From positions 1-47,146 of the forward strand of contig JAOTTS010000016.1 in the NCBI GenBank assembly GCA_029864335.1: 47,146 bases of DNA. The letters are read 5' to 3'. Below are positions 1-47,146 of this stretch, in pieces. A model generated the notes under the pieces. It had not been told where the DNA came from and searched no databases. It saw nothing but the letters and a program-made list of their open reading frames with translations. How positions within the stretch are numbered: the first letter of the stretch is position 1; each line of letters starts with the position of its first letter. The DNA comes from Candidatus Nitrosopumilus sp. GTDB lineage: Archaea; Thermoproteota; Nitrososphaeria; Nitrososphaerales; Nitrosopumilaceae. The translations under genes were made by a program, and so were the position numbers.

Positions 1-455
1 GTAATTTTCATGCAGCAGGAATTGCATTATCTACTAATTTGCCAACATACATTTTAGATCCTTATTTTAATGAAGTAAGAGAAATTACTGAATTTGCTCA
101 GAAATTAAAAAAGAAAGCAACTCTTGCGATATACAAAGCAGCTGAAGCAAAAACATTTGGAGTGATTGTTGGACTCAAAGAAGGTCAATTATCTAAAGTG
201 TTTGCTTTGAAAATCAAAAAAGAATTAGAAAAAGAAGGAAAGAAAGTGCAGTTATTTGGATTAACTGACATTACTAATGACAGATTACAAAATCTTAAAG
301 GAATAGATGCTTTTGTTCAAGTCGCATGTCCAAGAATATCTACAGATAATCAATTTGACAAGCCAGTGTTATCCACACCACAAGCAAATGCACTTCTTAA
401 AATCTTACGAAAAGAAAGCATTGACGAATATTTAGAAATCCCACATTGGTTGTAA
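1..455 (+). CDS. dph2: Diphthamide biosynthesis protein Dph2, C-terminal part (5' end outside window)
   Basis: The frame is open from the first base (codons in phase with position 3), so this is the C-terminal ~150 residues of a longer protein. Dph2 is the radical-SAM-like [4Fe-4S] enzyme that transfers the 3-amino-3-carboxypropyl group of SAM to a histidine of elongation factor 2, the first step of diphthamide synthesis. The start of the fragment reads NFHAAGIAL followed by ILDPYF, as in the last Dph2 domain. VQVACPRIS holds the last cluster-binding cysteine. The TTG at 39 is internal, not the start. The stop abuts the convergent TPR gene with no base between the two stop codons. Identity rests on remembered family motifs. 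Confidence 0.88.
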   Translation, partial: NFHAAGIALSTNLPTYILDPYFNEVREITEFAQKLKKKATLAIYKAAEAKTFGVIVGLKEGQLSKVFALKIKKELEKEGKKVQLFGLTDITNDRLQNLKGIDAFVQVACPRISTDNQFDKPVLSTPQANALLKILRKESIDEYLEIPHWL

Positions 456-1055
456 TTATATTACTAGATTTTTGAATCTAGTATTAGCATACAATTTTTC
501 AAATGATTTTGATTTTTTTGCCTTGATTTTGTATTGTGTTCCCTTAGTAATTGCCCGCTCAAGTAGGTCAAGTGCCTCATCTATTTTTAAGAGCATAATT
601 AGATTACAGGATTTATCAAATAATACATCACCATTATCAGGATAATCATTCAATATACAATTACAACATGATATAGATTCATCAAATTTTTTCATGGAAA
701 ACAAAATTCGCTCTTTATGGTATAATGCAATGTTGTATTTTGGGTTATTCTTTAGAATTTTATCACATAAAGATAATGCTTCAATAAAATTTCCTAGTTT
801 ACGAAATGATGAAATTTTATTAATTAATACTGAAATATCGTCAGGGCATATTTGTAATGCAGAATCATAACATTTCATAGCATTATCAAAATCCTTGAGT
901 TTACTTAGAGCATATCCTTTATTGTTAAGGGAACTAAGGTGTAATGGATTTTCATTTAAAATTTTATCATAATATGAAATTGCTTCTTTTAATTTTCCTT
1001 GTAAAAATAATCTATTTCCCTCATCTAAAATTGAATTTATTTTTGGATCTGTCAT
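456..1055 (-). CDS. Tetratricopeptide (TPR) repeat protein
   Basis: About 199 residues built almost entirely of 34-residue helix-turn-helix repeats with TPR spacing, for example A..YYDKIL..NP, NNKGYALSKL and CYDSAL..CPDD. TPR arrays are protein-interaction scaffolds; no catalytic domain, signal peptide or membrane segment is seen. I prefer the ATG at 1055 (MTDPKIN) to the TTG two codons upstream at 1061, which overlaps the stop of the upstream dehydrogenase gene. The gene probably shares a transcript with that dehydrogenase. A related TPR protein lies at 43137-43841, also close to a copy of the dehydrogenase. The partner is unknown. Confidence 0.8.
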   Translation of the reverse strand: MTDPKINSILDEGNRLFLQGKLKEAISYYDKILNENPLHLSSLNNKGYALSKLKDFDNAMKCYDSALQICPDDISVLINKISSFRKLGNFIEALSLCDKILKNNPKYNIALYHKERILFSMKKFDESISCCNCILNDYPDNGDVLFDKSCNLIMLLKIDEALDLLERAITKGTQYKIKAKKSKSFEKLYANTRFKNLVI

Positions 1056-1057
1056 TA

Positions 1058-2137
1058 TCAATCAGAATTTGGTTTCATGATAATTTTTCCAAAAAGTCCT
1101 TTACCTGTAAGCATTTTTTTGTGAGCCTCTGCTGCCTGTTCTAAAGAGTATACTGAGTCAATTATTGATTTTATTCTTCCTTGTGACATCCAATAGAGTC
1201 CCTGTTCTAATTCAGCTCTAGTTCCTTGAGTTGAGCCTAAGATGTTAATTCCTTTAAAGAAAATATGACGTAGATCAGTTTTTACATCATATCCTGTAGT
1301 TGCACCAGTTGTGACAATGGTTCCCCCATAATTCAGTAGTGTTAGTTCTTTATTCCAGTGAGAGCCACCAATATGTTCAAAAATTACATCAACACCAAGT
1401 ACATCTCCATATTGTTTTGGAATTTTTTTTGCAATTGATCTTACTTCTTTATGCCAATCCTCTTTTCTATGATCTACTGCGAAGTCCGCTCCAAGTTCTA
1501 ATAATTGATCTAATTTGTCAGGGCTAGCAGTTGCAATTACAGTACATCCAAATAGTTTTGCAATTTGAATTCCATAATTTCCAACACCCGAACTACCACC
1601 CATTATCAAAACTAATTGTCCAGGTTGAATTTTTGCCCTTCCAACCAACATATGCCATGATGTCAGCAAAGTCATTGATGCAGCAGCTGCTTCATCAAAT
1701 GAAACACCTTCTGGAATTTTTACAACGTTAACTTCTGGAAGATGAGTAAATTCACAATATCCACCCCAAAGTGGGCCTGTTTCAAAACCCCATATTGCTC
1801 GCTTTCTACAATCATATTCTCTTCCATCAGTACATGCTTTACAAACTCTGCAAGACATATTTCCATGAGATACTATTCTATCACCAACTTTGATGTTTTT
1901 TACATCACTACCAACTTCAACTACTTCACCTGCAGCATCTGTTCCAGAAATGTGAGGTAATGGAATTTCCAATGGTTTGCCTCTCATGCCCCAAATATCA
2001 TCATAGTTTAGTGCTGCCGCTTTTACTTTGAAGATTACTTCATTAGATTTTAGTTTAGGTAAGGGTATTTCTTTAATTTTTAAGATTTTAGAAAAATCAT
2101 CATCAGAAGTATATTCATCATATACTAGAGCTTTCAT
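1058..2137 (-). CDS. Zinc-containing MDR (alcohol dehydrogenase-like) oxidoreductase, copy 1
   Basis: A 359-residue medium-chain dehydrogenase/reductase. The GroES-like N-terminal half contains a structural-zinc cluster, C-x2-C-x2-C-x7-C, near residues 97-110. The Rossmann half has MGGSSGVGNYGIQIAK, a NAD(P)-binding loop. The catalytic-zinc GHE motif of classical alcohol dehydrogenases is not evident; NYDDIWGMRG stands where quinone or enoyl reductases carry a similar segment. The substrate cannot be read from sequence. The family includes acryloyl-CoA and crotonyl-CoA reductases, so a role in the hydroxypropionate/hydroxybutyrate cycle is possible but only an inference. A close paralog of the same length lies at 45013-46092. 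The ATG at 2137 fits the family N-terminus (MKALVYDEY). Confidence 0.85.
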   Translation of the reverse strand: MKALVYDEYTSDDDFSKILKIKEIPLPKLKSNEVIFKVKAAALNYDDIWGMRGKPLEIPLPHISGTDAAGEVVEVGSDVKNIKVGDRIVSHGNMSCRVCKACTDGREYDCRKRAIWGFETGPLWGGYCEFTHLPEVNVVKIPEGVSFDEAAAASMTLLTSWHMLVGRAKIQPGQLVLIMGGSSGVGNYGIQIAKLFGCTVIATASPDKLDQLLELGADFAVDHRKEDWHKEVRSIAKKIPKQYGDVLGVDVIFEHIGGSHWNKELTLLNYGGTIVTTGATTGYDVKTDLRHIFFKGINILGSTQGTRAELEQGLYWMSQGRIKSIIDSVYSLEQAAEAHKKMLTGKGLFGKIIMKPNSD

Positions 2138-2224
2138 GGTTTTTTTGAGATTTTTGGAGATATATGATTTACCAAATTATTTCAGGCCACAAACAATTAT
2201 AATCATAAAAACAAAAATCTCAGC

Positions 2225-2776
2225 ATGTCTGAAAACGCAATATTTCCAGGTGACAAAATAGCATCTATTGAAGAATATGAGGCTGGATACAACACCTTTG
2301 ATGATGGAGACATGGTTAGAGCAGCAACTGTAGGTAGGAAAGACATCGACAAGACAGCACGAATTGCCAACATTAAACATCCAAAACTTCTATCAATTCC
2401 TCAAGTAGGCGATATCATTATTGGAACAGTTGCAGCAGTAATGTCATCTATGATTGCAGTTTCAATTGATTACATTAATGGAAAACCTACAACGTCAAAA
2501 GTAGAATGTGTTTGCTCAACACGAAACTTGAGAATAAGAAATGTGGCTTTGGTTAATGACATAGTAAAATTAAAAATTCTGAATCATCTTAATGGTACAA
2601 TTCATGCAGCAATTAGTGATCCAGATTTGGGAATTTTATTCACAAAATGTAGAAAATGTGGAGGAAAAGTTGTTCCAATGCGTGATGCTATAAAATGTAC
2701 AGAATGTGCATGGATTGATGAAAGAAAACTTTCTTCCGATTTTGGTAATAGCGATTTCATAAAATTGAGAGAGTAA
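2225..2776 (+). CDS. csl4: Exosome complex RNA-binding protein Csl4
   Basis: 183 residues matching the archaeal exosome cap subunit Csl4. An N-terminal barrel (FPGDKIASIEEYEAG) is followed by an S1 RNA-binding domain (residues about 60-130, VGDIIIGTVAAV) and a C-terminal zinc ribbon with CRKCGG and CTEC cysteine pairs. Csl4 sits on the Rrp41/Rrp42 ring and helps recruit RNA and DnaG for 3'-5' RNA decay and tailing in the cytoplasm. The ATG at 2225 is preceded by an AT-rich stretch that includes ATTATAATC about 25 bp upstream, consistent with a leaderless transcript. It is divergent from the MDR gene and only 3 bp before pheA. Confidence 0.93.
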   Translation: MSENAIFPGDKIASIEEYEAGYNTFDDGDMVRAATVGRKDIDKTARIANIKHPKLLSIPQVGDIIIGTVAAVMSSMIAVSIDYINGKPTTSKVECVCSTRNLRIRNVALVNDIVKLKILNHLNGTIHAAISDPDLGILFTKCRKCGGKVVPMRDAIKCTECAWIDERKLSSDFGNSDFIKLRE

Positions 2777-2779
2777 GAA

Positions 2780-3595
2780 ATGATTCATGTTTCGTTCCAA
2801 GGTGAACGAGGGGCATATAGTGAAGCTGCTGCAAGAGCATTTTTTAACAAAGAAATTGACACTATCCCCCTAGTAACATTTGCTGAAGTATTAGAAAATA
2901 CATCTATGAATAAAACAGAATATGCAATTTTGCCCGTAGAGAATTCACTAGAAGGAAGTGTGGGAGAAAGTTATGATTCATTGTATTCAACAGATCTAAA
3001 TGCAATAGGAGAAATTTATCATAGAATAGAGCACTGTTTGATAGGAATCAGTACATTGGATGAAGTTGATACAGTTTATTCACATCCACAAGCTTTAGGT
3101 CAGTGCAGAAAATTTATCGAAGAACACAATATGAAAACAATTCCAGCATACGATACTGCTGGAAGTGTAAAAATTGTAAAAGAACTAAACAAGAGGAATT
3201 GCGCAGCTATTGCCAGCAAGGATGCGGCAGAAATTTATGAAATGCCCATTGTTTCAAGCAATATTGCAAATAATTTAAATAACTATACCAGATTTTTAAT
3301 CTTGTCAAAAACAAATAGTCACAAAACAGGTAATGACAAGACATCAATAATTTTCTCCATAAAACATGAGCCAGGCTCATTATTTAGAATCATAGAGAAT
3401 TTTCACAAAAATAATGTCAATCTCACAAAGATTGAATCAAGACCAACAAAAACAAACACATGGGAATATAATTTCTATGTAGATTTTGAAGGACATAAAG
3501 AGGAGTCAAAGATTTTAGAGATGTTGGAAAAGATAAAACAAGATGCTCTATTTCTGAAAATTTTAGGTTCTTATCCTTCTGCGAAATTAAGCTAA
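2780..3595 (+). CDS. pheA: Prephenate dehydratase
   Basis: 271 residues. It converts prephenate to phenylpyruvate in phenylalanine synthesis. The periplasmic-binding-like catalytic domain starts with FQGERGAYSEAAA and carries the typical LPVENSLEGSV segment and the NYTRF catalytic Thr-Arg-Phe motif near residue 170. A C-terminal ACT domain (SIIFSIKHEPGSLFRII, then KIESRPTK) is the usual phenylalanine-sensing regulatory domain, so allosteric feedback inhibition is expected. There is no chorismate mutase domain, so it is a monofunctional enzyme of normal length. The stop overlaps the convergent membrane-protein gene by 4 bp. Confidence 0.95.
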   Translation: MIHVSFQGERGAYSEAAARAFFNKEIDTIPLVTFAEVLENTSMNKTEYAILPVENSLEGSVGESYDSLYSTDLNAIGEIYHRIEHCLIGISTLDEVDTVYSHPQALGQCRKFIEEHNMKTIPAYDTAGSVKIVKELNKRNCAAIASKDAAEIYEMPIVSSNIANNLNNYTRFLILSKTNSHKTGNDKTSIIFSIKHEPGSLFRIIENFHKNNVNLTKIESRPTKTNTWEYNFYVDFEGHKEESKILEMLEKIKQDALFLKILGSYPSAKLS

Positions 3596-4059
3596 AATCC
3601 TTTAGGTTTTCTTAGCGTAAAACCCATACTAAACCCAATAATCACCACACCTGATGTGATAACCATAAGATCATAAGTGAACCATATTGGATCAGAGGTT
3701 CTAACTAAAACTCCTGTAATTGTTAATTCAGCATTCCCGGTATTTTGAATTAGTATCTCTGTTTCACCATCTTCGAAATGAATCCAATCTAATGTTAACT
3801 CCTTTTTGTATGAAGTGTTTGGAATCTGTAATCCATCGGATGGACTAGTAAGTTTAAGATCAAATGCATCTCCAGTAATAGTTATAGTTTGTTGTGTATT
3901 TGCAGGAGCGGGAATTTTATAGTGAGCTGAATCGCCAACAGCTACAACATAATTTTCATTAACGGTGATTGTTCCAATATGTAAAATTAAAGAATATCCT
4001 CCAATTGCAATAATTGCACTTCCAACTATCAGTCCTATGATAGTTCTTTTGGATAACAT
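3592..4059 (-). CDS. Membrane-anchored protein of unknown function with two terminal TM helices
   Basis: 155 residues. A hydrophobic helix at residues 6-27 (IIGLIVGSAIIAIGGYSLIL) and another at about 130-150 (LMVITSGVVIIGFSMGF) bracket a segment of about 100 residues rich in beta-type sequence (TITVNENYVVAVGDSAHYKI). That suggests an extracytoplasmic beta-sandwich held by both ends. The short RKPKGF tail is positively charged and probably cytoplasmic. I do not recognise the family; such two-helix proteins are common in thaumarchaeal genomes. It runs leftward, convergent with pheA. Confidence 0.7.
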   Translation of the reverse strand: MLSKRTIIGLIVGSAIIAIGGYSLILHIGTITVNENYVVAVGDSAHYKIPAPANTQQTITITGDAFDLKLTSPSDGLQIPNTSYKKELTLDWIHFEDGETEILIQNTGNAELTITGVLVRTSDPIWFTYDLMVITSGVVIIGFSMGFTLRKPKGF

Positions 4060-4147
4060 GCTTGAATTGTTTCAGATACTGCTTAAATAATTATCTACAT
4101 TTAACCATCTGATTTTTGTCAAATAACCAACGTTCAAAATAATATAG

Positions 4148-4357
4148 ATGGACGATTTATCAGTTCTACGTGGACCTTATATTAAAAAATCAATATATCA
4201 AAATATGAAAAGTAAAACTTTAAAATCAAACCCAAGAGAATTTACCCTATCTACAGCTGAGCTGTCAAGATTTGGTATTGGAGTAATGAGTAGAGTACTC
4301 AAAGTTGTCAATACTGCCAAAAAAGGAAAAATTACTATCAGAGTAGAAAGGGAATAG
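4148..4357 (+). CDS. Small basic protein of unknown function
   Basis: 69 residues, lysine- and arginine-rich, starting MDDLSVLRGPYIKKSIYQNM and ending GKITIRVERE. The RGPYIKKS segment recalls ribosomal S19-like N-termini, but the rest does not fit S19 and I do not assign it. Composition and size suggest a nucleic-acid-binding or ribosome-associated protein. The ATG follows an AT-rich region with AATAATATAG, so a near-leaderless message is plausible. Downstream lies a graveyard of gene remains, so this is the last intact gene before that scar. Confidence 0.65.
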   Translation: MDDLSVLRGPYIKKSIYQNMKSKTLKSNPREFTLSTAELSRFGIGVMSRVLKVVNTAKKGKITIRVERE

Positions 4358-4360
4358 TTT

Positions 4361-4446
4361 TCAGGTTTTTGGTTTCAATGTTGGTGCAAAATCTCCCTTC
4401 TTTTTTCATCCTTGTGGAATATATGCATCAACAAAAAAACCTTCAA
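4361..4446 (-). other. Possible short coding remnant behind the recombinase relic
   Basis: On the minus strand, one frame reads like protein for about 28 codons (EGFFVDAYIPQG, stop, KKKGDFAPTLKPKT, stop). A single TGA interrupts it, which could be a former Trp or Gly codon. There is no start codon of its own. It lies just behind the decayed recombinase and may be the tail of a gene from the same element. The source family is not recognised and chance is possible. Confidence 0.25.
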
Positions 4447-4449
4447 GGC

Positions 4450-4770
4450 TCATTTAACATATTTTTGTAAGATTGCAGAAAGTTTAACGTGTTCGTTTTG
4501 AATTAGTTGGATTAAGTCTAAGTGTTGTTCTTCGATTTGTTTTTATTTTACACTACGAAGAACCTTTTCAATTTAAGTATAATCAGAAATTGTAAGAAAT
4601 GCTATGTTTATAGATACAGTTCTCGTTTTTTCTCCTCAGACAAATTATAGTAAGTATTAAGATAGAAGTGTGTCCCATTAGGGCTTTTGCAGAATCCTTA
4701 TCAACTGTATTACCCACAACAATCCTCAAATACTTCCTAAAGGCATGAAAATTAACTTTGTTATGGTTTA
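4450..4770 (-). pseudogene. Decayed tyrosine recombinase (integrase), C-terminal catalytic part
   Basis: Reading leftward from the end of guaB, one frame gives NFHAFRKYLRIVVGNTV and then ALMGHTS: the HxxR and LxGH boxes of tyrosine recombinases. A frameshift is needed to continue into YYNLSEEKKRELYL, which holds the nucleophile tyrosine. After another shift come ISDYT-stop-IEKVLRSVK, stop, and KQIEEQHLDLIQLIQNEHV, ending KYVK and a TGA at 4450-4452. At least two in-frame stops and two frameshifts show it is dead. The N-terminal half and any start are missing; the surviving frame runs straight out of the guaB stop. Similar integrases are common in thaumarchaeal genomic islands. Confidence 0.8.
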
Positions 4771-6201
4771 CTACATTAAAGAGACATCATGAGGCTGGCT
4801 TTCTGTAAATCCAGCTCTTGACATTTTGATAAATTCTGCATTTTCTTGCATTTGTGTAATTGTATGTGCACCACAATAACTCAAACCAGAACGTACTCCA
4901 CCAGTTAATTGCTTGAGAATATCAGTAACGGTGCCTTTGTAAGGAACCATGGCTTCAACTCCTTCTGCAACATAATCATTAAGATCATCATCAAGTGAGA
5001 TAAAACCTGTTTCTTTGGATTTTCTACCAATTGAGGCAGCTAAAGAAGCCATTCCACGATAAACTTTGAAACGTTTTCCATTTTTAGTCAAAACTGTACC
5101 AGGGGATTCATCAGTACCTCCCAGCATGCTTCCAATCATCACAGATGAAGCACCAGAAGCTAATGCCTTTGTTGCATCACCAGAAGTTCTTGTACCACCA
5201 TCAGAAATTATTGGAATGCCGTATTCCTTTCCAACTTTTGCACAATCCATTACTGCAGTCAATTGTGGAACACCTGAACCAGTGATAACTCTAGTAATAC
5301 AAATTGAGCCAGAGCCTACCCCAACCTTTACTGCATCAACACCTGCTTTAATCAAATCTTCAGCACCTTGAGCAGTTGCAGTGTTTCCTGCAATCAGTTC
5401 ACAGTTTGGAAATGCTTTTTTGATGTTACGAATTGTACTCATTGCATTTTCACTATGACCGTGTGCAATATCTACAACAAGTACATCTACACCTGCTTCT
5501 AAAAGAGATTCACTTCTTTCTAAAAAGTCACCTTTTACACCAACTGCTGCTCCAACTAACGGACGACCTTTCTTATCTTTTGATGCATTTGGAAAATCTG
5601 CATTATTTGTAATATCCTTACTTGTAATCAATCCTTTGACAAGTCCTGAATCATCAACTATTGGTAATTTTTCAATTCTATGTTTATGTAAAATTTCTTT
5701 AGACTCATCTAGAGAAACACCAAATTTTGCAGTTACAACATCTTTAGTCATTACATCTTCAATACGAAATTTAGGATCAGCAAATAATAGATCTCTCTCA
5801 GTTATGATTCCTATAAGCTTAGAATTTGAGTCAACAACTAAAAGACCAGAAATTTCCATATCATTGGCATAATCAAGAGCATCTTGAACAGATTTGTCAG
5901 AAGTAATAGAATATGGATTTTCAATCATTATACTTCCTGAACGTTTTACTTTGAGAACTTCATGTGCTTGTTCTTTAATAGTCAAAAATCTGTGAATTAT
6001 TCCAATACCACCAGCACGAGCTATAACTACAGCCATAGTAGACTCTGTTACTGTATCCATATTTGCACTCACAAAAGGAATGTTAATTGAGATATTTCGA
6101 GATAATTTTGTAGTCAGATCGGTTTGACTCCTACTTGTAATATCGGAATATTTGGGTACAAGAAGAACGTCGTCAAAAGTTAATCCTTCTTTTAATTCCA
6201 A
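4771..6201 (-). CDS. guaB: Inosine-5'-monophosphate dehydrogenase
   Basis: 476 residues, normal length. It oxidises IMP to XMP with NAD+, the committed step to GMP. LTFDDVLLVP opens the TIM barrel. Two CBS domains are inserted at roughly residues 95-205 (MTKDVVTAK, LITSKDITN) and usually bind adenine nucleotides for regulation. The catalytic loop reads GSGSICITR with its cysteine, and phosphate-binding segments ISDGGTRTSGD and MIGSMLGGTDESPG follow. It lies 30 bp after folP on the same strand, so the two may be cotranscribed. guaA, the next step of the pathway, is 2.3 kb away on the other strand. The 3' end borders the recombinase relic. Confidence 0.97.
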   Translation of the reverse strand: MELKEGLTFDDVLLVPKYSDITSRSQTDLTTKLSRNISINIPFVSANMDTVTESTMAVVIARAGGIGIIHRFLTIKEQAHEVLKVKRSGSIMIENPYSITSDKSVQDALDYANDMEISGLLVVDSNSKLIGIITERDLLFADPKFRIEDVMTKDVVTAKFGVSLDESKEILHKHRIEKLPIVDDSGLVKGLITSKDITNNADFPNASKDKKGRPLVGAAVGVKGDFLERSESLLEAGVDVLVVDIAHGHSENAMSTIRNIKKAFPNCELIAGNTATAQGAEDLIKAGVDAVKVGVGSGSICITRVITGSGVPQLTAVMDCAKVGKEYGIPIISDGGTRTSGDATKALASGASSVMIGSMLGGTDESPGTVLTKNGKRFKVYRGMASLAASIGRKSKETGFISLDDDLNDYVAEGVEAMVPYKGTVTDILKQLTGGVRSGLSYCGAHTITQMQENAEFIKMSRAGFTESQPHDVSLM

Positions 6202-6231
6202 TGAAACCTTGTTGAGAAAGTTGAATATTGA

Positions 6232-7131
6232 TTATAAGCCTTTGTGTTGTTTTGACAATTTAGATGCTATAGTTACCGCATCTTTAGTTGCCTGCACATT
6301 ATGGGTACGAATTATGTCAGCTCCATTAATTACAGAGATAGCCTCTGCTGCAATAGATCCAAACAATCGATCAGAAGGATTTTCTTTTCCCAAAATATTC
6401 CCCAGAAAAGATTTGTTTGAGACTGAAATTAAAATAGGAAAATTTTGTTTTATAGAGTTTAAGTTTTGAATAATTGCTAGATCTCTTGTGATCCAATCTG
6501 AATTAATTTTGGTAAAAAATGGTCCTTGTCCTTTTTTTCTAAAAAATCCAATGGCAGGATCTAAAACAATTTTTTCAGATGAGACATGAGAATTTTTGGC
6601 AATTTTCAAGCTTTCTCTAAAAAGTCTTTTTGTTGATGTGACAGGATTACCTAAAATTGTTTTTGAATGATATGCACATAAAATTAGAGATGGTGAAAAC
6701 TTTGATACAACTTTTTGCATTTCTTTATCATACTTTAATCCTGAAATGTCATTAATTATTTCAACGCCATTTTCCAAAGCATCTTTTGCTACTTTAGCCC
6801 TACATGTGTCAACAGAAATTGGAAGATTAGAGACATTTTGAATTATTTTAATTGCTGAAAGAATTCTTTTTGATTCAATTTTTTCAGATACTAGGGTAAA
6901 TAGATATGGTGCAGTGGACATGCCACCTACATCAATAAAATCGACACCATTATTTTCCATCTCTTTTATTGAGTTTTTTATCTGAATAGTACTTATACGA
7001 ATTGATTTTTTGTAAAACGATTCAGGGCTTGTGTTTAAAATTCCCATTATTCGTACAGGGTTTTTCCCACCTACACCTACACTTGCAATTTTTGCCACAG
7101 GGTTTATCAAATCTAATGCAATTTGAGTCAT
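6232..7131 (-). CDS. folP: Dihydropteroate synthase-like protein
   Basis: 299 residues with a dihydropteroate synthase TIM barrel. MGILNTSPESFY stands for the family MGILNVTPDSF, GGMSTAP for GGESTRP, then INDISG, DPAIGFF, SNKSFLG and a C-terminal RTHNV. The enzyme condenses 6-hydroxymethyl-dihydropterin diphosphate with an aminobenzoate-type acceptor in folate or methanopterin-like cofactor synthesis. The change of the usual Glu in GGEST to Met is unusual and might reflect a different acceptor. About 35 residues precede the first core motif. It starts back to back with mptE, which makes its diphosphate substrate: the two ATG codons are adjacent on opposite strands. Confidence 0.85.
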   Translation of the reverse strand: MTQIALDLINPVAKIASVGVGGKNPVRIMGILNTSPESFYKKSIRISTIQIKNSIKEMENNGVDFIDVGGMSTAPYLFTLVSEKIESKRILSAIKIIQNVSNLPISVDTCRAKVAKDALENGVEIINDISGLKYDKEMQKVVSKFSPSLILCAYHSKTILGNPVTSTKRLFRESLKIAKNSHVSSEKIVLDPAIGFFRKKGQGPFFTKINSDWITRDLAIIQNLNSIKQNFPILISVSNKSFLGNILGKENPSDRLFGSIAAEAISVINGADIIRTHNVQATKDAVTIASKLSKQHKGL

Positions 7132-7869
7132 ATGATGATTTTAGGTTGGAAAAAGAGATACTCCGATATTTTAAAAGAATTCAATTATTCTGAAAAAAAG
7201 GATATAGAGTCGGCTGTTCAGTTAAACTCACTTTTAAAAAAATCAAATACTATACAAAAAATAATCCACTTAATTGAAGAAAAAACTGTTTTTGTTATTG
7301 GTTCAGGTCCATCATTATCAACTGCAATTCCAAGATTAAGAAAATATAAAAAATCAATAAAAATTGCTGCAGATAGTGCACTTAAAATACTTATAGAAAA
7401 TGGAATTATTCCAGATATCATAATTACAGATTTAGATGGAGATGAAAGCACGTTAAAAAAAATTGCAAAAACAAAATCCATTTTTGTTGTACATGCACAT
7501 GGTGATAATATTGAAAAACTAAAACTTGCAAAAAAATTTAAAAATTGTATTGGTACAACACAATCTAATCCTTTTAGCAAAATTCAAAATTTTGGAGGAT
7601 TTACTGATGGGGATAGAGGAGTCTTTCTAGCTAATCATTTTAAAGCAAAAAGAATTATTTTATTTGGAATGGATTTTGGGAACAAAATTGGTAAATTTTC
7701 AAATACAAAAAAAATAGAAAGGAAAACAAAACTAATGAAATTAAAAAAAGGGGAATCTCTTTTAGAATGGTTGTCAACTATCACAAAATCAGAATTATTT
7801 ACCACATCAAAGTCAATTAAAGGATTTAAAAAAATATCATACAAAGAACTCGATATTATAATTACCTAG
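7132..7869 (+). CDS. mptE: 6-hydroxymethyl-7,8-dihydropterin pyrophosphokinase, MptE type
   Basis: About 245 residues of the archaeal MptE/DUF115 family, which uses ATP to diphosphorylate 6-hydroxymethyl-dihydropterin and replaces bacterial FolK. Signatures are VFVIGSGPSLS near residues 50-60, AADSALKIL, ITDLDGDES with acidic metal ligands, HAHGDN, and GFTDGDRGVFLA. I choose the ATG at 7132 (MMILGWKKRY). The TTG at 7123 would overlap the divergent folP coding sequence by 9 bp. A TTTATCAAA stretch about 28 bp upstream, inside folP, could be the TATA box of a leaderless message. Pairing with folP strongly supports a pterin cofactor role. Confidence 0.88.
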   Translation: MMILGWKKRYSDILKEFNYSEKKDIESAVQLNSLLKKSNTIQKIIHLIEEKTVFVIGSGPSLSTAIPRLRKYKKSIKIAADSALKILIENGIIPDIIITDLDGDESTLKKIAKTKSIFVVHAHGDNIEKLKLAKKFKNCIGTTQSNPFSKIQNFGGFTDGDRGVFLANHFKAKRIILFGMDFGNKIGKFSNTKKIERKTKLMKLKKGESLLEWLSTITKSELFTTSKSIKGFKKISYKELDIIIT

Positions 7870-7904
7870 AATGCATTTTATACCCATCCTCCATTTATTA
7901 GATT

Positions 7905-8462
7905 ATGAAATTTTTAGAGGAGCAGGTAAAGGAAATTGTTGCTTTGAAAGAAAGTTTGATCGAGCAAATCGATAAACACCAAGAATCTATTAAGATGTTA
8001 GAAAAAAATATTACAGTTTTAGATTCATTCCTAAAAGATTCTAGTTTTACAAAAGCATCTCAATTAGAAATTAAAAAAGAGGCTGAAATTATACAAAAGT
8101 CTGTGGAAAATTCAATTCCAATTAAAAGAGTAAATGATGGTAAAATAATTGCCAATGCATATGTCACACCAGAACAACTATCCATAGTTTTAGACAATGG
8201 AATTGAGATAAATGCAGATACCCCACCCTTCAAATCGTTCTTTTTAGACAGAATTATTGGGGAAATGAAAAAGAAGGATTTTCAAGAAGCAGAGAATGGA
8301 AAAATCCAAAAGGAATCAATTATCGATTATATAATAAACAAAAATGGGACAGACATTCGAGAAATAATAATTAAAAACTATAGAGAAAAGGAAAGAGTCA
8401 ACGAGTTAATCAATACAGCAGGATGGTCATTAACTAGAATGCTGGAAAATATCAAAAAGTGA
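7905..8462 (+). CDS. Conserved-looking helical protein of unknown function
   Basis: 185 residues. Residues 1-45 form a clear coiled-coil heptad pattern (VKEIVALKESLIEQIDKHQESI). A compact mixed domain follows (IIANAYVTPEQLSIVLDNGIEI, then PFKSFFLDRIIGEM) and a charged helical tail (NYREKERVNELINTAGWSLTRML). No catalytic motif, signal or membrane segment is seen and I do not recognise the family. It sits 35 bp after mptE and 4 bp before guaA, so it is probably cotranscribed with guaA. A regulatory or chaperone role for that enzyme is only a guess. Confidence 0.75.
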   Translation: MKFLEEQVKEIVALKESLIEQIDKHQESIKMLEKNITVLDSFLKDSSFTKASQLEIKKEAEIIQKSVENSIPIKRVNDGKIIANAYVTPEQLSIVLDNGIEINADTPPFKSFFLDRIIGEMKKKDFQEAENGKIQKESIIDYIINKNGTDIREIIIKNYREKERVNELINTAGWSLTRMLENIKK

Positions 8463-8466
8463 TAAT

Positions 8467-9990
8467 ATGGATAAGATTGTAGTTTTAGATTTTGGTTCAC
8501 AGTACAGCCATTTAATTTGCAGAAGAATAAGAGAATTTTCAGTTTATGCAGAACTTGTGCCGTATGACATTAGTTATGAGGAATTACAAAAACTTAATCC
8601 AAAAGGAATAATTTTTTCAGGAGGACCATCAAGTGTTTATAATTCAGATGCTCCAGTTCCTGAAAATAAAATCTTTGAAATGAATTTACCGCTACTTGGA
8701 ATTTGTTATGGACATCAATTAATTGTAAACAAGTACGGTGGTAAAGTGAAAAGAGCAAACAAAGAATACGGTTCATCTTTACTTACGATTGATAATGATA
8801 AAGATCTTCTAAATGGAATTGGAGAATCAGTTAGAGCATGGATGAGTCATGGTGATGAAGCAGAACAGATTCCTCCTGGATTTCAGGTGATTGGACATAC
8901 TGAAGGCGCAAAAGCTGCAGCAATAGCATCAGAAGACAAATCAATCTACGGAATTCAATTTCATCCTGAAGTAGTACATACAGAACAAGGTACAGAAATT
9001 CTTAAGAATTTTGTTTTGAAAGTTTGTGGTGCAAATCAAGATTGGACTATGGAGGGTTTCATAGATACAACAGTAGAAAAAATTTCTAAAATTGAAGGAA
9101 ATGTACTCTGTGGAGTTAGTGGAGGTATAGATTCCACAGTAGTTGCACTACTTATTCACAAAGCAATAGGAGATAGATTAAAGTGTGTTTTTGTAAATAA
9201 CGGTCTATTACGACTAAATGAAGAAAAAGAAATTGAAGAAATGTTTAAAGATAATTTCAAAGTAGAGTTCACTTCAATTGATGCCATTAATCAATTCCTT
9301 GGAAAACTCAGAGGAGTAGAAGATCCAGAAAAGAAAAGAATGATTGTAGGGGAAGAATTTATTCATGTTTTTACAGAGTTTGCAGAAAAAAATGGGCCCT
9401 TCAAATGGTTGGCTCAAGGTACATTATATCCAGATGTTATTGAAAGTGGAGTCTCAAAGGGACCAGCAGCAGTAATAAAATCTCACCACAATGTAGGCGG
9501 ATTACCAGAGTGGCTCAATTTAGAAATTTTAGAACCATTAAGAGAATTGTATAAAGATGAAGTAAGAAAAATTGCAAAAATCCTTGAAGTTCCAGAAAAA
9601 CTTTTCATGAGACATCCATTTCCTGGTCCAGGACTAGCAGTTAGAATAATTGGAGAAGTTACTCCAACTAAACTAAAGATTGCAAAAGTAGCCAGTAGAA
9701 TTGTTGAGGATGAATTACTAGAGGCTAATTTGTATGATAAAGTTTGGCAAGCTTATGCTGCTGTAGGTGATGATAGAGCAGTTGGAGTTGTGGGCGATGA
9801 GCGAAGATATGGTAACATCGTAATGATTAGAGTAGTAGATTCAATTGATGCGATGACAGCAGATTGGACTAGACTCCCACATGGCCTTTTAGAAAAGATG
9901 AGTAATAGAATAACAAATGAGATTGAAGATGTTACTTGGGTAACATATACAATTTCAAGTAAACCTCCTGCAACAATTGAACCACAATAG
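8467..9990 (+). CDS. guaA: GMP synthase (glutamine-hydrolysing), fused two-domain form
   Basis: 507 residues. It aminates XMP to GMP with glutamine and ATP. The N-terminal class-I glutamine amidotransferase domain (about 1-190) has GICYGHQ with the nucleophile cysteine, and FHPEVVHTEQG. The ATP pyrophosphatase domain has the P-loop GVSGGIDSTV near residue 220, and the dimerisation domain ends SSKPPATIEPQ. Many euryarchaea split these domains into two genes; here they are fused as in bacteria and eukaryotes. Together with guaB it completes IMP to GMP within 5 kb, beside pterin genes that draw on GTP. Confidence 0.97.
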   Translation: MDKIVVLDFGSQYSHLICRRIREFSVYAELVPYDISYEELQKLNPKGIIFSGGPSSVYNSDAPVPENKIFEMNLPLLGICYGHQLIVNKYGGKVKRANKEYGSSLLTIDNDKDLLNGIGESVRAWMSHGDEAEQIPPGFQVIGHTEGAKAAAIASEDKSIYGIQFHPEVVHTEQGTEILKNFVLKVCGANQDWTMEGFIDTTVEKISKIEGNVLCGVSGGIDSTVVALLIHKAIGDRLKCVFVNNGLLRLNEEKEIEEMFKDNFKVEFTSIDAINQFLGKLRGVEDPEKKRMIVGEEFIHVFTEFAEKNGPFKWLAQGTLYPDVIESGVSKGPAAVIKSHHNVGGLPEWLNLEILEPLRELYKDEVRKIAKILEVPEKLFMRHPFPGPGLAVRIIGEVTPTKLKIAKVASRIVEDELLEANLYDKVWQAYAAVGDDRAVGVVGDERRYGNIVMIRVVDSIDAMTADWTRLPHGLLEKMSNRITNEIEDVTWVTYTISSKPPATIEPQ

Positions 9991-9998
9991 GGATAATT

Positions 9999-10314
9999 TT
10001 GGAATATGAAAAAAAATCAGATATGTTGGAATTTATGATTATGGTGAATTTTATGATAAGATTAAGCAGGAACAAAAAAGTCATTTATCAAGAGAAGAAA
10101 CTGAGATGTCATCATCTCAAGCAGGTTATCGATGATCTATACGTAAAAAACATCAGAAAAAATTGGCAAACCGATTTTTGCATTAACAAAATATGAGAAA
10201 ATATTTCGTATTACAATTCCTATTGAAGGAACAGGATTGATTTTGATTAGCACTGAATTAGATGTTAATGAGATTGTAGATAAAATTTTAAAAATTAAAA
10301 ATAAATATTCCTAA
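9999..10314 (+). pseudogene. Decayed small sensor-like protein (DUF6659-type), frameshifted
   Basis: No frame is open throughout, but joined pieces read as one protein: EYEKK, shift at an A8 run, then RYVGIYDYGEFYDKIKQEQ and SHLSREETEMSSSQAGYR. A TGA then stands where a Trp is likely. After a second shift comes IGKPIFALTKYEKIFRITIP and finally TELDVNEIVDKILKIKNKYS, with TAA at 10312-10314. The pattern (FxGIYDxxG, then a KYEKIxRITIP core and a TELDxxxIxDKIL end) resembles small roadblock/profilin-like sensor proteins abundant in thaumarchaea. One nonsense and two frameshift lesions show it is not functional. The family name is from memory; the decay is visible directly. Confidence 0.65.
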
Positions 10315-10328
10315 AATTTGTGATTGAT

Positions 10329-10592
10329 ATGGATTTTCATGTTTTTGATACATATGTCAAAGTAAAAGATGGCCATACAATGCATTTTGATGTAGTTACT
10401 GACAAAAGCGATACAGAAAAAGCAATTTCTTTTGCAAAAGAATGGTTAAAAGAAATCGGAGAAGAAACAGCAAAGGTAAGCACAGAAGAATGTAGATTTT
10501 GTCACACACAATCAGTTCCAGAAGATATGGAAATTGAGATTATGACTAACGGTTACTATATCCAAAAAATAGATGGATGTCCAGAAGATTAA
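10329..10592 (+). CDS. DUF2024 family protein
   Basis: 87 residues starting MDFHVFDTYVKVKDG and continuing MHFDVVTDKSD, with a CRFCHTQ segment near residue 55 and NGYYIQKIDGCPE at the end. This fits the DUF2024 family of short proteins found in bacteria and archaea, whose function is unknown. The CxxCH arrangement could bind a metal. The ATG at 10329 matches the family start better than the GTG at 10320. It is convergent with the ROK kinase and overlaps its stop by 4 bp. Confidence 0.75.
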   Translation: MDFHVFDTYVKVKDGHTMHFDVVTDKSDTEKAISFAKEWLKEIGEETAKVSTEECRFCHTQSVPEDMEIEIMTNGYYIQKIDGCPED

Positions 10593-11455
10593 GTTAGGAG
10601 TGCAGCACCATAGACCCCTGCAGAATCACCCAATTTGTTTTTTAAAATTGGTGTATCAACTAAATCTGAAAATACTTTATCATAAACTGATTTCTTTCCT
10701 TCAGTGTATAAAAAATCAATATTTGACAAACCACCACCCATAACAATTGCATCTGGATCTAAAATATCAATAACATTTGCAAGACCATATCCAAAATTTT
10801 CTAGAAATGTATCTTTCCATTTCTTCCCAATTTCATTATTAATATTTGAAAGAATTTCAGTTAGAGTCATTGATTTGCCAGTTTGTTTTGTCCATTGTCT
10901 TTCTAAGGAGGGGCCACTGATGTAAGTCTCAACACAACCAGTTTTTCCACAATAACATGAATTTCCATTACGATCTAAAATGTGATGTCCCCACTCTCCA
11001 GCAATGTTAGTTCTACCAGAATGAAGTTTATTATCAATCACAATACCACCACCAACACCTGTACCCATAATTACACCAAAAACTAAACCATAATCCATAA
11101 CAGCACCCATTTTAGCTTCTGCCATAGTAAAACAATTAGCATCATTTTCAATCAAAATTTTTTTTCCAATCTTATTTTCTAAATCATTTTTTATGGATTT
11201 TCCAATCAAACATTGAGTGTTACTGTTTTTAATTAATCCAGTTTGATTAGAAATAGCGCCAGGTGTGCAAACACCAATAGAAAAATCAGAAATATTTTGG
11301 GATACTTCTAAAACTAAAGATGAGATATTGTTAATTATTTCTTCATAATCATTTTTTGGTGTTCTAACTCTTTTTCTTTCTAAAACATTGAGATTCTCAT
11401 CAAGCAAGATTGCTTCTGTTTTAGTGCCACCTAAATCTACACCTAGTCTGTACAT
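10589..11455 (-). CDS. ROK family sugar kinase
   Basis: 288 residues of the ROK (repressor, ORF, kinase) family without the N-terminal helix-turn-helix of the repressor members. The phosphate-binding motif GVDLGGTKTEAILLD opens the protein. MGTGVGGGIVIDNKL is the sugar/ATP region, GEWGHHI is followed by the zinc cluster CYCGKTGCVETY, and VMGGGLSN is near the C-terminus. The family phosphorylates glucose, N-acetylglucosamine or N-acetylmannosamine; the substrate cannot be decided here. An ammonia oxidiser would more likely use it for cell-surface or storage sugars than for growth on sugar (inference). Confidence 0.88.
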   Translation of the reverse strand: MYRLGVDLGGTKTEAILLDENLNVLERKRVRTPKNDYEEIINNISSLVLEVSQNISDFSIGVCTPGAISNQTGLIKNSNTQCLIGKSIKNDLENKIGKKILIENDANCFTMAEAKMGAVMDYGLVFGVIMGTGVGGGIVIDNKLHSGRTNIAGEWGHHILDRNGNSCYCGKTGCVETYISGPSLERQWTKQTGKSMTLTEILSNINNEIGKKWKDTFLENFGYGLANVIDILDPDAIVMGGGLSNIDFLYTEGKKSVYDKVFSDLVDTPILKNKLGDSAGVYGAALLT

Positions 11456-11504
11456 TAGTAATTTATGAAAAATAGAAGATTTTAGTTTTAACTAAATCAT
11501 ACAT

Positions 11505-13115
11505 TTAATGCATGCCGCCACCTGGGGCACCAGATGTAGCAATTACATCATCGATTCTAAGAATCATGCATGCTGCCTCAGTAGCTGACTTGATTATTTG
11601 CTCTTTAACTACGATTGGTTCTATAACATTAATTGCCATCATATCAGCAATCTGTGTATTTCTAGCATCTATTCCAGTCCATTTACGGCCTTGATTTTGT
11701 TTTGCTCGTAGATTTGCCATAGTATCAATTGGGTCCATTCCTGCATTTTCAGCAATAGTTAATGGAATTACTTCCAAAGCTTCTGCATATTTTTTAATAG
11801 CAAGTTGCTCTTTTCCATCAAAATTATCTGCCCAATCTTTAAGCAATGATGCCGCATAGGCTTCAGGTGCACCACCACCTGCAACAATTTCAGGTTTTTG
11901 AACTACATCTTTTACTACCATTAAAGAATCATGAATAGAACGATCAACTTCATCAATTACTCTTTGAGAACCACCACGAATTAACATGGTAACAGATTGT
12001 GGATGTTTGCAACCTTCGATGAATACCCATTTGTCAGATTCAACTTTCTTTTGATGAGCTAATTTTGCAGAACCTAAATCATTTTCTGAAAGATCATCAA
12101 GATTACTAATTACTCTACCACCTGTTGCTTTAGATAGTTTAATCATATCACTTTCTTTAACACGGCGAACTGCCATGATACCATATTTTGAAAGATAGTG
12201 TTGTGCAATATCATCAATACCTTTTTGACAAATCAAAACATTAGCGCCAATATCATGTAATTTATCAACCATAGATTTTATCATTCTATTTTCTTCTTCT
12301 AGAAACATCTGCATTTGAGTTGGATCAGTAATTCTAATCTCAGAACTCATTTCAGTTTTTTCAATTTCTAATGCTGAATTAATTAATGCAATATGTGCAT
12401 TTTCGATTTTCGTAGGCATTCCACTATGAACAATTTCTTTATCTAAAACAATTCCTTGTACAATTTGTGTATCCTGAATAGAACCGCCTGATTTCTTTTC
12501 AACCTTAATGTTTTCAAGATCTACAGAATATACATCACCTTTCTTAGTAGCAATACTAAGAATTGCGTTAACTACAATTTTTGATAGTATGTCACTATCT
12601 TCAGAGATTAATTTTGATTGCATACTTGTTGTCGCAATTTTTATAAGAGATTCTTTATCATCAGGTAGAACTTTCTTTGCTAATTCAGAGTAAATTTCAA
12701 GAGTTTTGTCTGCAGCTGCTTGAAAACCATCTACAATAGTTGATGAATGAACGTCTTTTTTCAGAAGATCTTCTGCGCGGGCCAATAGGGCACCTGCGAA
12801 AACAACTGAAGAAGTTGTACCATCACCTACCTCATTATCAACTGTTTTAGATATTTCAACTATCATCTTTGCTGCTGGATGTTGAACATCAATTTCTTTT
12901 AGAATAGTAGCACCATCATTAGTAATAGTAACATCACCTAGGGAATCAACTAACATTTTATCAAGACCACGAGGTCCAAGACTACTTTTAACTAACTCGG
13001 CAACTAATTTTGCTGCTGCAATGTTGTTCTGCTGTGCGTCTTTACCTTTTTGCTGTAGTGCACTTTCTTTTAGAACTAGAACAGGTCCATTTGGTCCTTG
13101 TTGAATTGATGCCAT
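11505..13115 (-). CDS. thsA: Thermosome (group II chaperonin) subunit
   Basis: 536 residues, full length. It forms the double-ring ATP-driven protein-folding chamber of archaea. Motifs include [35 protein letters not shown] (ATP hydrolysis), the apical-domain region around residues 200-370, [10 protein letters not shown] and the C-terminal glycine/methionine tail GAPGGGMH. Thaumarchaea often carry two or more subunits; which paralog this is cannot be told. It is a single-gene unit with its start 44 bp from the stop of the upstream adenine deaminase gene. Confidence 0.97.
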
Positions 13116-13159
13116 TTAGATTCAGCTTCAATCCGCTGAATCCCCCTTTTTAACATTAC

Positions 13160-14923
13160 TTAGTTGATCGGTTGAATGTAACTTCGTTTTTTCACATCAA
13201 CAATTCCTCCTGAGAGAATTCTAACAGAAGGTAAAGCCAAGAATGGCAAGAATAACGGAATCAGATGAGGTCTAGAGAATCTACACCCTAAATCTGTAAT
13301 TGTGTTATTGATTTTTTCAAAATTTGATGAAACTTTTTCAAAAGAATCTGTAGAAATAATTCCTGCAAATTGTAAAGGCAAAGATGCAAGAATTTGACCA
13401 GATTTTACTACAACTAATCCACCTTGATTCTTTATGATATGATTTGAAGCAATAGCCATATCAGAATCATCAGAACCAATTACAATCATATCATTTTCAT
13501 GAAAACTCCAAGTAGATGCAAATGCACCAATATCGGCTCCAAAATTTTCAAGAAATCCAATAGTATGTTGATTTGTACCATGAATTCTATCAAAGGCAGC
13601 AACTTTCCAGATATCAGAATCTAAAGAGGCAGAAATTTGACCTTCCTTAGAATGAAGTTCAGTTGAACCTATCTTGGTAATAATTTCAGTTTGCATAAAA
13701 ATAGTATTTGCAAGAACGTCTTTCTTTTTTGATTTTATAAGAAAATCATTTTTTGAGAATTTTTTTAGTTTAACAGTTTTTTTGAACCAGGGAGATATAG
13801 TTTTTTTCTTGATAGATGTAACTATTTTTCCATTAGCTACAACCAATTTTCCTCCCACAAAGACTTTGTTTGGCTTTATTGATTTTAGATCATCAAAGAT
13901 TAGAATATCTGCTAATTTTCCAGGTGCTATTCCACCAAGATCTTTTCCCATGTTATAATAATCAAAATTATTTTTCGATGCCATAGTAATAGCATCTATT
14001 GGTTTGAAACCAAGTTTGATTGATTCTCTAACACAATGATCTATGTGACCAAATTTTACAATATCAAGTGGATCAAGACCATCAGAACAAAACATTAAAC
14101 GATTAAGATATGTGCCATGAGACAAAACATGTGGGATGATTTCCTTCAAATCTCGTCTTATGGAACCTTCTCTTATCATAATCCACATTCCAAGACGTAA
14201 TCTTTCTAATACTTGATCAAAATTGATTGGTTCGTGGCATGAGAGTATACCAGAGGAAACATATGCATTAAGTTTTTTTTCACTTACTCCAGCAGTATGG
14301 CCATTAATTATACAATCACGTTCAAGCATAGATGAAATAGATTTCATTGTTTTGGGTTCACGAAGAGTTACTTTGGTCCATGAAAAAACTTCACCCAAAC
14401 CAAGAACATGAGGATGCTTTACTGCAGATATTTCTTGTGACAATGTAAGTGAGTTGCTGTTACTAAATTTTGTATCAACAGGAAGACCTCCTGGTGCAAC
14501 TTGAAAAATTCTTATCGGTAAGTCTTCTCCAAGTTTAAGAAATTCTTGAAAACCTTTGTACCCTGCAACACTTACAATATCAATTGGATCTGAAAACAAA
14601 GAAGTAACACCACAAAGAAGAGCCTGTTTTACAAATTCAGATGGCAATACAAATTGATCAATATGTAAGTGAGGATCTGCAAATCCTGGAGAAACATATT
14701 TGTCTTTTACATCGATGACGGTTGTTTTTGGATCTATTGTATGTGAAGCATCAGGACCAACATATGCAATTCTATCATGAATTACCGCAATCTGAATTTT
14801 TGGAAGGATTTCTCGGGTGTAGACTGATAATAAATTGCAATTTTTTAAAATAAGATCGGCTTTTTTGTCACCCATCGCTACTGAATTCAATGAATATATC
14901 GAAGTTGCTAGGCTCGAAGTCAT
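13160..14923 (-). CDS. ade: Adenine deaminase
   Basis: 587 residues, normal for the family. It hydrolyses adenine to hypoxanthine and ammonia in purine salvage. The amidohydrolase barrel shows DPHLHIDQF metal histidines near residue 85, VLGLGEVFSW, INGHTAGVSEKKLNAYV, CHEPINFDQV and FCSDGLDPLDIV. The C-terminal domain is typical of Ade (DRIHGTNQHTIGFLENFG). The product can enter the IMP pool used by GuaB about 8 kb away. It is transcribed alone; the start ATG at 14923 (MTSSLATSIY) is tentative and MGDKKADLIL at residue 17 is an alternative. Confidence 0.92.
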   Translation of the reverse strand: MTSSLATSIYSLNSVAMGDKKADLILKNCNLLSVYTREILPKIQIAVIHDRIAYVGPDASHTIDPKTTVIDVKDKYVSPGFADPHLHIDQFVLPSEFVKQALLCGVTSLFSDPIDIVSVAGYKGFQEFLKLGEDLPIRIFQVAPGGLPVDTKFSNSNSLTLSQEISAVKHPHVLGLGEVFSWTKVTLREPKTMKSISSMLERDCIINGHTAGVSEKKLNAYVSSGILSCHEPINFDQVLERLRLGMWIMIREGSIRRDLKEIIPHVLSHGTYLNRLMFCSDGLDPLDIVKFGHIDHCVRESIKLGFKPIDAITMASKNNFDYYNMGKDLGGIAPGKLADILIFDDLKSIKPNKVFVGGKLVVANGKIVTSIKKKTISPWFKKTVKLKKFSKNDFLIKSKKKDVLANTIFMQTEIITKIGSTELHSKEGQISASLDSDIWKVAAFDRIHGTNQHTIGFLENFGADIGAFASTWSFHENDMIVIGSDDSDMAIASNHIIKNQGGLVVVKSGQILASLPLQFAGIISTDSFEKVSSNFEKINNTITDLGCRFSRPHLIPLFLPFLALPSVRILSGGIVDVKKRSYIQPIN

Positions 14924-14993
14924 AGATGTTAATTGGATTTTGCGCCTATTATAGATTCAATGCTTAAATTACGGTTGAAGAGGTTTTTTTGAT

Positions 14994-15275
14994 ATGAACA
15001 TTCCTAAGGTGATCAGAAAGTATTGTGCAAAATGTAAAACACATACCGAACAAAAGGTTTCCATTTACAAGGCTGGAAAAAGACGTGGCTCTGCTAGAGG
15101 TGAACGCCGACACGCAGAACGTAAAAAGGGATATGGTGGACAGAAATTTCCAAAATTAGCAAAACCAGCCAAAGTTACAAAGAAAGTTACTCCTCTAATG
15201 ACATGTACTGTTTGTAAAAAGAAATACAATAAAAAAGGCATTAGAATTAAGAAATTTGAGTTGGTGGCAGCATGA
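14994..15275 (+). CDS. rpl44e: 50S ribosomal protein L44e
   Basis: 93 residues. MNIPKVIRKYCAKCKTHTEQ is the usual L44e N-terminus with its first CxxC, the basic middle contains RRGSARGERRHAE, and TCTVCKKKYNKKGIR carries the second cysteine pair. L44e is a zinc-binding protein near the E-site of the large subunit, shared by archaea and eukaryotes. An AGAGGT site lies 11 nt before the ATG. It overlaps rps27e by 4 bp (ATGA), the usual archaeal pairing. Confidence 0.97.
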   Translation: MNIPKVIRKYCAKCKTHTEQKVSIYKAGKRRGSARGERRHAERKKGYGGQKFPKLAKPAKVTKKVTPLMTCTVCKKKYNKKGIRIKKFELVAA

Positions 15276-15469
15276 AGAAAGATCATATTGAAATTCCAAA
15301 ACCAGCAAGTAAATTTCAAAAAGTCAACTGCAATGAATGTGGAGAATTACAAGTGGTTTATTCTCATGCGTCAACACAAGTTGCATGTAATTCCTGTGGA
15401 AATGCCATAGCAGAAGCAACAGGATCAAAAGCCAAAATAAATGGCAAAGTCTCAGGTAGTGTTGAGTAA
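15272..15469 (+). CDS. rps27e: 30S ribosomal protein S27e
   Basis: 65 residues. A small zinc-ribbon ribosomal protein with VNCNECGE and VACNSCGN cysteine pairs and the family core QVVYSHASTQVAC. The ATG overlaps the rpl44e stop, so translation is probably coupled. The 3' end overlaps the convergent cobY gene by 18 bp. Confidence 0.97.
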   Translation: MKKDHIEIPKPASKFQKVNCNECGELQVVYSHASTQVACNSCGNAIAEATGSKAKINGKVSGSVE

Positions 15470-16036
15470 ATCATAATCCTGTTTTGAATTTAGATTAAAT
15501 GCAATTCTTTTATCATCTATTATGACATAGTTCTCTTCTAAATTTTCTAGCGATATAATCTTTTTTGAATTTATTAAAGAAATTCCGGTGTAATGACATA
15601 TTTGATCATCGAAATTTACTGGGAAATCAGATTCTAGTCCAAGTGAAGATAAAAAATTTTTAGTTACAAGAATACTAGTCCATGTTTTTTTAGAGTCAAA
15701 ATGATTAACAATTTTTTGAATTATATTCTCATCCAGTAAAGGTAAATCACCAGAAGTAACCAAAACTGCATCATTGATTGATTTTAGCACTAAATTTAGA
15801 TCTTCAACATAACCAATTCCAGGTGTGTCAAAAATTTCAATATTGTTTTCTTCTAGTAATTTTTTTGTTTTAGGAGAATTCGTACTAGTAACTGCTAAAA
15901 TTTTTGAAAAGAGATTTGAGTTTTTTAATGAATCAACTACATGAAATATGATAGGCTTTTTGTATTTGAGTAAAAGTTTTTCATCATCTAAATTCATTCT
16001 AGTACCTTGACCGCCGGCCATAACAATGCCAATCAT
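15452..16036 (-). CDS. cobY: GTP:adenosylcobinamide-phosphate guanylyltransferase (CobY)
   Basis: 194 residues of the MobA-like nucleotidyltransferase fold. It opens with MIGIVMAGGQGTRM, the GTP-binding loop, followed by VTSGDLPLLD with the metal-binding aspartate. CobY replaces the bifunctional bacterial CobU in archaea and activates adenosylcobinamide phosphate with GMP for nucleotide-loop assembly. Genomic position directly after cobS, with a 4-bp overlap, decides between CobY and other MobA-like enzymes. It is the last gene of the leftward cobalamin operon. Confidence 0.9.
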   Translation of the reverse strand: MIGIVMAGGQGTRMNLDDEKLLLKYKKPIIFHVVDSLKNSNLFSKILAVTSTNSPKTKKLLEENNIEIFDTPGIGYVEDLNLVLKSINDAVLVTSGDLPLLDENIIQKIVNHFDSKKTWTSILVTKNFLSSLGLESDFPVNFDDQICHYTGISLINSKKIISLENLEENYVIIDDKRIAFNLNSKQDYDLLNTT

Positions 16037-16758
16037 ATTGATACAAACACCATCAGCGAAGCCAATCTTGTAAATTCATTTGTTGCACCAAGTACATCAC
16101 CAGTAATGCCACCAAAACTACGAGTAGATATTGCTAAAATAAAAATAGTTAGAGTAACAGTTACTCCTAGCATCACTAGTCCAGTAGTTTCGCCAATAGC
16201 AATCACCGGAATAAGCATAATTATGAATGCTGCAGTGAGTTTTTTCTTATCTTTCATTACTTCTATAAAAGGTGAATTTGAGCCTAAGGATGCTGAATTT
16301 CCTAGACTTGCCATCAATACCATTGAGAATTTTGCTAAAATTTCGCTAATCAGAATTGTCCTAAACAAATCAAATCCACTAGTAAGAGAAATTGTAACTA
16401 CAAGACCAATTAGGTATAAGACTATGCCAACAATTCCAGCAGAACCAGTAGAAAGATCTTTCATTGCTTTTAGCTTTTTATCTTTACTTCCTTTTACCAT
16501 TAATCCATCAGCAAAATCAGCTAATCCATCTGCATGATGAATTCCAGTTACTATAGCAATAGAGGCTACCACCAACAAGCTAACCAATAATGGATCTAAA
16601 AAGAAAGACAGACCAAAACCAAAAGAACCAACTAAAAGACCAATTGCAATTCCAACAATAGGAAAAAGATACATGTATTTTGCAATATTTTCTAAAGTTG
16701 CATTTGAAGAAGGAAATATAGTCAAAAAGGAAAATACAGACCCAATTTCTTTAAGCAT
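16033..16758 (-). CDS. cobS: Adenosylcobinamide-GDP ribazoletransferase (cobalamin synthase)
   Basis: 241 residues, integral membrane protein with several hydrophobic helices. It joins adenosylcobinamide-GDP to alpha-ribazole (or its phosphate) to give adenosylcobalamin. The motif HHADGLADFADGLM near residue 75 is the family's conserved acidic metal site, followed by KAMKDLSTGSAG. It overlaps cbiB by 8 bp and cobY by 4 bp. The predicted enzymes of this operon act at the membrane face in succession. Confidence 0.95.
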   Translation of the reverse strand: MLKEIGSVFSFLTIFPSSNATLENIAKYMYLFPIVGIAIGLLVGSFGFGLSFFLDPLLVSLLVVASIAIVTGIHHADGLADFADGLMVKGSKDKKLKAMKDLSTGSAGIVGIVLYLIGLVVTISLTSGFDLFRTILISEILAKFSMVLMASLGNSASLGSNSPFIEVMKDKKKLTAAFIIMLIPVIAIGETTGLVMLGVTVTLTIFILAISTRSFGGITGDVLGATNEFTRLASLMVFVSI

Positions 16759-17722
16759 GAATCCACCATCCTATTAATGACAAAATAGTAATAATTGGAA
16801 TGGTCACAATTCCAAAGAAAAGAATTGAAGTAAGTTTCATAAGTGTAATTGCAGAGCATACATGCTTTTTTGTCAGTGTAATTTCTCCGTCACCTAACTT
16901 GTAGTGATTAATCTTTTCAAATTTTGTTTCTAAAGCTCCTGCTAGTGCAGCCATTGGATATCCTGCATTAGGGCTTTCAGTTTTTTTACCATCACGAATC
17001 ATTATTTTGTATGATTCCTTCCAATTATTTTGCAAAATAGCGGCTGAAATGATCATGATAAATCCGGTGAGTCTAGATGGAATATAGTTTAAAATGGTGT
17101 CACAAGTTGCTGCAAACCATCCTACATTTTTGAAGAGATCTGTCTTGTATCCAATCATTGAATCTGCAGTATTGATAACTCTATAAACAAATGCTCCAGG
17201 TAAACCAAAAATTGCAAAATAGAACAAAGGACCTGTAATTCCATCAACGGTATTTTCGCTAATACTCTCCAACACGCCTGAAATTACGTGATTTTTATCT
17301 AGATTCTTAGTATTTCTCTTAACAATCATAGACAGATTTGTTCTTGCTTTTTCAAGGTTATCTTGATCAAGTGATTCTAGAACTTTGTAGGCATGTTTTT
17401 CCATTCCTCTAATAGCAAATGTGGTTTTTAGTAATAACCCACCAATAATTACAGAGGTAATTATTGAAATGTAATCATATGGGATCATAGATATTCCAAT
17501 ATCCAAAATCAAAAGCAATGAAATCACAACAATGGATGTTAGAGTTATGATTAAAATTCCTCCAGCTTTTTCAATTATAGAATTTTGATTTTTTGCAGCA
17601 GGTGTAAATATTGCAATTAATCTTCCCATCCAAGCAGTAGGATGATACTTGTTTTTAGGATCTCCAACTGTTAAATCGATTAGAATTGCGATGCCGATAA
17701 TAAATATAGATTCAAGAATCAT
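16751..17722 (-). CDS. cbiB: Adenosylcobinamide-phosphate synthase (CbiB/CobD)
   Basis: 323 residues, multi-pass membrane enzyme that couples adenosylcobyric acid with aminopropanol phosphate. Typical motifs are DLTVGDPKNKYHPTAWMGR near the N-terminus, VISGVLESISENTVDGITGP, a TADSMIGYK segment, and KTESPNAGYPMAALAGAL near residue 245. Length is normal. The start ATG sits in the 4-bp ATGA overlap with the cobQ-like gene. Confidence 0.95.
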   Translation of the reverse strand: MILESIFIIGIAILIDLTVGDPKNKYHPTAWMGRLIAIFTPAAKNQNSIIEKAGGILIITLTSIVVISLLLILDIGISMIPYDYISIITSVIIGGLLLKTTFAIRGMEKHAYKVLESLDQDNLEKARTNLSMIVKRNTKNLDKNHVISGVLESISENTVDGITGPLFYFAIFGLPGAFVYRVINTADSMIGYKTDLFKNVGWFAATCDTILNYIPSRLTGFIMIISAAILQNNWKESYKIMIRDGKKTESPNAGYPMAALAGALETKFEKINHYKLGDGEITLTKKHVCSAITLMKLTSILFFGIVTIPIITILSLIGWWIHA

Positions 17723-18558
17723 TGTATCATCCTCTCAATTGATTTTATATCCATATTTGATTTGACAATTTTTGCCAATCTATCTAATTCATTATCAATT
17801 TTTGAAAGATTTTTCCTAGTCCATGCAATATCTTTGGGTTTTGCATGAAGAGAATCTTCTTCAGGCAGGTCCAAAGTGATTAATGGGATAGTTCCGATAA
17901 CAGGAATCTTAGTAATGTTTTTTAGTTTTTGGAATCCAGGTTTTAGCACATTGAGGTCTCCTCTAAATTTATTAAATATGAAACCTTTTACAAGTTTTTG
18001 ATATTTTTTATCAATTAAGGTCATAGTTCCCACAATACTTGCAAAAGATCCACCTTTGTCAATATCAGAAACAAGTAATACAGAAGCATCTGCTTTTTGG
18101 GCAATTCTCATATTGGCAATATCAAATTTTTGTAAATTGATTTCAGCAGGTGAACCTGCTCCTTCGATAATTACTAAATCAAAATTTTTCTGCAAAGTTT
18201 TCAATGATTTTGTGGCAATTTTAATTCCTTCAGAATTTACAAATTTTTCATAGTAATCTTTAGCATGCATTTTTTTGTAGCGTTTCCCATTTAGGTATAC
18301 AATGCTATTGTAATTTCCTACAGGCTTAAGCAAAATAGGATTCAAATCAGGTATAATTTCACAGCGAGCAGCAATTGCTTGAATAGCTTGAGCACGAGAA
18401 ATTTCAAACGTAGGCGTGATATATGCAAAATTTGACATATTTTGAGATTTGAAGGGTGCTACACTGAACCCTTTATCTGAAAAAATTCTACAGAGAGCTG
18501 CAACTAGTGTTGTTTTCCCAGCACCTGAAGATGTTCCTTGAATCATTAATGATTTCAT
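17719..18558 (-). CDS. cobQ: Cobyric acid synthase-like protein lacking the glutaminase domain
   Basis: 279 residues. The N-terminal BioD-like ATPase domain is clear: GTSSGAGKTTLVAALCR (P-loop), PFKSQNMSNFAY, EISRAQAIQA, NPILLKP, IIEGAGSPAEINL and DIDKGGSFAS. Known CobQ/CbiP proteins are about 480-510 residues because a C-terminal class-I amidotransferase domain supplies ammonia for four amidations of adenosylcobyrinate diamide. Here the protein stops after about 45 residues of linker-like helix (SKIDNELDRLAKIVKSNM), and no glutaminase follows. The stop overlaps the cbiB start as ATGA, so this short form is built into the operon and not a fresh truncation. It must use free ammonia or a separate glutaminase. 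Confidence 0.85.
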   Translation of the reverse strand: MKSLMIQGTSSGAGKTTLVAALCRIFSDKGFSVAPFKSQNMSNFAYITPTFEISRAQAIQAIAARCEIIPDLNPILLKPVGNYNSIVYLNGKRYKKMHAKDYYEKFVNSEGIKIATKSLKTLQKNFDLVIIEGAGSPAEINLQKFDIANMRIAQKADASVLLVSDIDKGGSFASIVGTMTLIDKKYQKLVKGFIFNKFRGDLNVLKPGFQKLKNITKIPVIGTIPLITLDLPEEDSLHAKPKDIAWTRKNLSKIDNELDRLAKIVKSNMDIKSIERMIQ

Positions 18559-19634
18559 GGAATCTTCTCCAATGCTTTTACTAGTTTTATGTTATCCTTG
18601 TGAGATTTAACAGCAATACGAAAATAATGGTTATTTAATCCTCTAAAATTTTTACAATCACGAATTAGGATCTTGTTTTTGAGTAACTTTTTTTGCAATT
18701 GTGTTGAATCATGAATTGTTTTGATCAAAATAAAATTTGTAGATGAATCATGGTATTCAAAACTATCTAATTTATCGATTTTATTTTTTAGATAGTTCAA
18801 TTCTTTTTTAATCATTAATTTTGATTTGATTATATGAGATTTATTTTCAAGAGAAATTTTTGCTGCTTCTTGTGCTAGAGAATTAACACTCCATGGAATT
18901 TTTATTTTCTTTAAAATTTCTGCTATTTGTTTTGATGCTGCAGCATATCCAATTCGCAATCCAGGAAATCCAAAGGATTTAGTCAAAGAGCGTAAAACAA
19001 AAAGATTGTCATATTTTTTTACATAGGATATTACAGATTCATTTGATTCAGGAACAAGTTCAATAAAACATTCATCAACAAATACAAGAGAAGAAAGTTT
19101 TTGTGCTCTTTGAATTATTTTAAGCAGATGTTTTTTTGATAAAAGTTTTCCTGTGGGATTATTAGGATTGCAAATAAAGATACATCCATTTTTTGGGATT
19201 TGTGAAATAAATGAATTAAGATGTTCAGATAAATTTAATGTTTTAAAATAGGATATTTTGCCATTGTTTAGTTTTGCCGCTGTTTCATATTCTTGGAATG
19301 TTGGAATAGGGATCAAAATTTTTTTTGCTGATAAAAATGCAAAACAAAAATTATAGATTATCTCAATTGCACCATTGCCAACCACCAGATTAGACTTATC
19401 CAAATGTGTGTATTTTTTTAGGTTAGAAATTAATTCAGATGAGCCTAAATCAGGATAGTTTTGAATAGTGTCAAAATTTTTTTTTAGGGTTTTTTTTACA
19501 GAAATAGGAATTCCAAGAGGGTTGATATTGGAACTAAAATCCAATATTTGTGGATCAGAACTTTTTAAAGGATTTCTACCACCATGAATCACTGGAACAT
19601 GTCTAACTATGGAAGATTTTGTTCTTATTTTCAC
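18555..19634 (-). CDS. cobD: Threonine-phosphate decarboxylase / histidinol-phosphate aminotransferase-like (CobD)
   Basis: 359 residues, fold-type I PLP enzyme. HGGRNPLKSS and DFSSNINPLG at the N-terminus are the CobD hallmark; CNPNNPTGKL follows, then the PLP lysine in SLTKSFGFPGLRIGY near residue 220. It makes aminopropanol O-2-phosphate from threonine phosphate for the CbiB reaction. A HisC role is the main alternative, but its place as first gene of the cobalamin operon, with a 4-bp overlap to cobQ, favours CobD. Confidence 0.88.
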   Translation of the reverse strand: MKIRTKSSIVRHVPVIHGGRNPLKSSDPQILDFSSNINPLGIPISVKKTLKKNFDTIQNYPDLGSSELISNLKKYTHLDKSNLVVGNGAIEIIYNFCFAFLSAKKILIPIPTFQEYETAAKLNNGKISYFKTLNLSEHLNSFISQIPKNGCIFICNPNNPTGKLLSKKHLLKIIQRAQKLSSLVFVDECFIELVPESNESVISYVKKYDNLFVLRSLTKSFGFPGLRIGYAAASKQIAEILKKIKIPWSVNSLAQEAAKISLENKSHIIKSKLMIKKELNYLKNKIDKLDSFEYHDSSTNFILIKTIHDSTQLQKKLLKNKILIRDCKNFRGLNNHYFRIAVKSHKDNIKLVKALEKIP

Positions 19635-19717
19635 AGTTCCAAGTAGAATTAGTCGATTTAGTATGTTGTGGTAACACAGAAAACGGTTATTAATTGAAAG
19701 GTGCTAATTACTAAATT

Positions 19718-20794
19718 ATGGTTAAAAAAAGAGTTGCAATTATTGGAGTTACAGGTTCTGTTGGTCAAGAATTTGTACAGTCATTAAACAACCATCCATG
19801 GTTTGAGGTGACTCAAATTGCAGCATCTGAGCGTTCTGCAGGTAAAAAATACCTAGATGCAATAAAGGATTCAAGTGGAATTGTTGCATGGGATGTTGGC
19901 GGAGAAATCCCTGAATATATCAAAGAAATGACAGTAAAGTCAATTGATGAATTAGATGTATCACAACTAGATTTGGTATTTTCTGCAGTTGAATCAGAAG
20001 CTGCTAGAGACATTGAGACTAAAATGGCAGCTGATTTGCCCGTAATCTCAACTAGTTCTGCTTATAGATATGAAAATGATGTTCCAATACTAATTCCAGG
20101 AATTAATGATGAGCAAACAGAGTTACTAGATATTCAAAAAAAGAACAGGAATTGGAAAGGTTGGGTAGCACCTCTTCCAAACTGTACAACAACAGGTTTA
20201 GCAATTACACTAAAACCATTACTTGAAAAATATGGTGCAAAAAAGGTCATGATGACATCAATGCAAGCTATTTCAGGTGGTGGAAAATCAGGTGTGTCTG
20301 CAATGGGAATTACGGATAACATAATTCCATACATTCCAAAAGAAGAAGGAAAGGTAAGGCAGGAAACAAGAAAAATTTTAGGTAAACTAAAAGATGGAAA
20401 AATTGAAGAAGCAGACATTAGAATAAGTTGCACTTGTACTAGGGTTCCGGTAATAGATGGACATACCGAATCTGTTTTTGTTGAAACCACAAAGGAAATT
20501 GATCCTGCTAAAGCAAAAGAGACCTACAATCAATGTAACAAAGACATCTCTGTATTAGGACTACCTTCTGCTCCAAAAGATTACTATGCATTCCATGAAG
20601 ATCCTACAAGACCTCAACCAAGAATGGAACGAACTGTTGGTGATGGAATGACTACAACAATCGGAAGAGTTGAGAAAGAAGAACTCTTTGATAACGGTCT
20701 CAAATACATGTTATTCTCACACAACAAAAAAATGGGTTCAGCAAAAGGTGCAGTATTGCTTGCAGAAATGCTATACAAAAAAGGCAAGATTTAG
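19718..20794 (+). CDS. asd: Aspartate-semialdehyde dehydrogenase
   Basis: 358 residues, archaeal/fungal-type Asd. It reduces aspartyl phosphate to aspartate semialdehyde with NADPH, leading to lysine, threonine and methionine. The NADP loop VTGSVGQEF is at residue 11, the catalytic cysteine in APLPNCTTTG at about 156, and SGGGKSGVS and RVPVIDGHTESV follow. The ATG has a GGTG site about 14 nt upstream. Threonine made here also feeds CobD in the neighbouring divergent operon (inference). The malonyl-CoA reductases of the hydroxypropionate cycle in Sulfolobales are related to Asd; that alternative cannot be excluded from sequence alone. Confidence 0.9.
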   Translation: MVKKRVAIIGVTGSVGQEFVQSLNNHPWFEVTQIAASERSAGKKYLDAIKDSSGIVAWDVGGEIPEYIKEMTVKSIDELDVSQLDLVFSAVESEAARDIETKMAADLPVISTSSAYRYENDVPILIPGINDEQTELLDIQKKNRNWKGWVAPLPNCTTTGLAITLKPLLEKYGAKKVMMTSMQAISGGGKSGVSAMGITDNIIPYIPKEEGKVRQETRKILGKLKDGKIEEADIRISCTCTRVPVIDGHTESVFVETTKEIDPAKAKETYNQCNKDISVLGLPSAPKDYYAFHEDPTRPQPRMERTVGDGMTTTIGRVEKEELFDNGLKYMLFSHNKKMGSAKGAVLLAEMLYKKGKI

Positions 20795-20821
20795 ATAATT
20801 TTTTGAAATTTTTACAATAAT

Positions 20822-20859
20822 AACTTTATAAGAACCAGAAATCTAGATCGACTCAGGTG
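20822..20859 (+). promoter_or_regulatory. TATA box and ribosome binding site for the Lrp-type gene
   Basis: ACTTTATAAG at about 20823-20832 is a good archaeal TATA box, placing transcription start near 20855 +/- a few bases. AGGTG at 20855-20859 is complementary to the 16S 3' end and lies 6 nt before the ACG at 20866. Together they fix translation at ACG rather than at the internal GTG at 20998. Confidence 0.55.
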
Positions 20860-20865
20860 TTTTAA

Positions 20866-21333
20866 ACGGCAAAAGTAGACGATTTAGATTTACAAATTTT
20901 ATCAGAATTATCTAATGATGCGTCAATTTCAGTACCACGATTATCAAAGAAAATTAATGTTAATTCATCAGTCGTATATTCAAGAATCAAAAGATTAGTG
21001 AAAAGAAAATTAATTGAACGCTTTACAATTGATGTAAATGATGCTGAACTTGGGTATAATGTAAAAGCACTAACCGGAATCAATATGGATACAAAAAAGC
21101 GCGATCACATAATTGAAGAATTATTCAAAATCGATGGAGTGAGAGAAGTTGCAGAAGTTACGGGAAGATTCGATATTTTGGTAACTATGTATTCAAAATC
21201 ATTGGATCAGATGCACAAGATGGTCTCCGAACGTATTGGTAGAATTGAGGGGATACAGTCTTCAGAATCCTTTATTGAGATGAAATCACGGATGAAAGCA
21301 ATGCCATATATGCCATCAAAGGGTAGTGACTAA
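20866..21333 (+). CDS. Lrp/AsnC family transcription regulator, apparent ACG start
   Basis: 155 residues if read from ACG: (M)AKVDDLDLQILSELSNDASI, then a helix-turn-helix (VPRLSKKINVNSSVVYSRIKR) at residues about 20-45 and the RAM ligand-binding domain from about 70 (GINMDTKKRDHIIEELF, VTGRFDILVTM). The frame has a stop at 20863-20865 directly before the ACG. No ATG, GTG or TTG occurs until 20998, which would delete the DNA-binding domain. The length from ACG is exactly that of the family. Either ACG is used as start, with the AGGTG site just before it, or the start codon has mutated. Target genes and ligand are unknown; amino-acid control is typical of the family. Confidence 0.85.
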   Translation, partial: TAKVDDLDLQILSELSNDASISVPRLSKKINVNSSVVYSRIKRLVKRKLIERFTIDVNDAELGYNVKALTGINMDTKKRDHIIEELFKIDGVREVAEVTGRFDILVTMYSKSLDQMHKMVSERIGRIEGIQSSESFIEMKSRMKAMPYMPSKGSD

Positions 21334-21335
21334 TA

Positions 21336-22265
21336 TTGCAAAAGCAAAAGTCTGAATCCCGAGTTGCGGTATATTATGAATTAACAAAACCAAAAATTTG
21401 GTATCTACTTGTATTTACTGCATTTGGTGCAGCATTAACAGCATCTAACATTTATGATATTGAAATTTCTCCAGCAACTTGGTTGCTTATGTTATTTTCA
21501 GTTGCTGCAGGTTCAGCTGCTGCAAATACGTTGACAAATTATCATGATAGGGATATTGATGCTATCATGGAAAGAACAAAAGACAGACCCCTCCCATCAA
21601 AAAGAATCTACCCTGCTGTAAAAGCAAGGAATTTTGGATTAGCGTTAGCAGGAATATCATTAGTTTTAGCATTTGGAATTTCTTTTACTACTACTTTAGA
21701 ACAAGGTGCGTGGGCAACTGCATTCATTGCATTTGGATTAGTAAACAATATTCTAGTTTATTCATATGCATTAAAACGAAATTCAAGAACTAATATTATT
21801 CTAGGAGGATTATGTGGTGGTTCACCTCCAATGATTGGCTGGGTAGCTGTTAGCATGTCAGATTTATGGACTATGGGACTTGCAATGGCAGGATTAGTGT
21901 TCATTTGGATTCCAATGCATATATGGGCTTTGACATTGCATTTTAAAGATGATTATAATAAAGTAAATGTTCCAATGCTAACTGCAGTTCAATCTGAAAA
22001 AACATCTGCACGAGCTATTGCAGGATCAACTGTGGTAATGGTATTGTTCTCAATTGCACCATTTTTCATAACTACAGAAAGTGGAGATGTAATGGTTGGT
22101 AGTGTGTATCTATGGACTGCAATAGCATCAGGTGCATTAATGATTGCATTATCAATTTGGGTAATAGTTAAGCCTATGGAAAAGGCTTCATGGACTTTGT
22201 TTAAATTTTCAAGCCCATATTTGGCAGTATTGTTTATTGCCTTAATGGTAGACTCGGCGTTATAA
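21336..22265 (+). CDS. ctaB: Heme O synthase (protoheme IX farnesyltransferase)
   Basis: 309 residues, UbiA-superfamily membrane enzyme with about nine hydrophobic helices. LTKPKIWYL opens the first helix, N-x-x-x-D-x-x-x-D appears as NYHDRDIDAIMERTKDRPLP near residue 70, and the second acidic site is in LHFKDDYNKVNVPML near residue 205. It adds a farnesyl group to heme b for the terminal heme-copper oxidase. The start TTG at 21336 lies directly after the Lrp-type gene (2 bp gap), so the two are probably cotranscribed. Confidence 0.92.
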   Translation: MQKQKSESRVAVYYELTKPKIWYLLVFTAFGAALTASNIYDIEISPATWLLMLFSVAAGSAAANTLTNYHDRDIDAIMERTKDRPLPSKRIYPAVKARNFGLALAGISLVLAFGISFTTTLEQGAWATAFIAFGLVNNILVYSYALKRNSRTNIILGGLCGGSPPMIGWVAVSMSDLWTMGLAMAGLVFIWIPMHIWALTLHFKDDYNKVNVPMLTAVQSEKTSARAIAGSTVVMVLFSIAPFFITTESGDVMVGSVYLWTAIASGALMIALSIWVIVKPMEKASWTLFKFSSPYLAVLFIALMVDSAL

Positions 22266-22469
22266 AATACTGTTATTCTCATCAAGACTGTTAAGTTCTT
22301 TAGTAATCTTTGAATGTTTTTCTACTAATGCTTCAAGTTCATTTTGAAGCTCAGATGAATTCCATTTTGAATTAATTAAGGAAGATAGTTTTGCAATGGC
22401 ACTCCATTGAAGATTATTTTGTTCATCAATCAATTCTAAAAATCGCTTTCCTTTTTCATCATCATCCAT
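22260..22469 (-). CDS. Small acidic helical protein of unknown function
   Basis: 69 residues, strongly charged and predicted all-helical: MDDDEKGKRFLELIDEQNN, then WSAIAKLSSLINSKWNSSEL and EALVEKHSKITKELNSLDE. Codon use and the ATG at 22469 with an AT-rich upstream region support a real gene. It ends overlapping the convergent ctaB stop by 6 bp. Family not recognised. Confidence 0.6.
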   Translation of the reverse strand: MDDDEKGKRFLELIDEQNNLQWSAIAKLSSLINSKWNSSELQNELEALVEKHSKITKELNSLDENNSIL

Positions 22470-22506
22470 ATTTTTTTGGGATTTTGCAATGATAAAAAGT
22501 TAGCAG

Positions 22507-22539
22507 TGGTAATTATATAATTTAAAAGTTTTATTACCA
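22507..22539. promoter_or_regulatory. Inverted TGGTAAT ... ATTACCA pair around a TATA-like core
   Basis: TGGTAAT at 22507-22513 and ATTACCA at 22533-22539 are perfect inverted copies 19 bp apart, enclosing TATATAATTT. They lie between the divergent genes at 22469 and 22560, so either could be controlled. The same heptamer occurs at 26001-26027 and 42466-42477 in front of other genes. An operator function is inferred. Confidence 0.35.
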
Positions 22540-22559
22540 ATTAAGGGCAACCCATCATA

Positions 22560-22715
22560 TTGAAATGCAGTATTTCAGAATGTAAACTAAAAGCAATAGA
22601 GACAATCAGCATAAGTTTTAGAGAAACAAGAAATCTTTGTAAAGAGCACTACAAATTATTTAAAAATAAAGATAAAAAACATCTTCCAAAATTTACCAAG
22701 GCATCAAAATTTTAA
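22560..22715 (+). CDS. 51-residue zinc-finger-like protein
   Basis: A short open frame starting at TTG: MKCSISECKLKAIETISISF, then LCKEHYKLFKNKDKKH and KFTKASKF. C-x4-C early and C-x2-H later give a compact four-ligand zinc site, a pattern seen in many tiny archaeal proteins. The frame ends in TAA at 22713-22715. Codon use is like its neighbours. Function unknown; DNA or RNA binding is plausible given the basic C-terminus. Confidence 0.55.
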   Translation: MKCSISECKLKAIETISISFRETRNLCKEHYKLFKNKDKKHLPKFTKASKF

Positions 22716-22787
22716 TGAAAATTTAATGTTTTTTCAAATCTTGAGATTATTGAAAGATTTAACATCTACTATTTTTTTAACTAAGAT

Positions 22788-23264
22788 ATGGCGGTAGGGG
22801 AGAAAACAATCAGTAAAAAGAAGCCCGTAAAAAAGGCAGATCCCAAGCCAAAAAAACAAGTTAAACCTTCATCATCAAAGAAACCAGAATTTGAGAAAGC
22901 ATGGAAGGAATACAATTCTGCATTAAATGGATGGAAAGAATCCCTTGCACAATGGCAAAAATCCACCAATGAAACTTTGATGACATATCATGATGCATGT
23001 CAAAAAGCATTAGAATCTGATGCAGAATTATTAAAAAAAGTAAGTTCAAGTTGGGAGAATACTTGGGAAGAAATTGGTCCACAATATATCAAACAGCAAA
23101 CAAAGATGATTGAAAGTATTTTCAAAGAAACCAATATTGAATCAATTAAAAAATTTAATGAACAATGGGAAAAATTTCTTTCAACATCAGGTGACGACTC
23201 GATTGTAGCATACCAGGAAGCCATCAAAAGATTCAATCAAGCGTGGCAATCAGGTCAGATGTAA
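22788..23264 (+). CDS. Phasin-like amphipathic helical protein with lysine-rich N-terminus
   Basis: 158 residues. Residues 1-35 are a disordered lysine/proline-rich tail (KKKPVKKADPKPKKQ). The rest is helical with regularly spaced tryptophans: FEKAWKEYNSALNGWKESL, AQWQKSTNETL, SWENTWEEIG and FNEQWEKFLSTSG. The first helix matches that of the protein at 26830-27240 (WQEYTKSLDNWK), so the two are homologous by eye. Composition resembles phasins, which coat polyhydroxyalkanoate granules, but no PHA synthase gene is in this window, so the role is unproven. Confidence 0.7.
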   Translation: MAVGEKTISKKKPVKKADPKPKKQVKPSSSKKPEFEKAWKEYNSALNGWKESLAQWQKSTNETLMTYHDACQKALESDAELLKKVSSSWENTWEEIGPQYIKQQTKMIESIFKETNIESIKKFNEQWEKFLSTSGDDSIVAYQEAIKRFNQAWQSGQM

Positions 23265-23294
23265 TTCAATAAAAATTGCTAATTAACAAATAAT

Positions 23295-23445
23295 TTAATT
23301 ATTTTTCATTTTAATAACTCTAAAAACTTTACACTTACAAACAGAATACATTCCACGAATTGCAGGTATACCATTTTTCATAGTTGCCTCTTCAGGATTT
23401 TCAATATTTCTTTATTTTACAATTTATACAATATGTATCAAGTAG
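23295..23445 (-). pseudogene. Decayed zinc-ribbon protein (DUF5679-type)
   Basis: Two minus-strand frames join to one small protein: TYCINCKIKK with a CxxC, then, after a frameshift, IENPEEATMKNGIPAIRGMY and SVCKCKVFRVIKMKNN with TAA at 23295-23297. Thaumarchaeal DUF5679-like proteins read CVKC ... MKNGRPAI.GTCPVCGTKVFRI, so the second CxxC has also lost its first cysteine (Tyr here). The frameshift plus the missing ligand indicate a dead gene. It lies directly behind the DUF3892 gene. Confidence 0.55.
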
Positions 23446-23446
23446 A

Positions 23447-24040
23447 TTAGATAGTTTTTTCAGTTGTTAATTTATGAAGTTTTTTCTCAATATCATCAAG
23501 TTTTTGATTTTGTTTTTGTAATGTATGAATAATTTTTTGCTCAATTTTCGTATCTATTGATTGTTCAGGTGTTGCTTCCTCTTCTGGTTCTGTGATTGGT
23601 TCTGGTGCAAGATCTAGTTCTTGAGGAAGCTCTTCTGCTGAATCTTTTGGTAATGAGCCTCTAGGACTGGAAGGAGTTTCTGGTTCTGTGATTGGTTCCT
23701 GAGGGGATTCTAATTGTTCGGTTGATTTAGATTTAGGAATTGGAAATTCTTGTATGTCACCAAGATAATCTAATTTCACTTTATTTCCATCAATTCTTAG
23801 GTATGGTGTACCTTCAATTGAGAATGCTTGAATTTTATGTCCTTTTTTCCAGGAATTTTTTCCACTGTAAATTGTAATGTAGATTAATCCATTCTTAATA
23901 TCAGATGCAATGGTTAATCGATCTATGGGTTTTCCTTTAGTAATACCTTGTTCAGTTTCTTGATGGCGTAAGGCAATATAGATTAAATGTTCAGAGTCAT
24001 AACTGACTTCAGAAATTAAATAGTCAGCCCATTTATCCAT
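23447..24040 (-). CDS. DUF3892-like protein with acidic proline-rich tail
   Basis: 197 residues. The N-terminal ~95 residues fit DUF3892: ADYLISEVSYDSEHL, then a basic middle segment and YLRIDGNKVKLDYLGDIQEF. The C-terminal half is low complexity, with two copies of EPITEPE and many Glu/Pro/Ser residues, ending in a coiled-coil (KIIHTLQKQNQKLDDIEKKL). DUF3892 has no known function. The tail suggests partner binding or oligomerisation. The ATG at 24040 fits the family start. Confidence 0.7.
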   Translation of the reverse strand: MDKWADYLISEVSYDSEHLIYIALRHQETEQGITKGKPIDRLTIASDIKNGLIYITIYSGKNSWKKGHKIQAFSIEGTPYLRIDGNKVKLDYLGDIQEFPIPKSKSTEQLESPQEPITEPETPSSPRGSLPKDSAEELPQELDLAPEPITEPEEEATPEQSIDTKIEQKIIHTLQKQNQKLDDIEKKLHKLTTEKTI

Positions 24041-24180
24041 TATAAAAAATAATGATTGATGTCTAGTAAATAAGCAATTTTAATTAAGATAATTCTAAAG
24101 TTCTAATTATTTGACTAGGGAATTTTGAAAAAATGAAAGAAGAAATAAGATTATAATTGGTTGAGAGTGCATATAATTAA

Positions 24181-24564
24181 ATGGAAATATCAATAGAGCC
24201 CTGGAAAAAATTGATTATTCATGAAGTAATTGAATACAAGTTTTATGATTGGGTCAAACAAATAGCATTTAGCACAAGGTCTTCAGGTGGGGGAATACCT
24301 ACAATGCAGTGGACAAATGGAATAGTCTTTTCACCAGCAAATTTTCCAACAACAAATGTCACAGCTGAAGAGCAATTGAAAGGAATTCTTCATTGGTCAT
24401 CAGTGTCTTTTGCAATTAAAGAAAAATTTGAAAAACAAATTGTAAAGGAAAATGCAACAATAAATCTAGTAGATGTAAGCGTAAATGAAATTTTCAAAGA
24501 ATTAGCAACAAGTTTGAAAGCTCAATCAAAATATGCAAACCTTGAATCTGGCAAAGATCAATGA
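24181..24564 (+). CDS. Protein of unknown function, first gene of an orphan pair
   Basis: 127 residues, cytoplasmic, mixed alpha/beta. It contains WVKQIAFSTRSSGGGIPTMQ and a C-terminal helical part (VNEIFKELATSLKAQSKYAN). No motif that I recognise. A GATTATAATT box about 27 bp before the ATG suggests a leaderless transcript starting here. The stop overlaps the next gene by 4 bp (ATGA), so translation of the pair is probably coupled. Confidence 0.65.
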   Translation: MEISIEPWKKLIIHEVIEYKFYDWVKQIAFSTRSSGGGIPTMQWTNGIVFSPANFPTTNVTAEEQLKGILHWSSVSFAIKEKFEKQIVKENATINLVDVSVNEIFKELATSLKAQSKYANLESGKDQ

Positions 24565-25247
24565 ATATTGAAGAAAAGATAAAAAATTGTGAAATTTATC
24601 TAAAACAGATTAAAAAATATGATCCCGATCCATTTTATGTAAATCATTTTTTTAATGAATACATCGATTCAGTAAACAATACTTATGATGATATTTTCGA
24701 AGAGGCAAACAGAGATTTTGGCTTATTTATTTTAGGAAAAATCTCACATGAAAAATTCAATGAAAAAGCAAAAATGAAAAATGATCAAAATGCACTAAAA
24801 TTTTCAGAATGGTTTTCACAAAAATTTAATCAAGAACATGAAAATTCATATCCAAATTTTATGAAAAAAATATGTAAATTTAAGAGTAAATCAGAAAAAA
24901 TTCCGGAGATTAAAATAATGATTAGAGCATCAAACCGTTACAAAGATGATGTTAATCAACAAATCAAAGTTAATTTAAGTAATGAAAAACTACGATCAAA
25001 AGAAGAATTACATATAGAAATTAAAAGACAATTACCAATTTTTTTAGAAATTATAAATCATAAAAGAAATAAAAAAAATGAGCCTAAAGTAGGTGAAAAT
25101 CAAATAAATGCATCTGCATTTTTAGATATTGAGGATCACACAGACATCGAAATTGCATATGCATCTGAAATCTACATATCTGTTATGAAACGATTAGTTG
25201 ATGAATCAAGGAAAAAAATGAAAGAATTAACAACATGGTATAATTAA
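24561..25247 (+). CDS. Charged helical protein of unknown function, second gene of an orphan pair
   Basis: 228 residues, rich in Lys, Glu and Asn, and mainly helical (IKNCEIYLKQIKKYDPDPFY at the start). Possible active-site residues are not apparent. AT content and Asn/Lys/Ile codon use are even more biased than in core genes, which may mean recent acquisition or weak selection. Overlap with the preceding gene implies a joint function. No family recognised. Confidence 0.65.
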   Translation: MNIEEKIKNCEIYLKQIKKYDPDPFYVNHFFNEYIDSVNNTYDDIFEEANRDFGLFILGKISHEKFNEKAKMKNDQNALKFSEWFSQKFNQEHENSYPNFMKKICKFKSKSEKIPEIKIMIRASNRYKDDVNQQIKVNLSNEKLRSKEELHIEIKRQLPIFLEIINHKRNKKNEPKVGENQINASAFLDIEDHTDIEIAYASEIYISVMKRLVDESRKKMKELTTWYN

Positions 25248-25248
25248 A

Positions 25249-25917
25249 TTAATTTAAAAATCCAAAAATTGATGGTGTATTCTTAATTTTGATAATTGGT
25301 AAATATGAAAATCCATGTTCAATACTATTAGAAAATTCTGGATCTTTTCCTTGATTTCCCTGATATTTTAGAAAATGTTTTGAAGGCTCAGAATCTAATT
25401 TGACATAATTGAAATTATAGTATACCTCATCCATTTCCAATGATGTGATGTACCCCAAAACCCAAGATTTTTTGTGTTGTAGTGTATACAGAGTAAGATT
25501 GGGTTCATCTGGAAATTCAGGATTATATGTTAATCGTGCTAAACTCCCTAAATCTCTAACTTGTATTGGATGAAATTGATCTGGGAGTTTTTCTGATTTT
25601 ATTGGAAGCGGTGAAATTTCTGATTCCATATTAACAATAGGGGCATAATTTGAGATATTTTTTGTAGATTCCACAATGTCACAAATTTCTTTATCTCCTT
25701 TCACCTGATATGAAACATATCTACCAATTTTTGTCATGGGGGCATAAAAAATCATCAAAGTATTTGCAAGTGCCAAACTACTTGAAATGATTCTGAAACC
25801 GTCAAGTTCTTGAGAATATACTCTTCTAGGATATTCTTGAAATGCACAAGCGTATCTTGCTAAATCATTAAAACTAGATAATTCAATAAAACATTCATTC
25901 TGAGTAATTTCCATCAC
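25249..25917 (-). CDS. Protein of unknown function
   Basis: 222 residues without signal peptide or transmembrane helices. The N-terminal ~75 residues (FIELSSFNDLARYACAFQEY) and the rest (GSLARLTYNPEFPDEPNLTL, HKKSWVLGYITSLEMDEVYY) look like two alpha/beta domains. I do not recognise a family. It is convergent with the orphan pair, with 1 bp between the stops. MEITQNECF, one codon in, is an equally good start. Confidence 0.6.
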   Translation of the reverse strand: MMEITQNECFIELSSFNDLARYACAFQEYPRRVYSQELDGFRIISSSLALANTLMIFYAPMTKIGRYVSYQVKGDKEICDIVESTKNISNYAPIVNMESEISPLPIKSEKLPDQFHPIQVRDLGSLARLTYNPEFPDEPNLTLYTLQHKKSWVLGYITSLEMDEVYYNFNYVKLDSEPSKHFLKYQGNQGKDPEFSNSIEHGFSYLPIIKIKNTPSIFGFLN

Positions 25918-26000
25918 AGAATTATGAATGGATTACGTTTTATTCTTTTGAAAACATAATTGGATTTTATTTGGTCTCTGAGGATTAGTCTTTGCCAATT

Positions 26001-26040
26001 ATTACCATCCATTACCAATCATTACCAATAATATATATAT
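26001..26040 (+). promoter_or_regulatory. Tandem 10-bp ATTACCA repeats next to a TATA box
   Basis: ATTACCA occurs at 26001-26007, 26011-26017 and 26021-26027, exactly one helical turn apart, with a degenerate copy (TTGCCAAT) at about 25992. An AT-only TATA-like run follows at 26029-26040. The ATG of the helical-protein gene is at 26061. Position just upstream of TATA suits an activator or repressor array; function is inferred. Confidence 0.5.
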
Positions 26041-26060
26041 CAGTGTAAAAGTATGATAGC

Positions 26061-26466
26061 ATGAGTACACAAACTCAATCAAACAATGTATATTCAATGT
26101 ACAAGCAAAATGTGCAAAAATACTTTGAGAATATTTCAAAAATAACTCCACAGTATTTTCAAGCTATGACACAATTACAAGAAGAATGTATGAAAACATG
26201 TGAAAAAACAATCAATGCGTCGGTATCTGTGCAACAAGAATTTGCTAAAAAAAACTGGAATTGTTTCTGATATTCCTGATACTGCAATTATAGATACTAA
26301 CAAGCAAATTGTTCAAGCAAGCACAGTAAATAATCAATTTGTAAAAACAACAATTGATGCAACTGTACAAAACTTCAAAACATTCAACGATAACATAAAC
26401 GCATTTGCTGAATTGAATAAAAACGCAATCCAATCCTGGATTAATCCTATCGCACACAAAAACTAG
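26061..26466 (+). pseudogene. Phasin-like helical protein, frameshifted at an A8 run
   Basis: Frame 1 runs from ATG 26061 (MSTQTQSNNVYSMYKQNVQK) to a TGA at 26268-26270. Frame 2 continues the same kind of helical sequence (GIVSDIPDTAIIDTNKQ, then FKTFNDNINAFAELNKNAI) to TAG at 26464-26466. The frames meet at eight A residues near 26247-26254; with seven A the product is one 134-residue protein, the size of its relatives at 22788 and 26830. So this is a sequencing error, a recent mutation, or slippage at the homopolymer. A T-rich tract that could terminate transcription follows the stop. The upstream ATTACCA array shows a developed promoter. Confidence 0.7.
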
Positions 26467-26512
26467 TGTGATTGGTTTTTCTTTTTATTTTCTTTATTCT
26501 ATTTTGCTTAGA
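26467..26512 (+). terminator. T-rich probable transcription terminator
   Basis: After the TAG the + strand carries several runs of five or more T within about 40 bases (around 26477-26505). Archaeal RNA polymerase terminates at such oligo-T tracts without needing a hairpin. Assignment is by composition only. Confidence 0.35.
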
Positions 26513-26610
26513 GCTAAAAATGATAGTTTTCAATAACTCAAAATTTTGTGAAGTTATTATGATTTATTAATAATATAAGTAATTTTAAGAAATTGATAAT
26601 CAAGAAAAAT

Positions 26611-26820
26611 TCAATGTTTTGAAATATTTTGAACCTTTTTTAGATTTTGTTTATCAAAGTATTCCATTACAAAATGAAAAATAATTAGTTTGCCAAAAAC
26701 AACCATTGAGATTAATACTAAGATAGATTCACCAAGATAAAACAGATAGGTTGTTACTCCAATGGCAGTCATAACTTCTATAGCAGTACAACTACAAAAA
26801 AAGAGTAATTTTTGTCTCAA
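26611..26820 (-). CDS. Small two-helix membrane protein
   Basis: 69 residues from a TTG at 26820: MRQKLLFFCSCTAIEVMTAI, then LISMVVFGKLIIFHFVMEYF and a basic tail (DKQNLKKVQNISKH). Two hydrophobic helices at about residues 4-28 and 31-54. It begins 9 bp after the stop of the upstream phasin-like gene and is probably cotranscribed with it. No family recognised; the start is uncertain. Confidence 0.45.
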   Translation of the reverse strand: MRQKLLFFCSCTAIEVMTAIGVTTYLFYLGESILVLISMVVFGKLIIFHFVMEYFDKQNLKKVQNISKH

Positions 26821-26829
26821 TTCAGTGAA

Positions 26830-27240
26830 TTAAGATTTTGGCCACATTGTAGTCCAAGTTTCAGCGAATTTCTTCATCATTTCACCATATGCATTCATCT
26901 GTTCTAGTCCAGATGAACTGAGAGTCTTTTGCCAGTTTTCAGTAAATTGCTTGAAAGTCGAAGCATTGGAATCACTTATGGCTTTTTGCCAGTTTTCAGT
27001 AAATTCTTTGAAGGAATTCATTCCAACGTCAGCCATTGATTTTTGCCAATTTTCAGTAAATAATTTCATGGTTTCAGTACTAGATTCAACAGTTGCTTTA
27101 TCCCATACTTGGTTGAATTTTTCTTGCATGTCACTACTTGCTTTTTGTATTTGTTCATAAACAGTTTTCCAGTTGTCAAGTGATTTTGTATATTCTTGCC
27201 ATAGAGAATCCCATTCATTATTTTTATCTTTTTCAGACAA
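26830..27240 (-). CDS. Phasin-like protein with three FTENWQK repeats
   Basis: 136 residues, all-helical, no cysteine. WDSLWQEYTKSLDNWKTVYE is followed by three near-identical FTENWQK units at residues 61, 80 and 99, exactly 19 residues apart, and a looser fourth (KKFAETW at about 123). Regular tryptophans on one helical face suit binding to a hydrophobic surface such as a granule or membrane, or self-assembly. It is homologous by eye to 22788-23264. A phasin-like label is structural analogy only. Confidence 0.7.
   Translation of the reverse strand: MSEKDKNNEWDSLWQEYTKSLDNWKTVYEQIQKASSDMQEKFNQVWDKATVESSTETMKLFTENWQKSMADVGMNSFKEFTENWQKAISDSNASTFKQFTENWQKTLSSSGLEQMNAYGEMMKKFAETWTTMWPKS
26927..27061 (+). 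repeat. 57-bp direct repeats, three cores
   Basis: The 21-bp core beginning ttttgcca and ending cagtaaat is found at 26927, 26984 and 27041, exactly 57 bp apart with one to two mismatches. It encodes the FTENWQK units of the phasin-like protein on the minus strand. High DNA identity suggests recent tandem duplication. Confidence 0.8.
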
Positions 27241-27295
27241 TAACTAAAGATAGTTTTTGCTATTCTTAAATGGATCTATAGAAATTAGGATGAGT

Positions 27296-27784
27296 TCATT
27301 TTTGACGTTTTTGTAGACGTTTTTCCATTCTGAGTTTACCTTCCTCAAATTTGGTTCTATCTTCATCTGTTTTAAGTGCTAATTTTGGAGCATGTGTAGG
27401 TTTTCCATTTTTATCCAATGCTACAAAAGTTACAAAGGCAGTTCCAGTAAGAGTTCTTATTCCTGTTACGATATCCTCAGCTTCTGCATTTACTTCAATT
27501 TCCATTGAGGAGTTATGAACATAGTTTATTCGTGCATTTAATTTGAGAACATTTCCAACAAAAACTGGTTTTAGGAAATTAACACTATCCATAGATACAG
27601 TAACCGCGTTTGATTGAGAATGTCGCTGAGCAACAATTCCTGCAACCATATCAATATGCTTCAAAATTTCACCACCAAAGACATTCCCTGCAGGATTTGC
27701 ATCAGAAGGAAACATCCTAACAATTACTTCTGCATGAGATTCTGAAGGACTTTTTTCACTTATTTGGGAGTTTTTTGAGGACAT
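27296..27784 (-). CDS. Acyl-CoA thioesterase, hotdog fold
   Basis: 162 residues of the YciA/BFIT-type single-hotdog thioesterase family. MFPSDANPAGNVFGGEILKH carries the conserved Asn-Gly-Gly region and the catalytic aspartate follows in KHIDMVAGIVA. SMDSVNFLKPVFVGN is the second conserved part. It hydrolyses acyl-CoA; chain preference cannot be read. The tail (RMEKRLQKRQK) is basic. It is transcribed separately from its neighbours. Confidence 0.88.
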   Translation of the reverse strand: MSSKNSQISEKSPSESHAEVIVRMFPSDANPAGNVFGGEILKHIDMVAGIVAQRHSQSNAVTVSMDSVNFLKPVFVGNVLKLNARINYVHNSSMEIEVNAEAEDIVTGIRTLTGTAFVTFVALDKNGKPTHAPKLALKTDEDRTKFEEGKLRMEKRLQKRQK

Positions 27785-27841
27785 GATTTTGATTCACTAT
27801 GATTTTTTCTTCATCCAATTTAATTTAATCAGTTGATTTGA

Positions 27842-29179
27842 TTATTTGAGATATTTTTCTAGATTGATTTTATCGATTTTTGGGATCTTAGCTAATTCAA
27901 AACCTTCTGGACGTTTAGAAAGAGAACGAGTTGCATCAATTCCCATTTTAGCAGTTTGTAATTTCTTTTGATCACTAGAAGGATCAAGACTCGAGCCACG
28001 AACATTTTTAAGAATTACTAGATCTTTGTCAGCTTGGAATCTTGTAGCCATTGCATACTCTACTGATTCTGCATTATTAGGATCAATATCTTCATCAACT
28101 ACAGTTACTTGTTTTAACGAACGATGTGAGTCAAATGTTTTTTTAATTATTTTTTTGGGGTCAGAATCACTTTTCTTTCTAATTTGTACAACTGCATGTA
28201 ACCAATTACATCCACCATTAGTCATAGAAACTTGTTGTGTTTGAGGAAATGCCTTTTTCAGTTCACCATTTAGTTTAGATTCAATTGGCATTCCCATTAG
28301 TAATCTATGCTCGGAATATCCAGAAAGAACATCGTGAAAAATAGGATTGTTTCTAAAGAATAGATTTTCAAGTTCAAAAACAGGTTGAGATCTTTTATGA
28401 TCATATGTTTGAAGCATTTCAACCATCCATTCAGGATGAGTTTTATCACGAAGAATTTTTCCTTCCATTACAATTTCTGAACCTGATGGTACATTCAATC
28501 CTGAAAAAGAAAGTTTTGCCAAAGTTAGTTTTCCACCTAAAAGTGAATTTGCAATATCAATCTCATCTTTTCCCCATCCAGCTTGATATGCTCCTGCAAT
28601 GGAAATTGCAGGATGAACACCTACAGTAATTGCAATTTTGAGGTCTTCTCCATGCTCTTTAGCATCAATAAAACATCTGTGAAGATGACGTCCTTCTACC
28701 ATTCGAATAGTAAAATGAGTTTTATCAATTGGCATTAATCTATGAAATGAAGAATTTTGTTTTCCAGTTTCAGGATTTTTAGCATATGCTATAGAAGATG
28801 TGATAAAAGGGCCAGATTCTTTTTCAAAATGAGTCACTATAGGCATGGAAAAGAGATTTTTTGACTTGTTTTCCATGAATTTTCCTAAGGAGAGGATTTT
28901 TGGACGTTTGGCTTTTTTGATTGCCAAAATAATTTTTTCGTGGATATTATTTTCAGTTCCTCCAACTGCTAAAGCAAATCTTTTCCTAGTTCCGACTAAA
29001 TTGGCAACTAAATGAAAATTACTTTCTTTAATATTTTCAAATAAAACAGCATGTGAACTATCAACTTTTGCAGTAATACCAGCAATCTCAAATTTTGTTG
29101 AAACCTTTGTTTTAATAGTTTTAAGATCATTAATTTTTTTTATTTGAGAAATATAATTTCTTAAATCACTCATTCTCAA
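27842..29179 (-). CDS. UbiD family decarboxylase, possibly anhydromevalonate phosphate decarboxylase
   Basis: 445 residues of the prenylated-FMN-dependent UbiD family. Motifs: SSFHRLMPIDKTHFTIRMVE, RHLHRCF, GVHPAISIAGA, GSEIVMEGKIL and TAKMGIDATRSL near the C-terminus. In archaea with the modified mevalonate pathway a UbiD homolog decarboxylates trans-anhydromevalonate 5-phosphate. That is the likeliest role in a thaumarchaeon, which lacks ubiquinone, but it is an inference from lineage. The start overlaps the upstream gene by 14 bp; ATG at 29173 (MSDLRNYIS) is also possible. Confidence 0.85.
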   Translation of the reverse strand: MRMSDLRNYISQIKKINDLKTIKTKVSTKFEIAGITAKVDSSHAVLFENIKESNFHLVANLVGTRKRFALAVGGTENNIHEKIILAIKKAKRPKILSLGKFMENKSKNLFSMPIVTHFEKESGPFITSSIAYAKNPETGKQNSSFHRLMPIDKTHFTIRMVEGRHLHRCFIDAKEHGEDLKIAITVGVHPAISIAGAYQAGWGKDEIDIANSLLGGKLTLAKLSFSGLNVPSGSEIVMEGKILRDKTHPEWMVEMLQTYDHKRSQPVFELENLFFRNNPIFHDVLSGYSEHRLLMGMPIESKLNGELKKAFPQTQQVSMTNGGCNWLHAVVQIRKKSDSDPKKIIKKTFDSHRSLKQVTVVDEDIDPNNAESVEYAMATRFQADKDLVILKNVRGSSLDPSSDQKKLQTAKMGIDATRSLSKRPEGFELAKIPKIDKINLEKYLK

Positions 29180-29507
29180 TCATTTCCATAATCTCAGACA
29201 TTAAGGCTTTTGCAGTATCAGTTTCAAGTTCTTTTTGAATAAATACTGAAACTAAAGCAATTCCTCGCATCCTAGTGCTTATCCGTTCAGCTACAAGTTT
29301 CAAAAAAAGAGAATCAGTTCTTGCAGGAATAACAGTAGTGGTGATAGGAATAGGTCCTGTGGTTAAAGAGGCAACAATCGAACCAATTTTTTTAGCGCCT
29401 TCTGTTACTGAAATAAAATATCCATTTTCAAATTTTTGAATTTGTAAAAAGAAGTTACGGCTCTCCAGATTTATCATTTTCTGGGAAAATCCATCTGGAG
29501 AGTTCAA
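29166..29507 (-). CDS. Protein of unknown function overlapping the UbiD gene
   Basis: 113 residues from TTG 29507, or 103 from ATG 29477 (MINLESRNFFLQIQKFENGY). It is a compact alpha/beta protein (ISVTEGAKKIGSIVASLTTG, then VIPARTDSLFLKLVAERIS) with an acidic end. The 14-bp overlap with ubiD suggests coupled translation and perhaps a linked function. A strong inverted repeat covers the possible start codons (29461-29502). Family not recognised. Confidence 0.7.
   Translation of the reverse strand: MNSPDGFSQKMINLESRNFFLQIQKFENGYFISVTEGAKKIGSIVASLTTGPIPITTTVIPARTDSLFLKLVAERISTRMRGIALVSVFIQKELETDTAKALMSEIMEMIENE
29461..29502 (-). promoter_or_regulatory. 42-nt hairpin covering the ATG of the gene at 29166
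   Basis: On the minus strand CTCTCCAGAT (29502-29493) pairs perfectly with ATCTGGAGAG (29470-29461). Inside, ATTTTC pairs with GAAAAT across a CCA loop. The ATG at 29477 lies at the 3' edge of the inner stem. A stem of 16 pairs in this AT-rich genome is unusual. It may sequester the start or only be a property of the coding sequence if TTG 29507 is used. Confidence 0.5.
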
Positions 29508-29524
29508 TAAGCTATGAACAAGTC

Positions 29525-29989
29525 TTATACTTTTATTGCTATTGATTCATTTGCATGAGCAGATACAACTTCAACCTCAGGATTCTTCTTGCAATTCTTT
29601 TCATGTTTATCTGCATAAACAAATAGTTTTTCACAGTGTTTGCATGGAGTTTTTTCTTTAGTTTTTGTTGCAACTTTGGATTTTGCTGCTTTAACTTTTG
29701 CAGTTTTTGCTTTTGATTTACTTTTTGCTTTTACTTCAATTTCTTCTGGTTGGGTATCAGCAACTGCTTTAGCTTCAATAGAATCGGCCTCAACTCTAGC
29801 GCGTAATTTTGCTTTGTATTTTAGATTACGTGGTTTTGTTCTTAATCTATATCCACAACATGGACACCAAAGTCCTTCCCATTTGATGAAAATTTCACAA
29901 ATTTGGCATCGACGTTGTCCAGAAGCATATCTTCCGGTTCCAACAGGCTTTTGAGCCTTATATCTTACACAAATTCCTTTACAAGTCAT
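29525..29989 (-). CDS. Zinc-ribbon protein with lysine/alanine-rich linker
   Basis: 154 residues. The N-terminal domain has cysteines in CKGIC, RRCQICEIF and LWCPCCGYRLR, a treble-clef or ribbon zinc site. A linker of about 50 residues is rich in Lys, Ala and Val (KAKSKSKAKTAKVKAAK). The C-terminus has a second finger, CKHCEKLFVYADKHEKNC. Similar proteins occur in thaumarchaea and may be transcription-factor-like or ribosome-associated; the function is unknown. A CTTATATAG box near 30014-30022 lies about 30 bp before the ATG. Confidence 0.75.
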   Translation of the reverse strand: MTCKGICVRYKAQKPVGTGRYASGQRRCQICEIFIKWEGLWCPCCGYRLRTKPRNLKYKAKLRARVEADSIEAKAVADTQPEEIEVKAKSKSKAKTAKVKAAKSKVATKTKEKTPCKHCEKLFVYADKHEKNCKKNPEVEVVSAHANESIAIKV

Positions 29990-30336
29990 CTTAGTGATTT
30001 AATATAGAATTCATAACTATATAAGGGTGGATAGATAAAATCTATAAAAAAAAATGAAAAAGTTGTAAATATTCTAAATTATTTTGCGATCATAACGATT
30101 AGTTTCAAAAAAAACTAGAAATCTCCAATAAATATGTATAGATTATTTCAAGGAAATGTTTTTTGAAAAAATAATATGTATGGATATAGTTGTTTAGCAA
30201 AAAATTTTATTAAATTTCGTAAAAAATAAAAAAATTTAAAAAATCATCATACTTTCATAATTACATCAATTAAGTAACAATGAATTAAGCAAAAAATGGA
30301 ATAATTTTTAAAAAATTCAATTAGTTTTTTGATTTT
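29990..30336. other. Gene-free AT-rich spacer
   Basis: About 350 bases with no open frame longer than some 20 codons on either strand, and no tRNA-like or hairpin structure that I could find. The right third is nearly pure A/T. The left end holds the promoter of the zinc-ribbon gene; the rest shows nothing I can name. Confidence 0.5.
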
Positions 30337-30999
30337 TCAACCTGTAATTGATAGAGGTAATATTGAAAATCTAAAACCATCACGTTGAGAGATATATTTT
30401 GCAGAAAGCATATCACGTTTTCCACGTTGATTGAAATTTTTAATTTTTAAACTAGTTTTATGTTCATCAACAAATTCTAATTCAAAAGATGAACAAAATT
30501 TTAGATTCAACATAGAAACTATTTGTTTTGCAATTTCCATATTACCATTTCCAATTTTGATAATTTTTCGTTTAGCTCTAAGACCTCCTAAAATTTGAAT
30601 TATATGAAAAATAAAATTTTCTACAGATAAATGAAATGAGCTCTCAATTTCTTGTCCATAATAAAAAACGGACAAACCAATTCGTTGACCTGGATCAATA
30701 CCTAAAATTAAAATTTCTTCTTCAAAATCCAGATTTAGTTTTTGCATCATTATACCTCTAATCACAGTTGAATGATGTTCAAAGATATCTTCGTGGAGTA
30801 AGAGTTTTTCACATTTTTTGGGCGTTTCTTCCCTAGTAGTAAAAATGAGATGGCCAGAGTAACCAGTTATTTCTTCAGGAAGAATAGAATCAAAAGATAG
30901 TTCTAGTGCCTTAAGATAGGTTGAAAATCTATAGTAGTATTTACCAGAAGTAGTAGCAATTCCAATACGAGTATTCAGTAAGGGATCGATATGTGACAA
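30337..30999 (-). CDS. RuvC/RNase H-like protein of unknown function
   Basis: 220 residues. The C-terminal half has the RNase H-fold start ILGIDPGQRIGLSVFYYG near residue 98, with D102, a later acidic strand (ELEFVDEHKTS, about 173-182) and a closing aspartate in GKRDMLSAKYIS (D196). This D-E-D order is that of RuvC/YqgF-type nucleases. The N-terminal ~90 residues (RIGIATTSGKYYYRFSTYLK) form an extra domain with no known match. A structure-specific DNA nuclease or resolvase role is inferred. It is a single-gene unit. Confidence 0.65.
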   Translation of the reverse strand: MSHIDPLLNTRIGIATTSGKYYYRFSTYLKALELSFDSILPEEITGYSGHLIFTTREETPKKCEKLLLHEDIFEHHSTVIRGIMMQKLNLDFEEEILILGIDPGQRIGLSVFYYGQEIESSFHLSVENFIFHIIQILGGLRAKRKIIKIGNGNMEIAKQIVSMLNLKFCSSFELEFVDEHKTSLKIKNFNQRGKRDMLSAKYISQRDGFRFSILPLSITG

Positions 31000-31020
31000 A
31001 ATGAAATATGTAATTTAGGT

Positions 31021-31347
31021 TTATGCCTTCAAAACAGTTGACACCACATGTTTGACTGCTTCGTCAAAATTGTTATCAATTGTAGATTGAATCTCAGATA
31101 ATTTAGCATCTCCTTCTTGAGCAATTCTTGAAGATTCAGAAGTTGCCTTTTTTTTAGATGCATTAATTATTACTTCAGCTTCTTTTGTAGCCATTTCCCT
31201 AGTTTTTTCTAATAATGAATCAATTTCAGTCTGAGCCTTTAGATTCAGTTGTTTTTTCATATCGCCAACTTTACTGTTTAAAGAATCTAAGTCATCTTCT
31301 AAGGCATTCAAAGATTTGATAATTCCAGTAACTTTGGATTCAGCCAT
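31021..31347 (-). CDS. Coiled-coil protein resembling archaeal ATP synthase stalk subunit H/G
   Basis: 108 residues from ATG 31347 (MAESKVTGIIKSLNALEDDL), almost entirely a coiled coil rich in Ala, Glu, Lys and Ser (TREMATKEAEVIINASKKKA), ending FDEAVKHVVSTVLKA. This is the pattern of the peripheral-stalk subunit of archaeal A/V-type ATPase. No other ATPase gene is nearby, so the assignment is tentative. An ATTTATCAAA box at 31368-31377 sits about 25 bp before the ATG, supporting that start over the ATG at 31356. Confidence 0.6.
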   Translation of the reverse strand: MAESKVTGIIKSLNALEDDLDSLNSKVGDMKKQLNLKAQTEIDSLLEKTREMATKEAEVIINASKKKATSESSRIAQEGDAKLSEIQSTIDNNFDEAVKHVVSTVLKA

Positions 31348-31438
31348 ACTGCTCATTATACTCAAAATTTGATAAATCCATTACTTAAATCATTCATTTT
31401 TAGTTGATTTTTAGGCATAAAACGTCATTAAACTGGAA

Positions 31439-31780
31439 TTATCCGGTTGTTAAAAGTAAGATTGCTCTAGCTAGATCGCCTTTGGCCTCCTCTAAAGCAT
31501 TTTTAGCCTTTTCTTCATCAACTCCAGCTTGTTGGCTAACAAGTTGAATGTCCTCTTCTGAGAAAATTGGAACCTCCAATTCTCTTTCCTCATAATTGTC
31601 TGCAGTTACTGTAAAAATTGAGTTGTCTTTTGCTTTCATTTCAGTAACGGAGGGTTTTGTGATAATGATCTCTTTTTTATCGGTCTTAATTATTACTTCT
31701 TGAACATTTGATAGTTCATTCATATCTAGACCCATTTTATCCATCATTCTTCGCATTTCGCGATTTCCTCCTCGCATCAT
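31439..31780 (-). CDS. nac: Nascent polypeptide-associated complex protein
   Basis: 113 residues. MRGGNREMRRMMDKMGLDMN is the archaeal NAC N-terminus, the NAC barrel covers about residues 20-70 (VQEVIIKTDKKEIIITKP), and a C-terminal UBA domain covers 75-113 (EEDIQLVSQQAGVDEEKAKN). It binds nascent chains at the ribosome exit tunnel as a homodimer. Its start overlaps the PUA-protein stop by 4 bp, and ATG 31777 is an equally good start. Confidence 0.95.
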   Translation of the reverse strand: MMRGGNREMRRMMDKMGLDMNELSNVQEVIIKTDKKEIIITKPSVTEMKAKDNSIFTVTADNYEERELEVPIFSEEDIQLVSQQAGVDEEKAKNALEEAKGDLARAILLLTTG

Positions 31781-32250
31781 GATTCTATTTCCCTCTTAGG
31801 ACTTTTTAAACTATCTCTGACCTTTACAGCTACACCTCGATTAAAATCAGATATCATCTTTTGTGACAAAACAGCCTTACCAACTGCAATTACTCTATCT
31901 TTGAACAATACTGGTGTATCAGCAGAAATCCTTACTTTATTTCCACACCATACTACATGTTTACAAAATACGGATTTACCTTCCATTACAAAAGGTGCAG
32001 CATCTTGGTTTATCTCAATGCAGTTTTCTTTGAATGTTTTACTTTTCAGTAAAATTTGTGCAAAATAAGGACTAATTGCTAAACCACCATCAATTCTCAA
32101 AGTACACAATAATTTTCCTTCATGTGAAACAGTTCGTATTCTTCCAGTCTTTCGTGAAAAGGTCATTTCGATATTTTTTGGCAGGCATTTTGAAACACTA
32201 TTACCAAATAACGCATCAAGGGAATATTGGAGCTTGAGAATTTGATCCAT
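31777..32250 (-). CDS. PUA domain RNA-binding protein
   Basis: 157 residues. The C-terminal ~75 residues are a PUA domain (APFVMEGKSVFCKHVVWCGN, VLFKDRVIAVGKAVLS), as in archaeosine tRNA-guanine transglycosylases and related RNA-binding proteins. The N-terminal half is an extra domain (DALFGNSVSKCLPKNIEMTF) with no catalytic transglycosylase barrel. It is cotranscribed with NAC, a pairing also seen in other archaea as far as I recall. RNA target unknown. Confidence 0.8.
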   Translation of the reverse strand: MDQILKLQYSLDALFGNSVSKCLPKNIEMTFSRKTGRIRTVSHEGKLLCTLRIDGGLAISPYFAQILLKSKTFKENCIEINQDAAPFVMEGKSVFCKHVVWCGNKVRISADTPVLFKDRVIAVGKAVLSQKMISDFNRGVAVKVRDSLKSPKREIES

Positions 32251-32341
32251 GCATGTGATACGTTCGCTTGTAAATATTAGTTCAATGTTAGACCATATTA
32301 CAACTTTTAAACTATATAGACGGGTTTCATCTCTTTAGATT

Positions 32342-33388
32342 ATGGAAGAGAGAGGTGAAACAAGGAAAATTCAATTTACAGGAAAATCATCTTACATAGT
32401 TTCACTTCCAAAACAATGGATTATGGAGTTGGGTCTAAAACAAGGAGATCAAATCAGAATGGTTCGAAAAGGATCATCAATATTAGAACTTTATCCACCA
32501 AAATTTGAATCTCGTATCCAAAAAAAGGAAGATGCAGTAATTGAAATTGATGATGAAGAAAAGGCGTCTTCAATAATTAGAAAATTAATTTCTTTGTATT
32601 TTCTGGGATTTAAGACGATTAGTGTTAAACCAAAAAATGGTAGATTAAGCCCTAACCAAAGGAATACCGTAAAAGAAGCTGTAAAGCGAATGTTAATGGG
32701 TTCTGAAATAATTTCTGATTCTAGTGGGGAAATAACAGTACAGGTTCTTGTAAATCTGCTGGAACTATCTGTTGATGGTGCATTTAAGCGAATGATCCAT
32801 TTAGCAAAATCAATGTCTAGTGATGCAATTTTAGCAGTAAAAGAAAACAATCTAGAATTGGCACAAGAAGTAATCAATACAGATGACGAGGTAGATAGAT
32901 TTGGATTTTATATTATTCGACAATTAAAGATAGCAATACAAAATGAGCATATGCTAAAAGAGATGGGTTTTAGAAATGCCAGAAATTGTCTTGGATACAG
33001 GCTTGTTGTAAAAAACATAGAGAGGACAGGAGATCATGCATCATTTATTGCAAAAGATCTTTTAGAGTTTAAAAAACCAGTCAAAAAAGAGATTTTAGAG
33101 AAACTTCAAGATATGAATGAATTTTGTTTATCAGTATTGGATGATTCATGTTTGGCTTTATTCAAAGAAGATTATGCACAAGCAGAAAAAACTATTGAAA
33201 AAACAACTGAAATTATCAAATATGAGAAAAAAGTAAGAGATGCTTCAAAATCATTAAAAGATGATGAGGAGATTTATAGAATTAGAAGAATGTCTGAGAA
33301 TATTAGAAGGGTTTCAGAATATGCTAGTGACATAGCGGAAATTGTATTGAATATGAATATTGAAAAAGCATTGAAAAAAACGGAATAA
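32342..33388 (+). CDS. PhoU-domain regulator with N-terminal AbrB/SpoVT domain
   Basis: 348 residues. The first ~50 residues form a swapped-hairpin AbrB-type DNA-binding domain (RKIQFTGKSSYIVSLPKQW, LGLKQGDQIRMV). Two PhoU three-helix repeats follow, one from about 140 (MIHLAKSMSSDAILAVKENN) and one from about 245 (EFCLSVLDDSCLALFKEDYA). The combination is typical of archaeal phosphate-uptake regulators. No pst transporter is nearby. A near-leaderless ATG follows a TATATAGACG stretch. Confidence 0.88.
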   Translation: MEERGETRKIQFTGKSSYIVSLPKQWIMELGLKQGDQIRMVRKGSSILELYPPKFESRIQKKEDAVIEIDDEEKASSIIRKLISLYFLGFKTISVKPKNGRLSPNQRNTVKEAVKRMLMGSEIISDSSGEITVQVLVNLLELSVDGAFKRMIHLAKSMSSDAILAVKENNLELAQEVINTDDEVDRFGFYIIRQLKIAIQNEHMLKEMGFRNARNCLGYRLVVKNIERTGDHASFIAKDLLEFKKPVKKEILEKLQDMNEFCLSVLDDSCLALFKEDYAQAEKTIEKTTEIIKYEKKVRDASKSLKDDEEIYRIRRMSENIRRVSEYASDIAEIVLNMNIEKALKKTE

Positions 33389-33417
33389 TTATCAAAAAAG
33401 GTTAAGATCGAGAAGAA

Positions 33418-34539
33418 ATGAAATCAGCAATTTTAATCACATATGATCAGGAAGATTCGATAAATGAAGCTAAGGGGCTATGTGATGCGGCAGGATATGA
33501 GGTAGTTCACACAATCCAACAAGATTATCTAAAAAAACCAAAGTATGGAATTAGTGGAGGAATTTTAGAAAGACTAGAGGAGATATCTGAGAAACTTAGA
33601 CCAGATGTAATCATATTTGATGAAATTTTAAAGCCAAGTCAAAATTACAATCTAGCCTCTGCATTACATCGGGAGGTTTTAGATAGAGAAGGGTTAATTC
33701 TTGAGATTTTTGAAAGTAGAACATCAAGTACTGAATCAAAGTTGCAAGTCAAATTAGCTCAATTACGATACGAGATGGCCAGAGCAAAGGAAAAAGTTCG
33801 TCTTGCAAATATGGGAGAGCAACCAGGATTTATGGGAATTGGAAAGTTTGAGGTAGATGTTTACTATAATGATATCAAACATAGAATGCAAACATTAAGA
33901 TCTAAACTTGAAAAAGCAGGAAAGCAAAGAGAACTTCATAGACAGGGACGAAAGAGAATGGGATTCAAAACAATTTCTCTAGCAGGATATACGTCTGCAG
34001 GAAAAACAACATTGTTTAACAAAGTAACAGGTGAATCAAGAGCTCAAAGTAAAGAACTGTTTACAACACTTACTACAACAACACGAAGAGTAACAATTGA
34101 TCAAGAACCATTCTTGATTGCAGATACGGTTGGATTTATAAGTAAATTACCTGCATACATGATAGATGCATTCAAATCAACTTTAGAAGAATTAACATAC
34201 ACAGATATCATTATTCTAGTGATTGATATTAGCGATTCTGTATTTGAATTAAAAAAGAAATTTTCTAGTTGCATGCGAACTTTAAGTGAATTAGGTGTTG
34301 AAAAAGATAAGATAGTTTATGTATTAAATAAAGATGATTTATTAAAACAAGATGAGATTAATAGAAAAATTGACATACTTAATTTATCTGAAAATAAAAA
34401 AGTGATTTCAGTTTCTGCAAAAACAGGCAAAAATATTAAGGAGTTAAAAAAATTAATCAAAAATATTTCAGAAAGTCATTATTCATATAATTTCAATAAA
34501 AGTTCACCTGAAGGAGTTAAAGAGACATTTGGTAATTGA
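33418..34539 (+). CDS. hflX: GTPase HflX
   Basis: 373 residues. The N-terminal HflX domain ([16 protein letters not shown]) and a coiled-coil linker ([20 protein letters not shown]) precede the G domain. G1 is GYTSAGKTT at about 190, G3 DTVGF at 236 and G4 NKDD at 304. HflX splits or rescues stalled ribosomes. It overlaps trm56 by 11 bp and so belongs to a run of translation genes that leads into tfe. Confidence 0.93.
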
Positions 34540-35062
34540 AGTTGTAAGAATTGGGCAACGTCTAGTAAGAGATGATCGAGTAACAACACATGTTGCACTT
34601 GTTTCAAGAGCATTTGGTGCAGAAAGAATTTTCATGAATGAAGTTAATCCAGAAATCAAGGATACTGTAGAAAAAATCAATAAAACTTGGGGAGGAAAAT
34701 TTGAGGTAAAGTTTATTGAAAAATGGAAATCTGTTGTAAAAAAGAAAAAAGAAGAAAACTTCAAAATTGTTCATCTTTCAATGTATGGTCAAAACATCAA
34801 CATTATTCAGGAGGAACTGCAGAAAGAAAAAAATGTATTAATTGTTGTGGGGGCTGAAAAAGTTCCTAGAGAAATTTATGAATTAGCAGACTATAATGTA
34901 GGAGTTGGTAGTCAACCTCATTCTGAGATTAGTGCCCTAGCAATTCTTTTAGATCGTATTCAAAAAGGCAAACAATTCGAGAAAGACTTTACAGATGCAA
35001 AAAGAAAGATCATACCCACAAAAAATGGTAAAAATGTACAAGTAAAAGAAACAAGGGATTAA
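34529..35062 (+). CDS. trm56: tRNA (cytidine-56-2'-O)-methyltransferase
   Basis: 177 residues of the archaeal SPOUT-class Trm56 family, which methylates C56 in the T-loop of t[23 protein letters not shown] is diagnostic, followed by [17 protein letters not shown] and the SAM-knot region [20 protein letters not shown], then [17 protein letters not shown]. The start is TTG 34529, with AAGGAG about 12 nt upstream inside hflX. Length is normal. Confidence 0.94.
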
Positions 35063-35088
35063 TAGTAGAAAATTAGGAGTCATTAGAG

Positions 35089-35604
35089 TTGGTAGACAAA
35101 TATGAAGATCCTTTTGTTAGAATCGCCTCTATGATCGGAGGAGATGAATATCTTAAAGTGGCAAGATCATTACTTAAAGCCGAAGATGCAACTGATGAAG
35201 AAATTGCAAGCTCTACAGGTCTAAGAATTAACATGGTAAGAAAAGTATTGTATGATTTGTTTGGAAAATCTCTAATTACTGGAATCAGAGTTAAAGATGA
35301 GAGAAAAGGTTGGTTTGTCTATAGATGGAGAACTAGAAGAGAAGAAGTTGAACATTTCATCGAAAACCAAAAAAAGAAAATTGAAGAAAGGTTACAACAA
35401 AGATTAGATTATGAAAATGCTTCTGACTTTTATCATTGTGGTAATGAAGACTGTCCAAGAGTAACATTTGAGAGTGCACTTGATGGCATGTTCAAATGCC
35501 CATCATGTGGAAGTGTTTTAAACTTAAAGAAAAATGATAAATCTAAAAAAGCATACTCAAAGAAAATTGATGAGATAAAAAAAGATATGCAGCAAACATT
35601 CTGA
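35089..35604 (+). CDS. tfe: Transcription initiation factor TFE, alpha subunit
   Basis: 171 residues. A winged helix (residues about 5-95: EDATDEEIASSTGLRINMVR, KVLYDLFGKSLI) is followed by a coiled linker and a zinc ribbon (HCGNEDCPRVTF, FKCPSCGS). TFE stabilises promoter opening with RNA polymerase. The start is TTG 35089, with TTAGGAG ending about 11 nt upstream, which is typical for SD-led internal operon genes here. Confidence 0.95.
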   Translation: MVDKYEDPFVRIASMIGGDEYLKVARSLLKAEDATDEEIASSTGLRINMVRKVLYDLFGKSLITGIRVKDERKGWFVYRWRTRREEVEHFIENQKKKIEERLQQRLDYENASDFYHCGNEDCPRVTFESALDGMFKCPSCGSVLNLKKNDKSKKAYSKKIDEIKKDMQQTF

Positions 35605-35650
35605 TTTGTTGCGGCAATAAGGATAAATACAAAATCAAAGTATTGTGATT

Positions 35651-36055
35651 ATGTCAACAGACGATTCATCATCTATCTGTAATGTTTGGAAAGGAAATAC
35701 ATCTAAAATTATCAACAAATTGGAATTGCAGATACCTTCACATTTTCAAATCTATTCAGATATGTACAAAGAATATCTTCGTTCCATAGATGATATTTTT
35801 GGGACATGTATTTTGTCAGAAAAAGAATTTCTTGATAAATTGAACATTGATCCCAATTTTATGAAAAGTCTTGGAATGTATTCGAATTTTCTTAGTGGTG
35901 TTTGGATCAATCAAATAGAAAATTATGATAATTATCTTAAATGGTATTCTCAAATGAGAATTTCAGGCATGAAATCATATGAAGAACTCATGCATATAAT
36001 GATGGATTCCTATTCAAAAACACTTTCTAATTTATCAAAAAATATCAAAGAATAA
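35651..36055 (+). CDS. Helical protein of unknown function, phasin/PhaE-like
   Basis: 134 residues from ATG 35651 (MSTDDSSSICNVWKGNTSK). It is all-helical with aromatic residues on one face (FQIYSDMYKEYLRSIDDIF, WINQIENYDNYLKWYSQMRI). Size and texture resemble the helical proteins at 22.8-27.2 kb and the PHA-synthase partner PhaE of some thaumarchaea. No PHA synthase is adjacent. The GTG at 35645 is two codons upstream and less likely. Confidence 0.6.
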   Translation: MSTDDSSSICNVWKGNTSKIINKLELQIPSHFQIYSDMYKEYLRSIDDIFGTCILSEKEFLDKLNIDPNFMKSLGMYSNFLSGVWINQIENYDNYLKWYSQMRISGMKSYEELMHIMMDSYSKTLSNLSKNIKE

Positions 36056-36080
36056 GTTAGAGATTAAATAGGAGAAATTC

Positions 36081-37484
36081 TTGGAAAAAGCCTTGAATCA
36101 AATTACTACGGTCAATCCAGCAACAGGTGAAGAAATTAAGACTTTTACTGCAATGGATAAAAATCAGGTATTTGAGTTAGTTGGAAAAGCAAAAAGAGCT
36201 TATCCAGAATGGAAAAAAGATTATGAGAAACGTAGGAGTTATGTTTACAATTTAGTAGAATATCTAAAGAAACACAAAACAGAGCTTGCAAAAGTTGCAA
36301 CAACTGAAATGGGTAAAGCTCTCAAAGAATCGATTGGCGAAGTTGAAAAATGTGCTTGGGCATTAGAATTTTATGCAGATCATGGAGATAGTTTTCTTTC
36401 CGATGAGGTTTTAAACACAGATGCAAGGAAGAGTTTTCTAACTTTTGAACCATTAGGTGTGATTGGTTCTATAATGCCTTGGAATTTTCCTTACTGGCAG
36501 GCATTACGATTTGCAGCTCCATGTTTAATGGCAGGAAATGTAATCGTAATGAAACCATCCAGAGTAACTATGCAATCAGGAATTGAAATTGAAAAAGCAT
36601 TTACTGAATCAGGAATGCCAGATGGAATTTATCAAACAGTAGTAGGAAGTGTAGAATCTGCAAATCACCTAATTGATTCAGATGTTAACGCAGTTACTTT
36701 CACTGGAAGTACAAATGCTGGTGCAAAAGTTGGAGAAAGAACTGCAAAAAATTTGAAAAAATGTGTATTAGAATTAGGAGGAAGTGATCCTTTCATAGTA
36801 TTAGATGATGCAATTATTGAAAAAGCAGCTGAAGGTGCAGTTAAAGGAAGATTCATTAATTGTGGTCAAAGTTGTGTGGCCTCAAAAAGATTTTTTGTGG
36901 GAAAAAATATTGCAGATGAATTCACTGAATTATTTATCAAAAAAGCCTCTCAGCTCAAAGTAGGAGATCCTATGTCCATTGAAACAGATGTTGGACCAAT
37001 TTCAAATAAAGAAGGTTTAGAAACAATTTCTGGAATTGTAGAAGATGCAAAACAAAAAGGTGCCGAAGTCCTTTTAGGAGGTTCAGAGATGGATGGAAAA
37101 GGATTCTTCTATAAACCAACAATTCTTAAAAATATAAAATCAGACATGAGGATTGTAGCTGAAGAAACATTTGGACCAGTAGCACCAATTACAGTAGTAG
37201 AAAATGAGAGTGAGGCAATCAAATTAGCTAATGATAGTGAATTCGGTTTAGGTGCTAGTATCTGGACAAAAGATCTTGCTAAAGCAGATAAAATGTCAAG
37301 AAGAATAGATTCAGGAATTGTAAGTGTAAATAATGTAGTAATCTCAGATCCTAGAATTCCATTTGGAGGAATAAAACATAGTGGATTTGGAAGAGAACTA
37401 TCAAGATATGGAATGCTTGAATTTGTGAATCTAAAATCAGTTAGATTTTATGATAATCTGACACACCATCATTACGTAGAGTAG
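36081..37484 (+). CDS. gabD: NAD(P)-dependent aldehyde dehydrogenase (succinate-semialdehyde dehydrogenase type)
   Basis: 467 residues, the short form of the ALDH family like SSADH. ITTVNPATGEEI starts the protein. IMPWNFPYWQALRFAAPCLM, FTGSTNAGAKVGERTAKNLK, LELGGSDPFIV (catalytic Glu) and NCGQSCVASKRF (catalytic Cys near 260) are in order. The substrate is probably succinate or malonate semialdehyde, both intermediates close to the hydroxypropionate/hydroxybutyrate cycle. The TTG start has AGGAG 5 nt upstream. Confidence 0.88.
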   Translation: MEKALNQITTVNPATGEEIKTFTAMDKNQVFELVGKAKRAYPEWKKDYEKRRSYVYNLVEYLKKHKTELAKVATTEMGKALKESIGEVEKCAWALEFYADHGDSFLSDEVLNTDARKSFLTFEPLGVIGSIMPWNFPYWQALRFAAPCLMAGNVIVMKPSRVTMQSGIEIEKAFTESGMPDGIYQTVVGSVESANHLIDSDVNAVTFTGSTNAGAKVGERTAKNLKKCVLELGGSDPFIVLDDAIIEKAAEGAVKGRFINCGQSCVASKRFFVGKNIADEFTELFIKKASQLKVGDPMSIETDVGPISNKEGLETISGIVEDAKQKGAEVLLGGSEMDGKGFFYKPTILKNIKSDMRIVAEETFGPVAPITVVENESEAIKLANDSEFGLGASIWTKDLAKADKMSRRIDSGIVSVNNVVISDPRIPFGGIKHSGFGRELSRYGMLEFVNLKSVRFYDNLTHHHYVE

Positions 37485-37502
37485 ATTATTCATTAATGCT
37501 GT

Positions 37503-37766
37503 TTAAGATTCAGAAGAATCGTCTTCATCTTCTAAGTCATCTTCATCATCACATTCTTCTAACTCAACATAAGTGGGATTGCCATCTTCTCTAAAGTAAA
37601 TCTCAACACAAATATTTGAAGCTAGTGTATTGGCCAAAGTTTCAGCTAATTCCTTTGGAAAATTTCCCAATCTACTGGGATCTGAGGAATATCGATATTC
37701 AGTTATTTCATCCTCATGATAAAAATCTAATTCAATATCACCATTGACAAATTTTCTAACTCCCAT
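37503..37766 (-). CDS. Small very acidic protein of unknown function
   Basis: 87 residues ending in an Asp/Glu/Ser tail (EECDDEDDLEDEDDSSES). The first 65 residues look like a compact fold (GDIELDFYHEDEITEYRYSS). No family recognised. It is convergent with gabD, with 18 bp between, and lies 29 bp downstream of the hemerythrin gene on the same strand. Confidence 0.6.
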   Translation of the reverse strand: MGVRKFVNGDIELDFYHEDEITEYRYSSDPSRLGNFPKELAETLANTLASNICVEIYFREDGNPTYVELEECDDEDDLEDEDDSSES

Positions 37767-37795
37767 AACTTGGCCAAATATACTATAAGACAGAT

Positions 37796-38353
37796 CTAAC
37801 TACCTTGTTCTGATACATCATTTGAAAGATTTTCAGCCAATTTCTCATAATGTTCTCTAGATTTTCCTAAATCATTTAGTTGAGTTCTCTCAATTTCATT
37901 AAGTTCATTATCTACTTTTTTGGAAACATATTGTAATCGTGCTTCAGCCATCATGAATAATCTGTTATTTTCTTTCCAAAGATGTTCTGTCACATGTTCA
38001 ACATATTGTTGCATATCACTAATCAATTTTGTAGAATCGCCTGATGAGAGATATTCTTTAGCAGACTCTTCCATTGCAGTTCCAATTTCTCGTGAACGTT
38101 GATGATCAATCAACATCATTGCAATAGGACCCATATTACTAGGCATTCCAGCTTGTTCTAATGCAGGAAATAGAGATTTTTCTTCTTTAGTGTGATGGCA
38201 AATATCAGTAAAGTTTTTTGAAAAATCAATAACAGGAACTAAAATTGATTCAGGAATTTGTTTACCGTCATTTAGTAATTGAATTGTAGATTCCATTGCT
38301 TTGATGACTTTTTCTATCAAGTCATGATCGCGTCTTAATGATGCTGTAGACAT
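37796..38353 (-). CDS. Hemerythrin (HHE) domain protein
   Basis: 185 residues. A four-helix bundle with di-iron ligands in family order: H10 (RRDHDLI), H53/H54 and E58 (CHHTKEEKSLF), H84 (IDHQRSRE), and H120, H124 and E128 (VEHVTEHLWKENN). A further helical tail follows (NEIERTQLNDLG). HHE proteins bind oxygen or nitric oxide, or sense iron. In an ammonia oxidiser handling NO, an NO-related role is attractive but unproven. A pair of palindromes lies about 70-105 bp upstream of the ATG, beyond a GATATAGATA box at 38374-38383. Confidence 0.88.
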   Translation of the reverse strand: MSTASLRRDHDLIEKVIKAMESTIQLLNDGKQIPESILVPVIDFSKNFTDICHHTKEEKSLFPALEQAGMPSNMGPIAMMLIDHQRSREIGTAMEESAKEYLSSGDSTKLISDMQQYVEHVTEHLWKENNRLFMMAEARLQYVSKKVDNELNEIERTQLNDLGKSREHYEKLAENLSNDVSEQGS

Positions 38354-38424
38354 AATAATTTTAAATAAAATCCAATATCTATATCTTATTTATTTTAAAA
38401 AAATAATTAAAAGATAGAAATTAG

Positions 38425-38459
38425 TTAACGATGAATCGTTAAGAGATCGTTTTAACGAT
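38425..38459. promoter_or_regulatory. Two adjacent palindromes (TTAACGAT/ATCGTTAA)
   Basis: TTAACGAT-GA-ATCGTTAA at 38425-38442 is an 8+2+8 perfect palindrome. ATCGTT-TT-AACGAT at 38446-38459 repeats the same half-sites. The second covers the last codons and stop of the lysine-rich protein gene. They could be operators of the hemerythrin gene or form a 3' hairpin for the upstream gene. Confidence 0.45.
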
Positions 38460-38724
38460 TAGAGAGGCTCTTTGATTTTACAAATGCCCAAATCTTTTTG
38501 GTCATTTCACTTGGAGCAATTGGTTTATTGCCAAATACTTGTTCTACAGTTTCTTTACGACCTGCAAAATTGATTGCATATCCACCAAATGCTGGTTTTT
38601 TTGTTTTTGATTTAGCCTTCTTTTTTGGTGCAGCCTTCTTTTTTGGTGTAGCCTTCTTTTTTGGTGTAGCCTTCTTTTTTGTTGTAGTTTTTCTTTTTGT
38701 TGTAGCTTTCTTTTTTACTGCCAA
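38452..38724 (-). CDS. Lysine-rich DNA-binding-like protein with SWIB-like C-terminus
   Basis: 90 residues. Residues 1-42 are histone H1-like repeats (ATPKKKATPKKKAAPKKKA). From about 60 comes VEQVFGNKPIAPSEMTKKIW and AFVKSKSLSNR, resembling the first half of a SWIB domain. The family normally continues for another 30 residues, so this is a short or truncated form. H1-like tails fused to SWIB are known in chlamydiae. A nucleoid or chromatin role is inferred. Confidence 0.7.
   Translation of the reverse strand: MAVKKKATTKRKTTTKKKATPKKKATPKKKAAPKKKAKSKTKKPAFGGYAINFAGRKETVEQVFGNKPIAPSEMTKKIWAFVKSKSLSNR
38614..38721 (-). repeat. 18-bp tandem repeat encoding KKKATP-like hexapeptides
   Basis: Six 18-bp units start at 38614, 38632, 38650, 38668, 38686 and 38704. 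The first four differ by only one or two bases (core agccttcttttttggtg). They encode the lysine-rich tail. Such repeats can change number by slippage. Confidence 0.8.
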
Positions 38725-38760
38725 TTTCTTGTAATTTTATTTCAAAGAAAGTATAATAAC

Positions 38761-39417
38761 TTACACTTTTACATAATTCAAAACAAGATGATTTTTAAGT
38801 CTCTTGATAGATTTAAGACGAAGATTAGGCGAATTTGAGATTTTTCTAAATCCATTTCCCTCAATTAAGGATACTGCATTTTTTCCTCCAATTAAAAATG
38901 GGGATAGGGTGATGAACAACTCATCAAAAAGATCATATTTTATAAATTCCCAATTAATAGTCCCTCCTCCTTCAATTAGAACTGATTTGATTTTTTTATC
39001 TAAAAGTTTTTTTAATAATAATTTGATATTAATTGAATTTTTTCCTGCGACAATTATTTCTATAGGAAATTTTTTAAGTTTATCAAGATTTGATTTGCTG
39101 ATTTGATTTGATACAGCTATAATTGTTGAGATTTTATTGCTTGTTTGAATTATTTTTGAATTTTTAGATACAGTACCTTTAGAATCTAAAACAATTCTGA
39201 TTGGATTTTTACCTTTAGTGTGACGTACAGTTAACATAGGATCATCAATTAAAACAGTATTTTTTCCTACAAGTATTCCATCTACTTTAGATCTTAGTTT
39301 ATGTAATCTAATACTATCTTGTTTTGAAGATAGTTTTGAATCACCTGTAACAGTTGCAATCTTTCCATCAATAGATGTTGCAGCACTCAAAATTATATAT
39401 GGTCTAGATTTTTCCAT
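38761..39417 (-). CDS. Diaminohydroxyphosphoribosylamino-pyrimidine reductase (archaeal RibD reductase type)
   Basis: 218 residues of the RibD C-terminal (DHFR-like) family without a deaminase domain, as in archaeal 2,5-diamino-6-ribosylamino-pyrimidinone phosphate reductase (ArfC). Motifs: LSAATSIDGKIATVTGDSKLS, VDGILVGKNTVLIDDP, IRIVLDSKG and VLIEGGGTINWEF. It reduces the ribose to ribityl before deamination, the archaeal and fungal order. Last gene of the riboflavin cluster; its start overlaps the amidohydrolase by 14 bp. Confidence 0.9.
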   Translation of the reverse strand: MEKSRPYIILSAATSIDGKIATVTGDSKLSSKQDSIRLHKLRSKVDGILVGKNTVLIDDPMLTVRHTKGKNPIRIVLDSKGTVSKNSKIIQTSNKISTIIAVSNQISKSNLDKLKKFPIEIIVAGKNSINIKLLLKKLLDKKIKSVLIEGGGTINWEFIKYDLFDELFITLSPFLIGGKNAVSLIEGNGFRKISNSPNLRLKSIKRLKNHLVLNYVKV

Positions 39418-40594
39418 GTACTATTTTTCCTCCAATCATTACTGCTCTAATTGCTGATTCTGATGCTCTATGAACAATTGATGCATGTGGATTGTGCATT
39501 GGTTCTAAATCTAAAGCATGCTTATCAAGAAAAATACAATCTGCAATTTTCCCATTTTCAATTATTCCGATATTTTTTTTCAAAACTTTTCCACCATTTA
39601 TTGTAGCCATTTTAAGAATTTCTTTTGGATCAATTCTTTTTTTATAAATTCCCATAGTTACTTTCCAAAGAAAATCCATTTCTCTAAACATATCAGGTGA
39701 ATTTATCATCACGTTATCTGTACCTAATGCCAGGATACACCCTGCCTTTTGCATTAATTCTATATTTGGAATACCCTCAGCAAGTGAAGAGTTGGCTCTG
39801 GGGCAAATTACAATTCCTTGACTTTTTTTTGCTGCAGTAATAAGATCACTTTTTGAAGCAAAGGTCATATGAACTAAAAAATGAGGTTTCATTGATAATG
39901 CCCTTTTTGTTTCAGATTTGCCAGTAACTTTCTTTGATGCAGAAATACTTTGTTTAGTTTCTGATGAATGAATGGCTCTAAGTTTTGTTGTTTTTGAGTA
40001 GTGATTTAAAACTAAAGTACTATTCTCATTTGCACCACTAATACCAATTCCATCACATTTTTTGAGAAGGGCATTAAGATCACTAATTTTGTCTGTTGGA
40101 AAAGGCTGGTTTTTTCGAATTTCTGGAGATTTTTGATAAAATTCTAGTCTTCCTAAAATAATTGAACGTATGGGTATGTCAGAGAGGGCTTTTTTGAGTA
40201 AAATTACTCCATCTAATCCACCTTCTCGAAAATCAACAAATGTGGTGATTCCTTTTCGAAGCATTGAGTGGCAGGTATTTTTCATAAAAATTGATAAATT
40301 TTCTTGTGAGGTATTTTTTAGAATTTTTGATTTAGCTCCAAACACCGGATGAATTTTTTCTTCTACCGTACTATTGAGTATGACATCTTTTCCAATAGAA
40401 TCTCCTATGTGTGTATGCGCATTAATAAAACCAGGAATTAGTAGAAGACCTTCACAATCTATAGATTCTTCATTGATATGTGGTTGAATTTTAGTGTGAA
40501 TTTTTTTAAATGTGTTATTTTCAATTTTTACATTGGTTCTTAAAACAAAATCTAATTCTGAACCTTGTAATACACTAATATTTTTTATTAACAT
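39404..40594 (-). CDS. Amidohydrolase of deaminase type, in the riboflavin operon
   Basis: 396 residues of the cytosine/adenosine-deaminase-like amidohydrolase group. The metal motif HTH is at 60-62 (PGFINAHTHIGDS), HxxE at 209-212 (RAIHSSET), a His at 242 (FLVHMTF), CPRANSSL at 264-271 and the catalytic Asp at 293 (ALGTDN). The HxxE motif is that of aminohydrolases acting on heterocyclic amines such as MTA/SAH and cytosine, not of dihydroorotases. The gene overlaps gch3 by 7 bp and the reductase by 14 bp. Inference: it deaminates the 2,5-diamino-ribitylamino-pyrimidinone phosphate, or hydrolyses the formamide product of GTP cyclohydrolase III. A separate salvage role is possible. Confidence 0.8.
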   Translation of the reverse strand: MLIKNISVLQGSELDFVLRTNVKIENNTFKKIHTKIQPHINEESIDCEGLLLIPGFINAHTHIGDSIGKDVILNSTVEEKIHPVFGAKSKILKNTSQENLSIFMKNTCHSMLRKGITTFVDFREGGLDGVILLKKALSDIPIRSIILGRLEFYQKSPEIRKNQPFPTDKISDLNALLKKCDGIGISGANENSTLVLNHYSKTTKLRAIHSSETKQSISASKKVTGKSETKRALSMKPHFLVHMTFASKSDLITAAKKSQGIVICPRANSSLAEGIPNIELMQKAGCILALGTDNVMINSPDMFREMDFLWKVTMGIYKKRIDPKEILKMATINGGKVLKKNIGIIENGKIADCIFLDKHALDLEPMHNPHASIVHRASESAIRAVMIGGKIVHGKI

Positions 40595-41340
40595 GATAAT
40601 TCATAAACTTCAGGTTTTTCTTTTCCTGAATCTCTAATTTCTCGTATAGTATCAAGAGATTTTGTGGCCAATTTTACGGCTTCCCTGCTAGTATTTGCAG
40701 TTCCTATTCCACAATTCAAAGAAATTTCATCATTATCTTTTATCATGTCAATGAAATTCTGTACAGAATTTTTTCCATCTTTACTTGCAACTACCATGAA
40801 ATTATCACCTCCCATGAAAAATGTAAGAGAATTTTTTTCAAGAAAATATTTTGACATTTTTGAATATAATCCAAAAATTATTGATGTTATTTCATATGGT
40901 GAATCACTTTTTCTTCGTGAAGTAAGATCATTTACATCTAAATGCATTATTGTAACTTTTGAATCAGATGTATTATTAACAAATCCAAAAATATTATGTT
41001 CTTCATTTAAAATAATTTTATTTTTCTTTCCGTCATACGCCTTCAAATTTGCATTAAAAGGAGTATCTCCAAAACCAATTGAAATTGCTAAATGAACATT
41101 AAATGATTTTTCAAGTGTTTTTTGGATTTCAATGTGTTCGTCCAATCCAAGTTCATTAGAAACTACAAAAAATTCATCGGCTCGATTAAGAAAGACTAGA
41201 CAGTTTTTTGCAGAAAATAGTTTTTGTACTTCTTTGTACAATGACGCCTGAAGCATTTGTAGTTCATGTTCCCTATCACTTCCTAATGTTAATGTCCAAG
41301 GACCATATCCAGTTATTTTCAATATACTAAGTTGAATCAT
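40588..41340 (-). CDS. gch3: GTP cyclohydrolase III
   Basis: 250 residues of the archaeal GCH III (ArfA) family. It opens the imidazole ring of GTP to a formamidopyrimidine, starting archaeal riboflavin/F420 synthesis. Two related halves resemble nucleotide cyclase domains: the first has SIGFGDTPFNANLKA near 92-106, the second FFMGGDNFMVVASKDG near 167 and GIGTANTSREAVKLATKSLD near the end. The product keeps the formyl group, so a deformylase is needed next. It overlaps ribH by 4 bp. Confidence 0.93.
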   Translation of the reverse strand: MIQLSILKITGYGPWTLTLGSDREHELQMLQASLYKEVQKLFSAKNCLVFLNRADEFFVVSNELGLDEHIEIQKTLEKSFNVHLAISIGFGDTPFNANLKAYDGKKNKIILNEEHNIFGFVNNTSDSKVTIMHLDVNDLTSRRKSDSPYEITSIIFGLYSKMSKYFLEKNSLTFFMGGDNFMVVASKDGKNSVQNFIDMIKDNDEISLNCGIGTANTSREAVKLATKSLDTIREIRDSGKEKPEVYELSC

Positions 41341-41753
41341 TTTTGAATCCTCTTCAATTCATTAGAAATTTTTACAACAGCTTCTACTGCTCGTTCTGCA
41401 ACTGGTCTTATTCTAGCATAGGCATGTCTTTCTTGCATTCCAGGACCAGATATGCCTAAAGATACTGGTTTTTGATATTTTATAGATAATGCTGTTAATG
41501 CTTGAACAGCAGAATGTGATATTACTTCATCATGTTTTGTTTGTCCTTTAATTATAGCACCCAAAGTAACGATTGCATCAACATCATTTTTTTGTAATAA
41601 TGAATCTATAATTATAGGCATGTCGTAAGCACCAGGAACTGTACATGTATACAATATTTTCAATTTCAAAGTATTTGCTTTTTCTTGAGCTATTGCAAGC
41701 ATCCTAGATGTCACTTTCTCATTGAATTCTGAAACCACTATTGCAATATTCAA
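41337..41753 (-). CDS. ribH: 6,7-dimethyl-8-ribityllumazine synthase
   Basis: 138 residues. It condenses the ribitylamino-uracil with dihydroxybutanone phosphate. VVSEFNEKVTSRML, the VPGAYDMP turn, ALGAIIKGQTKHDEVI (with catalytic His) and PVSLGISGPG are present. Normal length for an archaeal lumazine synthase, which forms icosahedral or pentameric assemblies. It starts 2 bp after the ribB stop. Confidence 0.96.
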   Translation of the reverse strand: MNIAIVVSEFNEKVTSRMLAIAQEKANTLKLKILYTCTVPGAYDMPIIIDSLLQKNDVDAIVTLGAIIKGQTKHDEVISHSAVQALTALSIKYQKPVSLGISGPGMQERHAYARIRPVAERAVEAVVKISNELKRIQK

Positions 41754-41755
41754 TA

Positions 41756-42421
41756 CTAATGCACCTTGGCGTATTCTAAAAGTTCTTTTCCATCAATTAA
41801 TGGAAATCCATTTTGTTTGGCAAATTTCTCTGCTTTATCTACAGACAATGCAGAATATGTTTCAGCATCCATCATTTCACAAATTGCTGTAACAGGTGTC
41901 AAACCTGCAACTTGAGCTAGATAAACAGACATTTCAGTATGTCCTTGTCGTGCAGCTAATAATCCTTTAGATGCAATTAACAAAGGAACATGTCCTGGAA
42001 TTTTAAATGATGATGCAAATTTTTTCTGTTTATTTTCTACATTAAAGATATTTGCCATTTCTCTAATTGTTAATGATCTATCTTTATCAGTAATTCCAGT
42101 ATAAGTTTGATAATGATTGATAGACAATGAAAAAGTTGGATGATCACCATATGGTGCCAAACCCATAATCATTTCTTTATTTGAAATTGAAGAGTCAGCA
42201 AGAATTTCGTGCATGTATTTTAATTCAAGAGATTTTGCAAAATTATTATCAATTGCAATACACAACAACCCACCAGCATGTTGACGCATTCTTGCTACAT
42301 GTTCAGGAGTAACAAATTCGGCGGCTACTACCATATCAATCTCATTTTCTCTTCCGGCTGAATCAAATAATAGCACAAATTCTCCACGCTTTAGAGATTG
42401 TAGTGCTAATTCAAGCGACAT
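41756..42421 (-). CDS. ribB: 3,4-dihydroxy-2-butanone-4-phosphate synthase
   Basis: 221 residues from the ATG at 42421 (MSLELALQSLKRGEFVLLFD). Converts ribulose 5-phosphate to the four-carbon unit of riboflavin. Motifs: DSAGRENEIDMVVAAEF, RQHAGGLLCIAI, FSLSINHYQTYTGITDKDRS, GHVPLLIASKGLL, RQGHTEMSVYLAQVAG. A TTG at 42478 would add 19 residues, but the ACTTTATAAT box at 42444-42453 lies inside that extension and just upstream of 42421, so the shorter form is chosen. No GTP cyclohydrolase II domain. Confidence 0.95.
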   Translation of the reverse strand: MSLELALQSLKRGEFVLLFDSAGRENEIDMVVAAEFVTPEHVARMRQHAGGLLCIAIDNNFAKSLELKYMHEILADSSISNKEMIMGLAPYGDHPTFSLSINHYQTYTGITDKDRSLTIREMANIFNVENKQKKFASSFKIPGHVPLLIASKGLLAARQGHTEMSVYLAQVAGLTPVTAICEMMDAETYSALSVDKAEKFAKQNGFPLIDGKELLEYAKVH

Positions 42422-42443
42422 GATAAAAATTGTCGGTGATCTA

Positions 42444-42477
42444 ATTATAAAGTTTACTAAAAAATTGGTAATTACCA
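42444..42477 (-). promoter_or_regulatory. ribB promoter: TATA box plus TGGTAATTACCA palindrome
   Basis: ACTTTATAAT (42453-42444 on the minus strand) is a TATA box about 25-30 bp before the ribB start. The perfect 12-bp palindrome TGGTAATTACCA at 42466-42477 lies 12 bp further upstream, a classic operator position. The same half-site occurs at 22507-22539 and 26001-26027. Confidence 0.5.
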
Positions 42478-42499
42478 CTAAATTTGTATATAATTAACT

Positions 42500-43084
42500 T
42501 TATTTTAAAATGTATTTTCCAAGAATGTCAGTTTCAATATTAACTTTGTCGCCTATTTTTTTTGTATGAAAGTTTGTAATCTCAATGGTATGAGGAATTA
42601 GTGAAACTGATGCAAGAGTATTTTTAATATCAACTACTGTTAAACTGATTCCATCTACTGCAATAGAACCTTTTTTCACAACATATTTTGATAATTTCTT
42701 TGGAACTTCAAACCAAACTTGAACTTCTTTTGGTTTTTTTAGAATTTTTTTAATTATTCCAACACCATCTACATGACCTAAAACAAAATGACCTTCGAGT
42801 CTATCACCTGCCTTTAAACTTCGTTCGATATTTACAATTCCACCCACTTTTAGATTACCAAGATCTGTTTTTTTGGTAGTTTCTTCAATCATTTCAAAAA
42901 TACAACTAGATTTGGATAATTTTGTTGCAGTAAGACAAACACCGTTAAGAGCAACACTTTGGCCAATTCTTAATCCCTTGGAATGTTTTCCTAGATTTAC
43001 AGTCATTTCAATGGCACTTCGATTTTTAGTATTTTTTAAAATTTTTTCAACTTTACCAACACCTTCAACAATCCCAGTAAACAT
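42500..43084 (-). CDS. ribE: Riboflavin synthase, alpha-subunit (bacterial/eukaryotic) type
   Basis: 194 residues from ATG 43084 (MFTGIVEGVGKVEKILK), the invariant start of this family. Two homologous barrels follow: N-terminal VALNGVCLTATKLS and C-terminal IAVDGISLTVVDIK. It dismutates two lumazines to riboflavin. Many euryarchaea use an unrelated archaeal riboflavin synthase, so this lineage uses the bacterial type. A 43-residue upstream extension of the frame has no support and would cover the TTTTATACAT box. Separated from ribB by 78 bp containing a second promoter. Confidence 0.95.
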   Translation of the reverse strand: MFTGIVEGVGKVEKILKNTKNRSAIEMTVNLGKHSKGLRIGQSVALNGVCLTATKLSKSSCIFEMIEETTKKTDLGNLKVGGIVNIERSLKAGDRLEGHFVLGHVDGVGIIKKILKKPKEVQVWFEVPKKLSKYVVKKGSIAVDGISLTVVDIKNTLASVSLIPHTIEITNFHTKKIGDKVNIETDILGKYILK

Positions 43085-43136
43085 CAAAATTAAATATGAA
43101 GCATATGTATAAAATGATTTAGATAAATAATAGAAA

Positions 43137-43841
43137 TTATTTAGAATTGTATTCTTTAAATTCATTTTCACAAAATTGATGAAATACAGTAGATCTATTT
43201 TTTTTAGCATCATTTTTGATTTTTTCCATATTTTTGTTTAACACTCCTTGTGCAGCTAAAAATGCATCATCTTCCATTCCTAATTTTTCAAATAATCTTG
43301 ATTTTGCACGAGGTATTTCTTTAAGGTTTAAATCAATTGTTTGAGCTTTATCATAGTATTCAATTGCATCTTTGTAGTTACCAAGATGACTAAGAGATAT
43401 AGCTTTATTCATTAAGGCTGTCACATCATTTGAATCTATTAAAAGCGAAGTTTCATAACATTCAAGAGCGTTCTGATGGCGATTTAGTTCATTGAGGGAT
43501 AATCCCATGCTGTTAAGAGCCCAGACATCCTTGGAATTTGTAGAAAGAATTTGTTTGCATAATTCTAAAACTTGTTCATATTGTTTTAAATTTTCAAGAG
43601 CATAGATCTTATTTTTTAATGCATAAATGTCTGAATTTTTTATTTGTAGAACTTTATCGCAATATACTATTGCTTCCTCATATTTTTTTAGATAAATCAA
43701 AGATAATGAAATATTCTGAAGTGCGACCATATCATTGGGAATTTTTTCTAATAGACTTTTACAATAATTGTACATTTCCTCGTATTTTCTGGCACTAAAC
43801 ATCCTAGTAATCACATTTGTAGGATCTAGAAGATCAATCAT
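43137..43841 (-). CDS. Tetratricopeptide (TPR) repeat protein
   Basis: 234 residues with about five TPR units: YNYCKSLLEKIPNDMVALQN, ALKNKIYALENLKQYEQVLE, ALNSMGLSLNELNRHQNALE, ALMNKAISLSHLGNYKDAIE and YDKAQTIDLN. A basic C-terminal stretch follows (NMEKIKNDAKKNRS). Scaffold function is likely; partner unknown. It is similar in type to the protein at 456-1055, with both lying within 1.5 kb of a copy of the MDR dehydrogenase. Confidence 0.8.
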   Translation of the reverse strand: MIDLLDPTNVITRMFSARKYEEMYNYCKSLLEKIPNDMVALQNISLSLIYLKKYEEAIVYCDKVLQIKNSDIYALKNKIYALENLKQYEQVLELCKQILSTNSKDVWALNSMGLSLNELNRHQNALECYETSLLIDSNDVTALMNKAISLSHLGNYKDAIEYYDKAQTIDLNLKEIPRAKSRLFEKLGMEDDAFLAAQGVLNKNMEKIKNDAKKNRSTVFHQFCENEFKEYNSK

Positions 43842-43921
43842 TTTACTGTAATATAATGAAAATTCATTATCTTTAAGCTATTCTCACAAGTAAAATTGAA
43901 TCTTGTAAAGTTAGACTATAA

Positions 43922-44065
43922 TTATTTTAGAGCTTTTCGTAGTACTTCATTTAATATCTTGGAATAACTGTAAGATGATTGTTCCTGTTGAATCATTTTT
44001 GCTTGACGAAGTCGTAATTTTTTATCAAGATCTTCATCAATCATTATTGTAACACGTCTACTCAT
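43922..44065 (-). CDS. 47-residue ribbon-helix-helix (CopG/Arc type) protein
   Basis: The frame reads MSRRVTIMIDEDLDKKLRLR, then QAKMIQQEQSSYSYSKILNE and VLRKALK. The beta strand RRVTIMIDEDL, helix DKKLRLRQAKMI and helix SYSKILNEVLRKAL are the standard ribbon-helix-helix plan for dimeric DNA-binding proteins. Either side holds AT-rich spacer. It may act on itself or on the CitE/MDR genes next to it. No toxin gene is adjacent. Confidence 0.7.
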   Translation of the reverse strand: MSRRVTIMIDEDLDKKLRLRQAKMIQQEQSSYSYSKILNEVLRKALK

Positions 44066-44150
44066 TCATACCACATATTTTAAATCAATTTTACAATATA
44101 TAGAGTATATGGAGTGTTCCAAAAGTAGGATCAGTCTTGATTAATAGTAA

Positions 44151-45005
44151 TTACTTTACTAATTCAAGAAGAGATTTTGCTTGTTTGAAATGGACCTCAT
44201 CTATCATTTTTCCATCAATAGTAGTAGCTCCTTTACCTTTCTTCGTTGATTCAAGATAGACTTTGCAGACTTTTTCAGCCCATAAAATTTCACTTTTATT
44301 TGGATGAAATAATTTGTGCACCACAGAAATTTGATCTGGATGTATGATACTTTTTCCCGAATAGCCTAAACTTTTACCAAGTTTGCAATCTTTTTTAAAT
44401 CCTTTAGAATCTTTTAGGTCCTGCCAAATTGCATCTATTGCTACAACTCCTGACGCATGTGCATCAACTGGAATTTTTGTTCTAGAATATGTAGCCCCAT
44501 CTGATTCTTTTGTATATTCAACTCTTAGATCATTTAGAAGATCAAAAACTCCAAAGACTACTGCAGAAACTCTTTTTCCAAAAGATGCAATGTTATACGT
44601 GTTAACCACACCTTCTGCAGATTCAATAGAAGGGATAATTTGGATTGGTTTTAGCTTTCGGGATTTTTCTAATTTAAATAGCAGTCTTTCAATTTTTTGC
44701 ATCTCTTTTACATTGTTTACCTTGGGAATTACAATTCCATCAATTCCTTTTTGAACCACTTCTTTGAGGTCAGAAGGGATTTTTCCTGAAGTGGAAGAAT
44801 TTGTACGTACAAAAATTGAAGATGCATATGATTTTCTAGATTTTAATGCAGATTTGATAAGATTTCTTGCATTAGTTTTTTCATTGTCCGGAACTGAATC
44901 TTCAAGATCAAAACAGACAATATCAGCTTGTAGTTTTTTTGCTTTTTCAAGAAATCTAGGATTATTCCCAGGAACAAAAATGAGGCTTCTGAAAAGCTGT
45001 GTCAT
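44151..45005 (-). CDS. CitE/HpcH family C-C lyase (citrate lyase beta-like)
   Basis: 284 residues, TIM-barrel lyase family including CitE, malyl-CoA lyase and related enzymes. RSLIFVPGNNPRFLEKA, DIVCFDLEDSVPDNEK, FVRTNSSTSGKI, DGIVIPKVN, IIPSIESAEG (metal Glu), VFGVFDLLNDL (metal Asp) and GYSGKSIIHPDQI are in order. The substrate is a 3-hydroxyacyl-CoA such as malyl- or citramalyl-CoA. No citrate lyase alpha or gamma subunit is nearby. It begins 7 bp after the MDR gene and is likely cotranscribed with it. Confidence 0.88.
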   Translation of the reverse strand: MTQLFRSLIFVPGNNPRFLEKAKKLQADIVCFDLEDSVPDNEKTNARNLIKSALKSRKSYASSIFVRTNSSTSGKIPSDLKEVVQKGIDGIVIPKVNNVKEMQKIERLLFKLEKSRKLKPIQIIPSIESAEGVVNTYNIASFGKRVSAVVFGVFDLLNDLRVEYTKESDGATYSRTKIPVDAHASGVVAIDAIWQDLKDSKGFKKDCKLGKSLGYSGKSIIHPDQISVVHKLFHPNKSEILWAEKVCKVYLESTKKGKGATTIDGKMIDEVHFKQAKSLLELVK

Positions 45006-45012
45006 TAAATGA

Positions 45013-46092
45013 TTAAGCGCCCTCTGGCTTCATTAAGATTTTGCCAAAGAGTCCTTTTCCAGTTAACATCTTTGTGTGAGCCTCTGCTGCCTGCTCAAAT
45101 GTATATGTTGAATCAATTGCTGCTTTAATTTTGCCTTGACCCATCCAATAGAGAGCTTGATCCAATTCAGCTTTGGTTCCTTGTGTTGAACCTAAGATGT
45201 TAGTTCCTTTAAAGAAAACATGTCTTAGATCAGTTTTTGCGTCATATCCCGTTGTTGCACCACATGAAACTAGAGTTGCACCATATTTTAGGAGTTGAAG
45301 TTGCTTGTTCCAGTGTGTTTCACCGATATGATCAAAGGAAAGATCAATTCCTGGTGCTTCACCTTTTTTCTTTGCAAGTTCTTTTGAAATCTTATAAACT
45401 TCCTTACTCCAATCTTCTTTTCTATGATCTACCGCGTAATCCGCTCCAAGTTCCAGACATTTGTCTAGTTTATCAGGGCTTGCTGTTGCAATTACATCGC
45501 AATTGTATAGTTTTGCAATCTGAATTCCAAAGCTTCCTACTCCAGAACCACCACCCATAATTAAGACAGTTTGACCTGGCACAATTTTGGCTCTACCAAC
45601 TAACATATGCCAAGATGTAAGTATTGTCATGGATGCAGCTGCTGCCTCATCATATGATACTCCTTCTGGAATAACTGAGACATTAACTTCTGGTAAATGA
45701 GTTACTTCTTGAAAAGCTCCCCATGTTGGACCAGTTTGGAATCCCCAAATGGTTCTTTTTGTACAGTCAAATTCTCTGCCGTCAGTACATGCTTTACAAA
45801 CTCTGCAAGACATGTTAGAGTGAGATACTACTCTATCTCCAACTTTAATATTTTTAACATCCTCTCCAACTGCGATAACATCTCCAGCTGCATCTGATCC
45901 AGATACGTGTGGTAACGGAACAGGAACTGGCTGTCCACGCATTCCCCAAATATCATTATAATTAAGAGCGGTAGATTTGACTTTGAAGACTACTTCATCT
46001 GCTTTTGGTTTTGGATCATCTATATCCTGGACTTTGAGGATTTTAGCATAATTATCATCCGGTGCATATTCATTGTATACAACTGCTTTCAT
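45013..46092 (-). CDS. Zinc-containing MDR (alcohol dehydrogenase-like) oxidoreductase, copy 2
   Basis: 359 residues, very close to the protein at 1058-2137 with no visible length difference and most motifs identical: NYNDIWGMRG, the CRVCKACTDGREFDC zinc cluster, MGGGSGVGSFGIQIAK, TGYDAKTDLRH and GKGLFGKILMKP. Codon differences are spread throughout, so the duplication is old. Pairing with the CitE-like lyase suggests that this copy handles a CoA or aldehyde intermediate. The two copies may have split substrates or expression. The ATG at 46092 fits copy 1. Confidence 0.87.
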   Translation of the reverse strand: MKAVVYNEYAPDDNYAKILKVQDIDDPKPKADEVVFKVKSTALNYNDIWGMRGQPVPVPLPHVSGSDAAGDVIAVGEDVKNIKVGDRVVSHSNMSCRVCKACTDGREFDCTKRTIWGFQTGPTWGAFQEVTHLPEVNVSVIPEGVSYDEAAAASMTILTSWHMLVGRAKIVPGQTVLIMGGGSGVGSFGIQIAKLYNCDVIATASPDKLDKCLELGADYAVDHRKEDWSKEVYKISKELAKKKGEAPGIDLSFDHIGETHWNKQLQLLKYGATLVSCGATTGYDAKTDLRHVFFKGTNILGSTQGTKAELDQALYWMGQGKIKAAIDSTYTFEQAAEAHTKMLTGKGLFGKILMKPEGA

Positions 46093-46133
46093 GAATTTAT
46101 CTAATTGCTACCCTTAATTATATTTTTTCTGGA

Positions 46134-46415
46134 TTATACTCGATTTATCTTGAAATCACGTTTTGGTTGCTGAATGGAGAGCAGTATTTGCTTGAGCTGA
46201 TCATCAGATATCTGACCAGAAAGTTTACCTTGAGTTGCCATTCCGATCAAATATTGTTCAACTAGGTCAGATAGTTCAGATTTTACCATTTTGATGTTGT
46301 TTAGTCTCAGTCTAGCCTCAGGTGAAAGAATTTGTTTTAGAATCTGTTCTTTTTGTTTTGATGATTCACTGCCAGTATTTTCAAAAGGAGGTTCATTAGA
46401 TTCGGGAAAACTCAT
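46134..46415 (-). CDS. PDCD5-family DNA-binding protein
   Basis: 93 residues. The core reads LKQILSPEARLRLNNIKMVK, then SELSDLVEQYLIGMATQGKL and SGQISDDQLKQIL, as in archaeal TFAR19/PDCD5 proteins, three-helix bundles with DNA-binding or chaperone-related roles. An acidic N-terminal tail (ESNEPPFENTGSESS) is variable. It follows rps19e by 7 bp, the common archaeal pairing. Confidence 0.92.
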   Translation of the reverse strand: MSFPESNEPPFENTGSESSKQKEQILKQILSPEARLRLNNIKMVKSELSDLVEQYLIGMATQGKLSGQISDDQLKQILLSIQQPKRDFKINRV

Positions 46416-46422
46416 TTTGAAT

Positions 46423-46875
46423 CTATGTGTAAACTTTCAATTGGGGATTTTCAACAATTAGTTCTTTGAGAATTTCAGTAGCTAATCTGTCTAATTTTTG
46501 CATTCCATATTTAGAAATGATTCTACCTTTCTTCTCAACTTTTTCTAAATAACCAAGTTTTTCTAACCCTTGAATAGCATTTCGAATAATTGCACCACCA
46601 GCATCTTTGTGATGAGCAGCCCCATATCCAGATGGTTTACCACCACCATAATCTTTTCTTAATTCATTAATTCCAATTGGACCATGAAAGTAAATTTTTC
46701 GCATAATTGATGCGCATCTAGTATACCACCAGTCTCGTTCTTGTGGAGGCTTATCAGCATGAGCTCCAGTTTTGACAAATGGAATCCAAGAGGGTGCAGG
46801 AATATCTTCATTCTTAAGAATATCTGCGAGTCTTTTTATCAACACATCTGCTGGTACATCGTATACCTTTGCCAT
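46423..46875 (-). CDS. rps19e: 30S ribosomal protein S19e
   Basis: 150 residues. MAKVYDVPADVLIKRLADIL, PSWIPFVKTGAHADKPPQER, DWWYTRCASIMRKIYFHGPI and AIIRNAIQGLEKLGYLEK are typical S19e. It helps 18S-like 3' maturation of the small subunit in eukaryotes and is shared with archaea. A GATTTATAAGAC box lies about 30 bp before the ATG. First gene of an rps19e-pdcd5 unit. Confidence 0.96.
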   Translation of the reverse strand: MAKVYDVPADVLIKRLADILKNEDIPAPSWIPFVKTGAHADKPPQERDWWYTRCASIMRKIYFHGPIGINELRKDYGGGKPSGYGAAHHKDAGGAIIRNAIQGLEKLGYLEKVEKKGRIISKYGMQKLDRLATEILKELIVENPQLKVYT

Positions 46876-46952
46876 AAAGTGAAAAAATTGATAATCGTCT
46901 TATAAATCATTGAGGTATTCAGTTAGGTTTCTTAAACACATTCAAGCATAAA

Positions 46953-47084
46953 ATGATTAGATCGAAGTTTTACAAAAAAAGAGTTTGGAATCTCTTTCTA
47001 ATTCTTGCAATAATAACTACAGGATCTACAAAATACATTCCTACATTCAACAGAATTAAGCTAATTCCACAACCTAGAACTTAG
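46953..47084 (+). CDS. 43-residue single-pass membrane peptide
   Basis: A short frame starting at ATG 46953: MIRSKFYKKRVWNLFLILAI, then ITTGSTKYIPTFNRIKLIPQ and PRT, TAG. A basic N-terminus precedes one hydrophobic helix (VWNLFLILAIITTG), suggesting an inner-face anchor with the tail outside. TTTCTTAAACA about 22 bp upstream could be the TATA box of a leaderless message. It is divergent from rps19e. Function unknown. Confidence 0.5.
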   Translation: MIRSKFYKKRVWNLFLILAIITTGSTKYIPTFNRIKLIPQPRT

Positions 47085-47146
47085 ATTCTGAATCCATATC
47101 AACATAATTTAGAATAGAGAGACTAGAAATTATCAGAGTAATTACA

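Follow-up and report, generated by a model that had tools for sequence, protein, structure and literature searches.

An amidohydrolase of the thaumarchaeal riboflavin operon as candidate for the predicted archaeal deaminase of riboflavin and F420 synthesis

Why an amidohydrolase gene should be embedded among the riboflavin genes of an archaeon, and whether its product could supply the deamination step of the pathway, is the question raised by a contig of Candidatus Nitrosopumilus sp. (GenBank JAOTTS010000016.1; all 47,146 nucleotides were analysed and are called the window here). In our reading, the gene very probably encodes the archaeal 2,5-diamino-6-ribitylaminopyrimidinone-5'-phosphate deaminase of the riboflavin pathway; we infer both the substrate and the reaction. 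Should this hold, one listed gap in archaeal riboflavin (and F420) synthesis would be closed, different domains of life would be seen to use two unrelated folds for one and the same deamination, and family members now labelled chlorohydrolase or cytosine deaminase would receive corrected annotations.

The gene belongs to a six-gene unit with the order ribE-ribB-ribH-arfA-amidohydrolase-arfC. The original prediction had described the cluster as otherwise composed of riboflavin genes, and Pfam and NCBIfam confirmed each of the five neighbours:

42500..43084, minus strand: ribE, riboflavin synthase (bacterial-type, two lumazine-binding domains; TIGR00187)
41756..42478, minus strand: ribB, DHBP synthase (PF00926, 1e-58; TIGR00506, 216 bits, above cut-off)
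41337..41753, minus strand: ribH, lumazine synthase (PF00885; TIGR00114, 126 bits, cut-off 84.6)
40588..41340, minus strand: arfA, GTP cyclohydrolase III (GCH III; PF05165, 3e-49)
39404..40594, minus strand: amidohydrolase-superfamily protein, putative riboflavin/F420 deaminase (396 aa; Amidohydro_1, 3e-42; NF005552)
38761..39417, minus strand: arfC, 2,5-diamino-6-ribosylamino-pyrimidinone 5'-phosphate reductase (RibD_C, 1e-50; TIGR01508, 205 bits)

The amidohydrolase reading frame has no internal stops and, as had been claimed, overlaps both neighbours, sharing 7 bp with arfA and 14 bp with arfC; ribH and arfA share 4 bp. The reductase was correctly said to lack the RibD deaminase domain: RibD_C is its sole domain in Pfam and NCBIfam, its score exceeds the cut-off of the archaeal reductase equivalog TIGR01508 (186 bits), and its top PDB match is the M. 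jannaschii reductase (2azn). The start of ribE is placed at MFTGIVE (43084), the TIGR00187 match beginning at residue 44 of a longer reading frame, and the true start of ribB may lie near 42421, because its domain match begins only at residue 21 of the frame.

This arrangement recurs. Of 25 genomes sampled from the GTDB family to which the window belongs, every one carries the gene, and the order was that of the window at every neighbourhood read, so the arrangement is not chance; the gene-order conservation that was to be checked in relatives is thus borne out. Linkage of the amidohydrolase to arfA, arfC, ribH or ribB extends over nine GTDB families, and the order varies outside the window's own family: examples are ribB-ribH-arfA-gene, arfC-gene, and ribB-ribC-ribH-arfA, from which the gene diverges. 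Two lineages (L054 and L055; genomes G097 and G017) have the order amidohydrolase-arfC-cofG-cofH, in which cofG and cofH are F420 genes; CofH takes 5-amino-6-ribitylaminouracil, the riboflavin intermediate after deamination and dephosphorylation, and condenses it with tyrosine (PMC8498797). Neither arfA nor GTP cyclohydrolase II was detected in the genomes with this cluster. One genome from the same genus as the window has a second GCH III paralogue (G060:C9:5396-6088).

The best NCBIfam model for the window protein is NF005552/PRK07213 (321.5 bits, curated cut-off 294), whose label "chlorohydrolase" is a transferred name without support. With a family profile built from 30 relatives, 62 of 151 genomes of the phylum were found to hold one member each at 342 bits or more, the next-best scores being at most 164 bits. 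The gene and arfA occur together in 59 genomes and are both absent from 88, with three genomes having the gene only and one arfA only (Fisher 4e-37; by genus 26/2/1/48 for both, gene only, arfA only and neither, p 4e-17), p-values that overstate independence since the genomes are related. For ribH the corresponding counts are 59/3/3/86, and within GTDB families f3, f19 and f24 genomes either carry the gene, arfA and ribH or lack all three. A search for an intact pathway without the gene turned up a single apparent case, the arfA-only genome G065, which carries a divergent homologue keeping D65, K88, E124 and N294. Among the three genomes with the gene only, two show the cofG/cofH order, and the assembly of the third (G091) is fragmented. 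In 12 genomes an arfC-like gene was found but no family member above 340 bits; G065 is one of them, and the other 11 also lack arfA and ribH. The gene tracks arfA slightly more closely than it does arfC. Reductases of this arfC-like kind, whose genomes have neither arfA nor ribH nor the amidohydrolase, were noted at L103-L108 (f2, f31, f35) and L109-L110 (f20). GTP cyclohydrolase II was rejected as an alternative first enzyme, being absent from all 151 genomes.

Co-occurrence with arfA would also suit an enzyme acting earlier in the pathway. The original prediction had offered removal of the formyl group as a second possible job, in which the amidohydrolase would be the FAPy-nucleotide deformylase of the lineage and replace ArfB on the GCH III product. 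The gene does stand directly after arfA, with which it co-occurs almost perfectly, amidohydrolases can cleave amides, and the thaumarchaeal creatininase is only distantly ArfB-like, its 39.5 bits against an NCBIfam ArfB cut-off of 180 not making it a confident ArfB. Yet 59 of the 60 arfA-bearing genomes, that of the window included, have a creatininase-family gene, which adjoins arfA in two of them (f8 genome G057, L118; f24 genome G067, L146), both of which carry the amidohydrolase too. The family also sits with arfC and cofG/cofH in the two genomes without detected arfA, its relatives are aminohydrolases, its Methanocaldococcus members occur in organisms with a creatininase-type ArfB, and a deformylase role would leave the deaminase step without an enzyme. 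Creatininase-type ArfB was reportedly proven in Methanocaldococcus by Grochowski in 2009. ArfB/BrbF, the formamide hydrolase of the creatininase family, serves the same pathway but differs from the window protein in fold and reaction; neither the creatininase fold (PF02633) nor ArfB (NF033501) was matched by the window protein, all of whose Pfam and NCBIfam matches are amidohydrolases. As to whether ArfB lies elsewhere in the genome, then, a separately encoded creatininase homologue was found, with the low ArfB score given above. By family and co-occurrence, the deformylase slot is probably filled by this creatininase-family gene, and formyl removal by the amidohydrolase is disfavoured and, in our estimate, unlikely. 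The creatininase gene of the window's genome (L035, G000:C14, 2521-3174) follows a formyltetrahydrofolate deformylase (PurU)-like gene (noted at 593-2190) and may be the FAPy deformylase despite its score. In one near-complete genome (G113, f16), arfA, ribH and the amidohydrolase are present and no creatininase was detected.

Deamination is favoured over deformylation because of these creatininase genes, because the catalytic residues match those of heterocyclic deaminases, and because a spare enzyme of the cytidine deaminase (CDA) fold is lacking. The catalytic set was assessed by counting residues over 82 family members and 22 paralogues, and the relevant positions of the window protein are as follows:

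40409..40417, minus strand: HTH motif, residues 60-62, metal ligands by homology
40331..40333, minus strand: K88, family-specific lysine, candidate substrate/phosphate contact
39959..39970, minus strand: H209-x-x-E212, which by homology to deaminases supplies a metal ligand and a proton shuttle
39869..39871, minus strand: H242, catalytic histidine by homology
39791..39805, minus strand: C264-P-R266-A-N268 motif, R266 a candidate phosphate contact
39713..39724, minus strand: G291-T-D293-N294 motif, D293 catalytic, N294 family-specific

The residues originally named (HTH 60-62, H209xxE212, H242 and D293) are correct and conserved in 82/82 family members, and they make up the HxH, HxxE, H and D of the heterocyclic deaminase type. 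H60, H62, H209, E212, H242 and D293 are kept in the family and the paralogues alike (H60 and H62 in 22/22 of the latter), H209xxE212 aligns with the HxxE of TM0936, and N268 is universal. A further set, D65, K88, E124, R266 and N294, marks the family, in which all five are invariant save for R266 (81/82); none is found at the aligned positions in the 22 TM0936-type paralogues. A single-sequence AlphaFold model of the window protein (mean pLDDT 32) was set aside.

Among solved structures, SAH/MTA, guanine and 8-oxoguanine deaminases come closest, and the superfamily and the HxH, HxxE, H and D are common to the window protein, TM0936 (SAH/MTA deaminase, PDB 1p1m/2plm) and COG0402 enzymes such as guanine deaminase. 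COG0402 proteins are moreover often annotated as cytosine deaminase (e.g., PMC7848895). The protein might accordingly be a generic nucleoside or nucleobase deaminase, acting on SAH, MTA, 5'-deoxyadenosine, guanine or cytosine and merely located in the operon, but we regard this as very unlikely: on a tree the family and its methanococcal members group together and are separated, with 100/99 support, from the SAH/MTA/DadD-like paralogues that coexist with it in several genomes, it has its five specific residues, and the gene is kept or lost with the riboflavin genes. Another step of the same pathway, such as removal of the 5'-phosphate, would fit the cluster and a listed gap in archaea (PMC8305020) but is hardly credible, as the protein has no phosphatase-type signature, its closest relatives act on C–N bonds, and HAD-type phosphatases remove the 5'-phosphate elsewhere (PMC13028884). 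In the window itself, a 587-aa amidohydrolase (13160-14923, minus strand), probably an adenine deaminase, adjoins a thermosome-like chaperonin gene and is unrelated to the riboflavin finding.

The deaminase would presumably carry out the same step as RibD/Rib2, whose CDA fold is unrelated to the amidohydrolase. None of the seven cluster proteins of the window matches PF00383, the domain with the HAE/PCxxC zinc site, and the amidohydrolase would be a non-orthologous replacement. The only PF00383 match in the window's genome is a 175-aa cytidine/deoxycytidylate deaminase-domain protein on another contig; a spare CDA-fold enzyme was thus considered and no candidate emerged. In the control set, neither M. 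jannaschii nor S. acidocaldarius has PF00383, and a motif search of 20 arfC/arfA regions found no CDA-type deaminase beside arfC in gene-lacking genomes. With regard to the order of steps, the Lys151/152 position of RibD in reductases marks the deamination-first route (PMC3631187), and the lysine of deamination-first RibD is found in none of 59 collected reductases, the window's ArfC included. This suggests that reduction probably comes first and that the deaminase should meet the ribityl compound, as Rib2 does in acting after reduction.

Placed directly after ArfC, the proposed enzyme would hydrolyse the 2-amino group of 2,5-diamino-6-ribitylamino-4(3H)-pyrimidinone 5'-phosphate to give 5-amino-6-ribitylamino-2,4-pyrimidinedione 5'-phosphate, which, once dephosphorylated, is the common precursor of riboflavin and F420. 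By homology, a presumed metal on H60, H62, H209 and D293 would activate water, and E212 and H242 would serve as proton shuttles. Attack at C2 of the cyclic amidine would release ammonia, much as guanine deaminase acts on the C2-NH2 of guanine, the predicted substrate being a ring-opened guanine nucleotide whose phosphate K88 and R266 may contact.

The original prediction held the archaeal deaminase to be unsettled. This stands insofar as we found no experimental proof, and our literature search returned no report of an assay of an MJ0699-type deaminase; the enzyme had, however, apparently already been predicted, as MJ0699/HVO_2483, in a 2017 reconstruction credited by later work. A 2021 annotation study of Haloferax names three gaps in the riboflavin pathway and, for two of them, candidates taken from the 2017 reconstruction (PMC8305020 Table 6). 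In that table, HVO_1235 is the arfB candidate credited to the reconstruction, and HVO_2483, 34% identical to MJ0699, occupies a row that gives no step name; we read the row as the deaminase slot because of its position between arfC and the phosphatase gap. The deaminase idea is therefore a published prediction, not a new one, and it is strengthened by the present operon and co-occurrence evidence.

The Methanocaldococcus sp. SG1 member of the family (559 bits) lies three genes from the DNA polymerase II small subunit, which we take to be MJ0702, and should for this reason be MJ0699, a number resting on gene position; the window protein would then belong to the family of MJ0699 (NF005552/PRK07213). 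The Methanocaldococcus member is 35% identical to the window protein and shares D65, K88, E124, R266 and N294 with it, whereas it is encoded beside the DNA polymerase II small subunit and PriL-like genes rather than in a riboflavin operon. An NF005552 member above the cut-off is present in 27/27 searched genomes of the Methanocaldococcus phylum, and the family is carried by nearly every sampled riboflavin-making member of the window's own phylum as well as by Methanococci. It is likely that the general deaminase supplying riboflavin and F420 synthesis in archaea belongs to the amidohydrolase superfamily rather than to the CDA fold, as an ancient non-orthologous counterpart of RibD/Rib2 with a phosphate-binding signature of its own (K88, R266).

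In sponge-associated Thaumarchaeota, creatinine amidohydrolase and a COG0402 "cytosine deaminase" have been read as creatinine degradation (PMC7848895). At least one COG0402 gene per genome of these archaea is likely the riboflavin amidohydrolase gene described here, and their COG0402 and creatininase genes would be more simply explained as riboflavin genes.
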